This document shows positions 1 to 64,000 of a DNA stretch of 64,000 bases, piece after piece. The notes under the pieces were generated by a model. The model was not told where the DNA came from. It searched no databases and saw nothing but the letters and a program-made list of their open reading frames with translations. The position numbers and the translations under genes are program-made. The stretch covers positions 62,001 to 126,000 of the forward strand of contig NZ_RCCC01000001.1 of assembly GCF_003663825.1 (NCBI RefSeq), in the 5' to 3' direction. The DNA comes from Acidovorax sp. 106 (lineage in GTDB: Bacteria > Pseudomonadota > Gammaproteobacteria > Burkholderiales > Burkholderiaceae_C). Numbering within the stretch: position 1 is the stretch's first letter; the number at the start of each line of letters is the position of its first letter.

Positions 1-649
1 TTTCCCAGGTGCGGTTGATGAGGCAGTAGGGGTTCTGCACCGTGGCCACACGCGGCAGGCCGTGCTGCTCGGCCAAACGCACAAATTCATGCACGCCATA
101 GGGGGTCTCGTTCGACAGGCCGATGTAACGCACCTTGCCCGCCTTAACCAAACCCGCCAGCGCCTGCAGCTGCTCGTGGATGGGCGTGGCCGAGGTTTCT
201 TGGGAAGGGTCGTAGTACACCGTGCCAAAGGCGGGCACGTGGCGCTCGGGCCAGTGGATCTGGTAGAGGTCAATCACATCAGTCTGCAGGCGGCGCAGGC
301 TGCCTTCGCACGATGCAACGATGTCGGCCGGGGTCATGCCCTTGCCCTCGCGCACCCAGGGCATGCCGCGCGAGGGGCCCGCCACCTTGGTGGCCAGCAC
401 CAGCTTTTGGCGGGCTCCGGGGTTTTTGGCAAACCAGTTGCCGATGATGGTTTCGGTGGCGCCAAAGGTCTCGGCCTTGGCAGGCACCGAGTACATCTCG
501 GCCGTGTCGATGAAGTTGACGCCGCGTGCCAGCGAGTGGCTGAGGATGGCGTGCGAATCGGCTTCGCTGACCTGTTCACCAAAGGTCATGGTGCCCAGGC
601 AGATGGGGGTGACTTGAAGATCGCTGTGTCCGAGCTGAATGGCTTTCAT
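1..649 (-). CDS. Aldo/keto reductase, Tas-like (3' end outside window)
   Basis: NADPH-dependent aldo/keto reductase; about 216 N-terminal residues are present and the gene runs off the left edge. The reverse-strand start ATG at 649 follows GGAGAC at good spacing. The opening MKAIQLGHSDLQVTPICLG and the segment GTMTFGEQVSEADSH resemble Escherichia coli Tas. The AKR tetrad can be followed: Asp and Tyr in FIDTAEMY, Lys in LATKVAG, His in YQIHWPERH. Substrate is unknown; Tas-type enzymes reduce carbonyl compounds in the cytoplasm. An IS1595-type element sits about 120 bp upstream of the start and could have changed its promoter. Family assignment is firm, the Tas subgroup is from memory of the family. 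Confidence 0.9.
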   Translation of the reverse strand, partial: MKAIQLGHSDLQVTPICLGTMTFGEQVSEADSHAILSHSLARGVNFIDTAEMYSVPAKAETFGATETIIGNWFAKNPGARQKLVLATKVAGPSRGMPWVREGKGMTPADIVASCEGSLRRLQTDVIDLYQIHWPERHVPAFGTVYYDPSQETSATPIHEQLQALAGLVKAGKVRYIGLSNETPYGVHEFVRLAEQHGLPRVATVQNPYCLINRTWE

Positions 650-773
650 GGGGTCTCCGTTGGCAAGCCTGCCAGTTTACGGGGTGACCGCCGCGACGGC
701 TGGCACCAGCATGGGTGCCAGGGTGCGCTGCGGGGGCTTGTGGCTGCAGAGTTGAAAAATTCAAGTCAAATTG

Positions 774-1834
774 CCTGATTAGCGACATATCTCAGAGTGA
801 GCAGAACAAAGCCTAGGCGCAGGACTCCAACGGACATGCCGAGTTCTCGGCGCCAAGGAGCAAGCGATGTCCATCAACGCGATCCAGTTCCAACGGGGCC
901 TGTCACTGCCTCAGTTTCAGAGCCTTTACTGCAGCGAGCAGCAGTGCGAGCAGGCCCTGGTGGGCGCACGATGGCCCTTGGGCTGGCGGTGCGCGCACTG
1001 CGGCTGCAAGCGCTTTTTTCACACCCGCAATGGCACGGGTCGACTGCTGTGGGAGTGCTTCCTTTGTGGCTACCAAAGCTCCTCCATCGTGGGCACTGTA
1101 ATGGAACACTCCCATGTGCCCCTGAGGCTGTGGTTCCTGGCCATGTACCTGCTGACGCAGAACAAGAATGCCATCAGCGCCCTGGCGCTCAAGCGCCAGT
1201 TGGGCGTGTCCTACAAAACGGCATGGCTGATGAAGCACAAACTGATGCAGGCCATGGCCCAGCGCGATGCGCGCTACCTGCTGCAAGGGCGGGTGGAGAT
1301 TGACGATGCCTACCTTGGGGGCGAGCGGGCAGGACACATCAACGGCGGGCGCCGCGCAGCCAACAAGACGGCCTTCGTCGCTGCGGTGCAGACCAGCACC
1401 GATGGCCGGCCCCTGTACATGTGCCTGACACCTGTGGCGGACTTCACCAACGAGCACATGCGGCAATGGGCACAGGCTCACCTAGCGGCGCGCTGCCACG
1501 TGGTCAGCGACGGCACTCGGGCCTTTGCGCAAGTGCAGCAGGCGCAGGCTACGCATGAGCGCTACGTGACTGGCGGTGGGCGCAAGGGGGCACAGACACC
1601 TCAGCTGCGTTGGGTGAACACCTTGCTGGGCAACCTCAAGACCAGCATGGCGGGCACCTATCACTCGTTTGACCATACCAGGTATGCACAGCGCTACTTG
1701 GCCGAGTTCTGCTGGCGATTCAACCGCCGCTTTGATCTGCCTGCCATGCTGCCCAGGCTGTTGAAAGCCTTGGTGACTGCTGGGCCACTGCCTTTGAAAG
1801 TGCTGCGGGTATCTGAGGTAAGTAGCTAATCAGG
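774..1834 (+). mobile_element. IS1595-type insertion sequence with terminal inverted repeats
   Basis: A 1061-bp element. The left end (774-796) and right end (1812-1834, read inverted) match at 20 of 23 positions and both begin CCTGATTAGC. A perfect 7-bp direct repeat CAAATTG lies directly outside each end (767-773 and 1835-1841), the expected footprint of insertion; the family usually makes 8 bp, so one boundary may be off by a base. The single transposase gene fills most of the element and its stop codon lies inside the right inverted repeat. The transposase is intact, so the element may still be active. No passenger gene is present. Confidence 0.88.
867..1829 (+). CDS. IS1595 family transposase (ISXO2-like)
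   Basis: 320-residue transposase. An N-terminal zinc ribbon is seen as Cys42-x2-Cys45 and Cys64-x2-Cys67. The ISXO2-like catalytic core follows: first Asp in EIDDAYLGGE (146/147), second Asp in VVSDGTRAF (215), and the family's Asn/Lys block at GNLKTS (about 256-258), followed by GTYHSF and the typical RFNRR near the C terminus. The ATG at 867 is preceded by AAGGAG with 6-nt spacing. All key residues and the full length are present. A longer overlapping frame starting at 797 is on the same strand but lacks domain content. Confidence 0.93.
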   Translation: MSINAIQFQRGLSLPQFQSLYCSEQQCEQALVGARWPLGWRCAHCGCKRFFHTRNGTGRLLWECFLCGYQSSSIVGTVMEHSHVPLRLWFLAMYLLTQNKNAISALALKRQLGVSYKTAWLMKHKLMQAMAQRDARYLLQGRVEIDDAYLGGERAGHINGGRRAANKTAFVAAVQTSTDGRPLYMCLTPVADFTNEHMRQWAQAHLAARCHVVSDGTRAFAQVQQAQATHERYVTGGGRKGAQTPQLRWVNTLLGNLKTSMAGTYHSFDHTRYAQRYLAEFCWRFNRRFDLPAMLPRLLKALVTAGPLPLKVLRVSEVSS

Positions 1835-1842
1835 CAAATTGA

Positions 1843-1892
1843 CCTCTATGGCATATAAATAAAGCGCTGGCAGCTATAAAATTAATAGCATC
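1843..1892. repeat. Dispersed hairpin repeat copy adjoining the IS
   Basis: Contains AAAGCGCTGGCAGCTATAAA followed by an AATAGC tail, the same core as copies near 17.8, 41.6 and 52.3 kb. The left arm is degenerate here. The copy begins directly at the IS right flank, so the IS inserted beside it. It lies downstream of the livF-like gene and may act in 3'-end formation. Confidence 0.55.
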
Positions 1893-1952
1893 CGCACACA
1901 CTACTGCACCGCGCCCTACCGCACCGGGGCCGCCCCGCGCAGCGCTACACCC

Positions 1953-2668
<716 letters not shown>

Positions 2669-2672
<4 letters not shown>

Positions 2673-3427
2673 GCGGCGGTCTCCAGCGTTTCGGTGCCCA
2701 GGTACACGGCCTGCACCTCGGGGTGGTTGCGAATCTCGTCAGGCGTGCCTGCCGTCAGTACCCGGCCATAGACCAGCACCGAGATGCGGTCGGCCAGGCG
2801 GAACACGGCCTCCATGTCGTGCTCGATCAGCAGCACCGCCATGTCGCTTCGCAGGGTCTCGATGAGCTGCACCATCTGCTGCGACTCGTCCGGCCCCATG
2901 CCGGCCATGGGCTCGTCCAATAGCAACAGCTTGGGCGCAGAGGCCAGGGCCAGCGCCACATCCAGCGTGCGCTGCGCACCGTGGGGCAGCGCCCCGGCGG
3001 TGGCGCCCAAGCTGTGCTGCAGCCCCACGCGCTCGGCCAGTTGCTCGGCCTGGGCGTACAGGCCCCGCGCCTGGGCGCGTGGCTGCCAAAACCGAAAGCT
3101 GGAGCCGCTGTGCGCCTGCACCGCCAGCAGCAGGTTGTCGCGCACGCTCTGCTTGGGAAAGATGCGCGTGACCTGAAAGCAGCGCGACAGGCCATGCGCC
3201 ACGCGCCGGTGCATGGGCAGCGCCGTGATGTCCACACCGCCCAGCACCACCCGGCCCTCGTCCGGCGTGAGCAGGCCCGAGATCTGATTCACCAGCGTGG
3301 TCTTGCCCGCGCCGTTGGGGCCAATGAGCGCATGGATTTCGCCGTGCTGCACCGACAGGCTCACATGGTCGGTGGCCAGCAGGCCGCCAAAGCGCTTGAC
3401 CAGGCCCTGTACTTGAAACAGGCTCAT
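2669..3427 (-). CDS. Branched-chain-type ABC transporter ATPase (LivG-like)
   Basis: Second ATPase of the importer, 252 residues. Walker A GPNGAGKTT at 36-44, the LivG-typical insert with RCFQVTRIFP, and Walker B LLLLDEPMAGMGP. The start chosen (ATG at 3427, MSLFQVQGLVKRFGG) overlaps the stop of the upstream permease gene by four bases; the open frame continues further upstream but that part overlaps the permease and shows no homology. The signature motif is degenerate (LPHGAQRTLDVALAL), which is common in LivG proteins. It should pair with the LivF-like ATPase downstream and the LivM/LivH-like permeases upstream. Confidence 0.92.
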
Positions 3428-4440
3428 GGCTTGCTCCCCTCGCGCAGTTGGCGCAATTTGCGCAGACCACCCCATGCCGCCAGCCCCTGGGGTGCATACA
3501 GCGCCGTGGCAATGAGCAGCAGGCCCAGCGGCATGTGCCAGTAGTGGGTGTTGAGCTTGAGCACCTCCTCCAGCACCAACCACACCGCCGCACCCAGCGC
3601 CCCCCCCCAGCGGCGGCCCAGGCCGCCGATGACCACCATCACGATGAGCGTGGCCGATTGTGTCCAGTGCATCATCGACGGGCTGACAAAGCTGTTGCCT
3701 GTGGCCAGCAGCGCCCCGGCCAGGCCCGCAATGGCCCCGGCCAGCACAAAGGCCGTGAGTTGCAATGCGTACACCGGGTAGCCCAGCGCCCGCATGCGGG
3801 TCTCGTTGTCGCGAATGCCCGCCAGGGCCACACCGAAGCGCGACTTTGTGGCCCGGTCCATCCACCACAGCACCGCAGCCACCAGCGCCAGCACCACCCA
3901 ATACAGCGTGGATTCATCGGCGCTGTTCAGCCCCAGGCCCAAAGCGGGCCGCACCATCAGCGTGTAGCCGTCGTCACCGCCATAGCTGCGCAGCGACACA
4001 AACACGTAGTACAGCATTTGCGCAAAAGCCAGCGTGATCATGATGAAGTAGACGCCCTTGGTGCGCAGCGATACCGCACCAATCAACAGGGCCGCCAGCG
4101 CGGCAAAACCCATGGCTGCAGCCCACATGATCCAGGCCGAGCCCCAGCCTGCATCACTGAGCACCACCACGGCATACGCCCCCACGCCCATGAACCCCGC
4201 ATGGCCCAGCGCCACCATGCCGCCAAAACCCATGATGAAGTTCAGGCTCGCGGCGGCCAGCGCCACCACCAGCACGCGGCGCACAAAGCCGATGTAAAAG
4301 TCCAGACCCAGGGCTGATGCAATGGGCGGAAAGACAGCCAGCAGCAACAGCAAGGCCAGCGGCAATGCCACCCCCAGCCATCGCGGTGCGGCTGCGCCCG
4401 GGGCCGCTACGGCAGCAGAGTTCATCGGTACGTCCGACAT
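3424..4440 (-). CDS. Branched-chain-type ABC transporter permease (LivM-like)
   Basis: Inner-membrane permease of 338 residues with about nine to ten hydrophobic segments. The LivM hallmark region FIMGFGGMVALGHAGFMGVG follows the first helices, and the cytoplasmic coupling loop is seen as GIRDNETRMRALGYPV. The stop overlaps the LivG-like start. A hydrophilic N-terminal tail of about 20 residues precedes the first helix, so an internal start at Met6 is also possible. It forms the translocation pore with the LivH-like protein encoded just upstream. Confidence 0.92.
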   Translation of the reverse strand: MSDVPMNSAAVAAPGAAAPRWLGVALPLALLLLLAVFPPIASALGLDFYIGFVRRVLVVALAAASLNFIMGFGGMVALGHAGFMGVGAYAVVVLSDAGWGSAWIMWAAAMGFAALAALLIGAVSLRTKGVYFIMITLAFAQMLYYVFVSLRSYGGDDGYTLMVRPALGLGLNSADESTLYWVVLALVAAVLWWMDRATKSRFGVALAGIRDNETRMRALGYPVYALQLTAFVLAGAIAGLAGALLATGNSFVSPSMMHWTQSATLIVMVVIGGLGRRWGGALGAAVWLVLEEVLKLNTHYWHMPLGLLLIATALYAPQGLAAWGGLRKLRQLREGSKP

Positions 4441-4443
4441 GGT

Positions 4444-5364
4444 TCAGGCCCTTGCAGAGAAAAGCCCCGCAGGGCGAAAGGCCAGCACGGCGGCCATCAG
4501 GGCATACATGGCCACCTCGGCAAACAGCGGGCCCAGGTCTGCCGCCAGCGCGGGGGGCAAGGTGGCACGCAACAGCTGCGGCACAAACGCACGGCCCATG
4601 GTGTCCACCAGGCCCACCAGCAGCGCGGCCACAAAGGCGCCGCGCACCGAGCCAATGCCCCCAATGACAATGACCACCAGCGCAGGGATGAGGATGGATT
4701 CACCCATGCCCACCTGCACCGCCATGATAGGCCCCATCAACGCGCCTGCCAGCGCCGCCAGCGCAGCACCCAGCACAAAAATGCCGCTGAACACGCGCTT
4801 GACCCGAACGCCCATCAGCTCGGCCATCCAGCGGTCTGACGCACCCGCGCGCACCAGCATGCCCACGCGGCTGTGGTTGACCAGCAGGTACAGCAGCCCC
4901 GCCACCAGCACACCCGCACCCAGCACCACCAGGCGGTATGAGGGGTATGGCAGCCCGGCGAACAGATCCACCGGGCCAGAGAGCGCAGCGGGCGTGGGCG
5001 CCATCACGGGCGACGGGCCCCACACCATCTTCACCGCATCGTCGGCCACCAAAATCACGCCAAACGTGGCCAGCACCTGGGCCAGGTGGTCGCGCCCGTA
5101 CAGGCGGCGCATCAGCGTCACCTCCAGCAGCACGGCCACCAGCATGGTGGCCGCCACGGCCACGGCCACCGCCCCGGCAAACGAGCCGCTGTGCACATGC
5201 ACCGTGGCCGCCACGTAAGCGCCCACCATGAACAGCGAGCCATGCGACAGGTTCATCACATCCATGATCCCGAAGACCAGCGTGAGCCCCGCCGCGATCA
5301 AAAACAGCATGAGCCCGTAGCCCGCGCCGTTGAGCAACTGCTCGAAAATAAGTATCGGATTCAT
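4444..5364 (-). CDS. Branched-chain-type ABC transporter permease (LivH-like)
   Basis: Inner-membrane permease of 306 residues, strongly hydrophobic, with the LivH opening segment LLNGAGYGLMLFLIAAGLTL and the motif FGIMDVMNLSHGSLFMVGAY. The coupling loop appears as VRAGASDRWMAELMGVRVKR. Only 3 bp separate its stop from the LivM-like start. About 200 bp without a gene separate it from the substrate-binding protein upstream; that gap is GC-rich and I see no terminator in it, so read-through is likely. Confidence 0.92.
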   Translation of the reverse strand: MNPILIFEQLLNGAGYGLMLFLIAAGLTLVFGIMDVMNLSHGSLFMVGAYVAATVHVHSGSFAGAVAVAVAATMLVAVLLEVTLMRRLYGRDHLAQVLATFGVILVADDAVKMVWGPSPVMAPTPAALSGPVDLFAGLPYPSYRLVVLGAGVLVAGLLYLLVNHSRVGMLVRAGASDRWMAELMGVRVKRVFSGIFVLGAALAALAGALMGPIMAVQVGMGESILIPALVVIVIGGIGSVRGAFVAALLVGLVDTMGRAFVPQLLRATLPPALAADLGPLFAEVAMYALMAAVLAFRPAGLFSARA

Positions 5365-5564
5365 CGTGTGGCGTGCATGTGCAAGGTGGATTGCTGGTTC
5401 AGATGGGTCACAGCGTATGGATTCGGACTGAATGCATCGCAGCCGTACGCGCCGAGCTTGTCCAGGCGCCGCGCACGGCCCAAGCAGGCGCTGCCCATCG
5501 GCGGCAGCCCCAGGACTGCGCTGCCCCTAGCGGGGGGGCAGGCGCGCGGCGGCTCAGGCAGCTG

Positions 5565-6791
5565 TCACTTCAGGCCGCACTGCGCCGAATACGCATCGCC
5601 GTAGTTCTCCAGCACGGTGCGGATGGTCTTGTTGGTGATGCGGCCTTCGGCGTTCTTGCCCACGGTGCGCAAGTAGAAGTTCTGCACGGGGTAGTGGTTG
5701 TTGGCGTAGCGGAAGTTGCCACGCACCGAGGGGTACTGCGCCTTGACCAGGGCTTTGATCAGCCCGTCTTTGTCGCTGACCTTGCCGCCCACAGCTTTGA
5801 CGGCGGCGTCCATGGCCATGATGGCGTCAAACGCCTGCGCGGCGTACAGCGACGGTGTGCGGCCCGCGTATTCCTTGCGGAAGGCGGCCACGAAGGCCTT
5901 GTTGGCGGCGTTGTCCAGGTCATGCGCCCAGTGGGTGGTGTTGAACAGGCCCAGCATGGGCTCGCCCACGGCGGTGATCACGTCTTCGTCGGCCGAGAAG
6001 CCGCTGGTGACCAGAGTGATGTCCTTGGACAGGCCCGCGCCGACAAACTGCTTGATGAAGTTGATGCCCATGGCGCCGGGCAGGAAGAAGTACACCGCAT
6101 CGGGCTTGGCGGCGCGCAGCTGGGCCAGTTCGGTGGCGTAGTCGATCTGCCCCACCTTGGTGTAGATCTCATCGGCCACCTGGCCCTTGAACTTGCGCTT
6201 GAAGCCGGTCAGAGAGTCTTTGCCCGCCGGGTAGTTGGGGGCGATCAGCACCATGCGGCCAAATTTCTGGTCGGCGGCAAACTGGCCTGCGGCCTCGTGG
6301 AACTGGTCGTTCTGGTAAGCCGTGCCAAAGAAGTAGGCGTTGCACTGCGCACCCGCCAGTTGGCTCGGGCCTGCATTGCTTGACAGGTACGGCACCTTGG
6401 CCGCAAACAAGGTGGGGGCCACGGCCAGGGCCACGTTGCTGGCAATGGGGCCGGTGAAGAGGTCTATTTTTTCGCGTTGCACATAACGATCCACCAGTTG
6501 CTTGGCCTGGTCAGGGCTGCCCGCCATGTCGGTCTGGATGAACTGTGCGGGCTGCCCGCCCAGCTTGCTGCCCAGCTGCTTGATGGCCAGCGCAAAGCCA
6601 TCGCGCGCCTCGGCACCAGGGCCCGCAAAGGGGCCGGACACATCCAGCGCAATCCCGACCTTGATGGGCGCGGCGGCCGTGCCCTGGGCCTGGGCCGACA
6701 AGCAAGCGCTGGTGGCCAGCGCCGCCAGCAGGGTCCATTGCGCGGCGCGGCGCAGGGCAGGTCCGGAGAAAGGGCGAAATGTGGGGGCCAT
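5565..6791 (-). CDS. Periplasmic substrate-binding protein of a branched-chain-type ABC importer
   Basis: 408-residue extracytoplasmic receptor (Peripla_BP_6 type). The chosen ATG at 6791 gives a Sec signal peptide: basic RR at 14-15, hydrophobic WTLLAALATSACL, likely cleavage after AQA. The mature part starts IKVGIALDVSGPFAGPG, the usual ligand-binding opening. AGGA stands upstream of the ATG; a longer frame adds 46 non-conserved residues. It lies between the Rieske ferredoxin gene (59-bp gap) and the permease genes, which suggests it binds the substrate of the dioxygenase. Members of this group bind aromatic carboxylates as well as amino acids; the ligand here cannot be read from sequence. 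Confidence 0.9.
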   Translation of the reverse strand: MAPTFRPFSGPALRRAAQWTLLAALATSACLSAQAQGTAAAPIKVGIALDVSGPFAGPGAEARDGFALAIKQLGSKLGGQPAQFIQTDMAGSPDQAKQLVDRYVQREKIDLFTGPIASNVALAVAPTLFAAKVPYLSSNAGPSQLAGAQCNAYFFGTAYQNDQFHEAAGQFAADQKFGRMVLIAPNYPAGKDSLTGFKRKFKGQVADEIYTKVGQIDYATELAQLRAAKPDAVYFFLPGAMGINFIKQFVGAGLSKDITLVTSGFSADEDVITAVGEPMLGLFNTTHWAHDLDNAANKAFVAAFRKEYAGRTPSLYAAQAFDAIMAMDAAVKAVGGKVSDKDGLIKALVKAQYPSVRGNFRYANNHYPVQNFYLRTVGKNAEGRITNKTIRTVLENYGDAYSAQCGLK

Positions 6792-6850
6792 CGTCTGTCC
6801 TGTGGAGTTGAAGGTGAAAAAAAGCGATACGCAGTTGGCAACCGCGAATG

Positions 6851-7228
6851 CTACAGCCCTACTTCGACCCTGCCCGCCACCACGCGCACCGGGAAAGTAC
6901 GCACCGCTTCGGTGACAGGGGCCTTGCAAGGGGCACCCGTGCGGATGTCAAAGGTGCCCTGATGCAAGGGGCATTCCACACAACCGTCTTCCACCCAGCC
7001 ATCGGACAGTTTGGCCGCGCCGTGGGTGCACAGGTCGTGCAGGGCATACAGCCCTTCGCCCTGGCGGAACACGGCCACCGGCAGGCCGCCCGCCACCACG
7101 GGCCAGACGGCACCGTCCGGAAAATCATCGGGCTCGCCCACGTCGTGCCAACTTTGGGCGGTGGCAGTGGCCTGGGCCACGGTGTCCAGGGCATGCAAAG
7201 TTGTGGGGGTGTCTTGTTCTGTATGCAT
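6851..7228 (-). CDS. andAb: Rieske [2Fe-2S] ferredoxin of a ring-hydroxylating dioxygenase
   Basis: 125-residue cytoplasmic electron carrier. The Rieske ligands are Cys67-x-His69 and Cys86-x2-His89, in DLCTHG and ECPLHQGTFD. It passes electrons from a reductase to the oxygenase alpha subunit. An N-terminal extension of about 25 residues precedes the conserved fold. The ATG at 7228 is preceded by GAGG, and only 7 bp separate it from the beta-subunit stop. The gene order alpha-beta-ferredoxin matches the anthranilate dioxygenase operon andAcAdAb of Burkholderia cepacia; the symbol rests on that order and the alpha subunit and is tentative. No ferredoxin reductase gene follows. Confidence 0.85.
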   Translation of the reverse strand: MHTEQDTPTTLHALDTVAQATATAQSWHDVGEPDDFPDGAVWPVVAGGLPVAVFRQGEGLYALHDLCTHGAAKLSDGWVEDGCVECPLHQGTFDIRTGAPCKAPVTEAVRTFPVRVVAGRVEVGL

Positions 7229-7235
7229 GAAAACC

Positions 7236-7718
7236 TCAGATGGGAGTGGCCAACAGGGTGGGAACGCGCAGGGTGTCGTAGACCACGCGCTTGCTGCGGT
7301 AGCGCCACTCGCCTTCGTGCTGCACCACCTCATCCAGGTATGTGCCCGCCTGGTACACGCTCGAATCGCCCGCCTGGCCGGTGATGACGACGATGTAGCT
7401 GGACTGCGTGTGCACCACGCCCTCCTCCACCGCCGTGATGACCAGGCCCGAGGTGGCGTGGCGGTACACATGGTCTTCAAAGATGTTGGCGTTGCGCAGC
7501 GACAGCACCCGGTCGCGCAGCATGCCGGCGTTGCGGCAATACACAATGGGCGCGGGCAGACCTGCGTCGAAGTTCTCCTTGGGGATGATTTCGTAGCGGC
7601 AGTCTTCCACGAAGAAGCCGGGCCAGTCTTCGAGCCGGTTGTTGTCCAGCGCGTGCACGTAGCGGTGCTGCAGCTCCAGCAGCTCGGTCCACAGCGGCAG
7701 TCGTTGTTGCTTGTTCAT
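7236..7718 (-). CDS. andAd: Aromatic ring-hydroxylating dioxygenase beta subunit
   Basis: 160-residue small subunit of the alpha3beta3 oxygenase, with the SnoaL-like fold typical of the family: ELLELQHRYVHALDNNRLEDW at the start (helical), then FEDHVYRHATSG and YRSKRVVYDTLRVPTLLATPI at the end. It is structural rather than catalytic. The start at 7718 (MNKQQRLPLW) follows GAGGAAA; an upstream in-frame start would overlap the alpha-subunit gene. It is 11 bp downstream of the alpha subunit. The symbol is inferred from operon order and is tentative. Confidence 0.85.
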   Translation of the reverse strand: MNKQQRLPLWTELLELQHRYVHALDNNRLEDWPGFFVEDCRYEIIPKENFDAGLPAPIVYCRNAGMLRDRVLSLRNANIFEDHVYRHATSGLVITAVEEGVVHTQSSYIVVITGQAGDSSVYQAGTYLDEVVQHEGEWRYRSKRVVYDTLRVPTLLATPI

Positions 7719-7729
7719 TCGGTGTTTCC

Positions 7730-9019
7730 TCAGTAGCCCATGAGCTTTTGGTAGCCCACCCAAAAGCGGCGGATCAGGTTTTCAGTGATCACGGTGTCTT
7801 GCTGCTCGGGGGCATCGCGCGCCATGGCGATGTAGGAGTGCTTGTCGCCATCGCGCGCAGTGCCGCGCTGCACCAGCTCGGTGGCCTCGGTGTCTTCCAT
7901 CGAGATGTAGCCTGCAGGCCCTACCAGGTTGGCCTGCAACAGGCGCAGTTCGCGCAGCTCGGGCGTGTCGTCTTCGTAGCCGAAGAAATGGAACACCAGC
8001 TCAAAGTTGCTGGGGCCTTTGGCCAGCAGCTGACGGGCCACCAGCGTGTTGTGGATCTGCTGCACCACCAGCTGCGGAAAGATGGGCTGGATGTGGTTGG
8101 TGGTCATCTCATCAAACTCTTTGATCTGCCCCAGCAGCGCCGGGTCTTCCAGCGCAAAGCCTTCGTCCATTGAGCGGATGTTCTGCGCGCTGTAGGCCGC
8201 TGCCGTGTCGGTGTCCACCTCGGGCTTGGTCACGGTGATGATGCTGTGCAGGCCGTGCGTGGCGTCGGGGATGGAGCGCGCCTTCATGCCCACGCGAAAG
8301 ATGTTGAACGTGGTGTGGAACAGGTGCAGCAGGCTCGCGTGGTAGGGGTCCTTCACGTTCTCGAAGTACAGCTTCCAGTTCGACTTGGAGTACTGCCGCG
8401 TGCAGCCCAGGTAGACGATGGACTTGTGGAAGATGCGGTCGATCCAGGGGCGCATCTCGGGGCCCAGGTACTCTGGCAGCGGCGGGGTTTGGTCGCTGAA
8501 GGTGGCAAACAGCAGGCCCTTGTAGCTGTCCACGCGCAGCTTGTGCAGGTTGTGTTCTTCGGGCTTGAAGTCTTTGGGCATGCCCACCATGCCTTTTTGG
8601 CCCCGGCGGAACGGCACACCCTGCAAGTCGCCATTGGCCGCAAAGCTCCACTGGTGGTACACGCAGGTGTGGCTGGCGGCGTTGCCACGCTTTTCTCGGC
8701 ACACCATGGCGCCCCGGTGCGCGCAGCGGTTGACCCAGCAGGCCAGGCCCTCGGGAGTGCGGGTGACCACCACCGGCGTGTCGCCGATGAAGGTGGACTT
8801 GAAATCACCCACGTTGGGGATCTCGGCCTCCAGGCCCAGAAAGCTCCACACCGGGCCGCGAAAGATGCGTTCTTGCTCGCGGTCGAATACTTCTTGCGAA
8901 CTGAAGACGCTGTAGGGCACGCTGGAGCCGTCGGGCTGCGGGAAATGCACCTGCCGCTGTGCCTTGAGCGATGCGGGTGGCGCAATGGGAATCACAGGGA
9001 CCACGGGGATGTCGGACAT
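7730..9019 (-). CDS. andAc: Aromatic ring-hydroxylating dioxygenase alpha subunit, AndAc-like
   Basis: 429-residue catalytic subunit. Rieske centre: Cys99-x-His101, then Cys119-x2-His122. Mononuclear iron site: His227 and His232 in DPYHASLLHLFH with Asp376 in SMEDTEATE; Asp224 is the usual bridge between the sites. It adds O2 across an aromatic ring to give a cis-diol or, for aminobenzoates, catechol. Segments such as GPAGYISMED and CVYHQWSF resemble the anthranilate 1,2-dioxygenase large subunit AndAc; a salicylate hydroxylase of the same family is the main alternative. The ATG at 9019 has GAGG seven bases upstream; a TTG two codons earlier is too close to it. It is the first gene of the catabolic run, and about 200 bp upstream are free for a promoter. 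Confidence 0.85.
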   Translation of the reverse strand: MSDIPVVPVIPIAPPASLKAQRQVHFPQPDGSSVPYSVFSSQEVFDREQERIFRGPVWSFLGLEAEIPNVGDFKSTFIGDTPVVVTRTPEGLACWVNRCAHRGAMVCREKRGNAASHTCVYHQWSFAANGDLQGVPFRRGQKGMVGMPKDFKPEEHNLHKLRVDSYKGLLFATFSDQTPPLPEYLGPEMRPWIDRIFHKSIVYLGCTRQYSKSNWKLYFENVKDPYHASLLHLFHTTFNIFRVGMKARSIPDATHGLHSIITVTKPEVDTDTAAAYSAQNIRSMDEGFALEDPALLGQIKEFDEMTTNHIQPIFPQLVVQQIHNTLVARQLLAKGPSNFELVFHFFGYEDDTPELRELRLLQANLVGPAGYISMEDTEATELVQRGTARDGDKHSYIAMARDAPEQQDTVITENLIRRFWVGYQKLMGY

Positions 9020-9219
9020 GGGCAAACCTCTTCGATGGGGATGCCTTCATGCTAGAAATCGCGGCGCCTGGGCGCTATCCACTATCGGCACGCAAGGCGC
9101 TGGGTCTGTCCGCTTCTTGCAAATCTGTGCAGCAGCATCCATCACTCGCGCATGCGGCAGCCCCATCCCTGCGCGGAGCCAAGCGCGAGGGCCCATAGAG
9201 CAAATTGAGAAAAAGGCTG

Positions 9220-10233
9220 CTACCCGCCCGCCGTCTGGCTCGGCAGCTCGCCAAAGCGCTCGCGGTAGTAGCTGGAAAAGCGCCCCAGGTGGCCAAAGCC
9301 AAGCTCCAGCGCCGCATCGGTCACACACGGGCTGGGCTGCTGCAACAGCCGGGCACGCACGGCATCCAGGCGCCGGTTGCGCAGCAGCGCCATGGGCGAT
9401 GTGCCGTGGTGGCGCTGGCACAGCTGGTTCAAGCCCCGCACACTCACCCCGGCCGCGCGGGCCAGGTCCTCGAGCGCGACGGGCGCGCACAGGCGGCTGC
9501 GCAGGTAGGCATCGAGCCTGTCGAGGCGGCGAACGTCGCCATGGACGGCCTGCAAGAGACTGTCGGCGCCCCCGTCGAGCAAAGGCAGCGTGGGAGCAGA
9601 AGGCACCGGCACGCTCTGCGCGCAGGAGGCCAGGAACAGCGCCACGTTGCTCTCCATGTGATCCACCCAGCGCGCGTGCGCAGTGCTCTCCACCGCCTGC
9701 TGGCTCACATGCAGCAGCGATTGCATGAGGAAGAGCCACTGCTGTCCCTGGCCTAAAGTCAGCGGCAGCAGCGGTTTCACAAAGAGGGTATCGCCCTGCA
9801 ATGCCTGGGGCGCCCAAGCCCTCAGCAGGCTGCAGGGCACCTTCAAAATCAGTTGGCGTGCTCCCTGCTGCCAGCGCATATGCAAATTGCGCCGGGGTGC
9901 AATCAGGGCTGCTGCGCCCACTGGCAGGCAGATGGAGGCGCCGTCAGAGACAATTTCCGCCACGCCACTGAGCGATAGATGCACCAGCACGAAATCGTCG
10001 AACGGCCTGGGCCTGATCTCTACTTCTGCACCGTATTGCAGCAAAAACAGTTGCAACTGACGCACACGCACCTTGGACAAGGCGGTGTCCACGGTGCCGG
10101 CGCACCATTTCAGTCCATGGTCTGAAAACTCGCGAGCGACCCAGTCGTGCGAGTCCACACGGGCACGAGAGGTGAACACCGTGTGCTGCTGCAGTGCCGT
10201 CAAATCCAGAGCAGGGGCGGGCAGACTCATCAT
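9220..10233 (-). CDS. AraC family transcriptional regulator (likely activator of the dioxygenase genes)
   Basis: About 337 residues: an N-terminal ligand/dimer domain (AraC-binding-like 2 type, 50-190) and a C-terminal AraC/XylS double helix-turn-helix (about 240-330), visible as LEDLARAAGVSVRGLNQLCQ and VTDAALELGFGHLGRFSSYY. It stands 200 bp upstream of the dioxygenase alpha gene on the same strand, so I infer it controls that promoter in response to the aromatic substrate, comparable to AndR in Burkholderia. Two adjacent ATG codons (10233 and 10230) are both possible starts; neither has a strong ribosome site. Confidence 0.85.
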   Translation of the reverse strand: MMSLPAPALDLTALQQHTVFTSRARVDSHDWVAREFSDHGLKWCAGTVDTALSKVRVRQLQLFLLQYGAEVEIRPRPFDDFVLVHLSLSGVAEIVSDGASICLPVGAAALIAPRRNLHMRWQQGARQLILKVPCSLLRAWAPQALQGDTLFVKPLLPLTLGQGQQWLFLMQSLLHVSQQAVESTAHARWVDHMESNVALFLASCAQSVPVPSAPTLPLLDGGADSLLQAVHGDVRRLDRLDAYLRSRLCAPVALEDLARAAGVSVRGLNQLCQRHHGTSPMALLRNRRLDAVRARLLQQPSPCVTDAALELGFGHLGRFSSYYRERFGELPSQTAGG

Positions 10234-10400
10234 CAGGCAAGGTCTCGCTGGCTGGGCGTGGTGCGTTGATCTGCACCGCGCCTTGATTCCCATCAACCAG
10301 CAATTTCTATACCCGGCCTATACCCGACACCACCACTGGCTTGGGCGCCCCCTCGAATGCCAGGTCCAGTTGCGGGCGCAGGCCTTACACCGTACGCCGT

Positions 10401-11360
10401 TTATTGGAAGATGAAGGTCTGGGCAGGCTCGTTGCTCCGCAAGACCCCCCTGTACATGCCCAGTGAGTTGAACGGCATGCTCACGTGGCCCCGGTGATCC
10501 ACCGCAATCAGCCCCCCGGAGCCCCCCATGGCCAGCAGGTCCCCGAACACTGCGGCATGGGCTGCGCTTTCCAGGCTGTCGCCCTGGTAGGCCATGCGGG
10601 CATGGACATCGTGCCCCACGCAGGCGCGCATGAACTGCTCGCCCGTGCCGGTGCATGCCACCGCGCAACTGGCATCGTTGGCGTAGATGCCCGCGCCCAC
10701 GATGGGCGAATCCCCCACCCTGCCCGGGTGCTTGTTGGTCATGCCTCCGGTAGACACAGCTGCCGCCAGATGCCCGGCCAGATCCAGGGCCACGGCGCCC
10801 ACGGTTCCGTACTTGCTGTCTTCGCAGATGGGTGCGGGGTTTGCACCCACGATCGCCTGCCCGGTGTGATCCAGCGCCATGGCACCCCTGCCCTGGGCGC
10901 GCACCCGGTGAAGCTGGGCCAGGCGCTCTTCTGTGTGAAAGTAGGCGGCATCTTCTGTCGCCAGCCCTTGTTCCCTGGCCACCTTCAGTGCGCCATCGCC
11001 CACCAGCAAAACATGCTGGGTATGGTCCATCACCGCCCTGGCCAGCGCCACAGGGTTGCGCACTCCATGCACCCCAGCCACGGCCCCGACTTTGCGGCAT
11101 TGCCCATCCATGATGGACGCGTCCATCTCGTGCCGCTCGTCAGACGTATAGACCGAACCGCGTCCCGCGTTGAACAGCGGGCAGTCCTCCAGCGATTGAA
11201 CCGCCGCCTGCACCGCATCCAGTGCGCTACCTCCCCGGCGCAAGACATCTCCCCCGGCCTGCAACGCGGCCTTAAGCCCCTCGTGGTAAGGGGTCACGTC
11301 CACCTGCCCCGGAGAAATGGTGCCGGCTCCGCCGTGCACCGCAATCACATATTCACTCAT
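10401..11360 (-). CDS. iaaA: Isoaspartyl peptidase / L-asparaginase (plant type)
   Basis: Ntn-hydrolase of 319 residues that cleaves beta-aspartyl dipeptides and L-asparagine. The precursor should self-cleave between Gly185 and Thr186 in [10 protein letters not shown], making Thr186 the nucleophile. [20 protein letters not shown] and [11 protein letters not shown] match the E. coli IaaA core closely. No signal peptide, so it acts in the cytoplasm. Its start overlaps the stop of the ABC ATPase gene by four bases, so it is coupled to the importer; in E. coli iaaA is also coupled to a peptide importer (gsiABCD), but here the partner is a polar amino acid system. Confidence 0.95.
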
Positions 11361-12100
11361 ACACCATGCCTCAAAATCTTGCCCAAAAATGCCTGGCTGC
11401 GCTCACTTTGCGGATTCTCGAAGAAGGATTTGGGCGGTTGCACCTCCAGGATCTGCCCCCCATCCATGAACACCACACGGTCGGCCACCTGCTGGGCAAA
11501 GCCCATCTCGTGGGTCACAACCAACATGGTCATGCCCTGCCCTGCCAGCTCCACCATGACCTCCAGCACCTCATTCACCATTTCAGGGTCCAGGGCCGAT
11601 GTGGGCTCGTCGAAAAGCATGAGCTCGGGATTCATGCACAAAGCCCGCGCAATAGCCACGCGCTGCTGCTGACCGCCCGACATCTGGCCAGGGTACTTGT
11701 GGGCATGCGCGGCGATGTGCACGCGGGCCAGTTGCGCCATGGCCTGCTGCTCGGCCTGCGCGCGCGACACACCCAGCACATGCATAGGTGCCAGCATGAG
11801 GTTCTCCAGCACGCTCAGGTGAGCAAAGAGGTTGAACTGCTGAAACACCATGCCAATGTGTCGGCGGGCTCGGGCTGCTGCAGCGCTTTTATCCATCGGC
11901 ACGCCTTTGAACAGAATGCGCCCGCCGTCAATCGATTCGATCTCATTGACGCATCGGATCAGCGTGGACTTGCCCGAGCCGGATGGGCCGCAGATGACGA
12001 TGCGCTCTCCCCTGGCCACCTCCAGAGAACAATCCGTCAAGGCATGGAAATGACCGTACCACTTGTGTACGCCCTCAATCTGCAAAATAGGCTCGCTCAT
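11357..12100 (-). CDS. Polar amino acid ABC transporter ATPase (GlnQ/AapP type)
   Basis: 247-residue ATPase. Walker [10 protein letters not shown] at 38-46, Q-loop [12 protein letters not shown], signature [15 protein letters not shown], Walker [16 protein letters not shown] and switch His in VVTHEMGFA, all as in GlnQ/GltL/AapP. It powers uptake with the two permeases encoded upstream. It overlaps both neighbours by four bases, giving tightly coupled translation. The most likely substrates are glutamate, aspartate or their amides, judging from the binding protein and the peptidase downstream. Confidence 0.94.
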
Positions 12101-13167
12101 CGTCTGTCCAATGCATAGCGGGTTTCAAGAAAGCGTCCATAGCGAACAATGCACAGCCCAAGGACGAGATAAATGGCAGACACCATCAGGTAGGCCTCAG
12201 CAAAATAGGGCCGCCAATCCGGGTTGGTCAGCGCCATCTTGAGGCTGCCTGTCAGGTCATAGATGTTCACGATGGCGACCAAGGACGTATCCTTGAGCAC
12301 CCCAATGAAATGGCTGGTGATGGGCGGTATCGTCACGCGAACGGCCTGCGGAATCACCACCAGGCGCAAAGCCTTCCATCGCGACAGACCCAGCGCATGC
12401 GCCGCCTCGAATTGCCCCTTGGGGATGGCCTGCAGCCCTCCCCGAAAGACCTCGGCCAAATACGCGGCCGAGAACCCCACCAAACAGACCACCACGCGCA
12501 CCATGGCATCCACACGCCACGAGGCAGGCAGCACGAGCGGCAGAACAAAGGCACCGAAGAAAAGCAGCGTGATGAGTGGCACGCCACGCACCAGCTCGAT
12601 ATAGCCCGTGCACACCCAGCGCAGCAACGGCAGCGAAGAGCGCCTCCCCAAAGCCAATGCCATGCCCAGCGGCACGGAAGCCATCACCGCCAGAGTGGCC
12701 AGCATGAGCGTCAGGGGCAAGCCGCCCCACAGGTCGGTCGCCACCGGTGCCAGGCCAGCAAAACCGCCCGCGATCAAAGCGATGAAGGCCACCAGCGCGG
12801 CTGCCACCATCGCCACCCCCTTGCCGCCAAAGAACCGGGGGGTTGCCGCCATCGCTACAGCGGCCAACAGCAGCAGCACAGCCAGCACAGGGCGCCAGCC
12901 CTCACCCAAGGGATAGCGGCCCAGCAAGATCATGCGGTGGTTGTAGCGCACAGCTCCCCAGCAGGCTCCCGCCGAGTTGCGGCAAAGCTCGGGGTCTATG
13001 GCGGTGGTCGCCTCTACAACCCCCCAGCGCAGCAAGTGATAGCAGGCCAGCACCAGTCCCAGAGCCACCATGGCCGTGACCAGCATGCTGCCCCAAGAGG
13101 AAAACAGCGCCTTCGACCAGCGCCGATGCCACGCAGGCAACTGCGGGGCTTGCGTCATGACGGTCAT
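12097..13167 (-). CDS. Polar amino acid ABC transporter permease (AapM/BztC type)
   Basis: 356-residue inner-membrane permease. It has the long N-terminal membrane extension of the AapM/BztC group before the conserved MetI-like core, seen as [20 protein letters not shown] and the coupling loop [20 protein letters not shown]. The start at 13167 has AAGGAG eight bases upstream, lies one base after the stop of the preceding permease, and was preferred over a non-ATG frame extension. The N-terminal cytosolic segment is short and basic. It forms a heterodimeric pore with the AapQ-type permease. Confidence 0.92.
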
Positions 13168-13168
13168 C

Positions 13169-14152
13169 TCATCGCTCCTTGATCGCAACGCGGCGATTGA
13201 TTTGTGCCATCACAAACGACACCAGTATGTTGATGAGCAGGTACACCGATCCAATCACGGCAATGCATTCAATGGCACGGCCCGTCTGGTTCATGGTGGT
13301 AGTTGCCACGGACACGATGTCTGGGTACCCGATGGCCACCCCCAGCGACGAGTTTTTGACCGTACTGAGCATGAGGCTGGTGTAGGGAGGGATCGCTACA
13401 CGCAGACCTTGAGGAATCAAAACCAGCCGCAGGGTCTGCCAACGGGACAGGCTCAACGCATGCGCAGCTTCGCTCTGGCCACGTGCCACCGACTGCAGGC
13501 CAGCCCGCACAATCTCCGAGCAATAAGCGCCTGCGTAGAGCATGAGCGAGAGCACCAGGCTCATCCACTCGGTGCTCAGAACATGGGTGCCGTGCACGCC
13601 GAAAGGTGTCACCTCCACCTGGCCCCAGGGCAAAATCAACCCACTTTTGCTCAGGTAGAACCCGGCCAGCGACAGCGCATCCTCCGGGTTGGGCAGGGCT
13701 TCGGTGGCGATGATGTAGACCAGCAGGACCTGCACCAGCAGCGGTATGTTGCGCAGCACGTCCACGATGGTGTGCACCAAGCCTCGCAGCAGCGGGTTTT
13801 GAGCAACTGAAGCAATGCCCAGCACCAAACCCAACAAGGAGGCCAGCACCAAGGCCGGGACCGCCACACGCACGGTGTTCAGCGCACCGGCCAGCAGCGC
13901 CCAGAAATAGCTGTCATCCTCCCCAAAGGGAATCCAGCCCTCTCCAATCGCGAATCCCGCAGAGTCGCTAAAGAGAAAGCCAAAACCTGCCGCCATGTTG
14001 CGCTCGCGCAGGTTGGCCTGCGCGTTGTGCACAAGCCAAGCCAGCAAGGCCGCCAGGGAAACCACAAGACAAACCTGCAACAGCCAGGCCAGCATCGATA
14101 CGGGCTTGCGTGGCGGGCTTGCCACCACGCGACCCTCAGTGTCTGGATTCAT
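13169..14152 (-). CDS. Polar amino acid ABC transporter permease (AapQ/BztB type)
   Basis: 327-residue permease. The large periplasmic insert after the first helix (NLRERNMAAGFGFLFSDSAG) is characteristic of AapQ/BztB. The transporter core includes LAGALNTVRVAVPALVLASL, and the coupling loop reads SVARGQSEAAHALSLSRWQT. The ATG at 14152 was preferred to a TTG seven codons upstream because GAGAG lies at suitable distance. It is 33 bp downstream of the binding-protein gene, consistent with one mRNA. Confidence 0.92.
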   Translation of the reverse strand: MNPDTEGRVVASPPRKPVSMLAWLLQVCLVVSLAALLAWLVHNAQANLRERNMAAGFGFLFSDSAGFAIGEGWIPFGEDDSYFWALLAGALNTVRVAVPALVLASLLGLVLGIASVAQNPLLRGLVHTIVDVLRNIPLLVQVLLVYIIATEALPNPEDALSLAGFYLSKSGLILPWGQVEVTPFGVHGTHVLSTEWMSLVLSLMLYAGAYCSEIVRAGLQSVARGQSEAAHALSLSRWQTLRLVLIPQGLRVAIPPYTSLMLSTVKNSSLGVAIGYPDIVSVATTTMNQTGRAIECIAVIGSVYLLINILVSFVMAQINRRVAIKER

Positions 14153-14185
14153 GCCAGGGCGCTCTCGTTTCAAGGCGTTCCCGCA

Positions 14186-15217
14186 TCACTGCAGCGGCAG
14201 CGGATACACCAAGCCACCTTGCGTGTACAGACGGTTCAAGCCCCGCTCCAGCTTGAGCGAGCTGCCAGCGCCCAAGTTGCGGTCAAAACTCTCACCGTAG
14301 TTGCCCACCTGCTTGACGACGCGGTAGGCCCACTTCTTGTCCAGCCCCAGGGATTTGCCAATGTCGTCACTCTCGCCGATAAAGCGGCGAACCGCCACCT
14401 CCTGGCTCTTGGCAACCTGCGCATCGATGTTGGCCTGGTTCAGACCCATCTCTTCGGCCACCTGCATGGCCTGCAAGGTCCAGCGGACAATGGAAAACCA
14501 CTCTTCATCGCCTCGGCGCACGGCGGGGCCCACTGGCTCCTTGCTGATGATTTCGGGCAAAAGCTCGTAGTCTGCGGGGTTGGGAAGATCAGTGGCACGC
14601 AAGATGGCCAGGGCGGCATAGTCCCCCGTATAGGCTTGGCAACGGCCCGACGCGAACGCCTGCTTGGACGCCTCCTGGTTGTCAAACACCACTGGGCGGT
14701 AGGTGAACTTGTTGTTGCGGGCGTAGTCCTGCAAGTTGCGCTCGGTACTGGTGCCAGAGTCGATGCAGATAGTGGCTTTGTCCAGTTGCTTGACGCTGCG
14801 CAGGCCAGGGCGCTTTTTCACAATGAAGGCTTGACCATCGTAGAAGTTAATGCCCGTCCACAACAGCCCCAGGCTTGTGTCGCGGGTAAAGTTGAAGGTC
14901 GTGTTGCGCGCCAGCAGGTCAATCTCGCCGCTTTGCAGCGCCGTGATACGGGTCTGCCCGGAAGTAGGCACAAATTTCACCTTTTTGGCATCGCCCAGCA
15001 CGGCAGCCGCAACAGCCCGGCAGAAGTCAACATCCAGCCCGCTCCAATTGCCCGAGCCATCAGCCTGCGCAAAGCCCGCGCGGCCTGTGTGCACCCCGCA
15101 AGTCAAGACATCGTTCTTCTTGACACCATCAAGCACCTTGCCCGCCATGGCGGGCACAGACATGCACAGCGCTACGGCAGCCAAACAAGCGCCGGTGAAG
15201 GTTTTGGCCAGTTTCAT
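14186..15217 (-). CDS. Polar amino acid ABC transporter substrate-binding protein (AapJ/BztA type)
   Basis: 343-residue periplasmic receptor. A Sec signal ends at AMA (cleavage after residue 25). The mature protein begins GKVLDGVKKNDVLTCGVHTG, and later motifs (GLDVDFCRAVAAAVLGD, RNTTFNFTRDTSLGL) match the AapJ/BztA glutamate-glutamine-aspartate-asparagine binders. The ATG at 15217 is nine bases after AGGAG; an in-frame ATG three codons upstream overlaps that ribosome site. It heads the five-gene run ending with iaaA. A half-copy of the RpiR operator sequence lies about 145 bp upstream (15363). Confidence 0.92.
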   Translation of the reverse strand: MKLAKTFTGACLAAVALCMSVPAMAGKVLDGVKKNDVLTCGVHTGRAGFAQADGSGNWSGLDVDFCRAVAAAVLGDAKKVKFVPTSGQTRITALQSGEIDLLARNTTFNFTRDTSLGLLWTGINFYDGQAFIVKKRPGLRSVKQLDKATICIDSGTSTERNLQDYARNNKFTYRPVVFDNQEASKQAFASGRCQAYTGDYAALAILRATDLPNPADYELLPEIISKEPVGPAVRRGDEEWFSIVRWTLQAMQVAEEMGLNQANIDAQVAKSQEVAVRRFIGESDDIGKSLGLDKKWAYRVVKQVGNYGESFDRNLGAGSSLKLERGLNRLYTQGGLVYPLPLQ

Positions 15218-15362
15218 AAAAATCATCTCCTGTGAGTGAAAAGTTGCATGGGACAAACAAACAAACGCAAATGACCGCAAGACCCCGCGGCGTAGCCACA
15301 GCACCCGCACCACCCAGGCCACCCAAAAACCGCCGCACACACCGAGCGGCCAATGCCTGCAG

Positions 15363-15371
15363 TGAATGGAT
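15363..15371 (-). promoter_or_regulatory. Possible half operator upstream of the aapJ-like gene
   Basis: TGAATGGAT (plus strand) is identical over nine bases to one arm of the second palindrome at 16327-16342. The other arm is absent. A nine-base match can arise by chance, so this only hints that the adjacent RpiR regulator also binds at the transporter promoter. Confidence 0.25.
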
Positions 15372-15434
15372 CGGCCACGCTTGCGGCGTGACCGCTCAAG
15401 CAGGGGATCATGGGCATAGCAGGTTGCTCAGGCG

Positions 15435-16274
15435 CTAACGCCGACGCATCTGCAACAGATGGGGGAGCACGGCGTCGTACATGTCGGTGGTGATGGATGC
15501 AGCCTTTGAGTTCAGCCGCATCACGCTGGCCGTCACCGCCTCGATCAATGCCACGATGGAGACATAGCTGTGCGACATCACGCGGTGTTCGGCAGGAGCA
15601 AGCATCACCAGATCGGCCACGGGTGCCAGGGGCGATGCCATCTTGTCGGTGACAGCCACCACGAACGCACCGCGCGAACGTGCGGCGCCGGCAAGGGTCA
15701 CGGTGTCCATCGAATAGCGCGGAACAGCGATTGCCATCAGCACATCGCCCTGGCCCAGATGCATCATGCGGCGGGCAATCTGCTCGGCCCCGCCCCCCTC
15801 AGAGACATGGGTGGCCCCTTGCACATACGGCAGCAGCGCACTGGCGGCAAATCCGGCAGCAAAGTGGCTCATCCCAAGCCCCAGGGTGTAGACATGGCGG
15901 GCTTTCAGCAAAGTGCTGGCACACCGCTCCAGCGCCTGAATGTCCAGCCCATGGGCGGCCTGCAACAGGCCCGACTGGGCATCTGCAAAGGGGTGTTCGC
16001 TGGACAAATCACCACTGCGTTGCAACTTCGCAATCGGCTCCTGCACGTCCTGCAACTCAGCCATCAGGGCCGCCCTCAGCTCTGCCATGCTGGAAAAACC
16101 CGCATGCGTGGCAAACCGATTGACCGCCGATTGCGATGCATGGGCCTGGACAGCAATCTCGTCCGCAGACAAGGAAATCGCTTTGAGCGGATGAAGCGCC
16201 ATCCACTCGCCCACCTTGCGAATCGCCGGGGAGCCTGACTGGGCCGAATGCCGCAAGCCTTGCAAAACACTCAT
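15435..16274 (-). CDS. MurR/RpiR family transcriptional regulator
   Basis: 279 residues: N-terminal RpiR helix-turn-helix (about 1-80; LSADEIAVQAHASQSAVNRF) and a C-terminal SIS domain (about 115-260; HVYTLGLGMSHFAAG, DVLMAIAVPRYSMDT, VVAVTDKMASPLAPV). SIS domains usually sense phosphosugars, but several RpiR proteins next to amino acid genes respond to other ligands. The ATG at 16274 was chosen (GGTGAG upstream); the open frame extends through the operator region, which is unlikely to be coding. It lies directly upstream of the transporter/peptidase operon on the same strand and has a twin palindrome in its own promoter, so I infer autoregulation. Confidence 0.88.
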   Translation of the reverse strand: MSVLQGLRHSAQSGSPAIRKVGEWMALHPLKAISLSADEIAVQAHASQSAVNRFATHAGFSSMAELRAALMAELQDVQEPIAKLQRSGDLSSEHPFADAQSGLLQAAHGLDIQALERCASTLLKARHVYTLGLGMSHFAAGFAASALLPYVQGATHVSEGGGAEQIARRMMHLGQGDVLMAIAVPRYSMDTVTLAGAARSRGAFVVAVTDKMASPLAPVADLVMLAPAEHRVMSHSYVSIVALIEAVTASVMRLNSKAASITTDMYDAVLPHLLQMRRR

Positions 16275-16296
16275 GGAGAACTCACCAAAAGGTTGA

Positions 16297-16342
16297 TGAA
16301 TGAATTTATTCAAACATTAGTTTACATGAATGAATCCATTCA
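16297..16342. promoter_or_regulatory. Twin palindromic operator upstream of the RpiR-type regulator
   Basis: Two 16-bp palindromes, TGAATGAATTTATTCA (16297-16312) and TGAATGAATCCATTCA (16327-16342), lie 23-68 bp upstream of the regulator start. They share 14 of 16 bases and their centres are 30 bp apart, about three helical turns, so they face the same side of the DNA. This is the expected layout of a cooperative repressor site. Assignment to the adjacent RpiR protein is inference. Confidence 0.7.
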
Positions 16343-16872
16343 TTTTGATCTTTTTGGGCCTTTTCTGGGCCTGCTTGGGAACCGTGCGGATTCGTGGCGA
16401 TGCCGCGCCGGTGAAAATCCGGGGTAGCGCTCGGGCATGGCCTCTGATGCAGTCGCACATCAATACCCGCCCACACCCTGCCACCTGGGTTGCAACACCC
16501 GTGGCGGCACACCGATGCCAGAGCACCGACACCAAGCCCAGCGGCTCCCAGCAGACCAAGTGCTTCGGGAGGCTGTCGGACTGGGAACGCCGAACGCAAC
16601 CACGATTCCAGCCAGAGCCATGTGTGCCGCATGGGCCGCATGGGCCCCCAACGACTTCCAATCCCGACAGCTCCGCCATAGGTGTTCCGTCGCAGACACC
16701 ACAAGCAGCACAACAGGACCGGACAACGACGCAAGGGGAATTCGGCGTGCCGCTGCAAGCCGCCTGCGCGACAGCCCTGCGCCAGCGAGACCGGGGTGCC
16801 CGACGTAACATCCCGCCACACACTGGCCGCCTAGCCTCCCTCCCCCTTTTTCCCGCGATCACCCCAGCACCG
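16343..16872. other. 530-bp intergenic stretch with no supported gene
   Basis: Separates the RpiR regulator (minus) from the hydrolase (plus). Open frames cross it on both strands, including an upstream extension of the hydrolase frame, but their translations are low-complexity and rich in Pro, Arg and His with no recognisable domain. I see no tRNA, terminator or repeat. It must hold the hydrolase promoter, which I could not place. Confidence 0.5.
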
Positions 16873-17781
16873 ATGTACCAAGTCCTCAAACCCTCGCGCA
16901 GCAGCACACGGGCCCTGCGCCACCTGAACTACCACGTCCGCCACTGGGGGCCCGATACCAGCCCGCTGCCCACGCTGGTGCTGCTGCACGGGTGGATGGA
17001 CGTGGGTGCGTCGTACCAGTTCACGGTGGACGCGCTGCAGCGCGAGCGCCGCATCATCGCGCCCGACTGGCGCGGCTTTGGCCTGACCACCGGCGCGCCG
17101 GTGGACCACTATGTGTTTGCCGACTACCTGGCCGACCTGGACCTGCTGCTAGACCACTACGCACCCGGCGAAGCCGTGGACCTGGTGGGCCACAGCATGG
17201 GCGGCAACGTGGCCATGATGTATGCGGGTGTGCGGCCGCAGCGCATTCGCCGCCTCGTCAACCTGGAAGGCTTTGGCATGCCTGCCACGCGGCCCGAGCA
17301 GGCGCCCAAGCGCTACGGGCAATGGATCGACGAGATCAAGCAACTGCACCAGGGCGATGTGGCCCTGAAAAGCTACGACAGCCAGGACGGCGTGGCCCGC
17401 CGCCTGATGAAAACCAACCCGCGCCTGTCCGAAGACAAGGCCCAATGGCTGGCGGGCCACTGGGCACGGCCCAATGTCCAGGGCCAGTGGGCCATCCTGG
17501 GCGACCCGGCCCACAAGATCTCCAGCGCCCAGCTGTACCGCCTGGACGAGGCGCTGGCGCTCTACGAAAACATCACCGCCCCCTTGCTGGCCGTGGAGGC
17601 CAGCGACGACAGCCTGGGCCTGTGGTGGAAAGGCAAATACAGCCTGGCCGAATACCACCAGCGCCTGACCCATGTGCGCGACGTGCGCACCGCCGTCGTG
17701 CAGGACGCCGGGCACATGCTGCACCACGACCAGCCGCAGCAAGTGGCGCAGCTCATGGAGCAATTTCTGGACGCCGCCTGA
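16873..17781 (+). CDS. Alpha/beta hydrolase
   Basis: 302-residue hydrolase of the alpha/beta fold. Oxyanion segment LVLLHGWMDVGAS (36-48), nucleophile Ser108 in GHSMGGN, a catalytic acid probably in VEASDDSLG (about 255), and His281 in DAGHMLHHDQP. The overall pattern (HGWMDVGASYQ, PDWRGFG) resembles serine-hydrolase-like and epoxide/ester hydrolases of unknown substrate. No signal peptide. The ATG at 16873 gives the family's normal length but has no clear ribosome site, so the start is uncertain. It stands alone; a hairpin repeat follows 40 bp after the stop. Confidence 0.85.
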   Translation: MYQVLKPSRSSTRALRHLNYHVRHWGPDTSPLPTLVLLHGWMDVGASYQFTVDALQRERRIIAPDWRGFGLTTGAPVDHYVFADYLADLDLLLDHYAPGEAVDLVGHSMGGNVAMMYAGVRPQRIRRLVNLEGFGMPATRPEQAPKRYGQWIDEIKQLHQGDVALKSYDSQDGVARRLMKTNPRLSEDKAQWLAGHWARPNVQGQWAILGDPAHKISSAQLYRLDEALALYENITAPLLAVEASDDSLGLWWKGKYSLAEYHQRLTHVRDVRTAVVQDAGHMLHHDQPQQVAQLMEQFLDAA

Positions 17782-17821
17782 ACCACCAGTTAAACCACCA
17801 GCGAAGCCACCATGCATCAAA

Positions 17822-17868
17822 ATGGCCTCCAGCGCTTATAAATCAAGCGCTGGCAGCTATCATTTTTG
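17822..17868. repeat. Dispersed hairpin repeat copy (best-preserved form)
   Basis: CCAGCGCTT at 17829-17837 pairs with AAGCGCTGG at 17844-17852, and CAGCTATCATTTTT follows. It forms a strong hairpin with a T tract downstream and may end hydrolase transcription. The same core recurs near 1.86, 28.1, 41.6, 46.25 and 52.3 kb. Confidence 0.75.
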
Positions 17869-18005
17869 ACAAGGCATCCGAAACACCGAGCAGCCGCCTG
17901 CCCCGGCTGTGCAGACGCAAAGCCCCGCTGGGGGCATTGGTAGGGCAGATTCACTTCCCATGAGAAAATCGCGGGTTATTCCACAGAACACGCAGGACAA
18001 GAATC

Positions 18006-19110
18006 ATGGACGCAGAACGCACCAACCTCATCGGCACCACCCTCGAAGACCTGGCTCTGCGCACGCAAGAGTTACGGAGGTATCTTTGACTTCGATGCCA
18101 AATTTGAACGCCTGCGCACGGTAAACGCCTCGCTGGAAGACCCTTCGGTCTGGAACGATCCGAAGAAGGCCCAGGAGCTGGGCAAGGAACAAAAGTCGCT
18201 CTCCAGCGTGGTCGTCACACTGGAAAAGCTCACCCGCGACTTGGCCGACAACGCCGAGCTGTACGAGATGAGCAAGGAAGAAGGCGATGAAGCCGGCCTG
18301 CTGACCATCGAGGCCGAAGTCGCCACGATGCGCGCTGCCGTGGAAGAGCTGGAGTTCCGCCGCATGTTCAGCAACGAGGCCGATCCGCTCAACTGCTTCG
18401 TCGACATCCAGGCGGGCGCCGGTGGTACCGAGGCCTGCGACTGGGCCAGCATGCTGCTGCGCCAGTACCTCAAGTACGCCGAACGCAAGGGCTTCAAGGC
18501 CACTGTCGAAGACGAAACCCCGGGGGACGTGGCCGGTATCAAGAGCGCCACCATCAAGATCGAGGGCGAGTACGCCTTCGGCCTGCTGCGCACCGAAACC
18601 GGCGTGCACCGCCTGGTGCGCAAGAGCCCGTTTGACAGCTCGGGCGGCCGCCACACCTCGTTCGCGTCGCTGTTCGTGTACCCCGAAATCGATGACTCCA
18701 TCGAGATCAACATCAACCCAGCCGACGTGCGCACCGACACCTTCCGCGCATCGGGCGCGGGCGGGCAGCACATCAACAAGACGGACTCGGCCGTGCGCCT
18801 GACGCACATCCCCACCGGCATCGTGGTGCAGTGCCAAGACGGCCGCAGCCAGCACAGCAACCGTGACGTGGCATGGCAGCGCTTGCGCAGCCGCCTGTAC
18901 GACTTTGAGATGCGCAAGCGCATGGAAGAGCAGCAGAAGCTGGAGGACACCAAGACCGACGTGGGCTGGGGCCACCAGATCCGCAGCTATGTGCTGGACA
19001 ACAGCCGCATCAAGGACCTGCGCACCAACGTCGAAATCTCGGCCACGCAAAAGGTGCTGGACGGCGACCTGGACGCGTTCATCGAGGCCTCGCTCAAGCA
19101 AGGGGTGTGA
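18006..19110 (+). CDS. prfB: Peptide chain release factor 2, with programmed +1 frameshift
   Basis: RF2 recognises UGA and UAA stop codons and releases the peptide. Frame 0 runs from ATG 18006 for 27 codons to an in-frame TGA at 18087-18089; a +1 shift then continues from GAC at 18088 to the stop at 19110, giving 367 residues (E. coli RF2 is 365). The RF2 codon-recognition motif SPF falls at about 207-209 and GGQ ([10 protein letters not shown]) at about 252-254, each two residues beyond the E. coli positions, which confirms the join. The shift makes RF2 synthesis depend on RF2 shortage. Annotation that ignores the shift would start the gene late. Confidence 0.97.
18075..18090 (+). promoter_or_regulatory. 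prfB programmed frameshift site
   Basis: CGGAGGTATCTTTGAC holds the classical parts: an internal Shine-Dalgarno-like AGG three bases before CTT, the slippery CTT-T, and the TGA-C stop context. It corresponds to the E. coli AGGGGGTATCTTTGAC site. Confidence 0.95.
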
Positions 19111-19232
19111 TGGGCGCAGCGCACTGCGCCGCCACCCGCCCACCGCCTGCGTGCGGTGGGCGCCGCGCCCTCTGGCCGCTGACCAGCCACTGAACCCCAC
19201 ACCCTGCACCCAACCCGCACCCGAAAGGCGGC

Positions 19233-19910
19233 ATGACACCCACCCAAGCCATCATCTTCGACATGGACGGCACCATGATCGACTCCATGCCCTGGCACGC
19301 CAAGGCCTGGGTGGAGTTTGCCCGCCGCCGCGACATGGCCCTGGATGTGCCCGACCTCATGGCGCGCACCACCGGGCGCAACGGCACCGAATGCATCCGC
19401 GAGCTGCTGGGCCGCGAGGTGTCGCAGGACGAGGCCGACGCGCTGACCCGTGAAAAAGAAGACATCTACCGCGCACTGTTTGGCCCGCAATTTGCCGAGG
19501 TGGCGGGCTTTCGCCAATTTGCCCAACAGGTGGCGGACCGCGGCCTGAAGGTGGCCGTGGGCACGGCGGGCGACATCCACAACGTGGAGTTCGCCATGTC
19601 GCGCCTGCAGATGCAGCCGCAGCCCCTGGCGGTGGTGCGCGGCGATGAAGGCCTGCCTGGCAAGCCGGAGCCCTCGATTTTTTTGGAAGCCGCCCGCAGG
19701 CTGGACGTGCCCGCTGCGCACTGCATCGTTTTTGAAGACGCCCCTTTTGGCATTGAAGCCGCCCGCCGCGCTGGCATGCGCGCCGTGGCGGTGTGCAGCA
19801 CGCACAGCCCCGCGCAACTGGCGGGGCCCCATGTGCTGGCCGCCGTGCGCGATTACACCGAACTCATGAACACCGACTTTTTGGAGAGCATCCATGTTGC
19901 AACTGTCTAA
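19233..19910 (+). CDS. HAD-superfamily phosphatase/phosphomutase (beta-phosphoglucomutase-like)
   Basis: 225-residue cytoplasmic HAD hydrolase. Motif I is DMDGTM with nucleophile Asp10 and acid/base Asp12; motif II Thr in VGTAGD; motif III Lys in GKPEPSIF; motif IV acidic pair in FEDAPFGIEAA. The cap sequence MPWHAKAWVEFARRR resembles the sugar-phosphate phosphatase/phosphoglucomutase subgroup. AAAGG precedes the ATG. It overlaps the pepN start by 17 bases, so the two are co-transcribed. The substrate is not apparent; a sugar phosphate is plausible next to fbp. Confidence 0.9.
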   Translation: MTPTQAIIFDMDGTMIDSMPWHAKAWVEFARRRDMALDVPDLMARTTGRNGTECIRELLGREVSQDEADALTREKEDIYRALFGPQFAEVAGFRQFAQQVADRGLKVAVGTAGDIHNVEFAMSRLQMQPQPLAVVRGDEGLPGKPEPSIFLEAARRLDVPAAHCIVFEDAPFGIEAARRAGMRAVAVCSTHSPAQLAGPHVLAAVRDYTELMNTDFLESIHVATV

Positions 19911-22635
19911 AGAAGACGGACAGGCCGTGCCTGTAGCCATCCACCGCGAGAACTACACCGCCCCCGCCTACTGGATCGACAGCGTCGAACTCACGTTCGA
20001 CCTGGACCCTGCCAAGACCCGCGTGCTCAACCGCATGGTGCTGCGCCGCAACCCCGACGTGGCCGCGCAACCCCTGCGCCTGCACGGCGAAGACCTGAAC
20101 CTGGCGCGCGTGCTCGTCAACGGCCAGGGCACCTCGTTCAAGATGGACGGCGGCCAGCTGGTGCTGGAGAACCTGCCCGAAGGCGACGAGCCCTGCGCCA
20201 TCGAGATCTTCACCACCTGCGCACCCGCCAAGAACACCAAGCTCATGGGCCTGTACGTGAGCAACGAGTCGTTCTTCACGCAGTGCGAGGCCGAGGGTTT
20301 CCGCCGCATCACCTACTTCCTGGACCGCCCGGATGTGATGGCCAGCTACACCGTGACGCTGCGGGCCGACAAGGCGCAATACCCGGTGCTGCTGTCCAAC
20401 GGCAACCTGGTGGACAGTGGCGACCTGGAAGACGGCCCCAACGGTGCGCGGCATTTTGCCAAGTGGGTGGACCCCCACAAAAAGCCCTGCTACCTGTTCG
20501 CCCTGGTGGCGGGCAAGCTGGTGGCGCGCGAGCAAAAAATCCGCACCCGCGCGGGCACGGACCACCTGCTGCAGGTGTATGTGCGCCCGGGCGACCTGGG
20601 CAAGACTGAGCACGCCATGAATTCGCTGATGGCGAGCATCGCCTGGGACGAAGCGCGCTTTGGCCTGCCGCTGGACCTGGAGCGCTTCATGATCGTCGCC
20701 ACCAGCGACTTCAACATGGGCGCCATGGAGAACAAGGGCCTGAACATCTTCAACACGAAGTACGTTCTGGCCAGCGAAGCCACCGCCACCGACACCGACT
20801 TTGCCAACATCGAAAGCGTGGTCGGCCACGAGTACTTCCACAACTGGACAGGCAACCGCGTGACCTGCCGCGACTGGTTCCAGCTGAGCCTGAAGGAAGG
20901 CCTCACCGTCTTCCGCGACCAGGAATTCAGCATGGACCTGGCGGGCAGCCCGTCCGCCCGCGCCGTCAAGCGCATTGAAGACGTGCGCGTGCTGCGCACC
21001 GCCCAGTTCCCCGAAGACGCGGGCCCCATGGCCCACCCGGTGCGGCCCGACAGCTACGTCGAGATCAACAACTTCTACACCGTCACCATCTACGAAAAGG
21101 GCTCCGAGGTGGTGCGCATGCAGCACAACATGGTGGGCCGCGAAGGTTTTGCCAAGGGCATGAAGTTGTACTTCGAACGCCACGACGGCCAGGCCGTGAC
21201 CTGCGACGACTTCGTGCGATCAATAGCCGATGCCAACCCCGCCAGCCCGTTGGCGCAGCACCTGCCGCAGTTCAAGCGCTGGTACAGCCAGGCGGGCACG
21301 CCCCGCGTGCGTGCGACCGGGGTGTATGACGCCGCCACGCGCTGCTACGCCCTCACCTTGTCGCAAAGCTGCCCCGCCACGCCCGGCCAGCCGACCAAGG
21401 AGCCGTTCGTCATCCCCGTGGAGTTGGGCCTGATGAGCACCTCAGGCTCCCCCCAGCCCTTGCAGCTGGCGGGCGAGGCCGCCACCGGCGCCTTGTCGCA
21501 AGTGCTGGTGCTGACCGAGGCATCGCAAACCTTCACCTTCACCAACCTCGACAGCGCCCCGGTGCCCTCGCTGCTGCGCAACTTCAGCGCCCCGGTGGTG
21601 CTGGACATCGACTACACCGACGCTGAGCTGCTCACCCTGCTGGCGCACGACACCGACGCCTTCAACTGCTGGGAAGCAGGCCAGCGCCTGGCGCTGCGCA
21701 TTGCTATCAATAGCATAGCTAGTAGCGCTGATTTGGCGAACGCCACAGCCACTTCTGAGCCCAAAATCCTGGGCGCGGCCTTCGTCGAGGCCATGCGCGC
21801 CGTGCTGCGCCACCCCGGGCTGGACGCAGCCTTCAAAGAGCTGGTGCTCACCCTACCGTCGGAGACCTACATCGCCGAGCAGCTGGACGTGGTGGACCCG
21901 CAGCGCATCCATGCCGTGCGCGAAGCCATGCGCACAGAACTGGCGCTGGCCCTGCGCGCCGACTGGGAAGCCGCCTGGGAGCAGCACCAGAACACCGGCG
22001 GCTACCAGCCTGACAGCGTCTCCAGCGGTCGCCGCGCCTTGAGCGGCATGGCCCTGCACATGCTGTGCATCGCGGCGCAGATCACGGGCGATGCCGTGTG
22101 GCCCGGCAAGGCCTACCAGCGCTTCAAGGACGCGGGCAACATGACCGACCGCTTCAACGCCCTCACGGCCCTGGTGGCCAGCGGCCACGAACTGGCAGCC
22201 CCTGCCCTGGCGCGCTTTCATGCACTGTTCAAGAACGAGCCGCTGGTCATCGACAAGTGGTTTTCCCTGCAAGCGGGCGCGCCCGACCGGGGCGGCAACG
22301 TGCTGCCCGCCGTGCGCCAGCTCATGCAGCACCCCGACTTCAGTCTCAAGAACCCCAACCGCGCGCGCAGCGTGATCTTCAGCTACTGCAGCGCCAACCC
22401 CGGCGCCTTCCACCGCCTGGATGCGGGTGGCTACGTGTTCTGGAGCGACCGCGTGATCGAGCTGGACGCGATCAATCCGCAAGTGGCCGCCCGCCTGGCC
22501 CGTGCACTGGACCGCTGGAAGAAGCTGGCCGAGCCCTGGCGCACCGCCGCCCGCGAAGCCATCGCCCGCGTGGCCGCCCGCGAGGGCCTGAGCAACGACG
22601 TGCGCGAAGTCGTCAACCGCGCACTGGCCGAATAA
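19894..22635 (+). CDS. pepN: Aminopeptidase N
   Basis: M1 zinc aminopeptidase of 913 residues that removes N-terminal residues from peptides in the cytoplasm. Exopeptidase motif GAMEN at 276-280; zinc ligands His312 and His316 in HEYFH and Glu335, 19 residues after His316. Length is somewhat above E. coli PepN (870). GGAGAG precedes the ATG. An internal stretch around residues 603-615 (AINSIASSADLANATATSEP) is encoded by sequence resembling the dispersed repeat and may account for part of the extra length. fbp follows 15 bp downstream. Confidence 0.97.
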   Translation: MLQLSKEDGQAVPVAIHRENYTAPAYWIDSVELTFDLDPAKTRVLNRMVLRRNPDVAAQPLRLHGEDLNLARVLVNGQGTSFKMDGGQLVLENLPEGDEPCAIEIFTTCAPAKNTKLMGLYVSNESFFTQCEAEGFRRITYFLDRPDVMASYTVTLRADKAQYPVLLSNGNLVDSGDLEDGPNGARHFAKWVDPHKKPCYLFALVAGKLVAREQKIRTRAGTDHLLQVYVRPGDLGKTEHAMNSLMASIAWDEARFGLPLDLERFMIVATSDFNMGAMENKGLNIFNTKYVLASEATATDTDFANIESVVGHEYFHNWTGNRVTCRDWFQLSLKEGLTVFRDQEFSMDLAGSPSARAVKRIEDVRVLRTAQFPEDAGPMAHPVRPDSYVEINNFYTVTIYEKGSEVVRMQHNMVGREGFAKGMKLYFERHDGQAVTCDDFVRSIADANPASPLAQHLPQFKRWYSQAGTPRVRATGVYDAATRCYALTLSQSCPATPGQPTKEPFVIPVELGLMSTSGSPQPLQLAGEAATGALSQVLVLTEASQTFTFTNLDSAPVPSLLRNFSAPVVLDIDYTDAELLTLLAHDTDAFNCWEAGQRLALRIAINSIASSADLANATATSEPKILGAAFVEAMRAVLRHPGLDAAFKELVLTLPSETYIAEQLDVVDPQRIHAVREAMRTELALALRADWEAAWEQHQNTGGYQPDSVSSGRRALSGMALHMLCIAAQITGDAVWPGKAYQRFKDAGNMTDRFNALTALVASGHELAAPALARFHALFKNEPLVIDKWFSLQAGAPDRGGNVLPAVRQLMQHPDFSLKNPNRARSVIFSYCSANPGAFHRLDAGGYVFWSDRVIELDAINPQVAARLARALDRWKKLAEPWRTAAREAIARVAAREGLSNDVREVVNRALAE
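21701..21735. repeat. Probable repeat-derived insert inside pepN
   Basis: TTGCTATCAATAGC followed by ATAGCTAGTAGCGCTGATTT resembles the ATAGC and AGCGCT parts of the dispersed hairpin repeat, in frame within pepN. Local base composition is visibly more AT-rich than the flanking coding sequence. Match is partial. Confidence 0.45.
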
Positions 22636-22650
22636 ACAAGGAGTCTCCCC

Positions 22651-23658
22651 ATGGCAAAACCCATCAGCCTCACCCGCTACCTGGTCGAACAACAGCGCGT
22701 TGACGGCCATATTCCCTCTCAACTGCGCCTGCTGCTGGAAGTGGTGGCGCGGGCCTGCAAAGGCATCAGCCAAGCCGTCAACAAGGGCGCGCTGGGCGGC
22801 GTGCTCGGCAGCGCCGATAGCGAGAACGTACAAGGCGAAGTCCAGAAAAAGCTGGACATCATCGCCAACGAAGTGCTCATCGAAGCCAACGAATGGGGCG
22901 GCCACCTGGCGGCCATGGCCTCGGAAGAAATGGACGGCATCTACCTGGTGCCCAACCGCTACCCGCAAGGCGAATACCTACTGCTGTTCGATCCCCTGGA
23001 TGGCTCCAGCAACATCGATGTGAACGTGAGCATCGGCACCATCTTCAGCGTGCTCAAGAAGCCCGATGACGACCGTGGCGTGGAGGAAGGCGACTTCCTG
23101 CAGGCCGGCAACCGCCAAGTGGCCGCTGGCTACTGCATCTACGGCCCGCAAACCACCCTGGTACTCACCGTGGGCGACGGCGTGGCCATGTTCACCCTGG
23201 ACCGCGAGCAAGGCTCCTTCGTGCTGACGCAAGAGAACGTGCGCATTCCTGAAGACACCAAGGAATTTGCCATCAACATGAGCAACATGCGCCACTGGGA
23301 TGAGCCGGTAAAGCGCTACATCGACGAATGCCTGCAAGGCAAGGAAGGCCCGCGCGGCAAAGACTTCAACATGCGCTGGATTGCCTCGATGGTGGCCGAC
23401 GTGCACCGCATCCTGACCCGTGGCGGCGTGTTCATGTACCCCTGGGACAAGCGCGAACCCCACAAGCCCGGCAAGCTGCGCCTGATGTACGAAGCCAATC
23501 CCATGGGCTGGCTGGTAGAGCAAGCTGGCGGTGCCGCCACCAACGGCAAAGGCCGCATCCTGGACATCCAGCCACAGCAACTGCACGAACGCGTCAGCGT
23601 CATCCTCGGCTCCAAGAACGAGGTGGAGCGGGTCACCAGCTACCATTCGACGCTATAA
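22651..23658 (+). CDS. fbp: Fructose-1,6-bisphosphatase, class I
   Basis: 335 residues; hydrolyses fructose 1,6-bisphosphate to fructose 6-phosphate in gluconeogenesis (and in the Calvin cycle where present). The metal site is [11 protein letters not shown] with Asp114 and Asp117, preceded by the acidic pair in SEEMDGIY. The C-terminal [20 protein letters not shown] contains the substrate-binding Lys/Tyr region. AAGGAG precedes the ATG. The stop codon overlaps the -10 box of the tRNA-Thr gene. Together with isocitrate lyase at 33-34 kb it suggests growth on acids or acetate, though the two are not linked in one operon. Confidence 0.97.
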
Positions 23659-23659
23659 T
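23654..23659 (+). promoter_or_regulatory. -10 box of the tRNA-Thr promoter
   Basis: A perfect TATAAT 12 bp upstream of the tRNA 5' end, overlapping the fbp stop codon. No good -35 sequence is seen at 17-bp spacing (GGTCAC), so strength is uncertain. Confidence 0.6.
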
Positions 23660-23670
23660 TTGAGGCTAAC

Positions 23671-23746
23671 GCCGGTGTAGCTCAGTCGGTAGAGCAGCTC
23701 ATTCGTAATGAGAAGGTCGGGTGTTCGATTCATCTCTCCGGCACCA
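23671..23746 (+). tRNA. tRNA-Thr (anticodon CGT)
   Basis: 76-nt cloverleaf with encoded CCA. D arm GCTCAGTCGGTAGAGC, anticodon loop TTCGTAA (CGT reads ACG), T loop TTCGATT. It aligns closely with E. coli tRNA-Thr(CGT), including the mismatch at the base of the anticodon stem. The acceptor stem has one T-T mismatch. Confidence 0.95.
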
Positions 23747-23750
23747 AATG

Positions 23751-23784
23751 AAAAGCCCTGATTCGCAAGAGTCAGGGCTTTTTT
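23751..23784 (+). terminator. Intrinsic terminator after tRNA-Thr
   Basis: AAAAGCCCTGA and TCAGGGCTTTTTT form a stem with an A tract before and a T tract after, starting four bases after the tRNA CCA. It should work for fbp and the tRNA. Confidence 0.9.
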
Positions 23785-23966
23785 CATGGGCTTTGGCTGT
23801 GCCGACAGACCACTCGGCCCCTTCTGAAATTCAGTGGGTTGGCGCAAACTTTGTTTGCGAATGGCGGCAAATTGTGGACACTTGGAACGCCCGCTGGGTT
23901 GCCATGTACAGGCGGACAGCCCGCAATTATCGGGACTCCGCGCAAAGCAGGAAAGGCCATCACACC

Positions 23967-24158
23967 ATGCAAAACAGAACCCCCACCGACCGCAGAAGCG
24001 GCATCGACCGCCGGCAAACGCAAAATGAGCCACCCGCCAGCTATGAGCGGCGCCGAACCATTGAGCCCCGGCAGCCGGAGGTCGTAGAGATTGAGCTTTC
24101 GCCCGAAGAGCTCATTGCACTCGGCTTTGACACGACACCAAAGCCAAACAGGCCCTGA
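23967..24158 (+). CDS. Small hypothetical protein with DRR motifs
   Basis: 63 residues, very polar: Arg-rich first half (TPTDRRSGIDRRQ, YERRRTIE) and acidic second half (EVVEIELSPEELIALGF). No signal or membrane segment. GGAAAGG lies about ten bases before the ATG, and codon use is like that of neighbours. I recognise no family. It stands between the tRNA-Thr terminator and the OB-fold gene. A non-coding alternative cannot be excluded. Confidence 0.5.
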   Translation: MQNRTPTDRRSGIDRRQTQNEPPASYERRRTIEPRQPEVVEIELSPEELIALGFDTTPKPNRP

Positions 24159-24290
24159 CGGCCCGCCATGGGCTTGCACAGTCGTTGAAAGGCTATAGAC
24201 ATCGTTGCCTGAACCATCAGTACCTTTTGCTGTGCTGACTCATCAGGCTCATTGAAACCCCGTGCATACCTTGGCATGCAGTGCCTCCTG

Positions 24291-24590
24291 TCAGTCTGGA
24301 CGCACCATCAAGACGCGGTGCACCACCATGTCCAGTGCGGGTTTGGTATTGCCCTGCTTGTCGGTCCAGACCTTGGGGGTCAACGCACCCGACACGGACA
24401 CGGCCTCGCCCTCTTGGGCCTCGTGCAAAAGCTCGCACACCCTGGGATCAAAGGCGATGAGATTGACGAGCACGCCATCGACATCCACGCCCGTCACGCG
24501 CAAGCGCGCCACCGTATAGGACTTGCCCGCCTTGTCCACCCGACGCTCCGCAGCACTCCACAGCCTGCCTGCCACCAAACCATCAATCAT
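24291..24590 (-). CDS. Small SSB-like OB-fold protein
   Basis: 99 residues. The pattern MIDGLVAGRLWSAAERRVDK, then SYTVARLRVTG, NLIAFDP, LHEAQEGEAVSVSGAL, WTDKQGNTK and a closing MVVHRVLMV is that of a single OB fold of the single-stranded-DNA-binding protein family, without the acidic C-terminal tail of bacterial SSB. It may be a PriB-like or mobile-element-type SSB. GGAGG stands five bases before the ATG at 24590. It lies between tRNA-Thr and tRNA-Pro, a position often used by integrating elements, but no integrase is visible. Function is inferred from fold only. Confidence 0.7.
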   Translation of the reverse strand: MIDGLVAGRLWSAAERRVDKAGKSYTVARLRVTGVDVDGVLVNLIAFDPRVCELLHEAQEGEAVSVSGALTPKVWTDKQGNTKPALDMVVHRVLMVRPD

Positions 24591-24625
24591 CTGATCCTCC
24601 ACTTCCAGACAGACTCTGGCCAAAA

Positions 24626-24661
24626 GCAAAAAAGCCCGGCTCCTTACGGAACCGGGCTTTT
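24626..24661 (-). terminator. Intrinsic terminator after tRNA-Pro (minus strand)
   Basis: AAAGCCCGG and CCGGGCTTT pair around a short loop; on the minus strand a T tract follows. It lies immediately downstream of tRNA-Pro and separates it from the SSB-like gene. Confidence 0.85.
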
Positions 24662-24669
24662 GCTATCAA

Positions 24670-24746
24670 TGGTCGGCGTGGCGGGATTCGAACTCGCGAC
24701 CCCTTGCACCCCATGCAAGTGCGCTACCAGGCTGCGCTACACGCCG
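24670..24746 (-). tRNA. tRNA-Pro (anticodon GGG)
   Basis: 77-nt cloverleaf on the minus strand with encoded CCA. It begins CGGCGTGTAGCGCAGCCTGG, the characteristic tRNA-Pro start; the anticodon loop is ATGGGGT (GGG reads CCC), and the T loop is TTCGAAT. It closely resembles E. coli tRNA-Pro(GGG). It sits after the merR gene, a typical betaproteobacterial arrangement. Confidence 0.95.
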
Positions 24747-24781
24747 ACAAGACTTAGATTATATACACAAAAACAGGCCCC

Positions 24782-25198
24782 TTAGGAAAGGAGAGCCTTT
24801 ATCTCCAACAATTCTTGGCGGACTGCGGCAAAGTCCAAAACCTTGTCGTTTCGCACCGCCATAGCAGAAGGATCGGCAAGCTCTGCACCCAACACGTCCG
24901 GGCTATCGTCCTCCAACGCAACGCTGTTGTCGCGCTCAAGGTGCGTCAGCTCTTGCAACCGGTTGCGTGCGCCGCTGATGGTGAAGCCCTGGTCGTACAG
25001 CAAATCCCGTATCCGCCGGATCATCAACACTTCATGGTGCTGGTAATAGCGGCGGTTGCCGCGCCGCTTCATGGGACGCAGTTGCGTGAACTCCTGCTCC
25101 CAGTAGCGCAGCACGTGAGGCTTTACGCCGCAGAGTTCAGCGACTTCACCAATGGTGAAGTAACGCTTGGCTGGAATGTGAGGAAGCGTTGTGCCCAT
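24782..25198 (-). CDS. MerR family transcriptional regulator (ihfA-linked)
   Basis: 138 residues with an N-terminal MerR winged helix (YFTIGEVAELCGVKPHVLRY, then FTQLRPMKRRGNRRYYQHHE) and a helical second half. No metal-binding Cys cluster is present, so it is not a metal sensor of the classical type. The same gene follows ihfA in many betaproteobacteria; its targets are not known to me. It lies 100 bp downstream of ihfA on the same strand and is followed by tRNA-Pro. Confidence 0.9.
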   Translation of the reverse strand: MGTTLPHIPAKRYFTIGEVAELCGVKPHVLRYWEQEFTQLRPMKRRGNRRYYQHHEVLMIRRIRDLLYDQGFTISGARNRLQELTHLERDNSVALEDDSPDVLGAELADPSAMAVRNDKVLDFAAVRQELLEIKALLS

Positions 25199-25298
25199 GA
25201 AGGGAAGACAGGTGTACTCGAAAACCGCTTAGCGTACTGCAGAGGCCGCATGGCCGCCAGCGCGAATCCACGGATTCCCATTCAAAACAGGAAAAGGT

Positions 25299-25640
25299 TC
25301 ACACGGACTCTGCCGCGCTACCCTGAATCTGCTCTTTAAGCTTGCTGCTGGCATGGAAAGTGACGACCCGCCGGGCCTGGATGGGAATGGCCTCACCCGT
25401 GCGCGGGTTGCGCCCGGGCCGGGGGGCTTTGGTTCGGATCTGAAAGTTACCAAACCCCGACAGCTTCACATCCTTGCCCTCAATCAGGCTCTGCACGATG
25501 AGGTCAAAGAATGCGTCAATCATGTCTTTGGACTCGCGCTTGTTCAGCCCAATCTGGTCAAACAAAAGGTCTGCCAGCTGAGCCTTGGTCAGCGCGTTGG
25601 TCTCTAGGCTGTCGACTGCGAATTCAATCACTTGGGCCAT
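25299..25640 (-). CDS. ihfA: Integration host factor, alpha subunit
   Basis: 113-residue DNA-bending protein that works as a heterodimer with IhfB. The DNA-binding arm signature is [20 protein letters not shown], and the N-terminal helix region [20 protein letters not shown] is typical. The start ATG at 25640 gives the usual N terminus, with about 13 extra residues ([13 protein letters not shown]) compared with E. coli. It is 13 bp downstream of pheT, the classical pheST-ihfA linkage. Confidence 0.96.
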
Positions 25641-25653
25641 CTCCACGCCAGTA

Positions 25654-28104
25654 TCAAACGCGCAGGCGGCCGCCCGTGCGCGCCACCAGTTGGGCCATGA
25701 CGGCCTGCACCGCCGCTTCAATCTCGGCTTCAGTGAGCGAAGCCTCGCCACTGCCCAAGGTCAGGCGCACCGCCAAACTCTTTTCACCGGCCGCCACGCC
25801 TGCAGTGGTGGATGGCTCTTCGCCGGGCTTCAGCGCCTTGGGACGGTACACGTCAAACAACACGGCAGAGCGCAGCAAGGTGCTTGGCACGGCAGACTCG
25901 ACCGCCGCCATGACTTCGCTGTGCGTCACACGCTCTGCCACGACGATGGCCAGATCACGCTCCACGGCCTGGTGTTTGGCCACGGCGGTGAAACGGGGCA
26001 CCGTGCGCAGCAGCACGGCATCCAGCTCCAGCTCGAACATCACGGGCGCCTGGGGCAATTCCCAAGACTGGCGCCATTGGGGATGCAACTCGCCCACAAA
26101 GCCCACGGCACGGCCTTGCACCAGCACGCGGGCGCAACGGCCAGGGTGCATGGCAGGGTGGGTTGCGGGTTCAAAGGTGGCACGCAGTGGCGCCAACAAG
26201 GCCTCGACATCCCCCTTAACGTCGAAGAAATCAATGCCTTGCTCTTTGCGGCCCCACTGAAGGATGTCGCTGGCACCATAGGCCACGCCCGCTACCCGCA
26301 TGGGCTGGTGAAAGCCCTCGACCGTGGTGTCGGTGTTGGCCACAGAGGCATCGCGCAAAAACACGCGGCCCAGTTCAAACACGCGCACCCGCTCGGCCTT
26401 GCGGTCCAGGTTGAACTTGAGCACTTGCAGCAACGAGCCCAGCAAGGTGGAGCGCATCACGCTCATCTGACTGGCAATCGGATTGAGCAGCTTGATAGGG
26501 TTGGCATTGGCTGCCAACTGCTGCTCCCAGCGCTCTTCCACAAAGCTGAAATTGATGGTCTCTTGGTACCCCAACCCTGCCAGCGCACGGCGCACAGCGA
26601 ACGGGCTGCGCTGGGCCTCGGCACGCAGCTTGGGGGTGATGGGCGCCAAGGGCGGTGTGGTGGGCAGGTTGTTGTAACCCACCATGCGGGCCACTTCCTC
26701 GATCAGGTCTTCCTCGATGGCAATGTCGAAGCGGTAGCTGGGCGGGGTTACCGTCACCACACCGTCAGATTCAGACACCGGCAGCCCCAGGCGCTGGAGC
26801 GCGTCCACGCACTGAGCCTGGGTCAGCGGCATACCGATGACCTTGGCCGCGCGCGCCACGCGCAATGCGACAGGCTGTGCCATGGGCAGATTGACCGTGT
26901 GGTCATCGATGGGGCCACAAGCCGCATCGGCCGTGCCGCAGATATCGAGAACGAGCTGTGTGATGCGCTCGATGTGCTCCACCGTGAGGCTGGGGTCCAC
27001 ACCCCGCTCAAAGCGATGGCCTGCGTCGGTGGAGAAGTTGAAACGGCGCGAGCGCCCCGCCACGGCCTTGGGCCACCAGAAAGCAGCTTCGATGTAGATG
27101 TGGCGTGTGTCATCAGACACCGCCGTGGCATCACCACCCATGATGCCGGCCAGCGATTCGACCTGGCTGTCATCGGCGATCACACCCACCTTGTCATCGA
27201 CGGTGATGGTGTTGCCATTGAGCAGCTTGAGCTGCTCACCCGCCTTGCCCCAGCGGACTTGAAGGCCACCGTGGATTTTGTCCAGGTCAAAAATATGCGA
27301 GGGGCGGCCCAGCTCAAACATCACGTAGTTCGAGATGTCCACCAGTGGCGACACACCGCGCTGACCGCAGCGGGCCAGGCGGTCCAGCATCCATTGGGGG
27401 GTTGCAGCGCGCGTGTTCACGTTGCGCACGATGCGACCCGAGAAACGACCGCACAAATCGGGAGCGCTCACTTTCACGGGCAGCTTGTCTGCCAGCTGGG
27501 CTGGCACTGCCGGGAACGAGGGCTGCCGCAGCAGCGCCCCTGTCAAAGCAGACACTTCACGGGCAATGCCGTAGACGCTCAGGCAATGCGCAAGGTTGGG
27601 CGTGAGCTTGAGAGTGAACAGTGTGTCATCCAGATTCAAATGTGCGCGGATGTCCTGACCCACAGGGGCCGAGGCGTCCAGCTCCAGCAGACCGCCATGG
27701 TCTTCCGACAGCTTCAATTCACGGGCTGAGCACAGCATGCCCTGGCTTTCCACTCCACGCAGCTTGCCCACCTTGATCAGGAAAGGCTTTCCATCATCAC
27801 CCGGGGGCAACTCAGCGCCCACCAACGCGCAAGGCACTTTGATGCCCACACGGGCATTGGGCGCCCCGCAAACGATGTTGAGCAAGGCGCCCTGCCCCAC
27901 ATCGACCTGGCACACGCGCAGGCGGTCGGCATCAGGGTGCTGCACAGCCTCCTTGATCTCGCCGACCACGATCTTGGTGAAGGGCGGAGCGACGGGGCGC
28001 AGCTCCTCAACCTCCAGCCCTGCCATGGTCAGGGTGTCGGCCAGCTCTTGGGTGGTCAGCGGTGGATTGCAGAATTCGCGCAACCAGGACTCGGGAAATT
28101 GCAT
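25654..28104 (-). CDS. pheT: Phenylalanyl-tRNA synthetase, beta subunit
   Basis: 816-residue beta chain of the alpha2beta2 PheRS. An N-terminal EMAP/OB tRNA-binding domain (about 40-150; [20 protein letters not shown]), the B3/B4 editing domain in the middle (about 210-400), B5 helix-turn-helix region, and a C-terminal anticodon-binding (FDX-ACB) domain ending in [11 protein letters not shown]. Length is as usual for the family (E. coli 795). A hairpin repeat fills much of the 122-bp gap to pheS. Confidence 0.97.
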
Positions 28105-28128
28105 AGTGAGATTCTTTGGCGTTTGCTC

Positions 28129-28190
28129 TTAAAAAAGGAGCTGCTAGCGCTTTTTAACCAATGGTTTCAGCCTTAAAAGACTCTGAAACC
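28129..28190. repeat. Hairpin repeat between pheS and pheT
   Basis: GAGCTGCTAGCGCTTTTTAA followed by GGTTTCAG and CTGAAACC arms. On the minus (coding) strand it forms a hairpin and then AAGCGCTAGCAGCTCC, the core of the dispersed repeat. It lies inside the operon, so it cannot be a full terminator and may instead influence mRNA processing. Confidence 0.55.
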
Positions 28191-28226
28191 CAATAGATAC
28201 ATGCGCTGCGTGCTCACTTTTTTGCG

Positions 28227-29279
28227 TTATTGGAACTGCGACAGGAAACGGATGTCGCCGTCGAAGAACAGGCGCAGGTCGTTCACGCCATAGCGCAGCA
28301 TGGTCAGGCGGTCAGGCCCCATGCCGAAGGCGAAGCCGATGTACTTCTCAGGATCGAGCCCCATGTTGCGCACCACGTTGGGGTGCACCTGGCCCGAGCC
28401 AGCCACTTCCAGCCAACGGCCCGCCAAGGGCCCTGTCTGGAACTGGATATCGATCTCGGCGCTCGGCTCTGTGAAGGGGAAGAAGCTCGGGCGAAAGCGC
28501 AGCACCAGGTCGTCACTCTCGAAGAAGGTGCGGCAGAAGTCTGTGAAGATGACCTTCAAATCCTTGAAGCTCACGTTCTCGCCAATCCACAGGCCTTCGC
28601 ACTGGTGGAACATGGGCGAGTGCGTGGCATCGCTGTCCACACGGTAGGTGCGGCCTGGGGCGATGACACGGATTTCAGGCATGGACTGGCCCGCATCCAG
28701 TGCAGCGCGGTGCTTTTTCACATGCTGCACGGCATGGCGAATCTGCATCGGGCTGGTGTGCGTGCGCAGCAGGTTGGGGGCGGTGGCAGTGCCGCCCTCC
28801 ACGTAGAAGGTGTCATGCATGGAACGCGCGGGATGGTCTTCCGGCGTGTTCAGTGCGGTGAAATTGAACCAGTCGGTCTCGATCTCGGGGCCTTCGGCCA
28901 CATCAAAACCCATGGAGCCAAAAATGCCCTCAATACGCTCCAGCGTGAGCGAAACAGGGTGCAGGCCACCTTGGCCGCGCTGACGACCTGGCAGACTCAC
29001 ATCCAAGGCCTCAGCCTTGAGTTGGGCTTGCAGCTCCGCATCCGCCAGAGCCTGCCGGCGCGCAGTCAACGCAGCCTCAATCGCTTGCTTGGTCAGGTTG
29101 ATGGCGGCGCCACGGGACTTCTTCTCTTCGACGGACAGCTGCGCCATCCCCTTCATGAGCTCCGTCACACGGCCTGATTTGCCCAGAAACTGCGCCTTGG
29201 CGTTTTCCAGATCAGCAGGGGTAGCGCTCTGCGCAAACAGCTGCGTTGCGCTTTCGACCAGAGAATCCAACTCGTTCAT
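28227..29279 (-). CDS. pheS: Phenylalanyl-tRNA synthetase, alpha subunit
   Basis: 350-residue catalytic chain. N-terminal coiled coil (1-100; [20 protein letters not shown]), class II motif 2 region around [19 protein letters not shown], and motif 3 at [17 protein letters not shown]. It activates phenylalanine and charges tRNA-Phe with PheT. It lies 100 bp downstream of rplT, from which it is separated by a strong hairpin. I looked for a Phe-rich leader frame in that gap and did not find one. Confidence 0.97.
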
Positions 29280-29298
29280 ATCGACTCTTGAAAATAAA

Positions 29299-29367
29299 CA
29301 AGGGCTAGTGCCTTTTCAAGCTCTAGCCCTTGCTGTTATTGCGCAAGAAGCTATCAAAATGATAGCT
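29299..29367. repeat. Double hairpin between rplT and pheS
   Basis: Two hairpins: CAAGGGCTAG (29299-29308) with CTAGCCCTTG (29323-29332), and AGCTATC with GATAGCT (29349-29367). The AGCTATCA part matches the tail of the dispersed repeat. On the minus strand a T-rich stretch follows the first hairpin, so partial termination between the ribosomal-protein genes and pheST is possible. Confidence 0.6.
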
Positions 29368-29380
29368 CCTTATCGTGATC

Positions 29381-29740
29381 TCAAGCAGCCAGCTTGGCCT
29401 TGACTTGGTTCACGATGCTGCCGAAAGCAGCCTTGTCGTGCACGGCGAGGTCGGCCAGCATCTTGCGGTCGATCTCGATGGATGCCTTCTTGAGGCCGTT
29501 GGCGAACTGGCTGTAGGTCAGGCCCAGTTCACGGGCAGCGGCATTGATACGGGCGATCCACAACTGGCGGAACACGCGCTTCTTGGTGCGGCGGTCACGG
29601 TAGGCATATTGCCCAGCCTTCATTACCGCCTGTTTGGCGATACGGTAGACGTTACCGCGGCGACCACGGAAACCCTTAGCAAGGGCGAGAACTTTCTTGT
29701 GACGGGCACGGGCCGTTACACCACGTTTGACGCGAGGCAT
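29381..29740 (-). CDS. rplT: 50S ribosomal protein L20
   Basis: 119 residues, the normal length. The opening [20 protein letters not shown] and the block [20 protein letters not shown] are diagnostic. L20 binds 23S rRNA early in assembly and, in E. coli, represses its own operon by binding the rpmI translation start. It is 26 bp downstream of rpmI. Confidence 0.98.
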
Positions 29741-29766
29741 GTATGTACTCCTTGTTCGTCAGTAAA

Positions 29767-29970
29767 TTAAACGCCCATGCCGGGCAGCATCTGTGAAATC
29801 GAGCCCATATTGGTCTCGTGCACAGCAACCGCACCACGCAGATGGCGCTTGTTCTTGGTGGTCTTCTTGGTCAAGATGTGACGCTTGAAGGCTTGACCGC
29901 GCTTGACGGTGCCACCTGGACGAACGCGGAAACGTTTTTTCGCGCTGCTCTTGGTTTTCATTTTGGGCAT
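29767..29970 (-). CDS. rpmI: 50S ribosomal protein L35
   Basis: 67 residues, highly basic ([39 protein letters not shown]). The ATG at 29970 with AGGAG upstream gives the family's usual start. About 200 bp separate it from infC; that leader may hold the L20 control site, though I could not identify the pseudoknot by eye. Confidence 0.97.
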
Positions 29971-30169
29971 TTGAATGCTCCTTTTAGTTGTGCTCGTGAG
30001 GCGTTTGCAAACCGATCTGCAAACTTGTTGGCCCCGAGCCACTTCTACCCCGAAGGTTGCCCCTCAAGGTTTGACGGTGCAAGCACCGCCTTTGCCAGGC
30101 GCCCCATCCTTTTACAGATGGCACACCAACAAACCTATCGAATCTGAATCACGCCAGAACGATCCCTAC

Positions 30170-30769
30170 TCAAGCAGGAGTACCGCCAGGGGCATTCTCC
30201 GCTGCAGGCTTTGCAGCAGCAGGCTTTTTCTTACCAGGGGCAATCATCATGATCATCTGGCGGCCTTCCAACTTGGGAAACTGCTCGACGAGGATGGAGT
30301 CTGCCAACTCATCACGGATACGGTTGAGCAGAGCCAAACCGAGTTCCTGATGGGTGATTTCGCGCCCGCGGAAACGCAAGGTGATCTTGCACTTGTCACC
30401 ATCCGCCAAAAAGCGACGAATGTTGCGCATCTTGATGTTGTAGTCGCCATCGTCCGTACCGGGACGGAACTTGACTTCCTTGATCTCGATGACCGTCTGC
30501 TTGGCCTTGGCTTCAGCAGCGCGTTTTTGCTCCTGATACTTGAACTTACCGTAGTCCATCAGGCGGCACACCGGGGGATTGGCTGTAGCAGCAATCTCCA
30601 CCAGATCCACATCCAGTTCGCCCGCCATGCGCAAGGCTTCCATCAAACTCACCACACCCAAAGGCTCGTTCTCAGGCCCAGAGAGACGAACTTCTGGGGC
30701 CATGATTTCACGGTTCAGGCGGTGTTTGCGCTCTTCACGGTGGCGACGATCACGAAATTCAGTAGCGAT
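30170..30769 (-). CDS. infC: Translation initiation factor IF-3, AUC start codon
   Basis: About 199 residues. IF-3 blocks subunit joining and proofreads the start codon. An internal ATG at 30703 begins at MAPEVRLSG, but conserved IF-3 sequence continues upstream ([16 protein letters not shown], compare RINGEIRAQEVRL in E. coli). The frame reaches ATC at 30769 with AAGGAA eight bases upstream and no ATG, GTG or TTG available, so AUC is the likely start, matching the AUU start used by E. coli infC for self-regulation. C-terminal half has the usual FRGREITHQ and [16 protein letters not shown] 21-residue Ala/Pro-rich tail ends the protein. Confidence 0.93.
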
Positions 30770-30854
30770 GGCTATCTTCCTTGAATCAAAATGCTACGAA
30801 AATTGTAGCTACACCCGCGCAACTGGCGCACCCCAGAGCTAGATTCATTCAAAA

Positions 30855-32774
30855 TCAGGCTTTGTCAGCAATGTCTTTGGCGATGAGTTCGATGAACGCA
30901 TCCACAGACATTACACCGAGGTCACGATTGCCTCGGGCGCGCACTGCGACGGCTCCTGCCGCCTTTTCCTTGTCACCCGCGACGAGGATGTAGGGCAGCT
31001 TCTGCAACGAATGCTCACGTATTTTATACGTAATCTTCTCGTTGCGCAGGTCCACTGCCACTCTAAGGCCTTGATTGGGCAGCGCTTTTTGCAGTTTTGC
31101 TGCAATTTCACGACAGTAATCGGCTTGAGAGTCGGTGATATTGAGCACCGAAACCTGCACTGGCGCGAGCCAAGTGGGCAACGCACCAGAGTGCTGCTCG
31201 ATCAAGATGCCAATAAAGCGCTCCAGACTGCCCACGATAGCGCGGTGCAGCATGATGGGCCGGTGGCGTGCGCCGTCCTCACCCACAAACTCCGCATCCA
31301 GGCGCTCGGGCAGGTTGGGGTCCACCTGGATCGTGCCGCATTGCCACGGGCGACCCAACGCGTCCTTCAGCGTGTATTCGATTTTGGGACCATAGAACGC
31401 GCCTTCGCCCGGCAGGTATTCAAAATCGCAGCCTGACGCGCGCAAGCCGTCGGCCAAAGCCTGCTCGGCACGATCCCAGCTTTCTTCGGAGCCAATGCGT
31501 TTTTCTGGGCGGGTGGACAGCTTGTAAATGATGTCCGAAAAGCCAAAGTCCTTGTAGACCTTTTGCAGCAACCGGGTGAACGCCACCACTTCAGACTGGA
31601 TTTGATCTTCAGTACAGAAAATGTGCCCATCGTCTTGTGTGAAAGCGCGCACACGCATGATGCCGTGCAACCCTCCCGTGGGTTCGTTGCGGTGGCATTG
31701 GCCAAACTCGCCAAACCGCAGCGGCAGGTCGCGGTAGCTCTTGATGCCCTGCTTGAAAATGATGATGTGCCCAGGGCAGTTCATCGGCTTGAGCGCGTAA
31801 TCGCGCTTTTCCGACTCCGTCACGAACATGTTTTCGCGGTACTTGTCCCAGTGCCCGGTTTTCTCCCACAGGCTCTGGTCAAGGATTTGCGGGCCTTTGA
31901 CTTCTTGGTAGCCATTGTCACGGTACACGCGGCGCATGTACTGCTCCACCTCTTGCCACACCGTCCAGCCCTTGGGGTGCCAAAACACCGTACCGGGCGA
32001 GTGCTCGTCGATGTGGAACAGATCCAACTCACGCCCCAGCTTGCGGTGATCACGCTTTTCAGCCTCTTCCAGCATCGTGAGGTACTGCTGCAAATCATCC
32101 TTGGACGCCCAGGCGGTGCCATACACGCGCTGCAGCATTTCGTTGCGATGATCGCCGCGCCAATAAGCGCCCGCCACCTTCATGAGCTTGAAGAACTTCA
32201 GTTTGCCGGTGCTGGGCACGTGAGGGCCACGGCACAGGTCTTCAAAATCACCCTCTCGGTACAGACTCACATCTTCATTGCTGGGGATGCTGGCAATGAT
32301 CTCTGCCTTGTAGTGCTCGCCCAGGCCCTTGAAATAAGCCACAGCCTCGTCGCGCGGCAGCACCCGACGCACCACCGGCTCGTCTTTGGCGACCAATTCG
32401 GCCATGCGCTTTTCGATCGCCACCAAGTCCTCTGGCGTGAAGGGGCGCTTGTAGGCAAAGTCGTAATAAAAGCCGTTTTCGATCACCGGACCAATGGTCA
32501 CCTGCGCATCAGGAAACAGCTGCTTGACCGCATAAGCCAGCAAGTGCGCGGTCGAGTGGCGAATGACCTCCAGGCCATCGGCATCCTTGGCGGTCACGAT
32601 GGACAAGGGGCTGTCTGCCGTGATCTGGTAGCTGGTGTCCACCACCTTCTCGCCAATCTTGCCCGCCAGTGCCGCTTTGGCCAAGCCAGTGCCGATCGAT
32701 GCAGCGACTTCAGCCACCGTGACCGGGCCAGGAAATTCGCGCTGCGAGCCATCAGGGAGCGTAATGTGAATCAT
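30855..32774 (-). CDS. thrS: Threonyl-tRNA synthetase
   Basis: 639 residues (E. coli 642). TGS domain at 1-65 ([20 protein letters not shown]), editing domain with [15 protein letters not shown], class II catalytic core with zinc ligands in [10 protein letters not shown] and later His, motif 3 region [20 protein letters not shown], and a C-terminal anticodon domain. It charges tRNA-Thr and removes mischarged Ser. The ATG at 32774 gives the standard N terminus, with only GGA upstream as ribosome site. The 5' leader encodes a Thr-rich peptide and an intrinsic terminator, so thrS appears to be under threonine attenuation. infC follows 85 bp downstream. Confidence 0.97.
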
Positions 32775-32833
32775 GGGGATGTCCATAAAGATAAGAGGCA
32801 GCGGGCAGCAAAGGCCCACGAAAAATTCAAAAC

Positions 32834-32862
32834 AAAAAAGCGCGGAACCGGCCGCGCTTTTT
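32834..32862 (-). terminator. Intrinsic terminator (attenuator) in the thrS leader
   Basis: On the minus strand, AAAAAGCGCGG (32862-32852) pairs with CCGCGCTTTTT, an 11-bp stem with a 6-nt loop and a run of six T. It ends 59 bases before the thrS start and after the thrS promoter region, so it terminates leader RNA, not the upstream aceA mRNA, which has its own terminator at 33017-33041. Confidence 0.85.
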
Positions 32863-32946
32863 GGAGGGGAGAGTGCATCTCGTACAGGCGCGAACGGCCA
32901 GCCACTAGTGGCCGGTAAGGATCTCCGTCGTAGTTCGCGGTGTCAT
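32850..32946 (-). promoter_or_regulatory. Threonine attenuator of thrS (alternative RNA stems)
   Basis: Segment 1 CGCGAAC (32939-32933, inside the leader frame) can pair with segment 2 GTTCGCG (32895-32889). Segment 2 with its flank, GGCCGTTCGCGC (32899-32888), can instead pair with segment 3 GCGCGGCC (32857-32850) through a TT bulge; segment 3 is the 5' arm of the terminator. A ribosome stalled on the three consecutive Thr codons would cover segment 1, free segment 2 and prevent the terminator. This is the same logic as the trp and his leaders. All pairings are read from the sequence; operation is inference. Confidence 0.8.
32905..32946 (-). CDS. Threonine-rich leader peptide of thrS
   Basis: Thirteen codons, [13 protein letters not shown], followed by TAG. 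Five of 13 residues are Thr, with ACT-ACG-ACG in a row at codons 5-7. AAAGG lies ten bases upstream. The frame ends 43 bases before the attenuator stem. It has no function as a protein; its role would be to let the ribosome sense charged tRNA-Thr. It is far too short for routine gene calling. Confidence 0.8.
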
Positions 32947-32989
32947 AACCAGGATGCCTTTCTCGCTCTTGTGAATCAATCTTGCTGAT

Positions 32990-32995
32990 ATTTTA
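32990..32995 (-). promoter_or_regulatory. Possible -10 box of the thrS promoter
   Basis: TAAAAT on the minus strand, about 44 bases upstream of the leader ATG, giving a short untranslated region of about 37 nt. No convincing -35 is seen 16-18 bp upstream. Confidence 0.4.
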
Positions 32996-33016
32996 ACCAT
33001 CCCTTGCCAGCAGACA

Positions 33017-33041
33017 GAAAAAAGCCCGGGCATGCCCGGGC
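33017..33041 (-). terminator. Intrinsic terminator of aceA
   Basis: The palindrome GCCCGGGCATGCCCGGGC at 33024-33041 is followed on the minus strand by six T, starting 27 bases after the aceA stop. Confidence 0.9.
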
Positions 33042-33067
33042 TCAGATAGCGCGACCAGCCGCGCAGA

Positions 33068-34399
33068 TCAGTGGAACTGCTCTTCTTCGGTCGAACCCGA
33101 CAGGGCCTTCACGGAGGACGAGCCGCCTTGGATCACCGTGGTCACGTCGTCGAAGTAGCCTGCGCCCACTTCTTGTTGGTGCGACACGAAGGTGTAGCCC
33201 TTTTCGCGTGCTGCAAATTCAGGCTCTTGCACCATTTCGGTGTAATGCTTCATGCCTTCGCCGTTGGCGTATGCATGGGCGAACTGGAAAGTGTTGTACC
33301 AGTTGATGTGGATGCCAGCCAGCGTGATGAACTGGTACTTGTAGCCCAGGGCCGACAGGTCTTCCTGGAAAGAAGCGATCTGCTTGTCGTTGAGGTTCTT
33401 CTTCCAGTTGAACGAGGGCGAGCAGTTGTACGACAGCAGCTTGCCAGGGCAGGCAGCGTGCACGGCTTGCGCAAATTCGCGGGCGAAGCCGATGTCGGGA
33501 ACGCCAGTTTCGCACCACACCAGATCGGCGTAGGGGGCGTAGGCCACACCCCGACTAATCGCTTGTTCCAGGCCGTTCTTCACGCGGTAGAAGCCTTCTT
33601 GCGTGCGCTCGCCGGTCAGGAAAGGCTTGTCGTTGGCGTCGTGGTCGGACGTGATCAGGTTGGCAGCTTCTGCATCGGTGCGGGCCAGCACGATGGTGGA
33701 CACACCCATCACGTCAGCCGCAAAACGTGCAGCGATCAGCTTTTCGCAGGCCTCTTGAGTTGGCACCAGCACCTTGCCGCCCATGTGGCCACACTTCTTC
33801 ACGGCAGCCAGTTGGTCTTCGAAGTGCACGCCAGCAGCGCCCGACTGGATCATGTTCTTCATCAACTCGAAGGCGTTCAGCACGCCGCCGAAACCGGCTT
33901 CAGCATCCGCCACGATGGGCAGGAAGTAGTCGATGAACTCCTTGTCACCGGGGTTGATGCCACGGCCCCACTGGATTTCGTCAGCGCGCTTGAAGGTGTT
34001 GTTGATGCGGCGAACCATGGTGGGCACCGAGTCATAGGCGTACAACGACTGGTCGGGGTACATGGTTTCGGAGGTATTGCCATCGGCGGCGACTTGCCAG
34101 CCCGACAGGTACACGGCTTCGAGGCCCGCCTTGGCTTGCTGCATGGCTTGACCAGCAGAGATGGCGCCGAACGCGTTCACATAGCCCTTCTTGGCACCGC
34201 CGTTGATCTTGTCCCACAGTTTTTCAGCACCACGCTTGGCCAGGGTGTACTCAATGGGCAGCGAGCCACGCAGACGCACCACGTCGGCAGCGGAGTAACC
34301 GCGCTTCACACCCTTCCAGCGGGGGTTGGTCGCCCAGTCTTTTTCCAGGGCGGCAATTTGCTGTTCGCGGCTCAGTTGTTCGTTGAGGGATTGAGGCAT
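33068..34399 (-). CDS. aceA: Isocitrate lyase
   Basis: 443 residues; splits isocitrate into succinate and glyoxylate in the glyoxylate shunt, needed for growth on acetate and fatty acids. The active-site loop KKCGHMGGK holds catalytic Cys203; [20 protein letters not shown] and [13 protein letters not shown] are diagnostic. AGGAG lies eight bases before the ATG. No malate synthase gene is adjacent. The 270-bp upstream region is unusually AT-rich and holds several inverted repeats, suggesting dedicated regulation. Confidence 0.97.
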
Positions 34400-34467
34400 G
34401 TGGACACTCCTGAGGTTGGTTGAAAACACCGGGCGGCTTCGCTGCTGCCCATGGAGATAACTCTAAG

Positions 34468-34534
34468 TCTTCTATAAGAGTTGAGCAAGCTCTTATGTCT
34501 TATAGAAGATATAAATTTTCTTGTTTTAAAACAA
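34468..34534. promoter_or_regulatory. Inverted-repeat control region upstream of aceA
   Basis: TCTTCTATAAGA (34468-34479) and TCTTATAGAAGA (34498-34509) are perfect 12-bp inverted copies with centres 30 bp apart. Ten bases further is the 14-bp palindrome TTGTTTTAAAACAA (34521-34534). They lie 69-135 bp upstream of the aceA start in DNA far more AT-rich than its surroundings. They look like binding sites for a dimeric regulator; which one cannot be told. Confidence 0.55.
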
Positions 34535-34668
34535 ATACTTAGAGTACAAATATCTCAATGCGAGAGTTGTTTTCTCATATTGAGAAAATTTGCGACGCCG
34601 CACCAAACTCCTTATTTCGTATTGCAAAAATCAATTTCCGTAATACAAAAAACAAACACCCAAAAGAG

Positions 34669-35076
34669 TCAGGCCTTCATCCAATCCCCATGCACGATGC
34701 ATGCCGCACTATCAACATAACGAGGGTTGATTTCATACACAAGACAGTGCAGCACCGCCCCATTGCAGAGCACAGGCACTTCACGCTTCACATACTCGTC
34801 CGTTGCGTACGGCCCCGACAAGCCTTCGATCGCATCCAGCACGGGCTCCAGAGCGGGATCTATCTGGTACACCTCGCCCACCACGGGCGGGCCGCCTGCA
34901 CGCAGCAGCAAGCCGGGGTAGGCACCAAGGTGGTACAGATCGCCAGACACATGGGCAGCCCCCACCCATCGCGGTGCAGGGTGCAGCCGCCTTATGTCGT
35001 TGGCCCCACCCGCGCGCAAAGTGCCATAAACAAAAACACAGCGCGCCTGCCGTGGCGGCAATGGCTCATCGGGCAT
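34669..35076 (-). CDS. Gamma-glutamylcyclotransferase family protein
   Basis: 135 residues of the GGCT/AIG2-like fold. The nucleotide-fold-like glycine motif is VFVYGTLRAGGAND, followed by GDLYHLGAYPGLLL and GEVYQIDPALEPVLDAIEG, the latter containing the usual acidic residue. Members release 5-oxoproline from gamma-glutamyl compounds or repair gamma-glutamylamines; the substrate is unknown here. AAGGAG stands eight bases before the ATG. It is divergent from the EamA transporter (28-bp gap between starts), so both promoters overlap. Confidence 0.85.
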   Translation of the reverse strand: MPDEPLPPRQARCVFVYGTLRAGGANDIRRLHPAPRWVGAAHVSGDLYHLGAYPGLLLRAGGPPVVGEVYQIDPALEPVLDAIEGLSGPYATDEYVKREVPVLCNGAVLHCLVYEINPRYVDSAACIVHGDWMKA

Positions 35077-35104
35077 GATGCGGGCTCCTTGATTTGGTGA
35101 ACCG

Positions 35105-36064
35105 ATGAGTCTAGTGCCCCACCCCAACCGCACCGTTGCGTACTTTTGCCTGGCACTCAGCATGGCCCTGGTGGGCAGCTACGTGGCGCTGTCCAAGCCT
35201 CTGGCGGCCGCCATTCCCGTGTTTTTGCTGGCGTGGTTGCGCTTTGGCATCGGCGGGCTGGCCATGCTGAGCTGGTTGCGCAAACCGGTGCAAGAGCCCC
35301 CGCTGAGCCCCCAAACCAAAAGACTGCTCTTTCTGGAGTCATTGCTGGGCAACTTCCTGTTCACCCTGTGCATGCTGTTTGGCGTCAGCCTGACGAATGC
35401 ACTCTCCGCCGGGGTGACCATGGCGGCCATTCCTGCGGCAGTGGCCGTGATGAGCTGGGCCTTTCTGCGCGAACGCATTGCCCCCCGCACCTGGGCCGCC
35501 GTGGCGCTGGCCGTGCTGGGCATCGCCCTGCTATCACTATCAAAAACAGAGCACCCAGCGCACGGATCGATTGCCCTAGAAGGCAAAAATTCATCCAACC
35601 TGGTCTGGCTGGGCCAGTTGCTGCTGATTGGTGCGGTACTGTGCGAGGCGGCCTACTCAGTCATCGGCAAAAAACTCACCGGCAGCCTGGGGCCCAAGCG
35701 CATCACCTCCCTCATCAACTTGTGGGGCTTTGTGCTGGCCACTCCGCTGGGCCTTTACACCGCCTGGAGCTTCAATTTTGCGCAGGTCAGCACGGGCCAC
35801 TGGGTGCTGCTGGTGTTTTATGCACTGGCTGCCAGCATGTGGACGGTGTGGCTTTGGATGACCGGGCTCAAATCGGTGCCTGCAGCGCAAGGCGGCATCT
35901 TCACCGTCATGTTGCCGGTCAGCGCGGCGCTGGTGGGTGTACTGGTGCTGGGCGAACAACTGACGGGCATCCAGATGCTGGCGCTGGGTATTGCGCTGGG
36001 CAGCGTGCTGCTGGCCACCGTTCCATCGCGCACAGCAGCCCGGGTGGGCCATGGGCCGCAATGA
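35105..36064 (+). CDS. EamA family (DMT) transporter
   Basis: 319-residue inner-membrane protein with about ten hydrophobic helices in two EamA halves (about 10-145 and 160-305). Second-half motifs LLIGAVLCEAAYSVIGKKLT and LGEQLTGIQMLALGIALGSV are typical. Members export amino acids or metabolites; substrate unknown. The hydrophilic stretch around 145-165 (SKTEHPAHGSIALEGKNSSN) between the halves is encoded by AT-richer DNA containing CTATCAAAAACAGAGC and may be decayed repeat sequence. The ribosome site is weak. Confidence 0.88.
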   Translation: MSLVPHPNRTVAYFCLALSMALVGSYVALSKPLAAAIPVFLLAWLRFGIGGLAMLSWLRKPVQEPPLSPQTKRLLFLESLLGNFLFTLCMLFGVSLTNALSAGVTMAAIPAAVAVMSWAFLRERIAPRTWAAVALAVLGIALLSLSKTEHPAHGSIALEGKNSSNLVWLGQLLLIGAVLCEAAYSVIGKKLTGSLGPKRITSLINLWGFVLATPLGLYTAWSFNFAQVSTGHWVLLVFYALAASMWTVWLWMTGLKSVPAAQGGIFTVMLPVSAALVGVLVLGEQLTGIQMLALGIALGSVLLATVPSRTAARVGHGPQ

Positions 36065-36286
36065 CATCTTGACAGCTGGTGCAGTCGCTCAAAAACAGCG
36101 CTTTGTCAAAAATTTGTCAAGCACAGGAACCCCCATCGGTGACAAGGGGTAGCCCTTGCTACAAATCGAGGCAAAAAAAGCCTTTTCTCCCTTGGAAACC
36201 CGTTTTTTTCAAAGTAGCATCGGGCGGCCAGTGGGAAAGCAGCTTTTCTCTGGTGAAGATTGATGTCCAAAAAGGAAAAACCCAAC

Positions 36287-36604
36287 ATGGCAACTGCAAA
36301 AAAAGCTCCGGCAAAGACAGCCGCCGCCGACAAGGCTGCAGCACCGGCAAAAAAGCGCACCCCTAACGCGGCCTTCATGAAGGCCCTCACCCCCAGCCCA
36401 GCTCTGGCTGCGGTGGTCGGTGCCGCACCGCTGCCACGCACGGAGATCATCAGCAAGCTGTGGGTCTACATCAAGGCCAACAACCTGCAAGACGCCACCA
36501 ACAAGCGCAACATCAACGCCGATGCCAAGCTCAAGGAACTGTTTGGCAAGCCCCAGGTTTCCATGTTTGAATTGGCTGGCCTGATTGGCAAGCACGTCAG
36601 CTGA
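36287..36604 (+). CDS. SWIB/MDM2 domain protein
   Basis: 105 residues: a Lys/Ala-rich, histone-tail-like N terminus (KKAPAKTAAADKAAAPAKKR) and a C-terminal SWIB domain (about 35-105; PRTEIISKLWVYIKANNLQD, FELAGLIGKHVS). SWIB domains are best known from eukaryotic chromatin remodelling and from chlamydial proteins; bacterial single-domain forms are of unknown role, probably DNA-associated. An in-frame ATG eight codons upstream is an alternative start; AAGGA precedes the one chosen. An intrinsic terminator follows 20 bp after the stop. Confidence 0.88.
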   Translation: MATAKKAPAKTAAADKAAAPAKKRTPNAAFMKALTPSPALAAVVGAAPLPRTEIISKLWVYIKANNLQDATNKRNINADAKLKELFGKPQVSMFELAGLIGKHVS

Positions 36605-36622
36605 TCGGGCACCCGATCGGTC

Positions 36623-36655
36623 AAGCAAAAAGCCGGCTTTGCCGGCTTTTTGCTT
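36623..36655 (+). terminator. Intrinsic terminator after the SWIB gene
   Basis: AAGCAAAAAGCCGGC and GCCGGCTTTTTGCTT are perfect inverted copies around a TTT loop. Flanking A and T tracts make it bidirectional. Confidence 0.92.
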
Positions 36656-36737
36656 TTGGGGCACATAAATCCCGCCCTGGCGAACCCAGGAGCCCGCTCT
36701 AAGGCCCGTGTAAAGTTGTTGTTTGCAAACATCAATA

Positions 36738-36760
36738 CAAATGAGAATGACCCTCATTTG
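36738..36760. promoter_or_regulatory. Fur box upstream of the siderophore receptor gene
   Basis: CAAATGAG-AATGACC-CTCATTTG is a near-perfect dyad and fits the Fur pattern (AATGAGAATGA-type). It lies about 180 bp upstream of the receptor start. Iron repression is inferred. Confidence 0.75.
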
Positions 36761-36938
36761 ATAGAATGTGTGACAGCCGACAATGCACAGCCATGTACAA
36801 CCCAGCGCAGCGCTGCGGTTCTAGCCACTGCCTCTGGTCTGCTTTGGTACGCCCACCGTTCGCTCTCCGTGCAACTGCCGTTGCAGCGCTTCGGGACTGG
36901 GTCACACCACCCGCACCACACCATCCACGGAGGCCATC

Positions 36939-39170
36939 TTGGCAACAACAAGCGCACCGCGCGGCAGCAGCATGCTGCAATCCACACCATCCATTGCCCC
37001 CCAGTCCGACAAAGCCCTGCTGCCTCTGGGCGCCATGATGCTGGCCGCATCCATGGGCAGCTGGGCACAATCCAGCGCCACCCCTGAGGTCGCCTTGCCC
37101 ACCGTGACGGTGAAAGAGCAAGCCGCCCCCCAAGGCAAGGACACCCTGCTGCTCAAGCAAACCACAGTGGGCAAGGGCAAGCAAGACATCAAGGACATCC
37201 CCCAGTCCGTCACGGTGTTCACCGAAAAGCTGATGAACGACCGCAACCAGGACGACTTCCGCGAAGTGCTGCGCACCACGGCGGGCGTGACCTTCCTGGC
37301 GGGCGAAACGGGCGAGGAAGACGTGCGTCTGCGCGGCTTCTCGCTGGGCCAGGCCGGTGACATCTACAACGATGGCATGAAAGACGCCCCCCTGCTGGAG
37401 CGCGACACGTTCAACAACGACCGCGTTGAAGTGCTCAAGGGTTCGGCCTCCATGCTGTTTGGCAAGGGCTCGACCGGCGGCGTGGTCAACCAGGTGAGCA
37501 AGGCCCCCTTGCTGATCAACCAGCACGAAGCCTCCTACACCTACGGCACGGGCAACACCCACCGCGCCACAGGCGACTTCAACTTCATCACCGGCGAAAA
37601 CGCAGCCTTCCGCCTGAACGCCATGGTGCAGGAATCCGATAACTTCGGCGCCAAGCAAGACAAGCGCGGCATTGCGCCTACCTTCGCCTGGGGCATTGGC
37701 ACCCGCGACGAATTCTCGATCGGCGCTTACTACCTGACCACCGAAGGCCGTCCGATCTACAACCACCCTTGGCGCCTGTCGGCCGACGGCAAGATCAACA
37801 CCACCTTGCCTGCCCGCAACTTCTACGGGCTGCAAAGCGACTACAACAACACCGAGTCGAAGTACGTCACGCTGGGGCACATCCACCGTTTTAACGACGG
37901 CGGCGAGCTGAACACCCGCTTGCGCTGGGGCAACTACAAGCGCGACATGCTGGCCAGCACGATTGGCTTCCAGAACAGCGCCATCACCCTCGGGCAGATC
38001 AACGACAGCACCGTGCTGACCCGTGGCTCCAAGGGCCGCATTGGCGAAAGCGATGTGCTGCAAGCGCAAAGCGACTACAGCAACACCTTCAACTGGGGTG
38101 GCAAGAAGCACGCCGTGCTGGCTGGCGTCGACTACTACGACGACGATGCCAAGCGCAACCAGAACTACGCCAACACCACGGCCCGCCCCACCACCATCGT
38201 GGGCGCACCCGACAACGGCGCTGCCGTGGTCGATGGCCGCACCCCTGTGCAGTGGAACACCTTCAAGTCGCGCAACCTGGGCCTGTACGCACAAGACACC
38301 CTGTCTTTGACCGACACGCTGAAGCTGGTGGGCGGCCTGCGCTATGACGACTTCAAGAACTCCTACCGCAATACGGCAGGCTCCGTCACCAACGAAGTCT
38401 CCGACAGCCTGGTCAGCCCCCGTGTCGGCCTGATCTTCCAGCCCAACGAACTGTCTTCGTACTACGTGTCGTACGGCACTTCGTACAACACCTCGGGCGA
38501 CACGTACCAGTACGGCATCAACCTGAGCAGCGCCACCAACCGCACGGCCAACACGCCGCCTGAAAAGAGCCGCAACATCGAAATCGGCAGCAAGTTCGAG
38601 CTGTTTGAACGCCGCGCCCTGCTGGGTGTGGCCATGTTCTACAGCGAGAAATACAACGAGCGCAACACCGACCCTGACACCGCCGCTGCGCAAGAGCTGC
38701 TGTCGGGCAAGCGCCACGCCACCGGCATGGAGTTCAACCTGGCTGGCCGCATCTCGCCCCAATGGGAAGTGTTCTGGAACCACACCTGGATTCCTGAAGC
38801 CAAGATCGACCGCAGCAATGTGGCCCTGGCCGCCAACGGTGGTGGTGCACAGGTGCAAGGCGACCGCCCTGGCCTCACCCCCAAGCACAGCGGCAGCGTG
38901 TGGAGCACCTACGCGATCACATCTAAGATCCGTGCGGGCGCTGGCGTGACCTACCGTGGCAAGCAAAACCCCGAAGGCTCGCGTGCGGTGTACGCCAGCG
39001 GCTTCGGCGTGATCGATGCCATGGTCGAGTACGCTATCGACGACAAGACCTCCGTCAAGCTCAACGTGAACAACCTGTTTGACAAGGTCTATGCCGACTC
39101 GCTGTACCGCGGCTTCTACGTCCCTGGCGCTGCCCGCTCGGTCCAGCTCACCCTGAAGACCCGCTTCTGA
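36939..39170 (+). CDS. TonB-dependent siderophore receptor (Fiu/PiuA type)
   Basis: 743-residue outer-membrane receptor. N-terminal signal region ALLPLGAMMLAASMGSWAQS, TonB box near ALPTVTVKE, plug domain (about 65-190; IPQSVTVFTEKLMNDRNQDD, LLERDTFNNDRVEVLKGSAS), then the barrel ending in a terminal Phe (SVQLTLKTRF). The pairing with a PiuC/YbiX hydroxylase gene 48 bp downstream matches the catecholate receptors Fiu and PiuA. The proposed start is TTG at 36939, five bases after GGAGG; the next ATG (36972) lacks a ribosome site. A Fur box lies upstream, and energy would come from the TonB-ExbBD system at 41.7 kb. Confidence 0.92.
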   Translation: MATTSAPRGSSMLQSTPSIAPQSDKALLPLGAMMLAASMGSWAQSSATPEVALPTVTVKEQAAPQGKDTLLLKQTTVGKGKQDIKDIPQSVTVFTEKLMNDRNQDDFREVLRTTAGVTFLAGETGEEDVRLRGFSLGQAGDIYNDGMKDAPLLERDTFNNDRVEVLKGSASMLFGKGSTGGVVNQVSKAPLLINQHEASYTYGTGNTHRATGDFNFITGENAAFRLNAMVQESDNFGAKQDKRGIAPTFAWGIGTRDEFSIGAYYLTTEGRPIYNHPWRLSADGKINTTLPARNFYGLQSDYNNTESKYVTLGHIHRFNDGGELNTRLRWGNYKRDMLASTIGFQNSAITLGQINDSTVLTRGSKGRIGESDVLQAQSDYSNTFNWGGKKHAVLAGVDYYDDDAKRNQNYANTTARPTTIVGAPDNGAAVVDGRTPVQWNTFKSRNLGLYAQDTLSLTDTLKLVGGLRYDDFKNSYRNTAGSVTNEVSDSLVSPRVGLIFQPNELSSYYVSYGTSYNTSGDTYQYGINLSSATNRTANTPPEKSRNIEIGSKFELFERRALLGVAMFYSEKYNERNTDPDTAAAQELLSGKRHATGMEFNLAGRISPQWEVFWNHTWIPEAKIDRSNVALAANGGGAQVQGDRPGLTPKHSGSVWSTYAITSKIRAGAGVTYRGKQNPEGSRAVYASGFGVIDAMVEYAIDDKTSVKLNVNNLFDKVYADSLYRGFYVPGAARSVQLTLKTRF

Positions 39171-39218
39171 CCCGCAGCCCAACCCGCTGCCTGTAAAGCC
39201 TGCAACCACCTGCACACC

Positions 39219-39908
39219 ATGTTCCTGCACATCCAGAACGTTCTGACCCCAGAGGAAATCGCCTTTTTCAGGCAATCGCTCGGTGCAGACGCCCCCTGGG
39301 TGGACGGAGCACGCAGTGCCGGGGGCCAGGCTTTGCACCAGAAGAACAACCTGCAGCTGTCGCAAAGCAGCGAGCTGTCAGCCCAGCTGCAGGCCAAGGT
39401 CAAGGCGGCCGTGCACCGCAGCGCCCTGTTTTTTTCAGCGGCCCTGCCACGGCGCATCTTCAACCCGCTGTTCAACAACTACGGCGACGGCGCCAACCAC
39501 TACGGCAACCATGTGGACAGCGCCGTCATGCACTCCAAGGCCGATGGCTGCTGGGTGCGCAGCGACCTGTCGTGCACCCTGTTTTTGACCCCGCCGGAAG
39601 ACTACGACGGTGGAGAACTCGTCATCGCCCAGGCCCTGGGCGAAAAGCGCATCAAGCTGCCCGCGGGCGACCTGATCCTCTACCCCAGCAGCACCGTGCA
39701 CCAGGTCTCGCCTGTCACACGCGGGCACCGCATCTGCAGCTTCTTCTGGGTGGAGAGCATGGTGCGCGGGCTGGAGCAACGCCAGCTGCTGTTTGACATG
39801 GATATGGCCTTGCTCAAGCTGCGCCAAAGCGTGGGCGAGACCGACCCTGCAGTGATTGCTCTCTCCGGCACGTACCACAACCTGCTGCGTATGTGGGCCG
39901 ATGTGTGA
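39219..39908 (+). CDS. piuC: Fe(II)/2-oxoglutarate dioxygenase, PiuC/YbiX type
   Basis: 229-residue prolyl-4-hydroxylase-fold enzyme. Iron ligands His98, Asp100 (NHYGNHVDSAV) and His161 (YPSSTVHQVSPV), with 2-oxoglutarate-binding Arg171. It shares length and sequence style with E. coli YbiX, encoded beside the Fiu receptor. Substrate is unknown; a role in processing imported siderophore is generally assumed. It probably shares the Fur-controlled message of the receptor and ends at a strong terminator. Confidence 0.93.
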   Translation: MFLHIQNVLTPEEIAFFRQSLGADAPWVDGARSAGGQALHQKNNLQLSQSSELSAQLQAKVKAAVHRSALFFSAALPRRIFNPLFNNYGDGANHYGNHVDSAVMHSKADGCWVRSDLSCTLFLTPPEDYDGGELVIAQALGEKRIKLPAGDLILYPSSTVHQVSPVTRGHRICSFFWVESMVRGLEQRQLLFDMDMALLKLRQSVGETDPAVIALSGTYHNLLRMWADV

Positions 39909-39962
39909 GGGCCATGGCACCATCCCCGAATGGCATCTGCCCCGAATCACTCCTTATTTGAT

Positions 39963-40002
39963 AGCACCTTGCGCTTACAGAACAAGCGCCAGGTGCTTTT
40001 TT
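39963..40002 (+). terminator. Intrinsic terminator after piuC, built from the dispersed repeat
   Basis: AGCACCT-TGCGCTT pairs with AAGCGCC-AGGTGCT, followed by TTTTTT. The inner arms GCGCTT/AAGCGC are those of the dispersed hairpin repeat, so this copy appears to serve as a terminator. It ends eight bases before the next ATG. Confidence 0.85.
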
Positions 40003-40009
40003 CATTGCA

Positions 40010-41125
40010 ATGACCCATTCCCCCGCACTGCAAAAGGTTCCCCCCACCGTGGTCTGCCTGGCCGACCACGAACAGCACGCCCGGCAGCACCTGGACGATA
40101 ACGCCTGGGCCTACTTCAGTGGCGGCGCGGCCGATGAGATCACCCTGCGCGCCAACCGCAGCGCGTGGGATGCCCTGACCCTGTGGCCGCGCGTGCTGCG
40201 CCCCCTGGCGGGCGGACACACCCGCGTCAGCCTGCTGGGCCGCACGCTGGCGCACCCCATCTTGCTGGCGCCCATTGCATTCCAGCGCATGGCCCACCCC
40301 GACGGCGAACTGGCCACCGCCTATGCCGCCGCCGCGCTGGGCGCGGGGCTGGTGCTCAGCACCCAGGCCAGCCTGCCGCTGGAGCATGTCGCCCAGGCCG
40401 TGCTCAGCGACCCAGGGCGTGGGCCACTGTGGTTTCAGCTGTATTTGCAACACGACCGGGGCTTTACCCAGGCCCTGGTGCAACGCGCCGAAGCCGCAGG
40501 CTACGAAGCCCTGGTGCTGACCGTGGATGCCCCCACCAGCGGTATCCGCGACCGGGAGCGCCGCGCCCACTTCCACCTGCCGCCCGGCATCGGCCCGGTG
40601 AACCTGGCCGGCCTGCAGCCCCCGCCCACCCCAGCCCTGCAGCCTGGGCAAAGCGCGCTGTTCGATGGCCTGCTGCACCAAGCCCCCACCTGGGACGACA
40701 TCGCCTGGCTCAAATCCATCACCCGCCTGCCCGTGCTGCTCAAGGGCGTGTTGCACCCGGCCGACGCTGTCCAGGCGATGGCGGTGGGGGCCGACGGGAT
40801 CATCGTCTCCAACCACGGTGGCCGCACGCTCGACACCGCCCCGCCCACCGCAGTGGCCCTGCCCCGCATTGCGCAAGCCGTGGCGGGCGCCGTGCCCGTG
40901 CTGGTGGATGGCGGCATACGCCGGGGCACCGATGTGCTCAAGGCCATGGCGCTGGGTGCCAGCGCAGTGCTGGTGGGCAGGCCCGCCGTACACGGGCTGG
41001 CCCATGCAGGTGCAGCGGGGGTCGCCCACGTGCTGCGCTTGCTGCGCGACGAGCTGGAAGTGGCCATGGCGCTCACAGGCTGCAAAATCCTGGCAGATGC
41101 ACCGGCAGCACTATCGGCAGACTGA
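40010..41125 (+). CDS. FMN-dependent alpha-hydroxy acid oxidase/dehydrogenase
   Basis: 371-residue TIM-barrel flavoenzyme of the lactate/glycolate oxidase family. FMN and substrate residues: LLAPIAFQRMAHPDGE, WFQLYLQ (Tyr145), LTVDAP, Lys245 in LLKGVLHP, catalytic His269 with Arg272 in VSNHGGR, and the phosphate loop VDGGIRRGTD and VGRPAVHG. It oxidises a 2-hydroxy acid such as lactate or glycolate; which one, and whether the acceptor is O2 or quinone, cannot be told. It starts directly after the piuC terminator with little room for a promoter, so its expression is unclear. Confidence 0.93.
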   Translation: MTHSPALQKVPPTVVCLADHEQHARQHLDDNAWAYFSGGAADEITLRANRSAWDALTLWPRVLRPLAGGHTRVSLLGRTLAHPILLAPIAFQRMAHPDGELATAYAAAALGAGLVLSTQASLPLEHVAQAVLSDPGRGPLWFQLYLQHDRGFTQALVQRAEAAGYEALVLTVDAPTSGIRDRERRAHFHLPPGIGPVNLAGLQPPPTPALQPGQSALFDGLLHQAPTWDDIAWLKSITRLPVLLKGVLHPADAVQAMAVGADGIIVSNHGGRTLDTAPPTAVALPRIAQAVAGAVPVLVDGGIRRGTDVLKAMALGASAVLVGRPAVHGLAHAGAAGVAHVLRLLRDELEVAMALTGCKILADAPAALSAD

Positions 41126-41220
41126 TGGGCAGACTGCTGGGCAGCCATTGAACCGGCGCAAGACCCAGTTCCAAAGCGACTTGCGCACTGTCAACCACAC
41201 GGGCGCAAGGGAATGCATTG

Positions 41221-41247
41221 CAAATGCGATGGATTCGTATTTATAAT
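41221..41247 (+). promoter_or_regulatory. Promoter with Fur-like dyad upstream of bfd
   Basis: AAATGCGA-TGGAT-TCGTATTT is an imperfect dyad in the style of GCGAAT/ATTCGC Fur sites, and TATAAT at 41242-41247 is a perfect -10 box directly after it. The gene start is 39 bp downstream. Iron control is likely but inferred. Confidence 0.6.
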
Positions 41248-41285
41248 TCGATCATTACCAACAGCCAGCTACTGAGCTTGCCGCC

Positions 41286-41558
41286 ATGATCGTCTGCGTA
41301 TGCCGCCGAGTTTCGGACCGAGAAATTGCCCGCCACGCCCGGGCAGGTCTGAGCTTTGACGAAATCCAGTTCGAGCTGGGCGTTGCCACCCAATGCGGCC
41401 GCTGCGAAAGCTGCGCCCGCGACGTGGTGGCGCAATGCAGTGCAACCCATCCGATGGCTGCGGTGCACAATGAATCTGTGCCGCAGACGATCCAGCTTGC
41501 CAGCTCCATCACGGAAAGCAAGGCATGGACCTCCTCTCTACACTCGCAGGCAGCCTGA
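41286..41558 (+). CDS. bfd: Bacterioferritin-associated ferredoxin
   Basis: 90-residue BFD-like [2Fe-2S] protein. Ligands are Cys4 and Cys6 (MIVCVCRR) and Cys37 and Cys40 (TQCGRC), equivalent to Cys4/6/38/41 in E. coli Bfd. It reduces ferric iron stored in bacterioferritin to release it. The C-terminal 40 residues go beyond the usual 60-75 and lack conservation I recognise. It is first in a row bfd-tonB-exbB-exbD, which places iron release and iron uptake under the same Fur-like promoter. Confidence 0.92.
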   Translation: MIVCVCRRVSDREIARHARAGLSFDEIQFELGVATQCGRCESCARDVVAQCSATHPMAAVHNESVPQTIQLASSITESKAWTSSLHSQAA

Positions 41559-41599
41559 TCCTGGTGGCGGGCTCCGCCTGGTGGATCTTTCGCAAATAA
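41525..41599 (+). CDS. Candidate 24-residue single-span membrane protein
   Basis: ATG at 41525 opens MDLLSTLAGSLILVAGSAWW and closes with IFRK: one hydrophobic helix and a basic end, the shape of many bacterial membrane microproteins. GGAAAG lies about six bases upstream. It overlaps the end of bfd by 34 bases in another frame. Evidence is only composition and spacing, so it may be chance. Confidence 0.35.
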   Translation: MDLLSTLAGSLILVAGSAWWIFRK

Positions 41600-41615
41600 A
41601 ATCAAAGGTCATTTA

Positions 41616-41659
41616 GGCCTCTAGCGCTTATTCTGTAAGCGCTAGCAGCTATCATTTTT
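41616..41659. repeat. Dispersed hairpin repeat just before tonB
   Basis: CTAGCGCTTA (41621-41630) and TAAGCGCTAG (41636-41645) are perfect inverted copies, followed by CAGCTATCATTTTT up to the tonB start codon. The copy occupies the place of the ribosome site, so it may weaken or control tonB translation. Confidence 0.75.
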
Positions 41660-42352
41660 ATGTCGCAGCCTGATCGTTTTGCCCCTGCCGGGGGCTTGAG
41701 TCGCAACACCGTCATCGTCAGCAGCGTCGTGCTTTTTCACGTGGCTGCCATCTGGGCCCTGCAGTCGGGCTTGGTGCGCAAGGCGGCAGAGATCATTGTT
41801 CCTGCCGAACTGCTCAGCGAGTTCATCAACCCGCCGGCCCCCAAGGTAGCGCCGCCACCACCCAAGCCCGCGCCGACACCGCCTGCGCCCAAAACAGCCC
41901 CCAAAGTGCAAGCCCCCAAGCCAGCGCCCATGCCGCTGGCCATCAACGACCCCACCCCGGCGCCCAACGCGCCCACCGGGGCCACCACGCCGCAGCCCCC
42001 CGCGCCCCCCATCACCGAGCCCGTGGCCGCCGCACCTGCAGCCCCCCCGGCCCCCCCGGCCCCACCCAAGATTGAGCTGCCGTCGAGCGATGCGGCTTAC
42101 CTCAACAACCCCAAGCCGAGCTACCCCGCCATCAGCAAGCGCATGGGTGAGCAAGGCAAGGTGGTGCTGCGTGTGCTGATCGGCACCGACGGCACACCGC
42201 AGAAGGTGGAAGTCAACAAGTCCAGCGGCTACGAACGCCTGGACCGCCAGGCCCAGGAGGCCGTGATGCGCTGGCGCTTTGTGCCCGGTAAACGCAACGG
42301 TGTTCCCGAAACCATGTGGAACCTGGTCCCCGTCAATTTTGTTCTCGAATAA
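41660..42352 (+). CDS. tonB: Energy transducer TonB
   Basis: 230 residues: an N-terminal signal anchor (about 18-38; TVIVSSVVLFHVAAIWAL), a Pro/Ala/Lys-rich periplasmic spacer (about 58-140), and a C-terminal TonB domain (about 145-230; NPKPSYPAISKRMGEQGKVV, YERLDRQAQEAVMRWRFVPG). It transmits proton-motive force from ExbBD to outer-membrane receptors such as the one at 37-39 kb. No clear Shine-Dalgarno sequence precedes the ATG because a hairpin repeat lies there. exbB follows 15 bp downstream. Confidence 0.95.
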   Translation: MSQPDRFAPAGGLSRNTVIVSSVVLFHVAAIWALQSGLVRKAAEIIVPAELLSEFINPPAPKVAPPPPKPAPTPPAPKTAPKVQAPKPAPMPLAINDPTPAPNAPTGATTPQPPAPPITEPVAAAPAAPPAPPAPPKIELPSSDAAYLNNPKPSYPAISKRMGEQGKVVLRVLIGTDGTPQKVEVNKSSGYERLDRQAQEAVMRWRFVPGKRNGVPETMWNLVPVNFVLE

Positions 42353-42367
42353 TCATCAGGAGTTTTC

Positions 42368-43087
42368 ATGGAATCGCAATTCGGTATCGCCAATGTCTGG
42401 ATTCAAGGCGACTTTGTTACCCGTGCCGTGGCCATTCTGCTGCTGGGCATGTCCCTGGCCTCGTGGATCGTCATCCTGATCAAGGCCATCGACATCATCA
42501 AGTTCAAGAAGCACGCCCGCGCTGCGCAAGACTTCTGGCACAGCGAAGACTTTGCCGCCGGCATGAACAAGCTGGGTGCTGACCCCACCAACCCCTTCCG
42601 CCACTTGGCCCTGGAAGGCCGCGAAGCCACCGCCCACCACCGCAACACCAAGGCGCACCTGCACGATGCGCTGGACGTGAGCGACTGGGTCACGCGCTGC
42701 CTGCGCAACACCATTGACGAATTCACCGCCCGCCTGCAGTCGGGCCTGGCCATCCTGGCCTCGGTGGGCTCCACCGCTCCGTTCATCGGCTTGTTTGGCA
42801 CGGTGTGGGGCATCTATCACGCGCTGCTGGCCATTGGCACGTCGGGCCAGTCCACCATCGACAAAGTGGCCGGCCCCATCGGTGAAGCGCTGATCATGAC
42901 CGCCCTGGGCTTGGCCGTGGCCATCCCTGCGGTGCTGGGCTACAACGCCCTGGTGCGCGGCAACAAGTCCATTCTGGGCGGCCTCAACAGCTTTGCCCAT
43001 GACCTGCACGCCTACTTCGTCACCGGTGCCCGCGTGAACGCCGGTGGCGAACAAGGCAAGGTGCTGCCCATGAAGAAAGGCGGCTAA
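42368..43087 (+). CDS. exbB: Biopolymer transport protein ExbB
   Basis: 239 residues of the MotA/TolQ/ExbB proton-channel family with three membrane helices (about 15-38, 130-155, 175-200). The motif LAILASVGSTAPFIGLFGTV is the family signature. It forms the inner-membrane motor with ExbD. CAGGAG precedes the ATG. Confidence 0.96.
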   Translation: MESQFGIANVWIQGDFVTRAVAILLLGMSLASWIVILIKAIDIIKFKKHARAAQDFWHSEDFAAGMNKLGADPTNPFRHLALEGREATAHHRNTKAHLHDALDVSDWVTRCLRNTIDEFTARLQSGLAILASVGSTAPFIGLFGTVWGIYHALLAIGTSGQSTIDKVAGPIGEALIMTALGLAVAIPAVLGYNALVRGNKSILGGLNSFAHDLHAYFVTGARVNAGGEQGKVLPMKKGG

Positions 43088-43090
43088 GCC

Positions 43091-43501
43091 ATGTCGTTTG
43101 GAACCCAGGACAGCTCCGATGAGGTGATGAACGAGATCAACATGACGCCTCTCGTGGACGTGATGTTGGTGCTGCTCATCATCTTCATCATCACCGTGCC
43201 GGTGATGAAACACTCGGTCAATGTCGATCTGCCACGGGCCACCAACCAGCCCGAGGACGTGAAGCCCGAAACCGTGCGCCTGAGCGTGTCGTCCGAAGGC
43301 AAGTACTACTGGAACGAGTCGGAAGTGACGGAAGAGGAACTCTTCCCCCGCCTGCAAACCGAAGCCGCCAAGGAGCCGCAGCCCGACCTGCACATCCGTG
43401 GCGACAAGGCCGTGCGCTACGAGAAGGTGGCCACCGCCATGGCGGCCGCCCAACGTGCTGGCGTGCGCAAGATCGGGTTTGTGACGGACCCGCAGCAGTA
43501 A
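43091..43501 (+). CDS. exbD: Biopolymer transport protein ExbD
   Basis: 136 residues with one N-terminal membrane helix (about 22-42) holding the essential Asp in EINMTPLVDVMLVLLIIFII. The C-terminal periplasmic domain ends in AAQRAGVRKIGFVTDPQQ. It completes the TonB motor. Three bases separate it from exbB. An intrinsic terminator follows about 60 bp later. Confidence 0.96.
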   Translation: MSFGTQDSSDEVMNEINMTPLVDVMLVLLIIFIITVPVMKHSVNVDLPRATNQPEDVKPETVRLSVSSEGKYYWNESEVTEEELFPRLQTEAAKEPQPDLHIRGDKAVRYEKVATAMAAAQRAGVRKIGFVTDPQQ

Positions 43502-43557
43502 CCCAGCAGGCGCTGTGGACCGCTCCACACCCCCAGGCTCCGCAAGGAGCCCCTCTC

Positions 43558-43588
43558 AAAGCCCCGGGCCTTGTGCACGGGGCTTTTT
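43558..43588 (+). terminator. Intrinsic terminator of the tonB-exbBD operon
   Basis: AAAGCCCCG and CGGGGCTTTTT form a stem with a T tract, 57 bp after the exbD stop. Confidence 0.88.
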
Positions 43589-43747
43589 GCGTTGGGAGGC
43601 CTGTGGCCGCAGGTGCGGCCTTGGTCCAGGGCACGGCATACCCCGCCGCCAGAATACGCACACACCCGATGCCACAGCCTTGCCACCGTGGGCGGGCCAG
43701 GCACAAACGCTCAGGAGACGCTGATAAAACTCCACCCCGCCATCCAC

Positions 43748-43888
43748 ATGGTCTGCGCTGCCATCTGCCTGGGCCTGCTGTTCGCCGGGCAAGGCAGGTT
43801 GGCGGGCGTTCTGTACGTGGTGTTTCTAGCGATCGAGATTTTTGTCTCCGCCGTCACTGGCAAGCAAGGCAACGATACCGAGCGGTGA
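43748..43888 (+). CDS. Small hypothetical membrane protein
   Basis: 46 residues from the ATG at 43748: MVCAAICLGLLFAGQGRLAG then VLYVVFLAIEIFVSAVTG, two short hydrophobic segments joined by a Gly/Arg turn, and a polar tail. The frame is open further upstream and AGGAGA stands about 20 bases before this ATG, so the real start may be a non-ATG codon in LIKLHPAIH. No family recognised. Confidence 0.4.
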   Translation: MVCAAICLGLLFAGQGRLAGVLYVVFLAIEIFVSAVTGKQGNDTER

Positions 43889-44018
43889 CTGGCGCCTTGC
43901 CCGACGATGGACTGCCACGAACCGTGGCGCTCTGGCGGCAAGCAGCCACCCAAACATCGCCTTGTCACACCTCGGCACAGAAATATCTGAAATATTTTCA
44001 GAAATCGCTTGCCAAGTA

Positions 44019-44037
44019 ATTGCGAATCGTTATCATT
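44019..44037. promoter_or_regulatory. Fur box upstream of hemP
   Basis: ATTGCGAATCGTTATCATT fits the 19-bp Fur consensus in both halves. It lies 41 bp upstream of the hemP start. Just before it, TCTGAAATATTTTCAGA (43987-44003) is a near-palindrome of unknown role. Confidence 0.75.
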
Positions 44038-44077
44038 AGCACATCGATCAGCATCACACCGCTTCAGGAACACAGAC

Positions 44078-44290
44078 ATGCAAGCCACATTGACCACCGC
44101 CTCGTTCTTGCGCTCTTCCATGGCCTCGGCCAACGCCACTGCCGTGCCATCGGCCGCCTCGGAAGGCCCGGCGCTGGCGGTGGACAGCAGCACCCTGCTG
44201 CAGGGGCAAAAAGCCGTGGCAATCAGCCACAACGGCTCCTTGTACCGCCTGCAGGCCACCAAACTGGGCAAGTTGATCCTGACCAAATGA
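44078..44290 (+). CDS. hemP: Hemin uptake protein HemP
   Basis: 70 residues. The conserved C-terminal half reads LLQGQKAVAISHNGSLYRLQ followed by ATKLGKLILTK, diagnostic for HemP. In Burkholderia the homologue (HmuP) helps activate haem receptor genes together with Fur. Here no haem receptor is adjacent. AGGA lies eight bases before the ATG, and a Fur box precedes it. Confidence 0.93.
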   Translation: MQATLTTASFLRSSMASANATAVPSAASEGPALAVDSSTLLQGQKAVAISHNGSLYRLQATKLGKLILTK

Positions 44291-44407
44291 GTTTCATCGT
44301 GGGGCGACTCCCGGGCTCATCAGCAGTCCGAAAGGGTCGTTTTTGCCAGCCAACGGTTTATCCCGCGTAGCCAGGCTTTTTTTCCCCGCGACATCGTTTC
44401 CCCCATC

Positions 44408-44436
44408 AAAAAAACCGGTCAGTGACCGGTTTTTTT
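44408..44436. terminator. Bidirectional terminator between hemP and the GlcG-like gene
   Basis: AAAAAAACCGGTC and GACCGGTTTTTTT pair perfectly around AGT. It can end both convergent transcripts. Confidence 0.92.
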
Positions 44437-44487
44437 GTGCCCGCCTGGTTTACGGCGGGCGGTGCGCTCCAGCGCCCAAGGGCACCC

Positions 44488-44895
44488 TTACAGGCCCAGG
44501 GCGGCAATGCCAGCGCGGGCAATCTGCGCGTCTTCCGTCGACTTCACGCCGCTCACACCCACAGCACCCAGGCACTGCCCGTCCTTGAGGATCGGCACGC
44601 CACCCTCGAGCATGCCTTCCAGAGTGGGAGCACTCAGGAACGAAGTGCGGCCACCGTTGATGACGTCTTCATACCCCTTGCTCTCACGGCGGCCCAGGGC
44701 GGACGTGCGGGCTTTGGCGGGGGCGATGTGCGAGGACACCGCAGCGGCGCCATCCAAGCGCTGCAACCACAGCAGGTGGCCGCCATCGTCCACGATGGCG
44801 ATGGTGACGGCCCATTGGTTCTTCAGCGCTTCGGCTTCAGCGGCTGCGGCAATGCATTTGATGTCTGCCAGTTCGAGTTCGTGTTTGGTCTTCAT
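44488..44895 (-). CDS. GlcG/HbpS family haem-binding protein
   Basis: 135 residues of the DUF336/GlcG-HbpS family: AAAAEAEALKNQWAVTIAIV, DDGGHLLWLQRLDGA, PAKARTSALGRRES, GGVPILKDGQCLGAVGVSG. Family members bind haem or corrinoids and some act in oxidative-stress signalling. No signal peptide from the chosen ATG (44895); a longer frame is open upstream but not conserved. It is convergent with hemP, consistent with a haem or iron role. Confidence 0.85.
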   Translation of the reverse strand: MKTKHELELADIKCIAAAAEAEALKNQWAVTIAIVDDGGHLLWLQRLDGAAAVSSHIAPAKARTSALGRRESKGYEDVINGGRTSFLSAPTLEGMLEGGVPILKDGQCLGAVGVSGVKSTEDAQIARAGIAALGL

Positions 44896-45073
44896 GAAAG
44901 TGTTACCGGTTTGGAAGAAAAAAGTCGTTGGATGGCAGGGCAAGCCAGCCATGCGGGCAAAAAGCACGCCAAGCATAGCGGCCTGCAGGGCACAAGGCCA
45001 CGGGCCGCTGGCTTGTGCCTCCGGCGCGCCATGGCTTTGCCGCGCTTTGTTGACATCGAGCACCCGGCAGGCC

Positions 45074-45348
45074 TGAGAACCTGTTTACGGCCTTTTAGGG
45101 GATCGTGTTGGAGTGCAATCGGGATGAGTGGATGCCTCGGTTGCGCCGCATGGGCTCGTGCCCATGCAAGCAGCTGGGGCGTCCAATCGCCCGATTTCAC
45201 TCCAACCCTTCGGGCAAGTGCCTTGCCGGGCAGTCTGCGTTGTTGCAACGCTTGCCAATAGCACGGGCTATTGGCTGCGCGCTGCGCCTAGCAGCCCATC
45301 CCGGCAAGGCACTTGCGCGACCCCGAAAAGATCGTAAACAGGTTCTCA
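45074..45348. mobile_element. MITE-like element with 31-bp terminal inverted repeats
   Basis: A 275-bp element without a coding gene. The ends TGAGAACCTGTTTACG match perfectly inverted over 16 bases and the similarity continues to about 31 (CCTTTTAGGGG versus TCTTTTCGGGG). Inside are more inverted pairs: GTTGGAGTGCAATCGGG (45107-45123) with CCCGATTTCACTCCAAC (45190-45206), GCAAGTGCCTTGCCGGG (45214-45230) with its inverse at 45300-45316, and the small palindromes GCATGGGCTCGTGCCCATGC and CCAATAGCACGGGCTATTGG. No target duplication is visible. It ends 33 bp before the lipoprotein start. Confidence 0.75.
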
Positions 45349-45381
45349 ATAAGTGCGTGCCGATGCCGATAATGGAGGTAC

Positions 45382-45747
45382 ATGCGATCCAGACACCCCC
45401 ACCCTGCCCTGCTCAAAGCGTTTGCCGTTTCTGCGGTGCTGCTGCTGGCTGGCTGCGAGATTCCAGGCATCTGGCCCGACCCGCGCATTGCCCAGCGCGA
45501 GGAGGAATCCAAAGCCATTGGCGGCGCCTGCCGCCATGCCCTGCGCGGGCTGGAAGACTGCTACACCCTGAACCCCAAGGCCTCCAAGGCATCGGTGTTT
45601 GCAGGCTGGAAGGAGATGGACGCCTACATGCGCGAGAACAAGCTCGAAGGCAGCCCATCGGTCATCGAAAAGACCGACAAACCGGAAAAGAAGGCAGCCT
45701 CCGCGTCTGCATCTACCGACAGCAAAAGCGCCAGCGCAAAGCACTGA
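45382..45747 (+). CDS. Hypothetical lipoprotein
   Basis: 121 residues. A lipoprotein signal (KAFAVSAVLLLAGC) places the acylated Cys at 25. The mature part has a conserved-looking core with two Cys (GGACRHALRGLEDCYTLNPK), possibly a disulfide in the periplasm, then a charged, low-complexity tail rich in Lys, Ser and Ala. GGAGG precedes the ATG. Function unknown. A MITE-like element lies directly upstream and may carry its promoter. Confidence 0.82.
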   Translation: MRSRHPHPALLKAFAVSAVLLLAGCEIPGIWPDPRIAQREEESKAIGGACRHALRGLEDCYTLNPKASKASVFAGWKEMDAYMRENKLEGSPSVIEKTDKPEKKAASASASTDSKSASAKH

Positions 45748-45890
45748 CGGCGCGGCCGGTGCGGGCAAGCCCCGCATTTAAAGCCCCAACCCAAACAGCC
45801 TATAAGAGACGCCCCCAGCCCAGCGCGTGGGCATGTGGCTTGGTGGTTGGAGGGCAGGACCAGAGCGACGAAAGCGCTGGCCCTGAACCG

Positions 45891-47363
45891 TCAGGCGCGC
45901 TCAAACACCGCCATGCTCTCGACGTGCGCGGTGTGCGGGAACATGTTGACCATGCCCGCCGCCACGCAGCGGTAGCCTGCCAAGTGCACCAGCAAACCGG
46001 CATCACGCGCCAAGGTGGCGGGGTTGCAGCTCACGTACACAATGCGCTTCGGAGGGGTCCAGTGCTCCGCCCCCTCGGGCAAGGGGGGCACATCTTCGGC
46101 ACCTTGGCGGGCCTGCTCGATGTCTGCCAGGGCCTTGGCCAGCGCAAAGGCGCCTTCGCGTGGGGGGTCCACCAGCCATTTGTCGGCGACTCCGTCGGCG
46201 ATCAGCATGGCAGGCGTCATTTCAAACAGGTTGCGCGCTACGAAATCAGTAGCTGCCAGCGCTTGCTTCTCTTGCCTTAGAGCCTGATTTGACTTGTAGT
46301 TTTCACGCGAGCGGGCCACCAGCGCCTCGCTGCCTTCAATGCCCAGCACCTCGCGCCCCTGGGTGGCCAATGGCAGCGTGAAGTTGCCCAAGCCACAGAA
46401 CCAGTCGATCACACGTTCGTGCTTTTGCACATCCAGCAGGCGCAGGGCACGCGACACCAGCACGCGGTTGATGTGCGGATTCACCTGCGTGAAGTCGGTG
46501 GGCTTGAACGGCATGGTGATGCCAAAGTCGGGCAGCGCATACGAAAGTGGCTCGCTGTCTTCGTCCAGCAGCTTGACGGTGTCAGGCCCCTTGGCTTGCA
46601 GCCACCACTGCACTTGGTGCTGGGCCGCAAAGGCGCGCAAGCGGGCGATGTCTTCGGCAGACAAAGGCTCCAGGTGGCGCAGCACCAGGGCCGTGACGTG
46701 GTCGCCACAGGCCAGCTCAATCTGCGGGCAGGTGTCCCGCGCATCCATGTCGGCAATCAGGCCGCGCAAGGGCATGAGCATGGCGCTGACATGGGGCGGC
46801 AGCACGGGGCAGACTTCCATGTCGGCCACGTAGCGGCTCTTGCGCTCATGGAAGCCCACCAGCACCGTGCCCTTTTTGATGACATGGCGCACGGCCAGGC
46901 GAGCGCGGTAGCGGTAGCCCCAGGCGGGGCCCTCGATGGGGCGCAGGATGGTTTCGGCCTTCACCTTGCCCAGGTGCCAGAGGTTGTCCTCCAGCGCCCG
47001 CTGCTTGACGGCCACCTGGGCACGCGTGTCCAGGTGCTGCATCTTGCAGCCGCCGCAGGAGCCGCCGTGCAGGCCAAAATGCGGGCAGCCTGGGCGCACG
47101 CGCTGCGAGGACTCGCGGTGGATGTCCGTCAGGCTGGCCTGTTCCCAGTTGTTCTTTTTGCGGTGGGTGTTGGCACTGACCCACTCAAACGGCAGGGCGC
47201 CATCAATGAAGACGACCTTGCCATCGGGCTTGCGGGCAACACCCTGGGCGTCCAGGTCCATGGACTGCACCGCAAGCCAGCCCTCGGGAAGATCCGGAAG
47301 GTCTGGCAGGTTTGCGGTGTCTTGAATTTCTGGTGGGGAGTGTGGTTCTGTCTGTTCGCTCAT
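45891..47363 (-). CDS. rlmD: 23S rRNA (uracil-1939-C5)-methyltransferase
   Basis: 490 residues. N-terminal TRAM-like region, iron-sulfur cluster Cys93, Cys103, Cys106 ([14 protein letters not shown]) with the fourth Cys in DMEVCPV, SAM-binding [14 protein letters not shown], and the catalytic Cys in [13 protein letters not shown]. It methylates U1939 of 23S rRNA. An unusual stretch at about 353-375 ([17 protein letters not shown]) between two conserved blocks is encoded by a copy of the dispersed hairpin repeat, see the repeat entry. Confidence 0.95.
46246..46295. repeat. Dispersed repeat inside the rlmD coding sequence
   Basis: TAGCTGCCAGCGCTTG (46250-46265) is identical to the reverse complement of the copy at 17.8 kb; the other arm (CCTTAGAGCC) is degenerate. 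It lies in frame in rlmD and encodes part of a variable loop in the methyltransferase domain. Confidence 0.6.
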
Positions 47364-47444
47364 CCCCCGATTGTCTCAGGCTCGGGACCCCTGGGCCGCC
47401 CGATGGGTGGCCAGCCGGTGTTTGAGGGCTGGCCTGAGAGGGGT

Positions 47445-47750
47445 TTAGCCCCGGTCAGCGCGCCGTGCGCGGGGGGCTGCGCTGGCTGCCGAAGGCTTGG
47501 TGCGGCTGGGCAGCTTGTTGATGACGACTTCGCAGCCTTGTGTGTCCAGGGTGAATACCATCTTGCCGCCCGGCGCCACCGAAGACAGCGTTTGGTGCAG
47601 CGGGAAGGACAGGTCCACCGGGGCTTCGTACGAGCGGTAGATCAGCTCGGAATCTGCGGCATAGATGTAATAGCAGGCGGCCGATGCAGCGGGGCTGAAC
47701 AACGTGGCGGCCAATGCTGCGGCAGCGGCTGCGTAAGGCAATGCGGGCAT
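47445..47750 (-). CDS. Hypothetical secreted protein
   Basis: 101 residues. A signal peptide (MPALPYAAAAAALAATLFSP, cleavage near ASAA) precedes a small domain CYYIYAADSELIYRSYEAPV, LSFPLHQTLSSVAPGGKMVF, DTQGCEVVINKLPS and a basic Ala/Arg tail. Two Cys may form a disulfide. GGAGAAGAAG precedes the ATG. I recognise no characterised family; similar small periplasmic proteins are common in Burkholderiales. Confidence 0.75.
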   Translation of the reverse strand: MPALPYAAAAAALAATLFSPAASAACYYIYAADSELIYRSYEAPVDLSFPLHQTLSSVAPGGKMVFTLDTQGCEVVINKLPSRTKPSAASAAPRARRADRG

Positions 47751-47900
47751 CTTCTTCTCCTCGGTATAGACTGAAATTGGTTGCATTATGCGGCGCCACC
47801 CCCTCGCAGCCCAAGCGCAAACGTTGCATCCGCAGCCACTGCCAGCCGCTCGAAACAGTTGGATACAGCTGCTTGCCACACCTCAGGCAGTCACCCACCG

Positions 47901-48377
47901 TCAAATGTGCAGGTGCAAATGGTTGGTGTGCTTGACCTCCTCCATCACCGCATAGGTGCGTGTCTCGCGCACGCCGGGCAGCTGCCACAGCACATTGCCC
48001 GCAAACACACGGTAGGCGTTCATGTCGGCCGAGCGGGTTTTCAGCAGGTAATCAAACCCGCCCGCCACCATGTGGCATTCCATGATCTCGGGGTGCACCT
48101 GCACGGCGGCTTTGAACTGGTCGAACACATTGGGCGTGGTGCGGTCCAGCAGCACCTCCACAAATACCAACATGCCAGCACCCAGTTTCAGGGGGTTCAG
48201 GCGCGCCTCGTAGCCCAGGATGAAGCCATCGCGCGTGAGACGCTGCACCCGCGCCAGCACGGCCGTGGGCGACAGGGCCACCGCCTCGGCCAGCTTGAGG
48301 TTGGCAATGCGGCCGTCTTCCTGCAGGATTGACAGTATCTTGCGGTCAATCCGGTCCAGATCGGGTTCTGTTTGCAT
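47901..48377 (-). CDS. Lrp/AsnC family regulator divergent from putA
   Basis: 158 residues: N-terminal helix-turn-helix (LDRIDRKILSILQEDGRIAN, LAEAVALSPTAVLARVQRL) and C-terminal ligand-binding (RAM) domain (MECHMVAGGFDYLLKTRSAD). It is transcribed away from putA with a 139-bp shared control region. Lrp-type PutR/BkdR regulators in this position activate putA in response to proline. The start at 48377 gives the usual N terminus but has no ribosome site; a TTG 11 codons upstream is an alternative. Confidence 0.9.
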   Translation of the reverse strand: MQTEPDLDRIDRKILSILQEDGRIANLKLAEAVALSPTAVLARVQRLTRDGFILGYEARLNPLKLGAGMLVFVEVLLDRTTPNVFDQFKAAVQVHPEIMECHMVAGGFDYLLKTRSADMNAYRVFAGNVLWQLPGVRETRTYAVMEEVKHTNHLHLHI

Positions 48378-48516
48378 GTCGATTAGAGTTTTATTCGGCT
48401 TCAATGCCAATTTTCGACCATTTATTCATCGCCAACCCAAGGATCATCGCCAATAACGCGCCCAACCAACACTTCCCACCGTGTTGGGCCCCGCCAAATC
48501 CCTGAAAGACACCGCC

Positions 48517-51500
48517 ATGACGCAGCCCTCCGCCCCGTTTGCCGACTTCGCTCCCCGCACACCGCTGAACAACCCGCTGCGCGCAGCCATCACCGCCGCC
48601 ACCCGCCGCCCCGAGCCCGAGGCCCTGGCCCCGCTGCTGGCCCAGGCCCGCCTGCCTGCCGATCAAGCAGCGTCCGCCGAGCAACTGGCGCTGCGCATTG
48701 CCAAGGCGCTGCGCGAACGCAAGGCCAGCGCCGGGCGTGCGGGCATCGTGCAGGGGCTGCTTCAGGAGTTTTCGCTGTCGTCGCAAGAAGGCGTGGCGCT
48801 GATGTGCCTGGCCGAGGCCCTGCTGCGCATCCCCGACAAGGCCACACGCGACGCGCTGATCCGCGACAAGATCAGCCACGGCCAGTGGGATGCCCACCTG
48901 GGCAAGAGCCCGTCGCTCTTCGTCAACGCCGCCACCTGGGGCCTGCTTATCACCGGCAAGCTGGTGGCCACGCATAGCGAAGGTAGCTTGGGCAACTCGC
49001 TCAGCCGCCTGATCGGCAAGGGCGGCGAGCCCCTGATCCGCAAGGGCGTGGACATGGCGATGCGCATGATGGGCGAGCAGTTTGTGACCGGCGAAACCAT
49101 CGACGAAGCGCTGCGCAACGCCAGCACGATGGAAGCTGAGGGCTTTCGGTATTCGTACGACATGCTGGGCGAAGCCGCGCTGACCAGCGAAGACGCCAAG
49201 CACTACTACGCCTCGTATGAGCAAGCCATCCACGCCATTGGCAAGGCCTCTGCCGGTCGCGGCATCTACGAAGGGCCGGGTATCTCTATCAAACTCTCGG
49301 CCCTGCACCCGCGCTACAGCCGTGCACAGTTTGGCCGCGTGATGGACGAGCTGTACCCGCAGGTAGCGCGCCTCACGGCCCTGGCCAAGCAGTACGACAT
49401 TGGCCTGAACATCGACGCCGAAGAAACCGACCGGCTGGAGCTGTCGCTGGACCTGCTGGAGCGCCTGTGCCACGAACCCACCCTGGCGGGCTGGAACGGC
49501 ATTGGTTTTGTGATCCAGGCCTACCAAAAACGCTGCCCCTTCGTCATCGACTACGTGGTCGACCTGGCCCGCCGCACCCAGCGGCGCCTGATGGTGCGCC
49601 TGGTCAAGGGCGCGTACTGGGACAGCGAAATCAAGCGCGCCCAGGTCGATGGCCTGGAGGACTACCCCGTCTACACCCGCAAGGTGCACACCGACATTTC
49701 GTACATCGCCTGCTCCAAGAAACTGCTAGCCGCGCCCGAGGCCGTGTACCCCCAGTTCGCCACCCACAACGCCGAAACGGTGGGCACCATCTACCAACTG
49801 GCGGGCAGCAACTACTACGCCGGGCAGTACGAGTTCCAGTGCCTGCACGGCATGGGCGAGCCGCTGTATGAGCAGGTGGTGGGTTCCATCACGGCGGGCA
49901 AGCTCGGCCGCCCCTGCCGCATCTACGCCCCCGTGGGCACGCACGAAACGCTGCTGGCCTACCTGGTGCGCCGCCTGCTCGAAAACGGCGCCAACACATC
50001 CTTCGTGAACCGCATTGCCGACGAAACGATTGCACTGGACGAGCTAGTGAAGAGCCCCGTGCAAGTGGTGGACCAGCAAGCTGCGGCAGAAGGCACTGCG
50101 GGCTTGCCCCACCCCCGCATTGCCACGCCCCAGAGCCTGTATGGCGGGCACCGCACCAACTCGCGCGGGCTGGATCTGTCGAACGAAAACACGCTGGTCG
50201 AACTGACCGCCGCCCTACAAGCCACGGCGGCCCATGCCTGGACGGCAGCGCCCCTGCTGGCCGCTGACGTGCCCTCAGGTCCCATCCAACCCGTGCGCAA
50301 CCCCGCCGATCACGGCGATGTTGTGGGCCAGGTTCAAGAAGCCACCACCGCCGACGTAGACCAAGCCCTGGCCCACGCCCAGGCCGCTGCAGCCCCCTGG
50401 GCTGCCACGCCGCCCGCTGAGCGCGCAGCGGCACTGCTGCGCACCGCCGACCTGCTGGAAGAGCGCATGCAGCCCCTGCTGGGCCTGTTGATGCGTGAAG
50501 CGGGCAAGAGCGCCAGCAACGCTGTGGCCGAGGTGCGCGAGGCCGTGGACTTTCTGCGCTACTACGCTGCCCAGGTGCAAAACACCTTCGACAACACCAC
50601 CCACATCCCGCTAGGCCCGGTGGCCTGCATCAGCCCCTGGAACTTCCCGCTCGCCATCTTCATGGGCCAGGTGGCGGCTGCACTGGCCGCAGGCAACCCC
50701 GTGCTGGCCAAGCCGGCAGAGCAAACCCCGCTGATCGCCACCGAAGCCGTGCGCCTGCTGTGGCAGGCCGGTGTGCCCCGTGCCGTCGTGCAACTGCTGC
50801 CCGGCCAGGGCGAGACCGTGGGCGCCCGCCTGATTGGCGATGCCCGCGTGATGGGCGTGATGTTCACCGGCTCTACCGAGGTGGCGCGCATCCTGCAGCG
50901 CACGGTGGCCGGGCGGCTCGACGCTGCAGGCCGCCCCATCCCGCTGATTGCCGAAACCGGTGGGCAAAACGCGATGATCGTGGACTCGTCCGCCTTGGTC
51001 GAACAGGTGGTGGGCGATGCCGTGTCGTCGGCCTTTGACAGCGCAGGCCAGCGCTGCTCCGCCCTGCGCGTACTGTGTGTGCAGGAAGAAGCCGCCGACC
51101 GCGTGGTCGAGATGCTGCAAGGTGCCATGGGCGAGCTGCGTGTGGGCAACCCCGGAGCGTTGAGCGTGGATGTGGGCCCGGTGATCGATGCCGAAGCCCA
51201 AGCGGGTATCAGCCAACACATCGACACGTTCAAGGCCAAGCGCCACCGCGTGTTCCAGCACCCGCAGCACCTTACGGCCACGACCAGCCAGGGCACCTTT
51301 GTGTCCCCCACGCTGATCGAGCTGAACCACATCGGCGAGTTGCAACGCGAAGTTTTCGGCCCCGTCTTGCACCTGGTACGTTACGCACGCCACGATCTGG
51401 ATCGCCTGCTCGACCAGATCAACGCCACCGGCTACGGCCTGACGCAAGGCGTGCACACCCGCATCGACGAAACCATTGCCCGCGTGGTGAAACGCGCCCA

Positions 51501-52263
51501 TGCGGGCAACGTGTACGTGAACCGCAACATGGTGGGCGCCGTGGTGGGCGTGCAGCCGTTTGGCGGCGAAGGCCTGTCGGGCACGGGCCCCAAGGCGGGT
51601 GGACCGCTGTACCTGCTGCGCCTGCTGTCGCAGCGCCCGGCAGATGCACTGGCCCGCACCTTTGCAGAGGCCGACCGCACCAGCCCCCCCGACACAGAGC
51701 GGCGCGATCGACAACTGGTACCCCTGGCCACCTTGCAACAATGGGCGCACAACCAGGGCAACCTGGCCCTGGCGGGCCACTGCCAGCGTTTTGCGCAAGA
51801 GACCCAAAGCGGCACCGCCCGCACCCTGCCCGGCCCCACGGGCGAGCGCAATGTCTACACCCTGGCGCCCCGTGCCCGTGTGCTTTGCCTGGCACCCAGC
51901 GCTGACGACCTGCTGGTACAAACGGCCGCCGTCCTCGCCAGCGGTGGCACCGCCCTTTGGCCCAACGCGCAGGCCAGCCTGCATGCCCAACTGCCCACGC
52001 AGGTGCAGGCCCAGGTCACGCTGCATAACAACGCCCTGGGCAACGCCGCCGTCGCGCTGGACGCCGTGCTGCACCACGGCGATGCCTCGGCCTTGCAGGC
52101 CGTGTGCACCGCCCTCGCACAGCGCCCCGGTCCCATCGTGGGCGTGACGGCACTGCAGCCTGGTGCCTCGGACATCCCGCTGGAACGCCTGCTCATCGAA
52201 CGGGCCCTGAGCGTGAACACGGCCGCCGCCGGGGGCAATGCAAGCCTGATGACGATTGGCTGA
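48517..52263 (+). CDS. putA: Bifunctional proline dehydrogenase / delta-1-pyrroline-5-carboxylate dehydrogenase
   Basis: 1248 residues; oxidises proline to glutamate in two steps with substrate channelling. Proline dehydrogenase barrel at roughly 150-450 (IYEGPGISIKLSALHPRYSR, LMVRLVKGAYWDSEIKRAQ), aldehyde dehydrogenase at roughly 530-1000 (CISPWNFPLAIF, ETGGQNAMIVDSS, catalytic Cys in AGQRCSAL near 847), and a C-terminal domain. It lacks the N-terminal ribbon-helix-helix of E. coli PutA, so it is not its own repressor; the divergent Lrp-type gene likely takes that role. The ATG at 48517 was preferred over a GTG 12 codons upstream. Confidence 0.96.
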   Translation: MTQPSAPFADFAPRTPLNNPLRAAITAATRRPEPEALAPLLAQARLPADQAASAEQLALRIAKALRERKASAGRAGIVQGLLQEFSLSSQEGVALMCLAEALLRIPDKATRDALIRDKISHGQWDAHLGKSPSLFVNAATWGLLITGKLVATHSEGSLGNSLSRLIGKGGEPLIRKGVDMAMRMMGEQFVTGETIDEALRNASTMEAEGFRYSYDMLGEAALTSEDAKHYYASYEQAIHAIGKASAGRGIYEGPGISIKLSALHPRYSRAQFGRVMDELYPQVARLTALAKQYDIGLNIDAEETDRLELSLDLLERLCHEPTLAGWNGIGFVIQAYQKRCPFVIDYVVDLARRTQRRLMVRLVKGAYWDSEIKRAQVDGLEDYPVYTRKVHTDISYIACSKKLLAAPEAVYPQFATHNAETVGTIYQLAGSNYYAGQYEFQCLHGMGEPLYEQVVGSITAGKLGRPCRIYAPVGTHETLLAYLVRRLLENGANTSFVNRIADETIALDELVKSPVQVVDQQAAAEGTAGLPHPRIATPQSLYGGHRTNSRGLDLSNENTLVELTAALQATAAHAWTAAPLLAADVPSGPIQPVRNPADHGDVVGQVQEATTADVDQALAHAQAAAAPWAATPPAERAAALLRTADLLEERMQPLLGLLMREAGKSASNAVAEVREAVDFLRYYAAQVQNTFDNTTHIPLGPVACISPWNFPLAIFMGQVAAALAAGNPVLAKPAEQTPLIATEAVRLLWQAGVPRAVVQLLPGQGETVGARLIGDARVMGVMFTGSTEVARILQRTVAGRLDAAGRPIPLIAETGGQNAMIVDSSALVEQVVGDAVSSAFDSAGQRCSALRVLCVQEEAADRVVEMLQGAMGELRVGNPGALSVDVGPVIDAEAQAGISQHIDTFKAKRHRVFQHPQHLTATTSQGTFVSPTLIELNHIGELQREVFGPVLHLVRYARHDLDRLLDQINATGYGLTQGVHTRIDETIARVVKRAHAGNVYVNRNMVGAVVGVQPFGGEGLSGTGPKAGGPLYLLRLLSQRPADALARTFAEADRTSPPDTERRDRQLVPLATLQQWAHNQGNLALAGHCQRFAQETQSGTARTLPGPTGERNVYTLAPRARVLCLAPSADDLLVQTAAVLASGGTALWPNAQASLHAQLPTQVQAQVTLHNNALGNAAVALDAVLHHGDASALQAVCTALAQRPGPIVGVTALQPGASDIPLERLLIERALSVNTAAAGGNASLMTIG

Positions 52264-52300
52264 GGGTTCCGCATCGGGCCCCCACCCGGCAACTGAAATA

Positions 52301-52360
52301 TGAATCAAATCAGCCGCCAGCGCTTACAAATAAAGCGCTGAAAGCTATTGATTCAATAGC
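52301..52360. repeat. Dispersed hairpin repeat between putA and the DUF6352 gene
   Basis: CAGCGCTT (52318-52325) pairs with AAGCGCTG (52333-52340); a second hairpin GCTATTG-ATT-CAATAGC follows at 52344-52360. It lies between two convergent genes and probably serves as a transcription barrier. Confidence 0.7.
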
Positions 52361-52362
52361 AC

Positions 52363-53436
52363 TCAAGACGCGGATGCCAATGGCAGATTGAGCAACAGGT
52401 TCTGCGGTTTGATGCGGACCACGCCCTCAGCGTTGGTGGCGAGCCCCAGGTACACCGGCTTGCCCGCCACGTCAGCGCGCATCTCGGCGGGGTTGGCAAA
52501 GGTCAGCGTGAAAAGGCTCACCAGGCGCTGCATGCGCTCGGCCTCTACCGGGCGGTCCTGGTACAGGTCGTTGAGGATGGCGGTGGACTCCACGTCCAGC
52601 CCCACATGCCAGCGCCAGGCGCTGTCGGTGACCTGGTGCACAGGCTCAATCAACACCTGCACGCCCAGCAGGTGGGCCACCCAGCGCTCCAGCACGCGCG
52701 CCAGCGCCTTCAGGCCCGATCGGGCGCGGGTCATCTTGAAGGTCAGGCCGTGGCTCAGGTCCTGCGTCAGCTCATGGGTCAGGTCGAGCAGGAAGTGGTG
52801 GCGCTCGCTCGCCTGCCAGTAATCCACGGCGTTGTCGGCAGCCAGCACCTGCGCCTGCGCCGTGGGCTGCAAGGCCCCGCTTTGCCGCAGCAGGCGCCCC
52901 ACCTCGCCCAAACCGGCCGTCTCGTTCAGCATGTCGAGCGTGGCGCGATCACCTGCCAGCATCTGGCCTTCGTACTGCGTGATGCGCTGGGGGCGAAACA
53001 GCATCTCGGCGGCGCGGGCCTCCAGGGCGTCGTTGCAGTCGGCCAGCAGGTGGCGCAGCAGCGCCTGCACCACCGCGTCGACAAACACCGCAGGCACATC
53101 CACCACCCCGCTGCGCATCAGTTGCAGGTAGTACGCCTGCAGCGTGCCCGCCGCCAGCAAGCCATCGCGAAAACGCAGAAACACGGCATAGTTCTCGCGC
53201 GCGTCACCGTCCTGCACGGCGGCCAGCTCGGCCGCCGCCACGGGCTTGAGCGGTGCAGCCTGCAGGCCCTCGTGCAGGGCCACTTCTGCGGCGCAAGACT
53301 CGGGCACCAAGGCCAGCTCAGGTCGCGCGAGAAACGTGCGTACATAGGCCTGCGTGGGCACCAACCAGCCGCGCGCATTCTGCTGCAGGTGGGTGTACCC
53401 ACTGCGGGGCCAAAAGTCATGGAGGTGTGGCGTCAC
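52363..53436 (-). CDS. Conserved hypothetical protein (DUF6352-like)
   Basis: 357 residues, mostly helical, without signal or membrane segment. Recognisable blocks are LHDFWPRSGYTHLQQNARGW near the start, MLFRPQRITQYEGQMLAGD in the middle, LLDLTHELTQDLSHGLTFKM, and a C-terminal LVSLFTLTFANPAEMRADVA. I associate this with the DUF6352 family of Burkholderiales; function unknown. The start is GTG at 53436, nine bases after AGGAA; there is no ATG in a suitable place. It is convergent with putA. Confidence 0.8.
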   Translation of the reverse strand: MTPHLHDFWPRSGYTHLQQNARGWLVPTQAYVRTFLARPELALVPESCAAEVALHEGLQAAPLKPVAAAELAAVQDGDARENYAVFLRFRDGLLAAGTLQAYYLQLMRSGVVDVPAVFVDAVVQALLRHLLADCNDALEARAAEMLFRPQRITQYEGQMLAGDRATLDMLNETAGLGEVGRLLRQSGALQPTAQAQVLAADNAVDYWQASERHHFLLDLTHELTQDLSHGLTFKMTRARSGLKALARVLERWVAHLLGVQVLIEPVHQVTDSAWRWHVGLDVESTAILNDLYQDRPVEAERMQRLVSLFTLTFANPAEMRADVAGKPVYLGLATNAEGVVRIKPQNLLLNLPLASAS

Positions 53437-53541
53437 GGCGAAGGTTCCTGAAAATCAAAACGCCCAAGGCTACACCGGGCTCCCCGTGCTTTCCCGCACA
53501 GGCCTGCGTTTTTGCGACGTCAGCGGCACAATGGACGCACG

Positions 53542-53952
53542 ATGAACGCGCTGCCCACCACGCTCCCCATCCGCACCGAATGCCCGCCCGGCGCCTGCGT
53601 GTGCGACCGCGATGCCCTGCTGCAAAACCCGCAGGGCGACACCCGCGTGCTGCTGCTGACCCGCGAAGAAGAAAAGCGCCTGCTGCAGCGGCTAGAGCAA
53701 CTGAGCAGCCTGGCCGACCTGCGCCGCATGCAAGAGCGCATGCACCAGCAACTGGGCATCCGCATCACCATCACCCCCAGCCCCAACGAAGTGCGCACCC
53801 TGCGCGGCATCACCATCCTGGTCCACGAACAACCCGGCCTGTGCCGCAAAACCCGCCAGGCCATTCCAGCAGCCATCAAGCAAAGCCTGGAGCGGCGGCC
53901 AGAGATCAGCTATGAGTTGCTGGATGAAGGGGGGTTGTTTGGTGGGCAGTAG
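53542..53952 (+). CDS. Conserved hypothetical protein with CPPGACVC motif
   Basis: 136 residues, soluble. Three Cys in ECPPGACVCDRD (14, 19, 21), then an amphipathic coiled-coil-like helix (TREEEKRLLQRLEQLSSLAD), QLGIRITITPSPNEVRTLRG and a closing helix with another Cys (PGLCRKTRQAIPAAIKQSLE). The Cys pattern could bind a metal. I believe it belongs to a conserved Burkholderiales family of unknown role. Divergent from the DUF6352-like gene. Confidence 0.75.
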   Translation: MNALPTTLPIRTECPPGACVCDRDALLQNPQGDTRVLLLTREEEKRLLQRLEQLSSLADLRRMQERMHQQLGIRITITPSPNEVRTLRGITILVHEQPGLCRKTRQAIPAAIKQSLERRPEISYELLDEGGLFGGQ

Positions 53953-54053
53953 GTCATCGCCCGTTGACGCGCCCAGAGCGACCAGGAGGACACCTTAAGA
54001 CTGGAACTTACACACTCCTCGATAAAATTACCGCTGACAACAAGGGATATGAC

Positions 54054-54365
54054 ATGGGAGAACTACTGAACTCGGATCGTCTCGCCAAGGACTACGGTAA
54101 GTGGCGCGGTGTATGGGTCGGCGGCTGCGCAGCGTTTCTGGCACTCACTGCGGCAGCAGCCATGAAACTGGTGGAATTGGCGACCAAATCGTCACTGCAA
54201 ATCGGGAATCCATTGGCACTTACACCAGGGGCATATTGGTTTGCGGGGAGCCTGATGGCTGTCGCGGTGCCTCTGTGGGTGTGGGCCTTGGTGCTGATCT
54301 ACAAAGACCAAGTACATGAGGACTACAAAGAAGCGGCAACACGGTACATGCGAGCGGAGCAGTAA
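54054..54365 (+). CDS. Hypothetical two-span membrane protein
   Basis: 103 residues with two hydrophobic segments, about 17-37 (WVGGCAAFLALTAAAAMKLV) and 60-85 (GAYWFAGSLMAVAVPLWVWA), and charged ends (IYKDQVHEDYKEAATRYMRA). Codon use is less GC-rich than the flanking core genes. GGG lies seven bases before the ATG. The frame is open 30 codons further upstream from a TTG and AGGAGG occurs there, but not at a usable distance. No family recognised. Confidence 0.55.
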   Translation: MGELLNSDRLAKDYGKWRGVWVGGCAAFLALTAAAAMKLVELATKSSLQIGNPLALTPGAYWFAGSLMAVAVPLWVWALVLIYKDQVHEDYKEAATRYMRAEQ

Positions 54366-54961
54366 CCACCACAGCCTCCCCTGAATGCGACTGGGACGCA
54401 AAGCAATGGTTAAAGCAACGGCACATACGTTTCTTGGTTGTGCCCCGACACAGATCTACTTTGCAGGCGCTGCTCGCACGAACCGGACTACAGGGTCATC
54501 CGAGCGGATCACTCATATATCCACCGCTGTTGCGCGCAAGCAACTGACACTCTCACGTGCCGACGGCCATCAGGCTATGCGTAGGCCTGCCCGGAACCAA
54601 GCACCCCTGTCCCCAAGACCTTGTCCTGCAAATGGGAAAAAGCCCGCGGCAAAGCGGGCTCACAAGGGCTTCCGTGCTGAATAGCACTCAGCATTTTTGA
54701 GTGATCACTCCCACTCCATCATCAACAGGTCACCTAAACCCGCGTGGTTAAAGGGATTGGCTGTGATCAACATAGGGCGTTACCGTCACTTTTACCGTCA
54801 GAAGCGCGCATCTTTTGCTGGCGCGGGAGATGGAGCGATTTGCGGGGCGGCGACTCTGACAACACCATCATCAATCAATTCACATCATACCGAACAGGGG
54901 TCAAAACTTCAGCTTTTGCGGCAGCGCAATCCAACTTGCAGGAACGGCCGTCATCGACACA
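54366..54961. other. 596-bp gene-poor stretch at the island junction
   Basis: No frame here has a recognisable domain or ribosome site. It holds a minus-strand intrinsic terminator (54637-54660) and the 12-bp palindrome GAGTGATCACTC at 54699-54710. Base composition is more AT-rich than on either side. It separates core genes from the decayed genes and the iron cluster to the right. Confidence 0.5.
54637..54660 (-). terminator. Intrinsic terminator, minus strand
   Basis: AGCCCGC and GCGGGCT pair around a short loop and are followed on the minus strand by four T and a G-rich end. It lies about 300 bp downstream of the frameshifted minus-strand gene remnant. Confidence 0.6.
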
Positions 54962-55547
54962 CTACGCAATGCGGCGCCGAACCCAGTCGGAACCTTCTTC
55001 AGCGGAAGACATGACTCGGCACGTAAAGTCGCGCTCGATGGCCAGGTTTCGCTGCCTCAACAGTGCGTGCGTGGGTCTATCTGTCAGGAGTACGTCACAG
55101 TAGCCCAGCGCCGCTTCTGCATAGTGAAAATCGAACATGCCGTTGGCGTTCAACTTCTGCGTGCGATTCCAGCGTAATGCCGCATGCAACAGAGCACCGA
55201 CCTGCAAAGTACGCAAGCCCCGCCGACCGGCGGGCCTCCGGAAAGCCGCCCGCAGCTGGCCGAAACACTGCCTGGTGATCTCTTCCCACTCTTGTGCTGA
55301 GGGCTGGGCAGCAGGATCAAGAGCCTTCTTGGCCAGAGGCCATATCGTGCGGCACGTCGGCGGCGATCGGGGCTGCGAGTTCCAGCACGCCATTGATCTC
55401 GTCCTGGGACACCTGCGCGAAGCTCTTTATTGAGAGCGCATGCACCGCGTTATCTCGGTTCGACCGGTTGGGATTTCGCCGAACGGCGAAGCGCGCGTCC
55501 AGGCGCTCCCGATGGTCCCCACCATCGTCGAAAGATAAAACTCCCAC
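54962..55547 (-). pseudogene. Frameshifted remnant of a hypothetical gene
   Basis: Two overlapping minus-strand frames look like one broken gene. The upstream part reads ALSIKSFAQVSQDEINGVLE and then LAAPIAADVPHDMASGQEGS before a stop; the downstream part continues as KALDPAAQPSAQEWEEITRQ to FDFHYAEAALGYCDVLLTDR and stops at 54962. The switch lies near 55330 in CCAAGAAGG, compatible with a one-base change. The C-terminal block (DxHxAxAALxYCDxxLTD) resembles a PIN-nuclease-like active site, which is only a suggestion. No intact start is seen. Confidence 0.5.
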
Positions 55548-55560
55548 AGGTGTAGAAGAA

Positions 55561-55845
55561 CGCCTTCTGGATCACGAGTTGCTCATCTTTCGGGAAGGTC
55601 ATGGCCACCGGATGCTGAACACCCAGGATGTGCGTGCCCGATGCGCTGCACGGCGCCTCAACCTGCGCTGCACCGGCCACCCCACCGGCGAGCCCGCCGC
55701 ACAGGCGCTGGAGCAGTTGCTGGCCCAATGCCAGGGTAACGTCTCCGAGGCCGCCTGCCAGCTCGGCATCAGCCACTCCACCATCCAACGCCGCATCCAG
55801 CAGCTGCAGCTCGGCGTGCGGCATGCGCAATGGCGCGGGCCATAG
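55561..55845 (+). pseudogene. C-terminal remnant of a Fis-type HTH activator
   Basis: The last 60 residues of an open frame, ALEQLLAQCQGNVSEAACQL followed by GISHSTIQRRIQQLQLG, are a typical Fis-type helix-turn-helix as found at the end of sigma-54-dependent activators. No AAA+ domain precedes it in any frame; the upstream sequence is shared with the opposite-strand remnant. I read it as a leftover of a larger regulator gene. Confidence 0.5.
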
Positions 55846-56032
55846 GACGGGTGTCACTCCCGACCCCATGTAATGAAGGCCCAGGTCGCGCGATGGCGCG
55901 GCCTTCGACCTGCTGCGCCCAGCCAGGATGGCGGGCAAGACGCCCCGGGATAGCTGAACACCCGGGCAAGGGCCAGGGCACCACGCGCAGTTCCTGATCC
56001 TGTCTGATCCGGCGCGCACATTTCGGCACCCA

Positions 56033-56051
56033 TTCGAGAACGATTCGCAGT
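56033..56051. promoter_or_regulatory. Possible Fur box upstream of the MMPL gene
   Basis: TTCGAGAACGATTCGCAGT resembles the GAGAATGATTCGCATT type of Fur site, with about 13 of 19 positions matching. It lies 56-92 bp upstream of the candidate start codons. Confidence 0.5.
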
Positions 56052-56124
56052 TAACTTCACAAATCGACTGCCTCGCGCCGTCGGCAGCATGCGCCGGCAG
56101 ACCATTCCCCCTCCCGAGACCCCT

Positions 56125-58476
56125 ATGTATTCACCGCAATCCCGGCCCAGTTGGCACACCAGGTGGGCCCAGCACATCGTCAGCGGACGCTATGTCGTCT
56201 TCGCCATCGTCGCCCTCATCACCGTCATCCTGGGCCTACAGCTCCAGCACCTGCGCTTCGAGGAAAGCGAATCGTCCTACTTCGCGCCGGACGACGCGCG
56301 GCTGCTGGCGGTCAAGCGCTTCGAGCGCACCTTCGGCAACGATGACAGCGTGGTGGTGCTGGTGGAGGACAAGAATGTCTTCTCGACCGCGCTGCTGGGC
56401 CGCGTCAAGGCCCTGGCCACTGCGCTGGAGAGGGACACGCCCTATGTGCGCGAGGTCTCCTGGCTGGGCTCGGCCGAAGTCATAAGCGCGCAAGCGGACA
56501 CGCTGCATGTGGGAGCGCTGTTCAAGGACATCCCCTCCTCGCCCGCCGACCTGGCCAGGCTGCGCGAGCGCGCGCTCGGCGACCCGGCCCTGGCGGGGCG
56601 CTTCGTGTCCGATGACGGCACGCTGACGGCCATTGTCGTGGAGCTCAAGGCCTATCCGGGCGACCGCGAGCTACAGCGCAAGGAGGTCGGCCCGGCCATC
56701 GCCGCCATCGTCGCGGGCTTTCCCGATCTCAGGGTGCACCTCATCGGCGGGCCCGTCATGGCCCAGGCCTTCGACCAGCTGGTGGGCGAGGAGATCGCCC
56801 GCTTCGGACTGATCGGCCTGGTGCTGTTCGGCGTCATGCTGCTGGTGCTGCTGCGCAGCCTCAAGGCGGCGGTGATTCCGCTGGTGGTCATGGCACTGTC
56901 CGTGGTGTGGACCTTCGCGCTGGCGGCCGTGTTCGGCTGGCCGATGACGGGGCTGGCCGCCATGCTGCCGACGCTGCTGGTCAGCATCGGCATCTGCGAT
57001 AGCGTCCACGTCATCGCCGACTACCAGCAGGAACTGGAGGACGGAACCGCGCATCCGCAGGCCGTGGTGCGCTCGCTGGAGCGGGTCGCCGTGCCCATCA
57101 TGCTGACCACGCTGACCAATGTGGCTGCCTTCATTGCCTTTGGCGGCGCCCCGCTCAAGCCGATCAACCAGCTTGGCGTGTTGGCGGCCGTGGGCATCGT
57201 GATGGCGGCGGGCTTGTCGCTGGTGCTGGCGCCCGCCTTGCTAGCCAGCGGCCGGGCGCTGCGCCAGGCGCGGCCCGCGCATAAGCCTGAGGGTCAACGC
57301 GAAGGCCGGCTGGACCGCATGCTGCAGAACGCCGTCGGTTTCGCCATGGCCCGGCCGCGTTCGGTGGCCCTGGCCTTCCTTGCCGCCACGGTGCTGGCCA
57401 TCGGTGCCGCGCACCGGGTCGAGCCGCAGACCAAGACCGTCGAGAGCTTCCCGCGCGGCGCGCCGCTGCGCCTGTCCTATGAACTGATGGATCAGCGCAT
57501 GAAGGGCGCGATGGCGGTGGAGCTGGTGCTCACCGCCCCCCAACCCGATGGCGTGCGCGAACTCGACTTCCTGCGCCGCATGGCGGCCCTGCAGACGCGC
57601 ATACAAACCCATCCGATGGTCACCGAGACACGCTCGCTGGCCGATGTCGTGGCCCGCACCAATCAGGCGCTGCATGGCGATGACCCGGCCTGGAACCGGC
57701 TGCCGGCAGCCGCAGAGCAGGCGGCGCAGTACCTGTTTCTCTACGAAACCAGCGGCGGCAAGTCGCTGGAGCGCCTGATGTCGTTCGACGGCTCGCAGGC
57801 CCGCATCACCGTGCGCACCCGCAGCCTGGACTCGCGCGATCTGCGCGAGCTGGAGGCCTTCATCGACCGCGAGGCCGCCGCCACACTGGCGCCGGACACG
57901 CGTCTGGCAGCGGCCGGCAACTTCGCGCTGGTGGTGGCGCTGTGCGATCTGATCGTGCGGGGCGAGATGCTGAGCTTCGGCCTCGCGCTGGCGGCCGTCG
58001 CGCTGCTGCTGCTTGCGATCCTGCGTTCGGTGCGGCTGAGCCTGATCGCGCTGGTGCCCAATGTGCTTCCCGTGGTTTTCGCCTTTGGGCTGATGGGCCT
58101 ACTTGGCATCCCGCTGCACCTGCCGCTGATGATGCTGGCGCCGGTGGTTATCGGCGTGGCGGTGGACGACAACGTGCATTTCTTCGCCCACTTCAGGCGC
58201 CACCTGGGCGAGCTGGGCAACCAGGCGGCCGCGCTGCGCGCCACCGTGCGCCACATCGGCCGCGCGCTGCTGTTCAACTCCTCGGTGCTATTCATGGGCT
58301 TCGGCGCCTTCGTGTTCTCGCAGAGCACGGACTTGTCGGAGTTCGGCCTGGTCGCGGCCTTCGCCTTCCTGTGCGCGCTGATCTCCGATCTGCTGCTGGT
58401 GCCGGCCTTGCTGACGCTGTTTCCGCCGCGCGTGCCGGTGGCACAGATTCCGCCGCATGCGCAGGCCCAGTCGTAG
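56125..58476 (+). CDS. RND superfamily MMPL-type exporter
   Basis: 783 residues (795 if the ATG at 56089 is used; neither start has a strong ribosome site, GAGA lies six bases before this one). Two repeats, each with one helix, a large periplasmic loop and five helices: first membrane block about 215-375 (FGLIGLVLFGVMLLVLLRSL, TLLVSIGICDSVHVIADYQQ), second about 610-770 (LALAAVALLLLAILRSVRLS, MLAPVVIGVAVDDNVHFFAH). The Asp-containing motifs GICDSVH and GVAVDDNVHF are those of the hydrophobe/MMPL group, proton-driven exporters of lipids or siderophore-like molecules. It overlaps the next gene by 20 bases. Confidence 0.9.
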   Translation: MYSPQSRPSWHTRWAQHIVSGRYVVFAIVALITVILGLQLQHLRFEESESSYFAPDDARLLAVKRFERTFGNDDSVVVLVEDKNVFSTALLGRVKALATALERDTPYVREVSWLGSAEVISAQADTLHVGALFKDIPSSPADLARLRERALGDPALAGRFVSDDGTLTAIVVELKAYPGDRELQRKEVGPAIAAIVAGFPDLRVHLIGGPVMAQAFDQLVGEEIARFGLIGLVLFGVMLLVLLRSLKAAVIPLVVMALSVVWTFALAAVFGWPMTGLAAMLPTLLVSIGICDSVHVIADYQQELEDGTAHPQAVVRSLERVAVPIMLTTLTNVAAFIAFGGAPLKPINQLGVLAAVGIVMAAGLSLVLAPALLASGRALRQARPAHKPEGQREGRLDRMLQNAVGFAMARPRSVALAFLAATVLAIGAAHRVEPQTKTVESFPRGAPLRLSYELMDQRMKGAMAVELVLTAPQPDGVRELDFLRRMAALQTRIQTHPMVTETRSLADVVARTNQALHGDDPAWNRLPAAAEQAAQYLFLYETSGGKSLERLMSFDGSQARITVRTRSLDSRDLRELEAFIDREAAATLAPDTRLAAAGNFALVVALCDLIVRGEMLSFGLALAAVALLLLAILRSVRLSLIALVPNVLPVVFAFGLMGLLGIPLHLPLMMLAPVVIGVAVDDNVHFFAHFRRHLGELGNQAAALRATVRHIGRALLFNSSVLFMGFGAFVFSQSTDLSEFGLVAAFAFLCALISDLLLVPALLTLFPPRVPVAQIPPHAQAQS

Positions 58477-59746
58477 CTCGCTGCCCGGCACGGGCAGCCG
58501 GGCATGGCGCAGCGCAATGGGTGGCGCATTGGGTGGCGCCTGCCTCGCACTAGCCTGCTCAGGCGCAGCGGCCTCCGGCAGCGCCCCCGGCACCGACGGC
58601 AGCACCGGCCCGTGGTCGGTCTCGGGCCACCTGATGTCGCAGCTGCGCGCACGCCTGGACGACGGCCATGCCATGAGCGCTACGCAGCGGGCCTGGATCG
58701 AAACCCAGTGGCAGTCGGGCCCCGTGTCCCTGCTGGCCTCGGGCTATGTGGACTGGGACCCGCTGGCCAGCTACCGCTCCTCCACCGTGCGCACGCGGCT
58801 GCACGAGCTGACACTGGGCACCTATGCCGGCGACTGGCGCATCGACGCTGGCAGGCGGCGGCTGCGCTGGGGCGCGGCGGACGGGCGCAGCGTGCTCGAC
58901 CTGATCAACCCGGTGGACCTGTCGGACCCGTTCGTGGGCGGCATGCGCAACACCACGCGGCTGCCCTCCTGGATGGCGACGGTCGAGCGCGAGGCCCTGG
59001 GCGGGCGGCTGCAAATGGTGTGGGTGCCGCGCGCCGGCGTCGGCCGCCTGCCGGAATCGGGCAGCCCCTGGGAGCCTTCGGTGCTGCGCCAGCAGCGCGA
59101 GGCAGCAGGCGCCGCGCCCACGCGCGTCGAAACACCGGCCCGGCCCGAATACGGCCTGCGCTGGATCCGCTACGGCAACGGCTTCGACATCGAGATGCTG
59201 GCCTACCAGGGCCATGCGCGCGAGCCCTTATCGCTGGGCGACGGCCGCTTCGCCGCCCCGGCGGTACGCACCTTCGGCATGGCCGTGCAAGGCGTGCTTG
59301 GCGGCAACGGCCTGCGCGGCGAAATGGCCTGGGAGCCCCATGCATCGCTGCTGCAGGCCGCCACCGGCGCCCTGGGCCGCTCGCCGCGTCTGCGCGCCGT
59401 GCTGGGCTGGGACCGCCAGTTCGACGACGGCCCCTACGCCAACCTGCAGGCCTATTTCGACCACCAGGCGGCCTCGCCCCTGAGCCGTGGCCGCAGCCAG
59501 CGGCGCCACGGCCTGACCTACCTGGTGCGCGACCGCTTCATGGACTCCAGCCTGGAGATCGGCGCGCGCGGCGTGCTGCAGACCAGCGACCGCAGCGGCT
59601 CGGCCGAGCTGTACGCCCAATGGGAAGTGGACGATCAGTGGCGCCTGGATGCCGGTGTCATGCGCCTGTGGGGCCGCCCCACCAGCGAATACGGCCTGTG
59701 GCGAGGGCAGTCCTCGTTTCGCATCTCCGCACGCAGATCGTTCTAG
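58457..59746 (+). CDS. Putative outer-membrane beta-barrel protein
   Basis: 429 residues. An N-terminal basic region and hydrophobic segment (MGGALGGACLALACSGAAAS) form a signal peptide, then a long run of alternating polar/non-polar strands rich in Trp and Tyr (GPVSLLASGYVDWDPLASYR, WRIDAGRRRLRWGAADGRS, FRISARRSF) ending in the Phe typical of outer-membrane proteins. The fold recalls DUF1302-like proteins often paired with MMPL transporters. Translation is coupled to the exporter (20-bp overlap), so I infer that the two form an export route across both membranes. Confidence 0.8.
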   Translation: MRRPSRSSLPGTGSRAWRSAMGGALGGACLALACSGAAASGSAPGTDGSTGPWSVSGHLMSQLRARLDDGHAMSATQRAWIETQWQSGPVSLLASGYVDWDPLASYRSSTVRTRLHELTLGTYAGDWRIDAGRRRLRWGAADGRSVLDLINPVDLSDPFVGGMRNTTRLPSWMATVEREALGGRLQMVWVPRAGVGRLPESGSPWEPSVLRQQREAAGAAPTRVETPARPEYGLRWIRYGNGFDIEMLAYQGHAREPLSLGDGRFAAPAVRTFGMAVQGVLGGNGLRGEMAWEPHASLLQAATGALGRSPRLRAVLGWDRQFDDGPYANLQAYFDHQAASPLSRGRSQRRHGLTYLVRDRFMDSSLEIGARGVLQTSDRSGSAELYAQWEVDDQWRLDAGVMRLWGRPTSEYGLWRGQSSFRISARRSF

Positions 59747-59788
59747 CCATGGACCTGCGCCACAACCCCTTTTCCGCACGCGAAAAGC

Positions 59789-59832
59789 TTGACAACTTCA
59801 TGCCAATATATCTTAATGAGAACCATTATCAC
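59789..59832 (+). promoter_or_regulatory. Promoter with overlapping Fur box upstream of the AraC gene
   Basis: TTGACA at 59789-59794 is followed after 17 bp by CTTAAT (59812-59817). The Fur box TAATGAGAACCATTATCAC (59814-59832) overlaps that -10, matching the consensus in both halves. It lies 20 bp before the regulator start. Iron repression is very likely. Confidence 0.75.
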
Positions 59833-59851
59833 TCCATAAAATTAGGCAGCT

Positions 59852-60871
59852 TTGACAATCAGGCTTTCCATCGCGGATCTGTTCGGGTTGCCACCGGAGC
59901 AGGCGCGCTTCGACACCACCGAAGTCGCCGCACCGGCCAGCGGCCAGGTCTGGCAGCTTCCACCCGAACATGGCCAAGGCCGCGTTTTCATCGCTCCCCT
60001 GCTCGGCGATGCCAGCCTGGCATTGATGGAGTCCACCTTCCACCAGGACACCGTGATCTACGCCGACGTGGTGGCCCAGCCGAACCTGAGCTTCACCGTC
60101 TGCCTGGAGGGCAGCCTGGTCAACGACACAGCGGGCAGCCAGCCCGTGCGCATTGCCCGCCAGGAGACGCTGTTCGCACGCTACCCGGCCACGACCTCGC
60201 ATGCCGACAGCCATGTGAGCTCCCATTTCAAGGGCGGCGAGCGCGGCTGCTTCCTCACCATCCACCTGAGCCAAAAATGGCTGGAATCGGCCGAGGACGC
60301 CTTCGTGCTCGACCTGCTTGGCAATGCCTTGCTGCATGGCGTGCACCACTGCGGGCTGGGCTCCCAATGGATGCTGGCGGTGGCGCACGAGGTCGTGCAG
60401 TGCACGCACCAGCCGCACATCCAGTGGCATTACCTGTCGGCCAAGGTGCTGGAGCTGTGGTCGCACCAGCTGGAGCTGCTGCGCAAGCTGTCGCTGCCGC
60501 GCAACGTGGTGCCGCGCATGAAAGCGGCGGACCTGGCCTGCATCCACAAGGCCGCCCAGATCCTGGTCAGCGAGATGTGCAACCCGCCGACCCTGATCGA
60601 GCTGGCCTGGCGCGTGGGCATCAACGACAACAAGCTCAAGTCGGGCTTTCGCACGGTCTATGGCACCTCGGCCTTCAGCTTCCTGCAAAAGCAGCGCCTG
60701 CAGCGCGCGCGCCAGCTGATCAGCGAAGACGGCGTCGGCGTGATGCAGGCCGCGCAGATGGTGGGCTTTCGCAGCCCCAGCCATTTCTCGGCAATCTTCA
60801 AGGAGGCCTTCGGCGTGTCGCCCAGCGGCCTGGCCCTGGCCCCGGACACAGCCTCGCCGCCGCCCTCCTAG
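59852..60871 (+). CDS. AraC family regulator (YbtA/PchR-like)
   Basis: 339 residues with an N-terminal sensor part and a C-terminal AraC double helix-turn-helix (about 225-325; LIELAWRVGINDNKLKSGFR, VMQAAQMVGFRSPSHFSAIF). AraC regulators next to siderophore transporters (PchR, YbtA) sense the loaded siderophore and activate uptake genes. It lies directly upstream of two YbtP/YbtQ-like ABC genes and behind a Fur-controlled promoter, so the same role is inferred. The start is TTG at 59852 with AGG seven bases upstream; no ATG is near the conserved N terminus. Confidence 0.87.
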   Translation: MTIRLSIADLFGLPPEQARFDTTEVAAPASGQVWQLPPEHGQGRVFIAPLLGDASLALMESTFHQDTVIYADVVAQPNLSFTVCLEGSLVNDTAGSQPVRIARQETLFARYPATTSHADSHVSSHFKGGERGCFLTIHLSQKWLESAEDAFVLDLLGNALLHGVHHCGLGSQWMLAVAHEVVQCTHQPHIQWHYLSAKVLELWSHQLELLRKLSLPRNVVPRMKAADLACIHKAAQILVSEMCNPPTLIELAWRVGINDNKLKSGFRTVYGTSAFSFLQKQRLQRARQLISEDGVGVMQAAQMVGFRSPSHFSAIFKEAFGVSPSGLALAPDTASPPPS

Positions 60872-60926
60872 GCGCGCACGTGCACAGCGGCGGCCTCCCA
60901 TCCACCCCTACGGAGCAGCCGACCCC

Positions 60927-62783
60927 ATGAGCACCACCCCCTTGTCAGATACAACCGCCGCCGCCGAGGCGCGGCCCGGCTCCGCAGGCCTGCTGCGCCT
61001 GGCGCGCACCCAGCTGCCGCTGACGGCGGCCGCCAGCCTGCTGTCGCTGCTGGCCGCCCTGGTCCAGCTGGTGCCCTATGGCGTGCTGTACTCCATGGCC
61101 GTCGAGGTCTTTGCCGCCCAGCCCGATGCCGGGCAGCTGCGCCAGCTTGCCTGGATCGCGTTGGCGGCGCTGCTGCTGCGCTTTGGGTTCTCGGCCGGTT
61201 CCAGCCTGCTGGCCCATGTGGCGGCCTTTCGCGTGATGCACGACGTGCAGCTGCGCATGGCGCACAAACTGTCGCGCGTTCCCATGTCCTTTTTCTCGCG
61301 CCATGGCAGCGGCGATCTGCAAAAGGCCTTCATGAACGACGCGGTGGCGCTGGAAGGCTTCATCGCCCATGGCCTGCCCGACATGGTGGCGGCGCTGACC
61401 GTGCCGCTGGCCACCACGCTGCTGCTCTTCACCGTGGACTGGCGCCTGGCCCTGGCCTCGGTCGCAGTGCTGCCCGTGGCCCTCCTCCTGCAGGGCCTGT
61501 TCTTCGGCCGCCAGGCACGCGTGCGCATGCAGGAATGGCATGCCGTGCAGGCGCGCATCAACACCGCCATGCTCGAATACCTGCGCGGCATCCATGTCAT
61601 CAAGACCTTCGGACTGGGCGCGCGCTCCTTCAGCGAATTGCGCGATGCCATCCACGGCTCGGTGCAATGGCTGTCGGACTACACGCGGCGCATGCGCGCC
61701 GTCTGGGTCGGCTTCACGGCCCTGCTGGGCTCCAGCCTGATCGCCATCGCCCCGCTGGGCGTGTGGCTACACCAGCGCGGCGAGGTCAGCCTGCCGGTGC
61801 TGCTGCTGTTCATCGTGCTCGGCCCGCAGGTGCTGTCGGCCTTTTTGCGCCTGACCTACGCGGGCGGCGACCTGATGCGCATCAGCGAAGGGCTGCGGCG
61901 CATCAATGCCATCCTCGACAGTCCCGAGCTGGAGGCGCCGGGCGCCACGGGCAGCGCCAGCCTGCCCGCGGGCAACGGCCTGTCGCTGGAAGGCGTGGGC
62001 TTCCGCTACGACGGCCGCGCCATCCTGCAGGACCTGAACCTGCAGATACCGGCCGGGCAGATCACGGCCCTGGTCGGCCCCAGCGGCGCCGGCAAGACCA
62101 CGGTGGCACGCCTGGTGGCGCGCCTGTGGGATGTGGACGCCGGCAGCGTGCGCCTGGGCGGCGTGGACGTGCGCGACATGCCTCTGGACGCGCTGCTGGA
62201 CCGGGTGTCCCTGGTGTTCCAGGAGGTCTTTCTGTTCGCCGGCTCGGTCGCCGACAACCTGCGCTTGGCCTGCCCCGACGCCACCGACGCGCAGCTGCAG
62301 GAGGCGGCGCGGCTGGCGCGCGCCCACGAGTTCATCTGCCAGCTGCCGCAGGGCTACGACACCGTGCTCGGCGAGCGCGGCGCACGGCTGTCAGGCGGCG
62401 AGCGCCAGCGGCTGTCGATCGCCCGCGCCCTGCTCAAGCAGGCTCCCATCCTGGTGCTCGACGAGGCCACGGCATTCGCCGATCCCGAAAACGAGGCGCT
62501 GATCCAGGACGCGCTGGCCGAGGTCTGCCGTGGCAGAACCGTGCTGGTCATCGCACACCGCCTGGCCACCGTGGTCGACGCCGACCGCATCGTGGTGCTA
62601 GACCAGGGCCGCGTCGTCGACCAGGGCCGGCATGCCGAGCTGCGCGCGCGCTGCCCGCTGTACCAGCGCCTGTGGGCCGACCAGCAAGAGGCCGCACACT
62701 GGGAGATCGGCGCCGCCGCGCCGCGCCCGGACCGGTCCCCGCAAGCCCCTCTTCCCAGCCTTTCCCGCGAGACACTGCCATGA
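60927..62783 (+). CDS. Fused ABC transporter (membrane domain plus ATPase), YbtP-like
   Basis: 618 residues: a six-helix exporter-type membrane domain (about 20-320) and a nucleotide-binding domain (about 345-590) with Walker A GPSGAGKTT, signature LSGGERQRLSIARALL and Walker B ILVLDEATAFADPENE. Although of exporter architecture, such proteins in pairs beside an AraC regulator (YbtP/YbtQ, IrtA/IrtB) import ferric siderophores. It overlaps the next ABC gene by four bases (ATGA), so the products likely form a heterodimer. Import versus export cannot be decided from sequence. Confidence 0.9.
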   Translation: MSTTPLSDTTAAAEARPGSAGLLRLARTQLPLTAAASLLSLLAALVQLVPYGVLYSMAVEVFAAQPDAGQLRQLAWIALAALLLRFGFSAGSSLLAHVAAFRVMHDVQLRMAHKLSRVPMSFFSRHGSGDLQKAFMNDAVALEGFIAHGLPDMVAALTVPLATTLLLFTVDWRLALASVAVLPVALLLQGLFFGRQARVRMQEWHAVQARINTAMLEYLRGIHVIKTFGLGARSFSELRDAIHGSVQWLSDYTRRMRAVWVGFTALLGSSLIAIAPLGVWLHQRGEVSLPVLLLFIVLGPQVLSAFLRLTYAGGDLMRISEGLRRINAILDSPELEAPGATGSASLPAGNGLSLEGVGFRYDGRAILQDLNLQIPAGQITALVGPSGAGKTTVARLVARLWDVDAGSVRLGGVDVRDMPLDALLDRVSLVFQEVFLFAGSVADNLRLACPDATDAQLQEAARLARAHEFICQLPQGYDTVLGERGARLSGGERQRLSIARALLKQAPILVLDEATAFADPENEALIQDALAEVCRGRTVLVIAHRLATVVDADRIVVLDQGRVVDQGRHAELRARCPLYQRLWADQQEAAHWEIGAAAPRPDRSPQAPLPSLSRETLP

Positions 62784-64000
62784 ACCTGCTTGAATTCCTG
62801 CGCCTGGGCGACGACCTCTCGGGCAAGCGCGATCCCCGACTGCTGCAGGGCATGGCCCTGGCCATCGGCGAGGCCCTGGCCGCGACCGCTCCGTATCTAC
62901 TAACCTATGTGCTGCTCGACGATCTGTTTGCCGGCCAGCTGTCGCTGCAGCGCACCGGCTGGCTGGTGGCCGGCATCGCGCTGGCCCTGGCGGTGCAGAT
63001 CGGCTTCGGCATTCCGTCGGTGTCGCGCATCTATGGCGCGGCCTACGGGCAGATGGGCGAGGCGCGCATTCGCCTGGCCGACCACCTGCGGCGGCTGCCC
63101 ATGGGATTTTTCTCGCGCCGGCGCAGCGGCCAGCTGGCCGGCGTGCTGACCAGCGATATGGCGCTGATCGAAGACATCTGGTGCCACTTCATCGGCCTGT
63201 TCACCGTCTCGGCCGCCCTGCCGCTGTTCATGGGCCTGGCGCTGGTGGCCATCGACTGGCGCATGGGCCTGGCCATCTTCCTGACCCTGCCGCTTGCGGT
63301 GGTGGTGCTGCTGGGCGCGATGCGCCGCATGGACCGCGAAACACGGGCCCTGGTCCAGGCCTCGGACCACGCCAAGAACGCCAGCGCCGAATATGTGCAG
63401 GGCATTGCCGTGCTGCGCAGCTTCGGCCGCCAGGGCGAGGGCCTGGAGCGCCTGCGCCTGGCGCTGGCCCAGCTGCGCGACGCCGCCATCCGCATGGAGA
63501 CCGGCCCCGCCCCGCTGATCCACGCCTTCAGCTTCATCACCGAGGCCGGCTTCGTCTGCGTGCTGCTGATCGGAAGCTACCTGCTCAGCGGCGGCACGCT
63601 GGGGGCGCCTGCATTTCTGATGTTCGCGCTGCTGGCTATCACCATGACACGCCGGCTGTCGGACCTGGGCATCGCGCTGTGGCTGCTGCGCTTCGCCCAC
63701 AAGGGGCTGCCGCGCGTGCGCAACCTGCTGGCGCAGGCCCCACTGGCCGAGCCCGCGCAGGCCGAGGCGCCGACGCATTTCGAGATCCGGCTCGACGGCG
63801 TGTCCCTGGTCTACGACAGCGCCGCCGATGCCCGGCATGCGCTGCGCGACGTCAGCTGCACCCTGCCCGAGCGCTCGTTGACCGCTATCGTCGGTCCGTC
63901 GGGCGCGGGCAAGTCCTCGTTGATGAATGTGATCGCGCGGCTGTGGGAGGTGTCCGAAGGCAGCGTGCGCATCGGCGGCATCGACGTGCGCGCCATGCCT
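62780..64000 (+). CDS. Fused ABC transporter, YbtQ-like (truncated by window end)
   Basis: 407 residues are present: a six-helix membrane domain (about 15-310; LGDDLSGKRDPRLLQGMALA, LPMGFFSRRRSGQLAGVLTS) and the beginning of the ATPase with Walker A IVGPSGAGKSSLM near 371. The rest lies beyond the right edge. It should dimerise with the preceding ABC protein. The GC content and codon bias of this cluster are higher than those of the iron genes at 37-44 kb. Confidence 0.9.
   Translation, partial: MNLLEFLRLGDDLSGKRDPRLLQGMALAIGEALAATAPYLLTYVLLDDLFAGQLSLQRTGWLVAGIALALAVQIGFGIPSVSRIYGAAYGQMGEARIRLADHLRRLPMGFFSRRRSGQLAGVLTSDMALIEDIWCHFIGLFTVSAALPLFMGLALVAIDWRMGLAIFLTLPLAVVVLLGAMRRMDRETRALVQASDHAKNASAEYVQGIAVLRSFGRQGEGLERLRLALAQLRDAAIRMETGPAPLIHAFSFITEAGFVCVLLIGSYLLSGGTLGAPAFLMFALLAITMTRRLSDLGIALWLLRFAHKGLPRVRNLLAQAPLAEPAQAEAPTHFEIRLDGVSLVYDSAADARHALRDVSCTLPERSLTAIVGPSGAGKSSLMNVIARLWEVSEGSVRIGGIDVRAMP

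Follow-up and report, generated by a model that had tools for sequence, protein, structure and literature searches.

A probable threonine-sensing transcription attenuator upstream of thrS in Acidovorax sp. 106 and related bacteria

Described attenuators and the thrS leader

Leader-peptide attenuation is used by the trp, his and thr operons and by E. coli pheST; E. coli thrS is governed by translational autorepression, in which ThrRS binds a tRNA-like leader. We analyzed a leader upstream of thrS in a 64,000-nucleotide stretch of Acidovorax sp. 106 DNA (hereafter the window). As with E. coli pheM (pheST) and thrL (thr operon), stalling at its cognate codons would lead to an antiterminator, but here the Thr codons serve a synthetase in another order, form a run of three and not eight, and start with a conserved and rare CGA-ACT. 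With the E. coli thrS operator this leader has its target gene in common and would share the sensing of the tRNA-Thr/ThrRS state, but that operator works by protein binding and a block of translation, not by a leader peptide and a terminator. We consider that the element is probably a ribosome-mediated, threonine-sensing transcription attenuator of thrS (probability about 0.83), a reading derived from sequences and folding models and directly supported by anatomy, conservation, the matching of partner segments 2:3 and 3:4 (numbered as in Table 1), and a bias in folding. If this is true, an essential synthetase would be controlled via charged tRNA-Thr sensed by translation of a leader, unlike E. 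coli thrS, and the control would possibly extend to the genes for IF3, L35, L20 and PheRS that lie behind thrS. The many relatives that lost the leader but kept a terminator, together with the rare-codon block, would then make rules of attenuator evolution testable.

In PMC8632094, attenuation was proposed from sequence for the uORFC-8-2 motif 5' of cysS in Rhodobacterales. By its description, the thrS leader also combines a synthetase gene, a short and conserved frame that begins with AUG and holds cognate codons, and an intrinsic terminator, but uORFC-8-2 has Cys codons, precedes cysS and belongs to alphaproteobacteria (PMC8632094). A Thr-containing leader peptide, thrL, was likewise proposed before thrS of Streptomyces lividans TK24; it differs in its 18 residues with two Thr, its leaderless transcript and a peptide unlike MTPRTTT, and its authors call termination unclear (PMC8079986). 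PMC1183508 mentions eight ACC codons in the E. coli thr leader and discusses codon choice in leaders. PMC2965389 mentions E. coli ThrRS; the term thrS is absent from its text, as it is from the texts of PMC4833913, PMC4176332 and PMC2864571. We conclude that this type of attenuator is known and that its occurrence at thrS in this group is new to the literature searched. No thrS leader-peptide attenuator was recognized for this group among the papers listed there, at most 20 per search, and an earlier prediction is possible in Lopatovskaya et al. 2010 (Mol Biol 44:128), which reportedly treats synthetase attenuation.

Leader anatomy and predicted pairing

The elements of the earlier note were found on the minus strand of the window at the stated positions (Table 1), and the gene order on that strand is aceA, aceA terminator, leader, terminator, thrS, infC, rpmI, rplT, pheS, pheT. 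The 13-codon frame runs from an ATG at 32946-32944 to a TAG at 32907-32905 and contains five Thr codons (ACA, ACT, ACG, ACG, ACC), with the ACT-ACG-ACG run present as codons 5-7. Its ATG and Shine-Dalgarno site are both conserved in alignment A1 and constitute a predicted ribosome-binding site ahead of thrS; no consensus sigma-70 site was called within 32700-33150 of the window. A terminator does lie between the leader stop and thrS, as had been claimed, with an energy of -15.8 kcal/mol and a distance of about 60 nt to thrS, whose ATG is at 32774 and whose product is 96% identical to an Acidovorax delafieldii protein. The alternative pairings 1:2, 2:3 and 3:4 also exist in the window; segment 1 complements GTTCGCG (32895-32889), and 2:3 forms only with a bulge or mismatch. 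Taken alone, the fold of the window is unexceptional (z -1.45, with 18 of 200 shuffles equally good), and it is because of its conservation in relatives, not because of this fold, that the leader goes beyond chance. Further downstream, infC seemingly starts with an ATC at 30767-30769 (minus strand), reading ATEFRDRR, and the list of open reading frames begins at an internal ATG at 30703; rare start codons are common among infC genes.

Table 1. Features of the thrS leader region, in window coordinates
Feature	Position	Strand	Basis or remark
aceA's own terminator	33043-33022	minus	
-10-like box TAAAAT, probable thrS promoter, 5' of leader frame	32990..32995	minus	sequence reading; similarly placed boxes in several relatives
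Shine-Dalgarno AGAAAGG, 10 nt 5' of leader ATG	32957..32963	minus	GAAAGG almost unchanged across alignment A1 (28 rows)
Near-invariant 21-nt block GGTTATGACACCGCGAACTAC	32930..32950	minus	third codon positions conserved too
Leader frame, 13 codons + TAG	32905..32946	minus	MTPRT(T)n or nnRTTT in relatives
Segment 1, CGCGAAC	32933..32939	minus	pairs with segment 2; swap-test support weak
Segment 2, GGCCGTTCGCGC, 5' half of putative antiterminator	32888..32899	minus	2:3 pairing
Segment 3, GCGCGGCC, terminator 5' arm and loop edge	32850..32857	minus	sequence; pairing calculations
Intrinsic terminator (3:4), 11-bp stem + U-run	32835..32862	minus	GCGCGG...CCGCGC conserved in A1
thrS, threonyl-tRNA synthetase	30855..32774	minus	gene and downstream genes named from translations

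In the mechanism that we propose, RNA polymerase would start 5' of the leader, and a ribosome would initiate behind it at the leader's Shine-Dalgarno site and ATG. With ample charged tRNA-Thr the ribosome would reach the stop codon and cover the 5' part of segment 2, whereupon segment 3 would pair with segment 4 and transcription would end before thrS. With charged tRNA-Thr scarce, the ribosome would halt at Thr codons 5-7 and leave segment 2 free to pair with segment 3, no terminator would form, and thrS would be transcribed, perhaps with the genes behind it. We infer the position of the promoter, the stalling of the ribosome, termination and the response to threonine; the ribosome-binding site with its short frame, the repeated Thr codons and the terminator are present in the sequence, and a 2:3 antiterminator that excludes the terminator and is favored on stalling was obtained by computation.

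To compare the two ribosome positions, we folded 47 leaders, using the free RNA as far as the terminator loop, with the ribosomal A-site set either at the second Thr after Arg (stalled) or at the stop codon (finished). These were the 48 aligned leaders described below less L017, which lacks a credible terminator and was dropped from the folding and swap sets; L031, whose terminator is probably mis-assigned, stayed in the folding, swap and opening-cost sets. The terminator 5' arm was sequestered with a probability of 0.815 in the stalled state and 0.560 in the finished state, a difference of 0.255 compared with 0.024 +/- 0.032 in shuffles, and this difference exceeded 0.1 in 37 of the 47 leaders and fell below -0.1 in one. 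Freeing the same arm cost on average 7.78 kcal/mol with the ribosome stalled and 3.79 kcal/mol with it at the stop codon. The difference of 3.98 kcal/mol, as opposed to -0.02 +/- 0.35 when the sequence from the stop codon to the terminator was shuffled, reached 1 kcal or more in 38 of the 47 leaders, and its mean was positive at footprints of 10, 13 and 16 nt (2.00, 3.98 and 4.72, respectively). Stalling as against completion thus shifted the predicted access to the terminator in the direction that had been expected. For the window itself, the opening cost at stall and stop was 11.5 vs 7.3 kcal/mol (13-nt footprint) and 11.8 vs 4.5 (16 nt), with no difference at 10 nt (11.5 vs 11.6 kcal/mol), and at 13 nt its sequestered probability dropped merely from 0.98 to 0.92. 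Folding without a ribosome did not depart from shuffles (0.727 vs 0.747).

When each segment's own partner was compared with partners swapped among loci, the own pair was better for 3:4 (z -10.4) and for 2:3 (z -6.0), and the 1:2 stem gave a swap z of -2.2 (325 of 20000 permutations equally good) and a shuffle z of -5.3, all of which overstate certainty because close relatives among the loci are not independent. Support that the earlier note had hoped to see in all three stems was obtained for 2:3 and 3:4, but weakly for 1:2. The ribosome-free pre-terminator RNA of the window favors 2:3 over 1:2. In an RNAalifold analysis of 28 leaders, both partners had changed in three base pairs of the terminator, and a 4-bp hairpin, YGGU[UAUGAC]ACCG, was predicted around the ATG, in which no pair had changed on both sides.

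Conservation and distribution

Leaders were chosen by eye from the listed small frames at 80 named thrS loci, the best 80 of 582 stretches matched in one scan of genome contigs; one was accepted at 47 of these 80, giving 48 leaders with the window. In this set of 48 (window plus best 80 of 582), Thr occupied the second and third codons after Arg in 32 and 29 leaders, respectively, with all four third bases used, and the retention of Thr with free third bases suggested selection on the amino acid. The conservation of Thr codons that had been anticipated was borne out to this extent, but 13 of the 48 leaders have no more than two Thr in any five residues, and the part most strictly conserved is the nucleotide block, not the Thr run. 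In the same set 45 rows contain Arg-Thr, and 44 of them write its Arg as CGA (the exception, L025, has CGG), the codon after the Arg position begins with AC in all 48 leaders and has T as its third base in 38, and each position of GGTT, ATG and ACACCG is kept in 38-44 of the 48 rows. Six CDS of the window contain 173 Arg codons, two of them CGA, and 119 Thr codons, of which 12 are ACT. In the wide sample described below, CGA was present in all 26 regions holding 25 hand-picked Arg-Thr peptides (20 with CGA-ACT and 6 with CGA-ACG; L152, whose first Arg-Thr is CGT-ACT, was omitted from this count), despite peptides as different as MSFRTTTT, MFKRTTTT, MQLNRTTTT and MRTTTTHP. Leaders lacking a Thr run still keep MTPRT. 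The leader of G049, from the window's family, reads MTPRTQEITLPAF, and that of G058 reads MTPRTFPSLI.

On a ThrRS tree of 81 rows (the window and the best 80 of 582 loci), 35 rows reach three or more Thr in five residues, 13 have no more than two and 33 lack an accepted leader, and leaders are present on either side of the root. A terminator without Thr codons, which the earlier note had named as evidence against its reading, was encountered in a large minority: of the 33 loci without an accepted leader among the best 80 of 582, 21 carry a hairpin resembling a terminator no more than 130 nt from thrS (L007, L012, L015, L019, L026, L030, L041 and 14 further loci). The tree labels are partly wrong in this respect, with seven rows labelled 'hairpin only' and 14 of the 26 rows labelled 'none' having a hairpin on recount (hence 21 of 33); with these labels, the seven 'hairpin only' rows were scattered over the tree, and parsimony with four labels required 30 changes, compared with 38.6 when shuffled. 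The pattern fits an old leader with many losses but depends on these partly wrong labels. Several of the leaderless hairpins sit shortly after a promoter-like box; in L007, L019 and L041 this is a TAAAAT box, with the hairpin 26-27 nt on. L014 appears to be a decaying leader that keeps the block but has ATA in place of ATG and no longer has Thr codons following CGA.

The wide sample comprised 120 genomes of the order, 118 of them with a ThrRS match, and yielded 117 upstream regions, of which 114 are first copies in 114 genomes; G060, G073 and G089 (incomplete matches) and G026 (overlooked) fall outside this set. Thr-rich small frames (7-30 residues, up to 220 nt 5' of thrS, at least three Thr in five residues, no hand-picking) were found in 29 of the 114 regions as against 1.6 +/- 1.2 in shuffles (z 22.9), although L135 and L144 among the 29 are read-through of a tRNA gene and L157, L213 and L227 look unrelated. 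TTT runs occurred in 18 of the 114 regions, in 0-2 in each of ten shuffles and in none on the reverse strand. Val (29/114, z 10.1) and Phe (15/114, z 6.5) were in excess as well, for which we tentatively hold responsible a tRNA gene that closely precedes thrS in many genomes and the T-run of the terminator; the reverse-strand counts for Thr (26/114) and Pro (46/114) may likewise stem from the upstream tRNA gene. Leaders from distant families include MSFRTTTTGTLNQG, MFKRTTTTRISR, MQLNRTTTTS and MRTTTTHP. Hairpins resembling a terminator, no more than 130 nt from thrS, were present in 83 of the 114 regions, far above the number with Thr-rich frames; the hairpin is therefore not tied to the leader, which, with the leaderless loci above, counts against the attenuator reading.

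A covariance model, R1, was built from 28 of the 48 leaders. At E < 5e-8 its matches lay directly 5' of thrS in all 18 genomes for which the position of thrS is known (14 further genomes stand outside this count). In the next seven genomes above that value, the best match preceded thrS in one and lay elsewhere in six, and because of these six we rejected the R1 tally of 100 of 200 genomes as a census. The window's own genome has four R1 matches, of which the thrS leader scores 3.0e-38 and one other 2.4e-4.

Alternative readings and related elements

Attenuation could also operate with the CGA-ACT block, and not the Thr run, as the sensor, further Thr codons merely raising the gain. Slow decoding of the rare CGA and then ACT, or an RNA structure or factor acting at the block, would in that case position the ribosome relative to RNA polymerase. 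The strictness of CGA and ACT among the 48 leaders, the rarity of CGA in the window's CDS, its persistence in the wide sample beneath varied peptides and the MTPRT of run-less leaders all argue for this, but the block overlaps segment 1, and its conservation could in part be due to the 1:2 stem, and the Thr codons that follow it are themselves enriched. We regard a block sensor as possible but on balance doubtful. A broader proposal, to which we give similarly tentative credence, is that an ancient thrS regulator of this betaproteobacterial order, with the fixed 21-nt CGA-ACT block as its sensor, has repeatedly been lost, leaving bare hairpins that act by other means.

Readings without a leader-peptide attenuator are much harder to reconcile with the data. 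Repression by ThrRS of its own mRNA through a tRNA-like leader, as at E. coli thrS, with the terminator incidental, would suit the identical target gene and the hairpin predicted around the leader ATG; around that hairpin, however, no stem with an NGU anticodon loop is visible by eye, what is conserved is a terminator and a frame of its own, and no Rfam family reached the gathering score, so that we think this quite unlikely. A tRNA anticodon mimic around CTGGTTA was considered as a candidate and dropped, there being no stem by eye. Slightly less likely still is a terminator that merely ends a transcript from upstream (aceA or a tRNA gene) beside a Thr frame arisen by chance. The hairpins at leaderless loci and throughout the wide sample, and the tRNA gene upstream in some genomes, are what it would predict, but aceA has a terminator of its own (Table 1), and neither the enrichment of Thr nor the strong folding tests agree with a chance frame. 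Moreover, the terminator ends no more than 30 nt 5' of thrS in 18 of 47 leaders from the best 80 of 582 loci plus the window (one of them, L031, with a probably mis-assigned hairpin), which leaves hardly any space for a promoter 3' of the terminator. Direct sensing of uncharged tRNA-Thr by a T-box riboswitch we consider extremely improbable. The conserved block contains ACCGCG, also part of the T-box sequence, and a synthetase gene and a terminator are at hand; against this, cmscan of the window, with matches allowed up to E 5, gave none to the T-box, just 26 of 48 leaders (best 80 of 582 plus the window) have T as the base preceding GG, and the leader occupies the space of a long specifier stem. 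The Rfam search of the window leader returned nothing at the gathering score, and when matches up to E 5 were admitted these were weak ones to sRNAs (for example ncS025 over the leader, E 2.1); at 14 of the best 80 of 582 loci it returned tRNAs only.

Beyond the order, the comparison covered 40 regions in other orders of the class, from the best 40 among 52 genomes with a match; two of these regions have Thr-rich frames, and one of the two, L250, is tRNA read-through. In L253 (genome G211, another order), an MSTTTAQR frame followed by a hairpin lies 5' of thrS and is possibly of independent origin. In a subgroup of leaders (L132, L134, L175, L188, L190, L192, L196 and L197), Arg-Thr is followed by Cys instead of a second Thr (CGA-ACT/ACG-TGC/TGT). 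L228 (G032) and L230 (G077) carry a different, longer frame ending in TTTTTTSTAT, some 90-170 nt 5' of a second copy of thrS and followed by segments with alternative pairings (in L228, GGCTACCT, GGAGGTAGCC and GGCTGCCTCC); judged by its sequence, this element looks like a separate threonine attenuator for the thrS paralogue.
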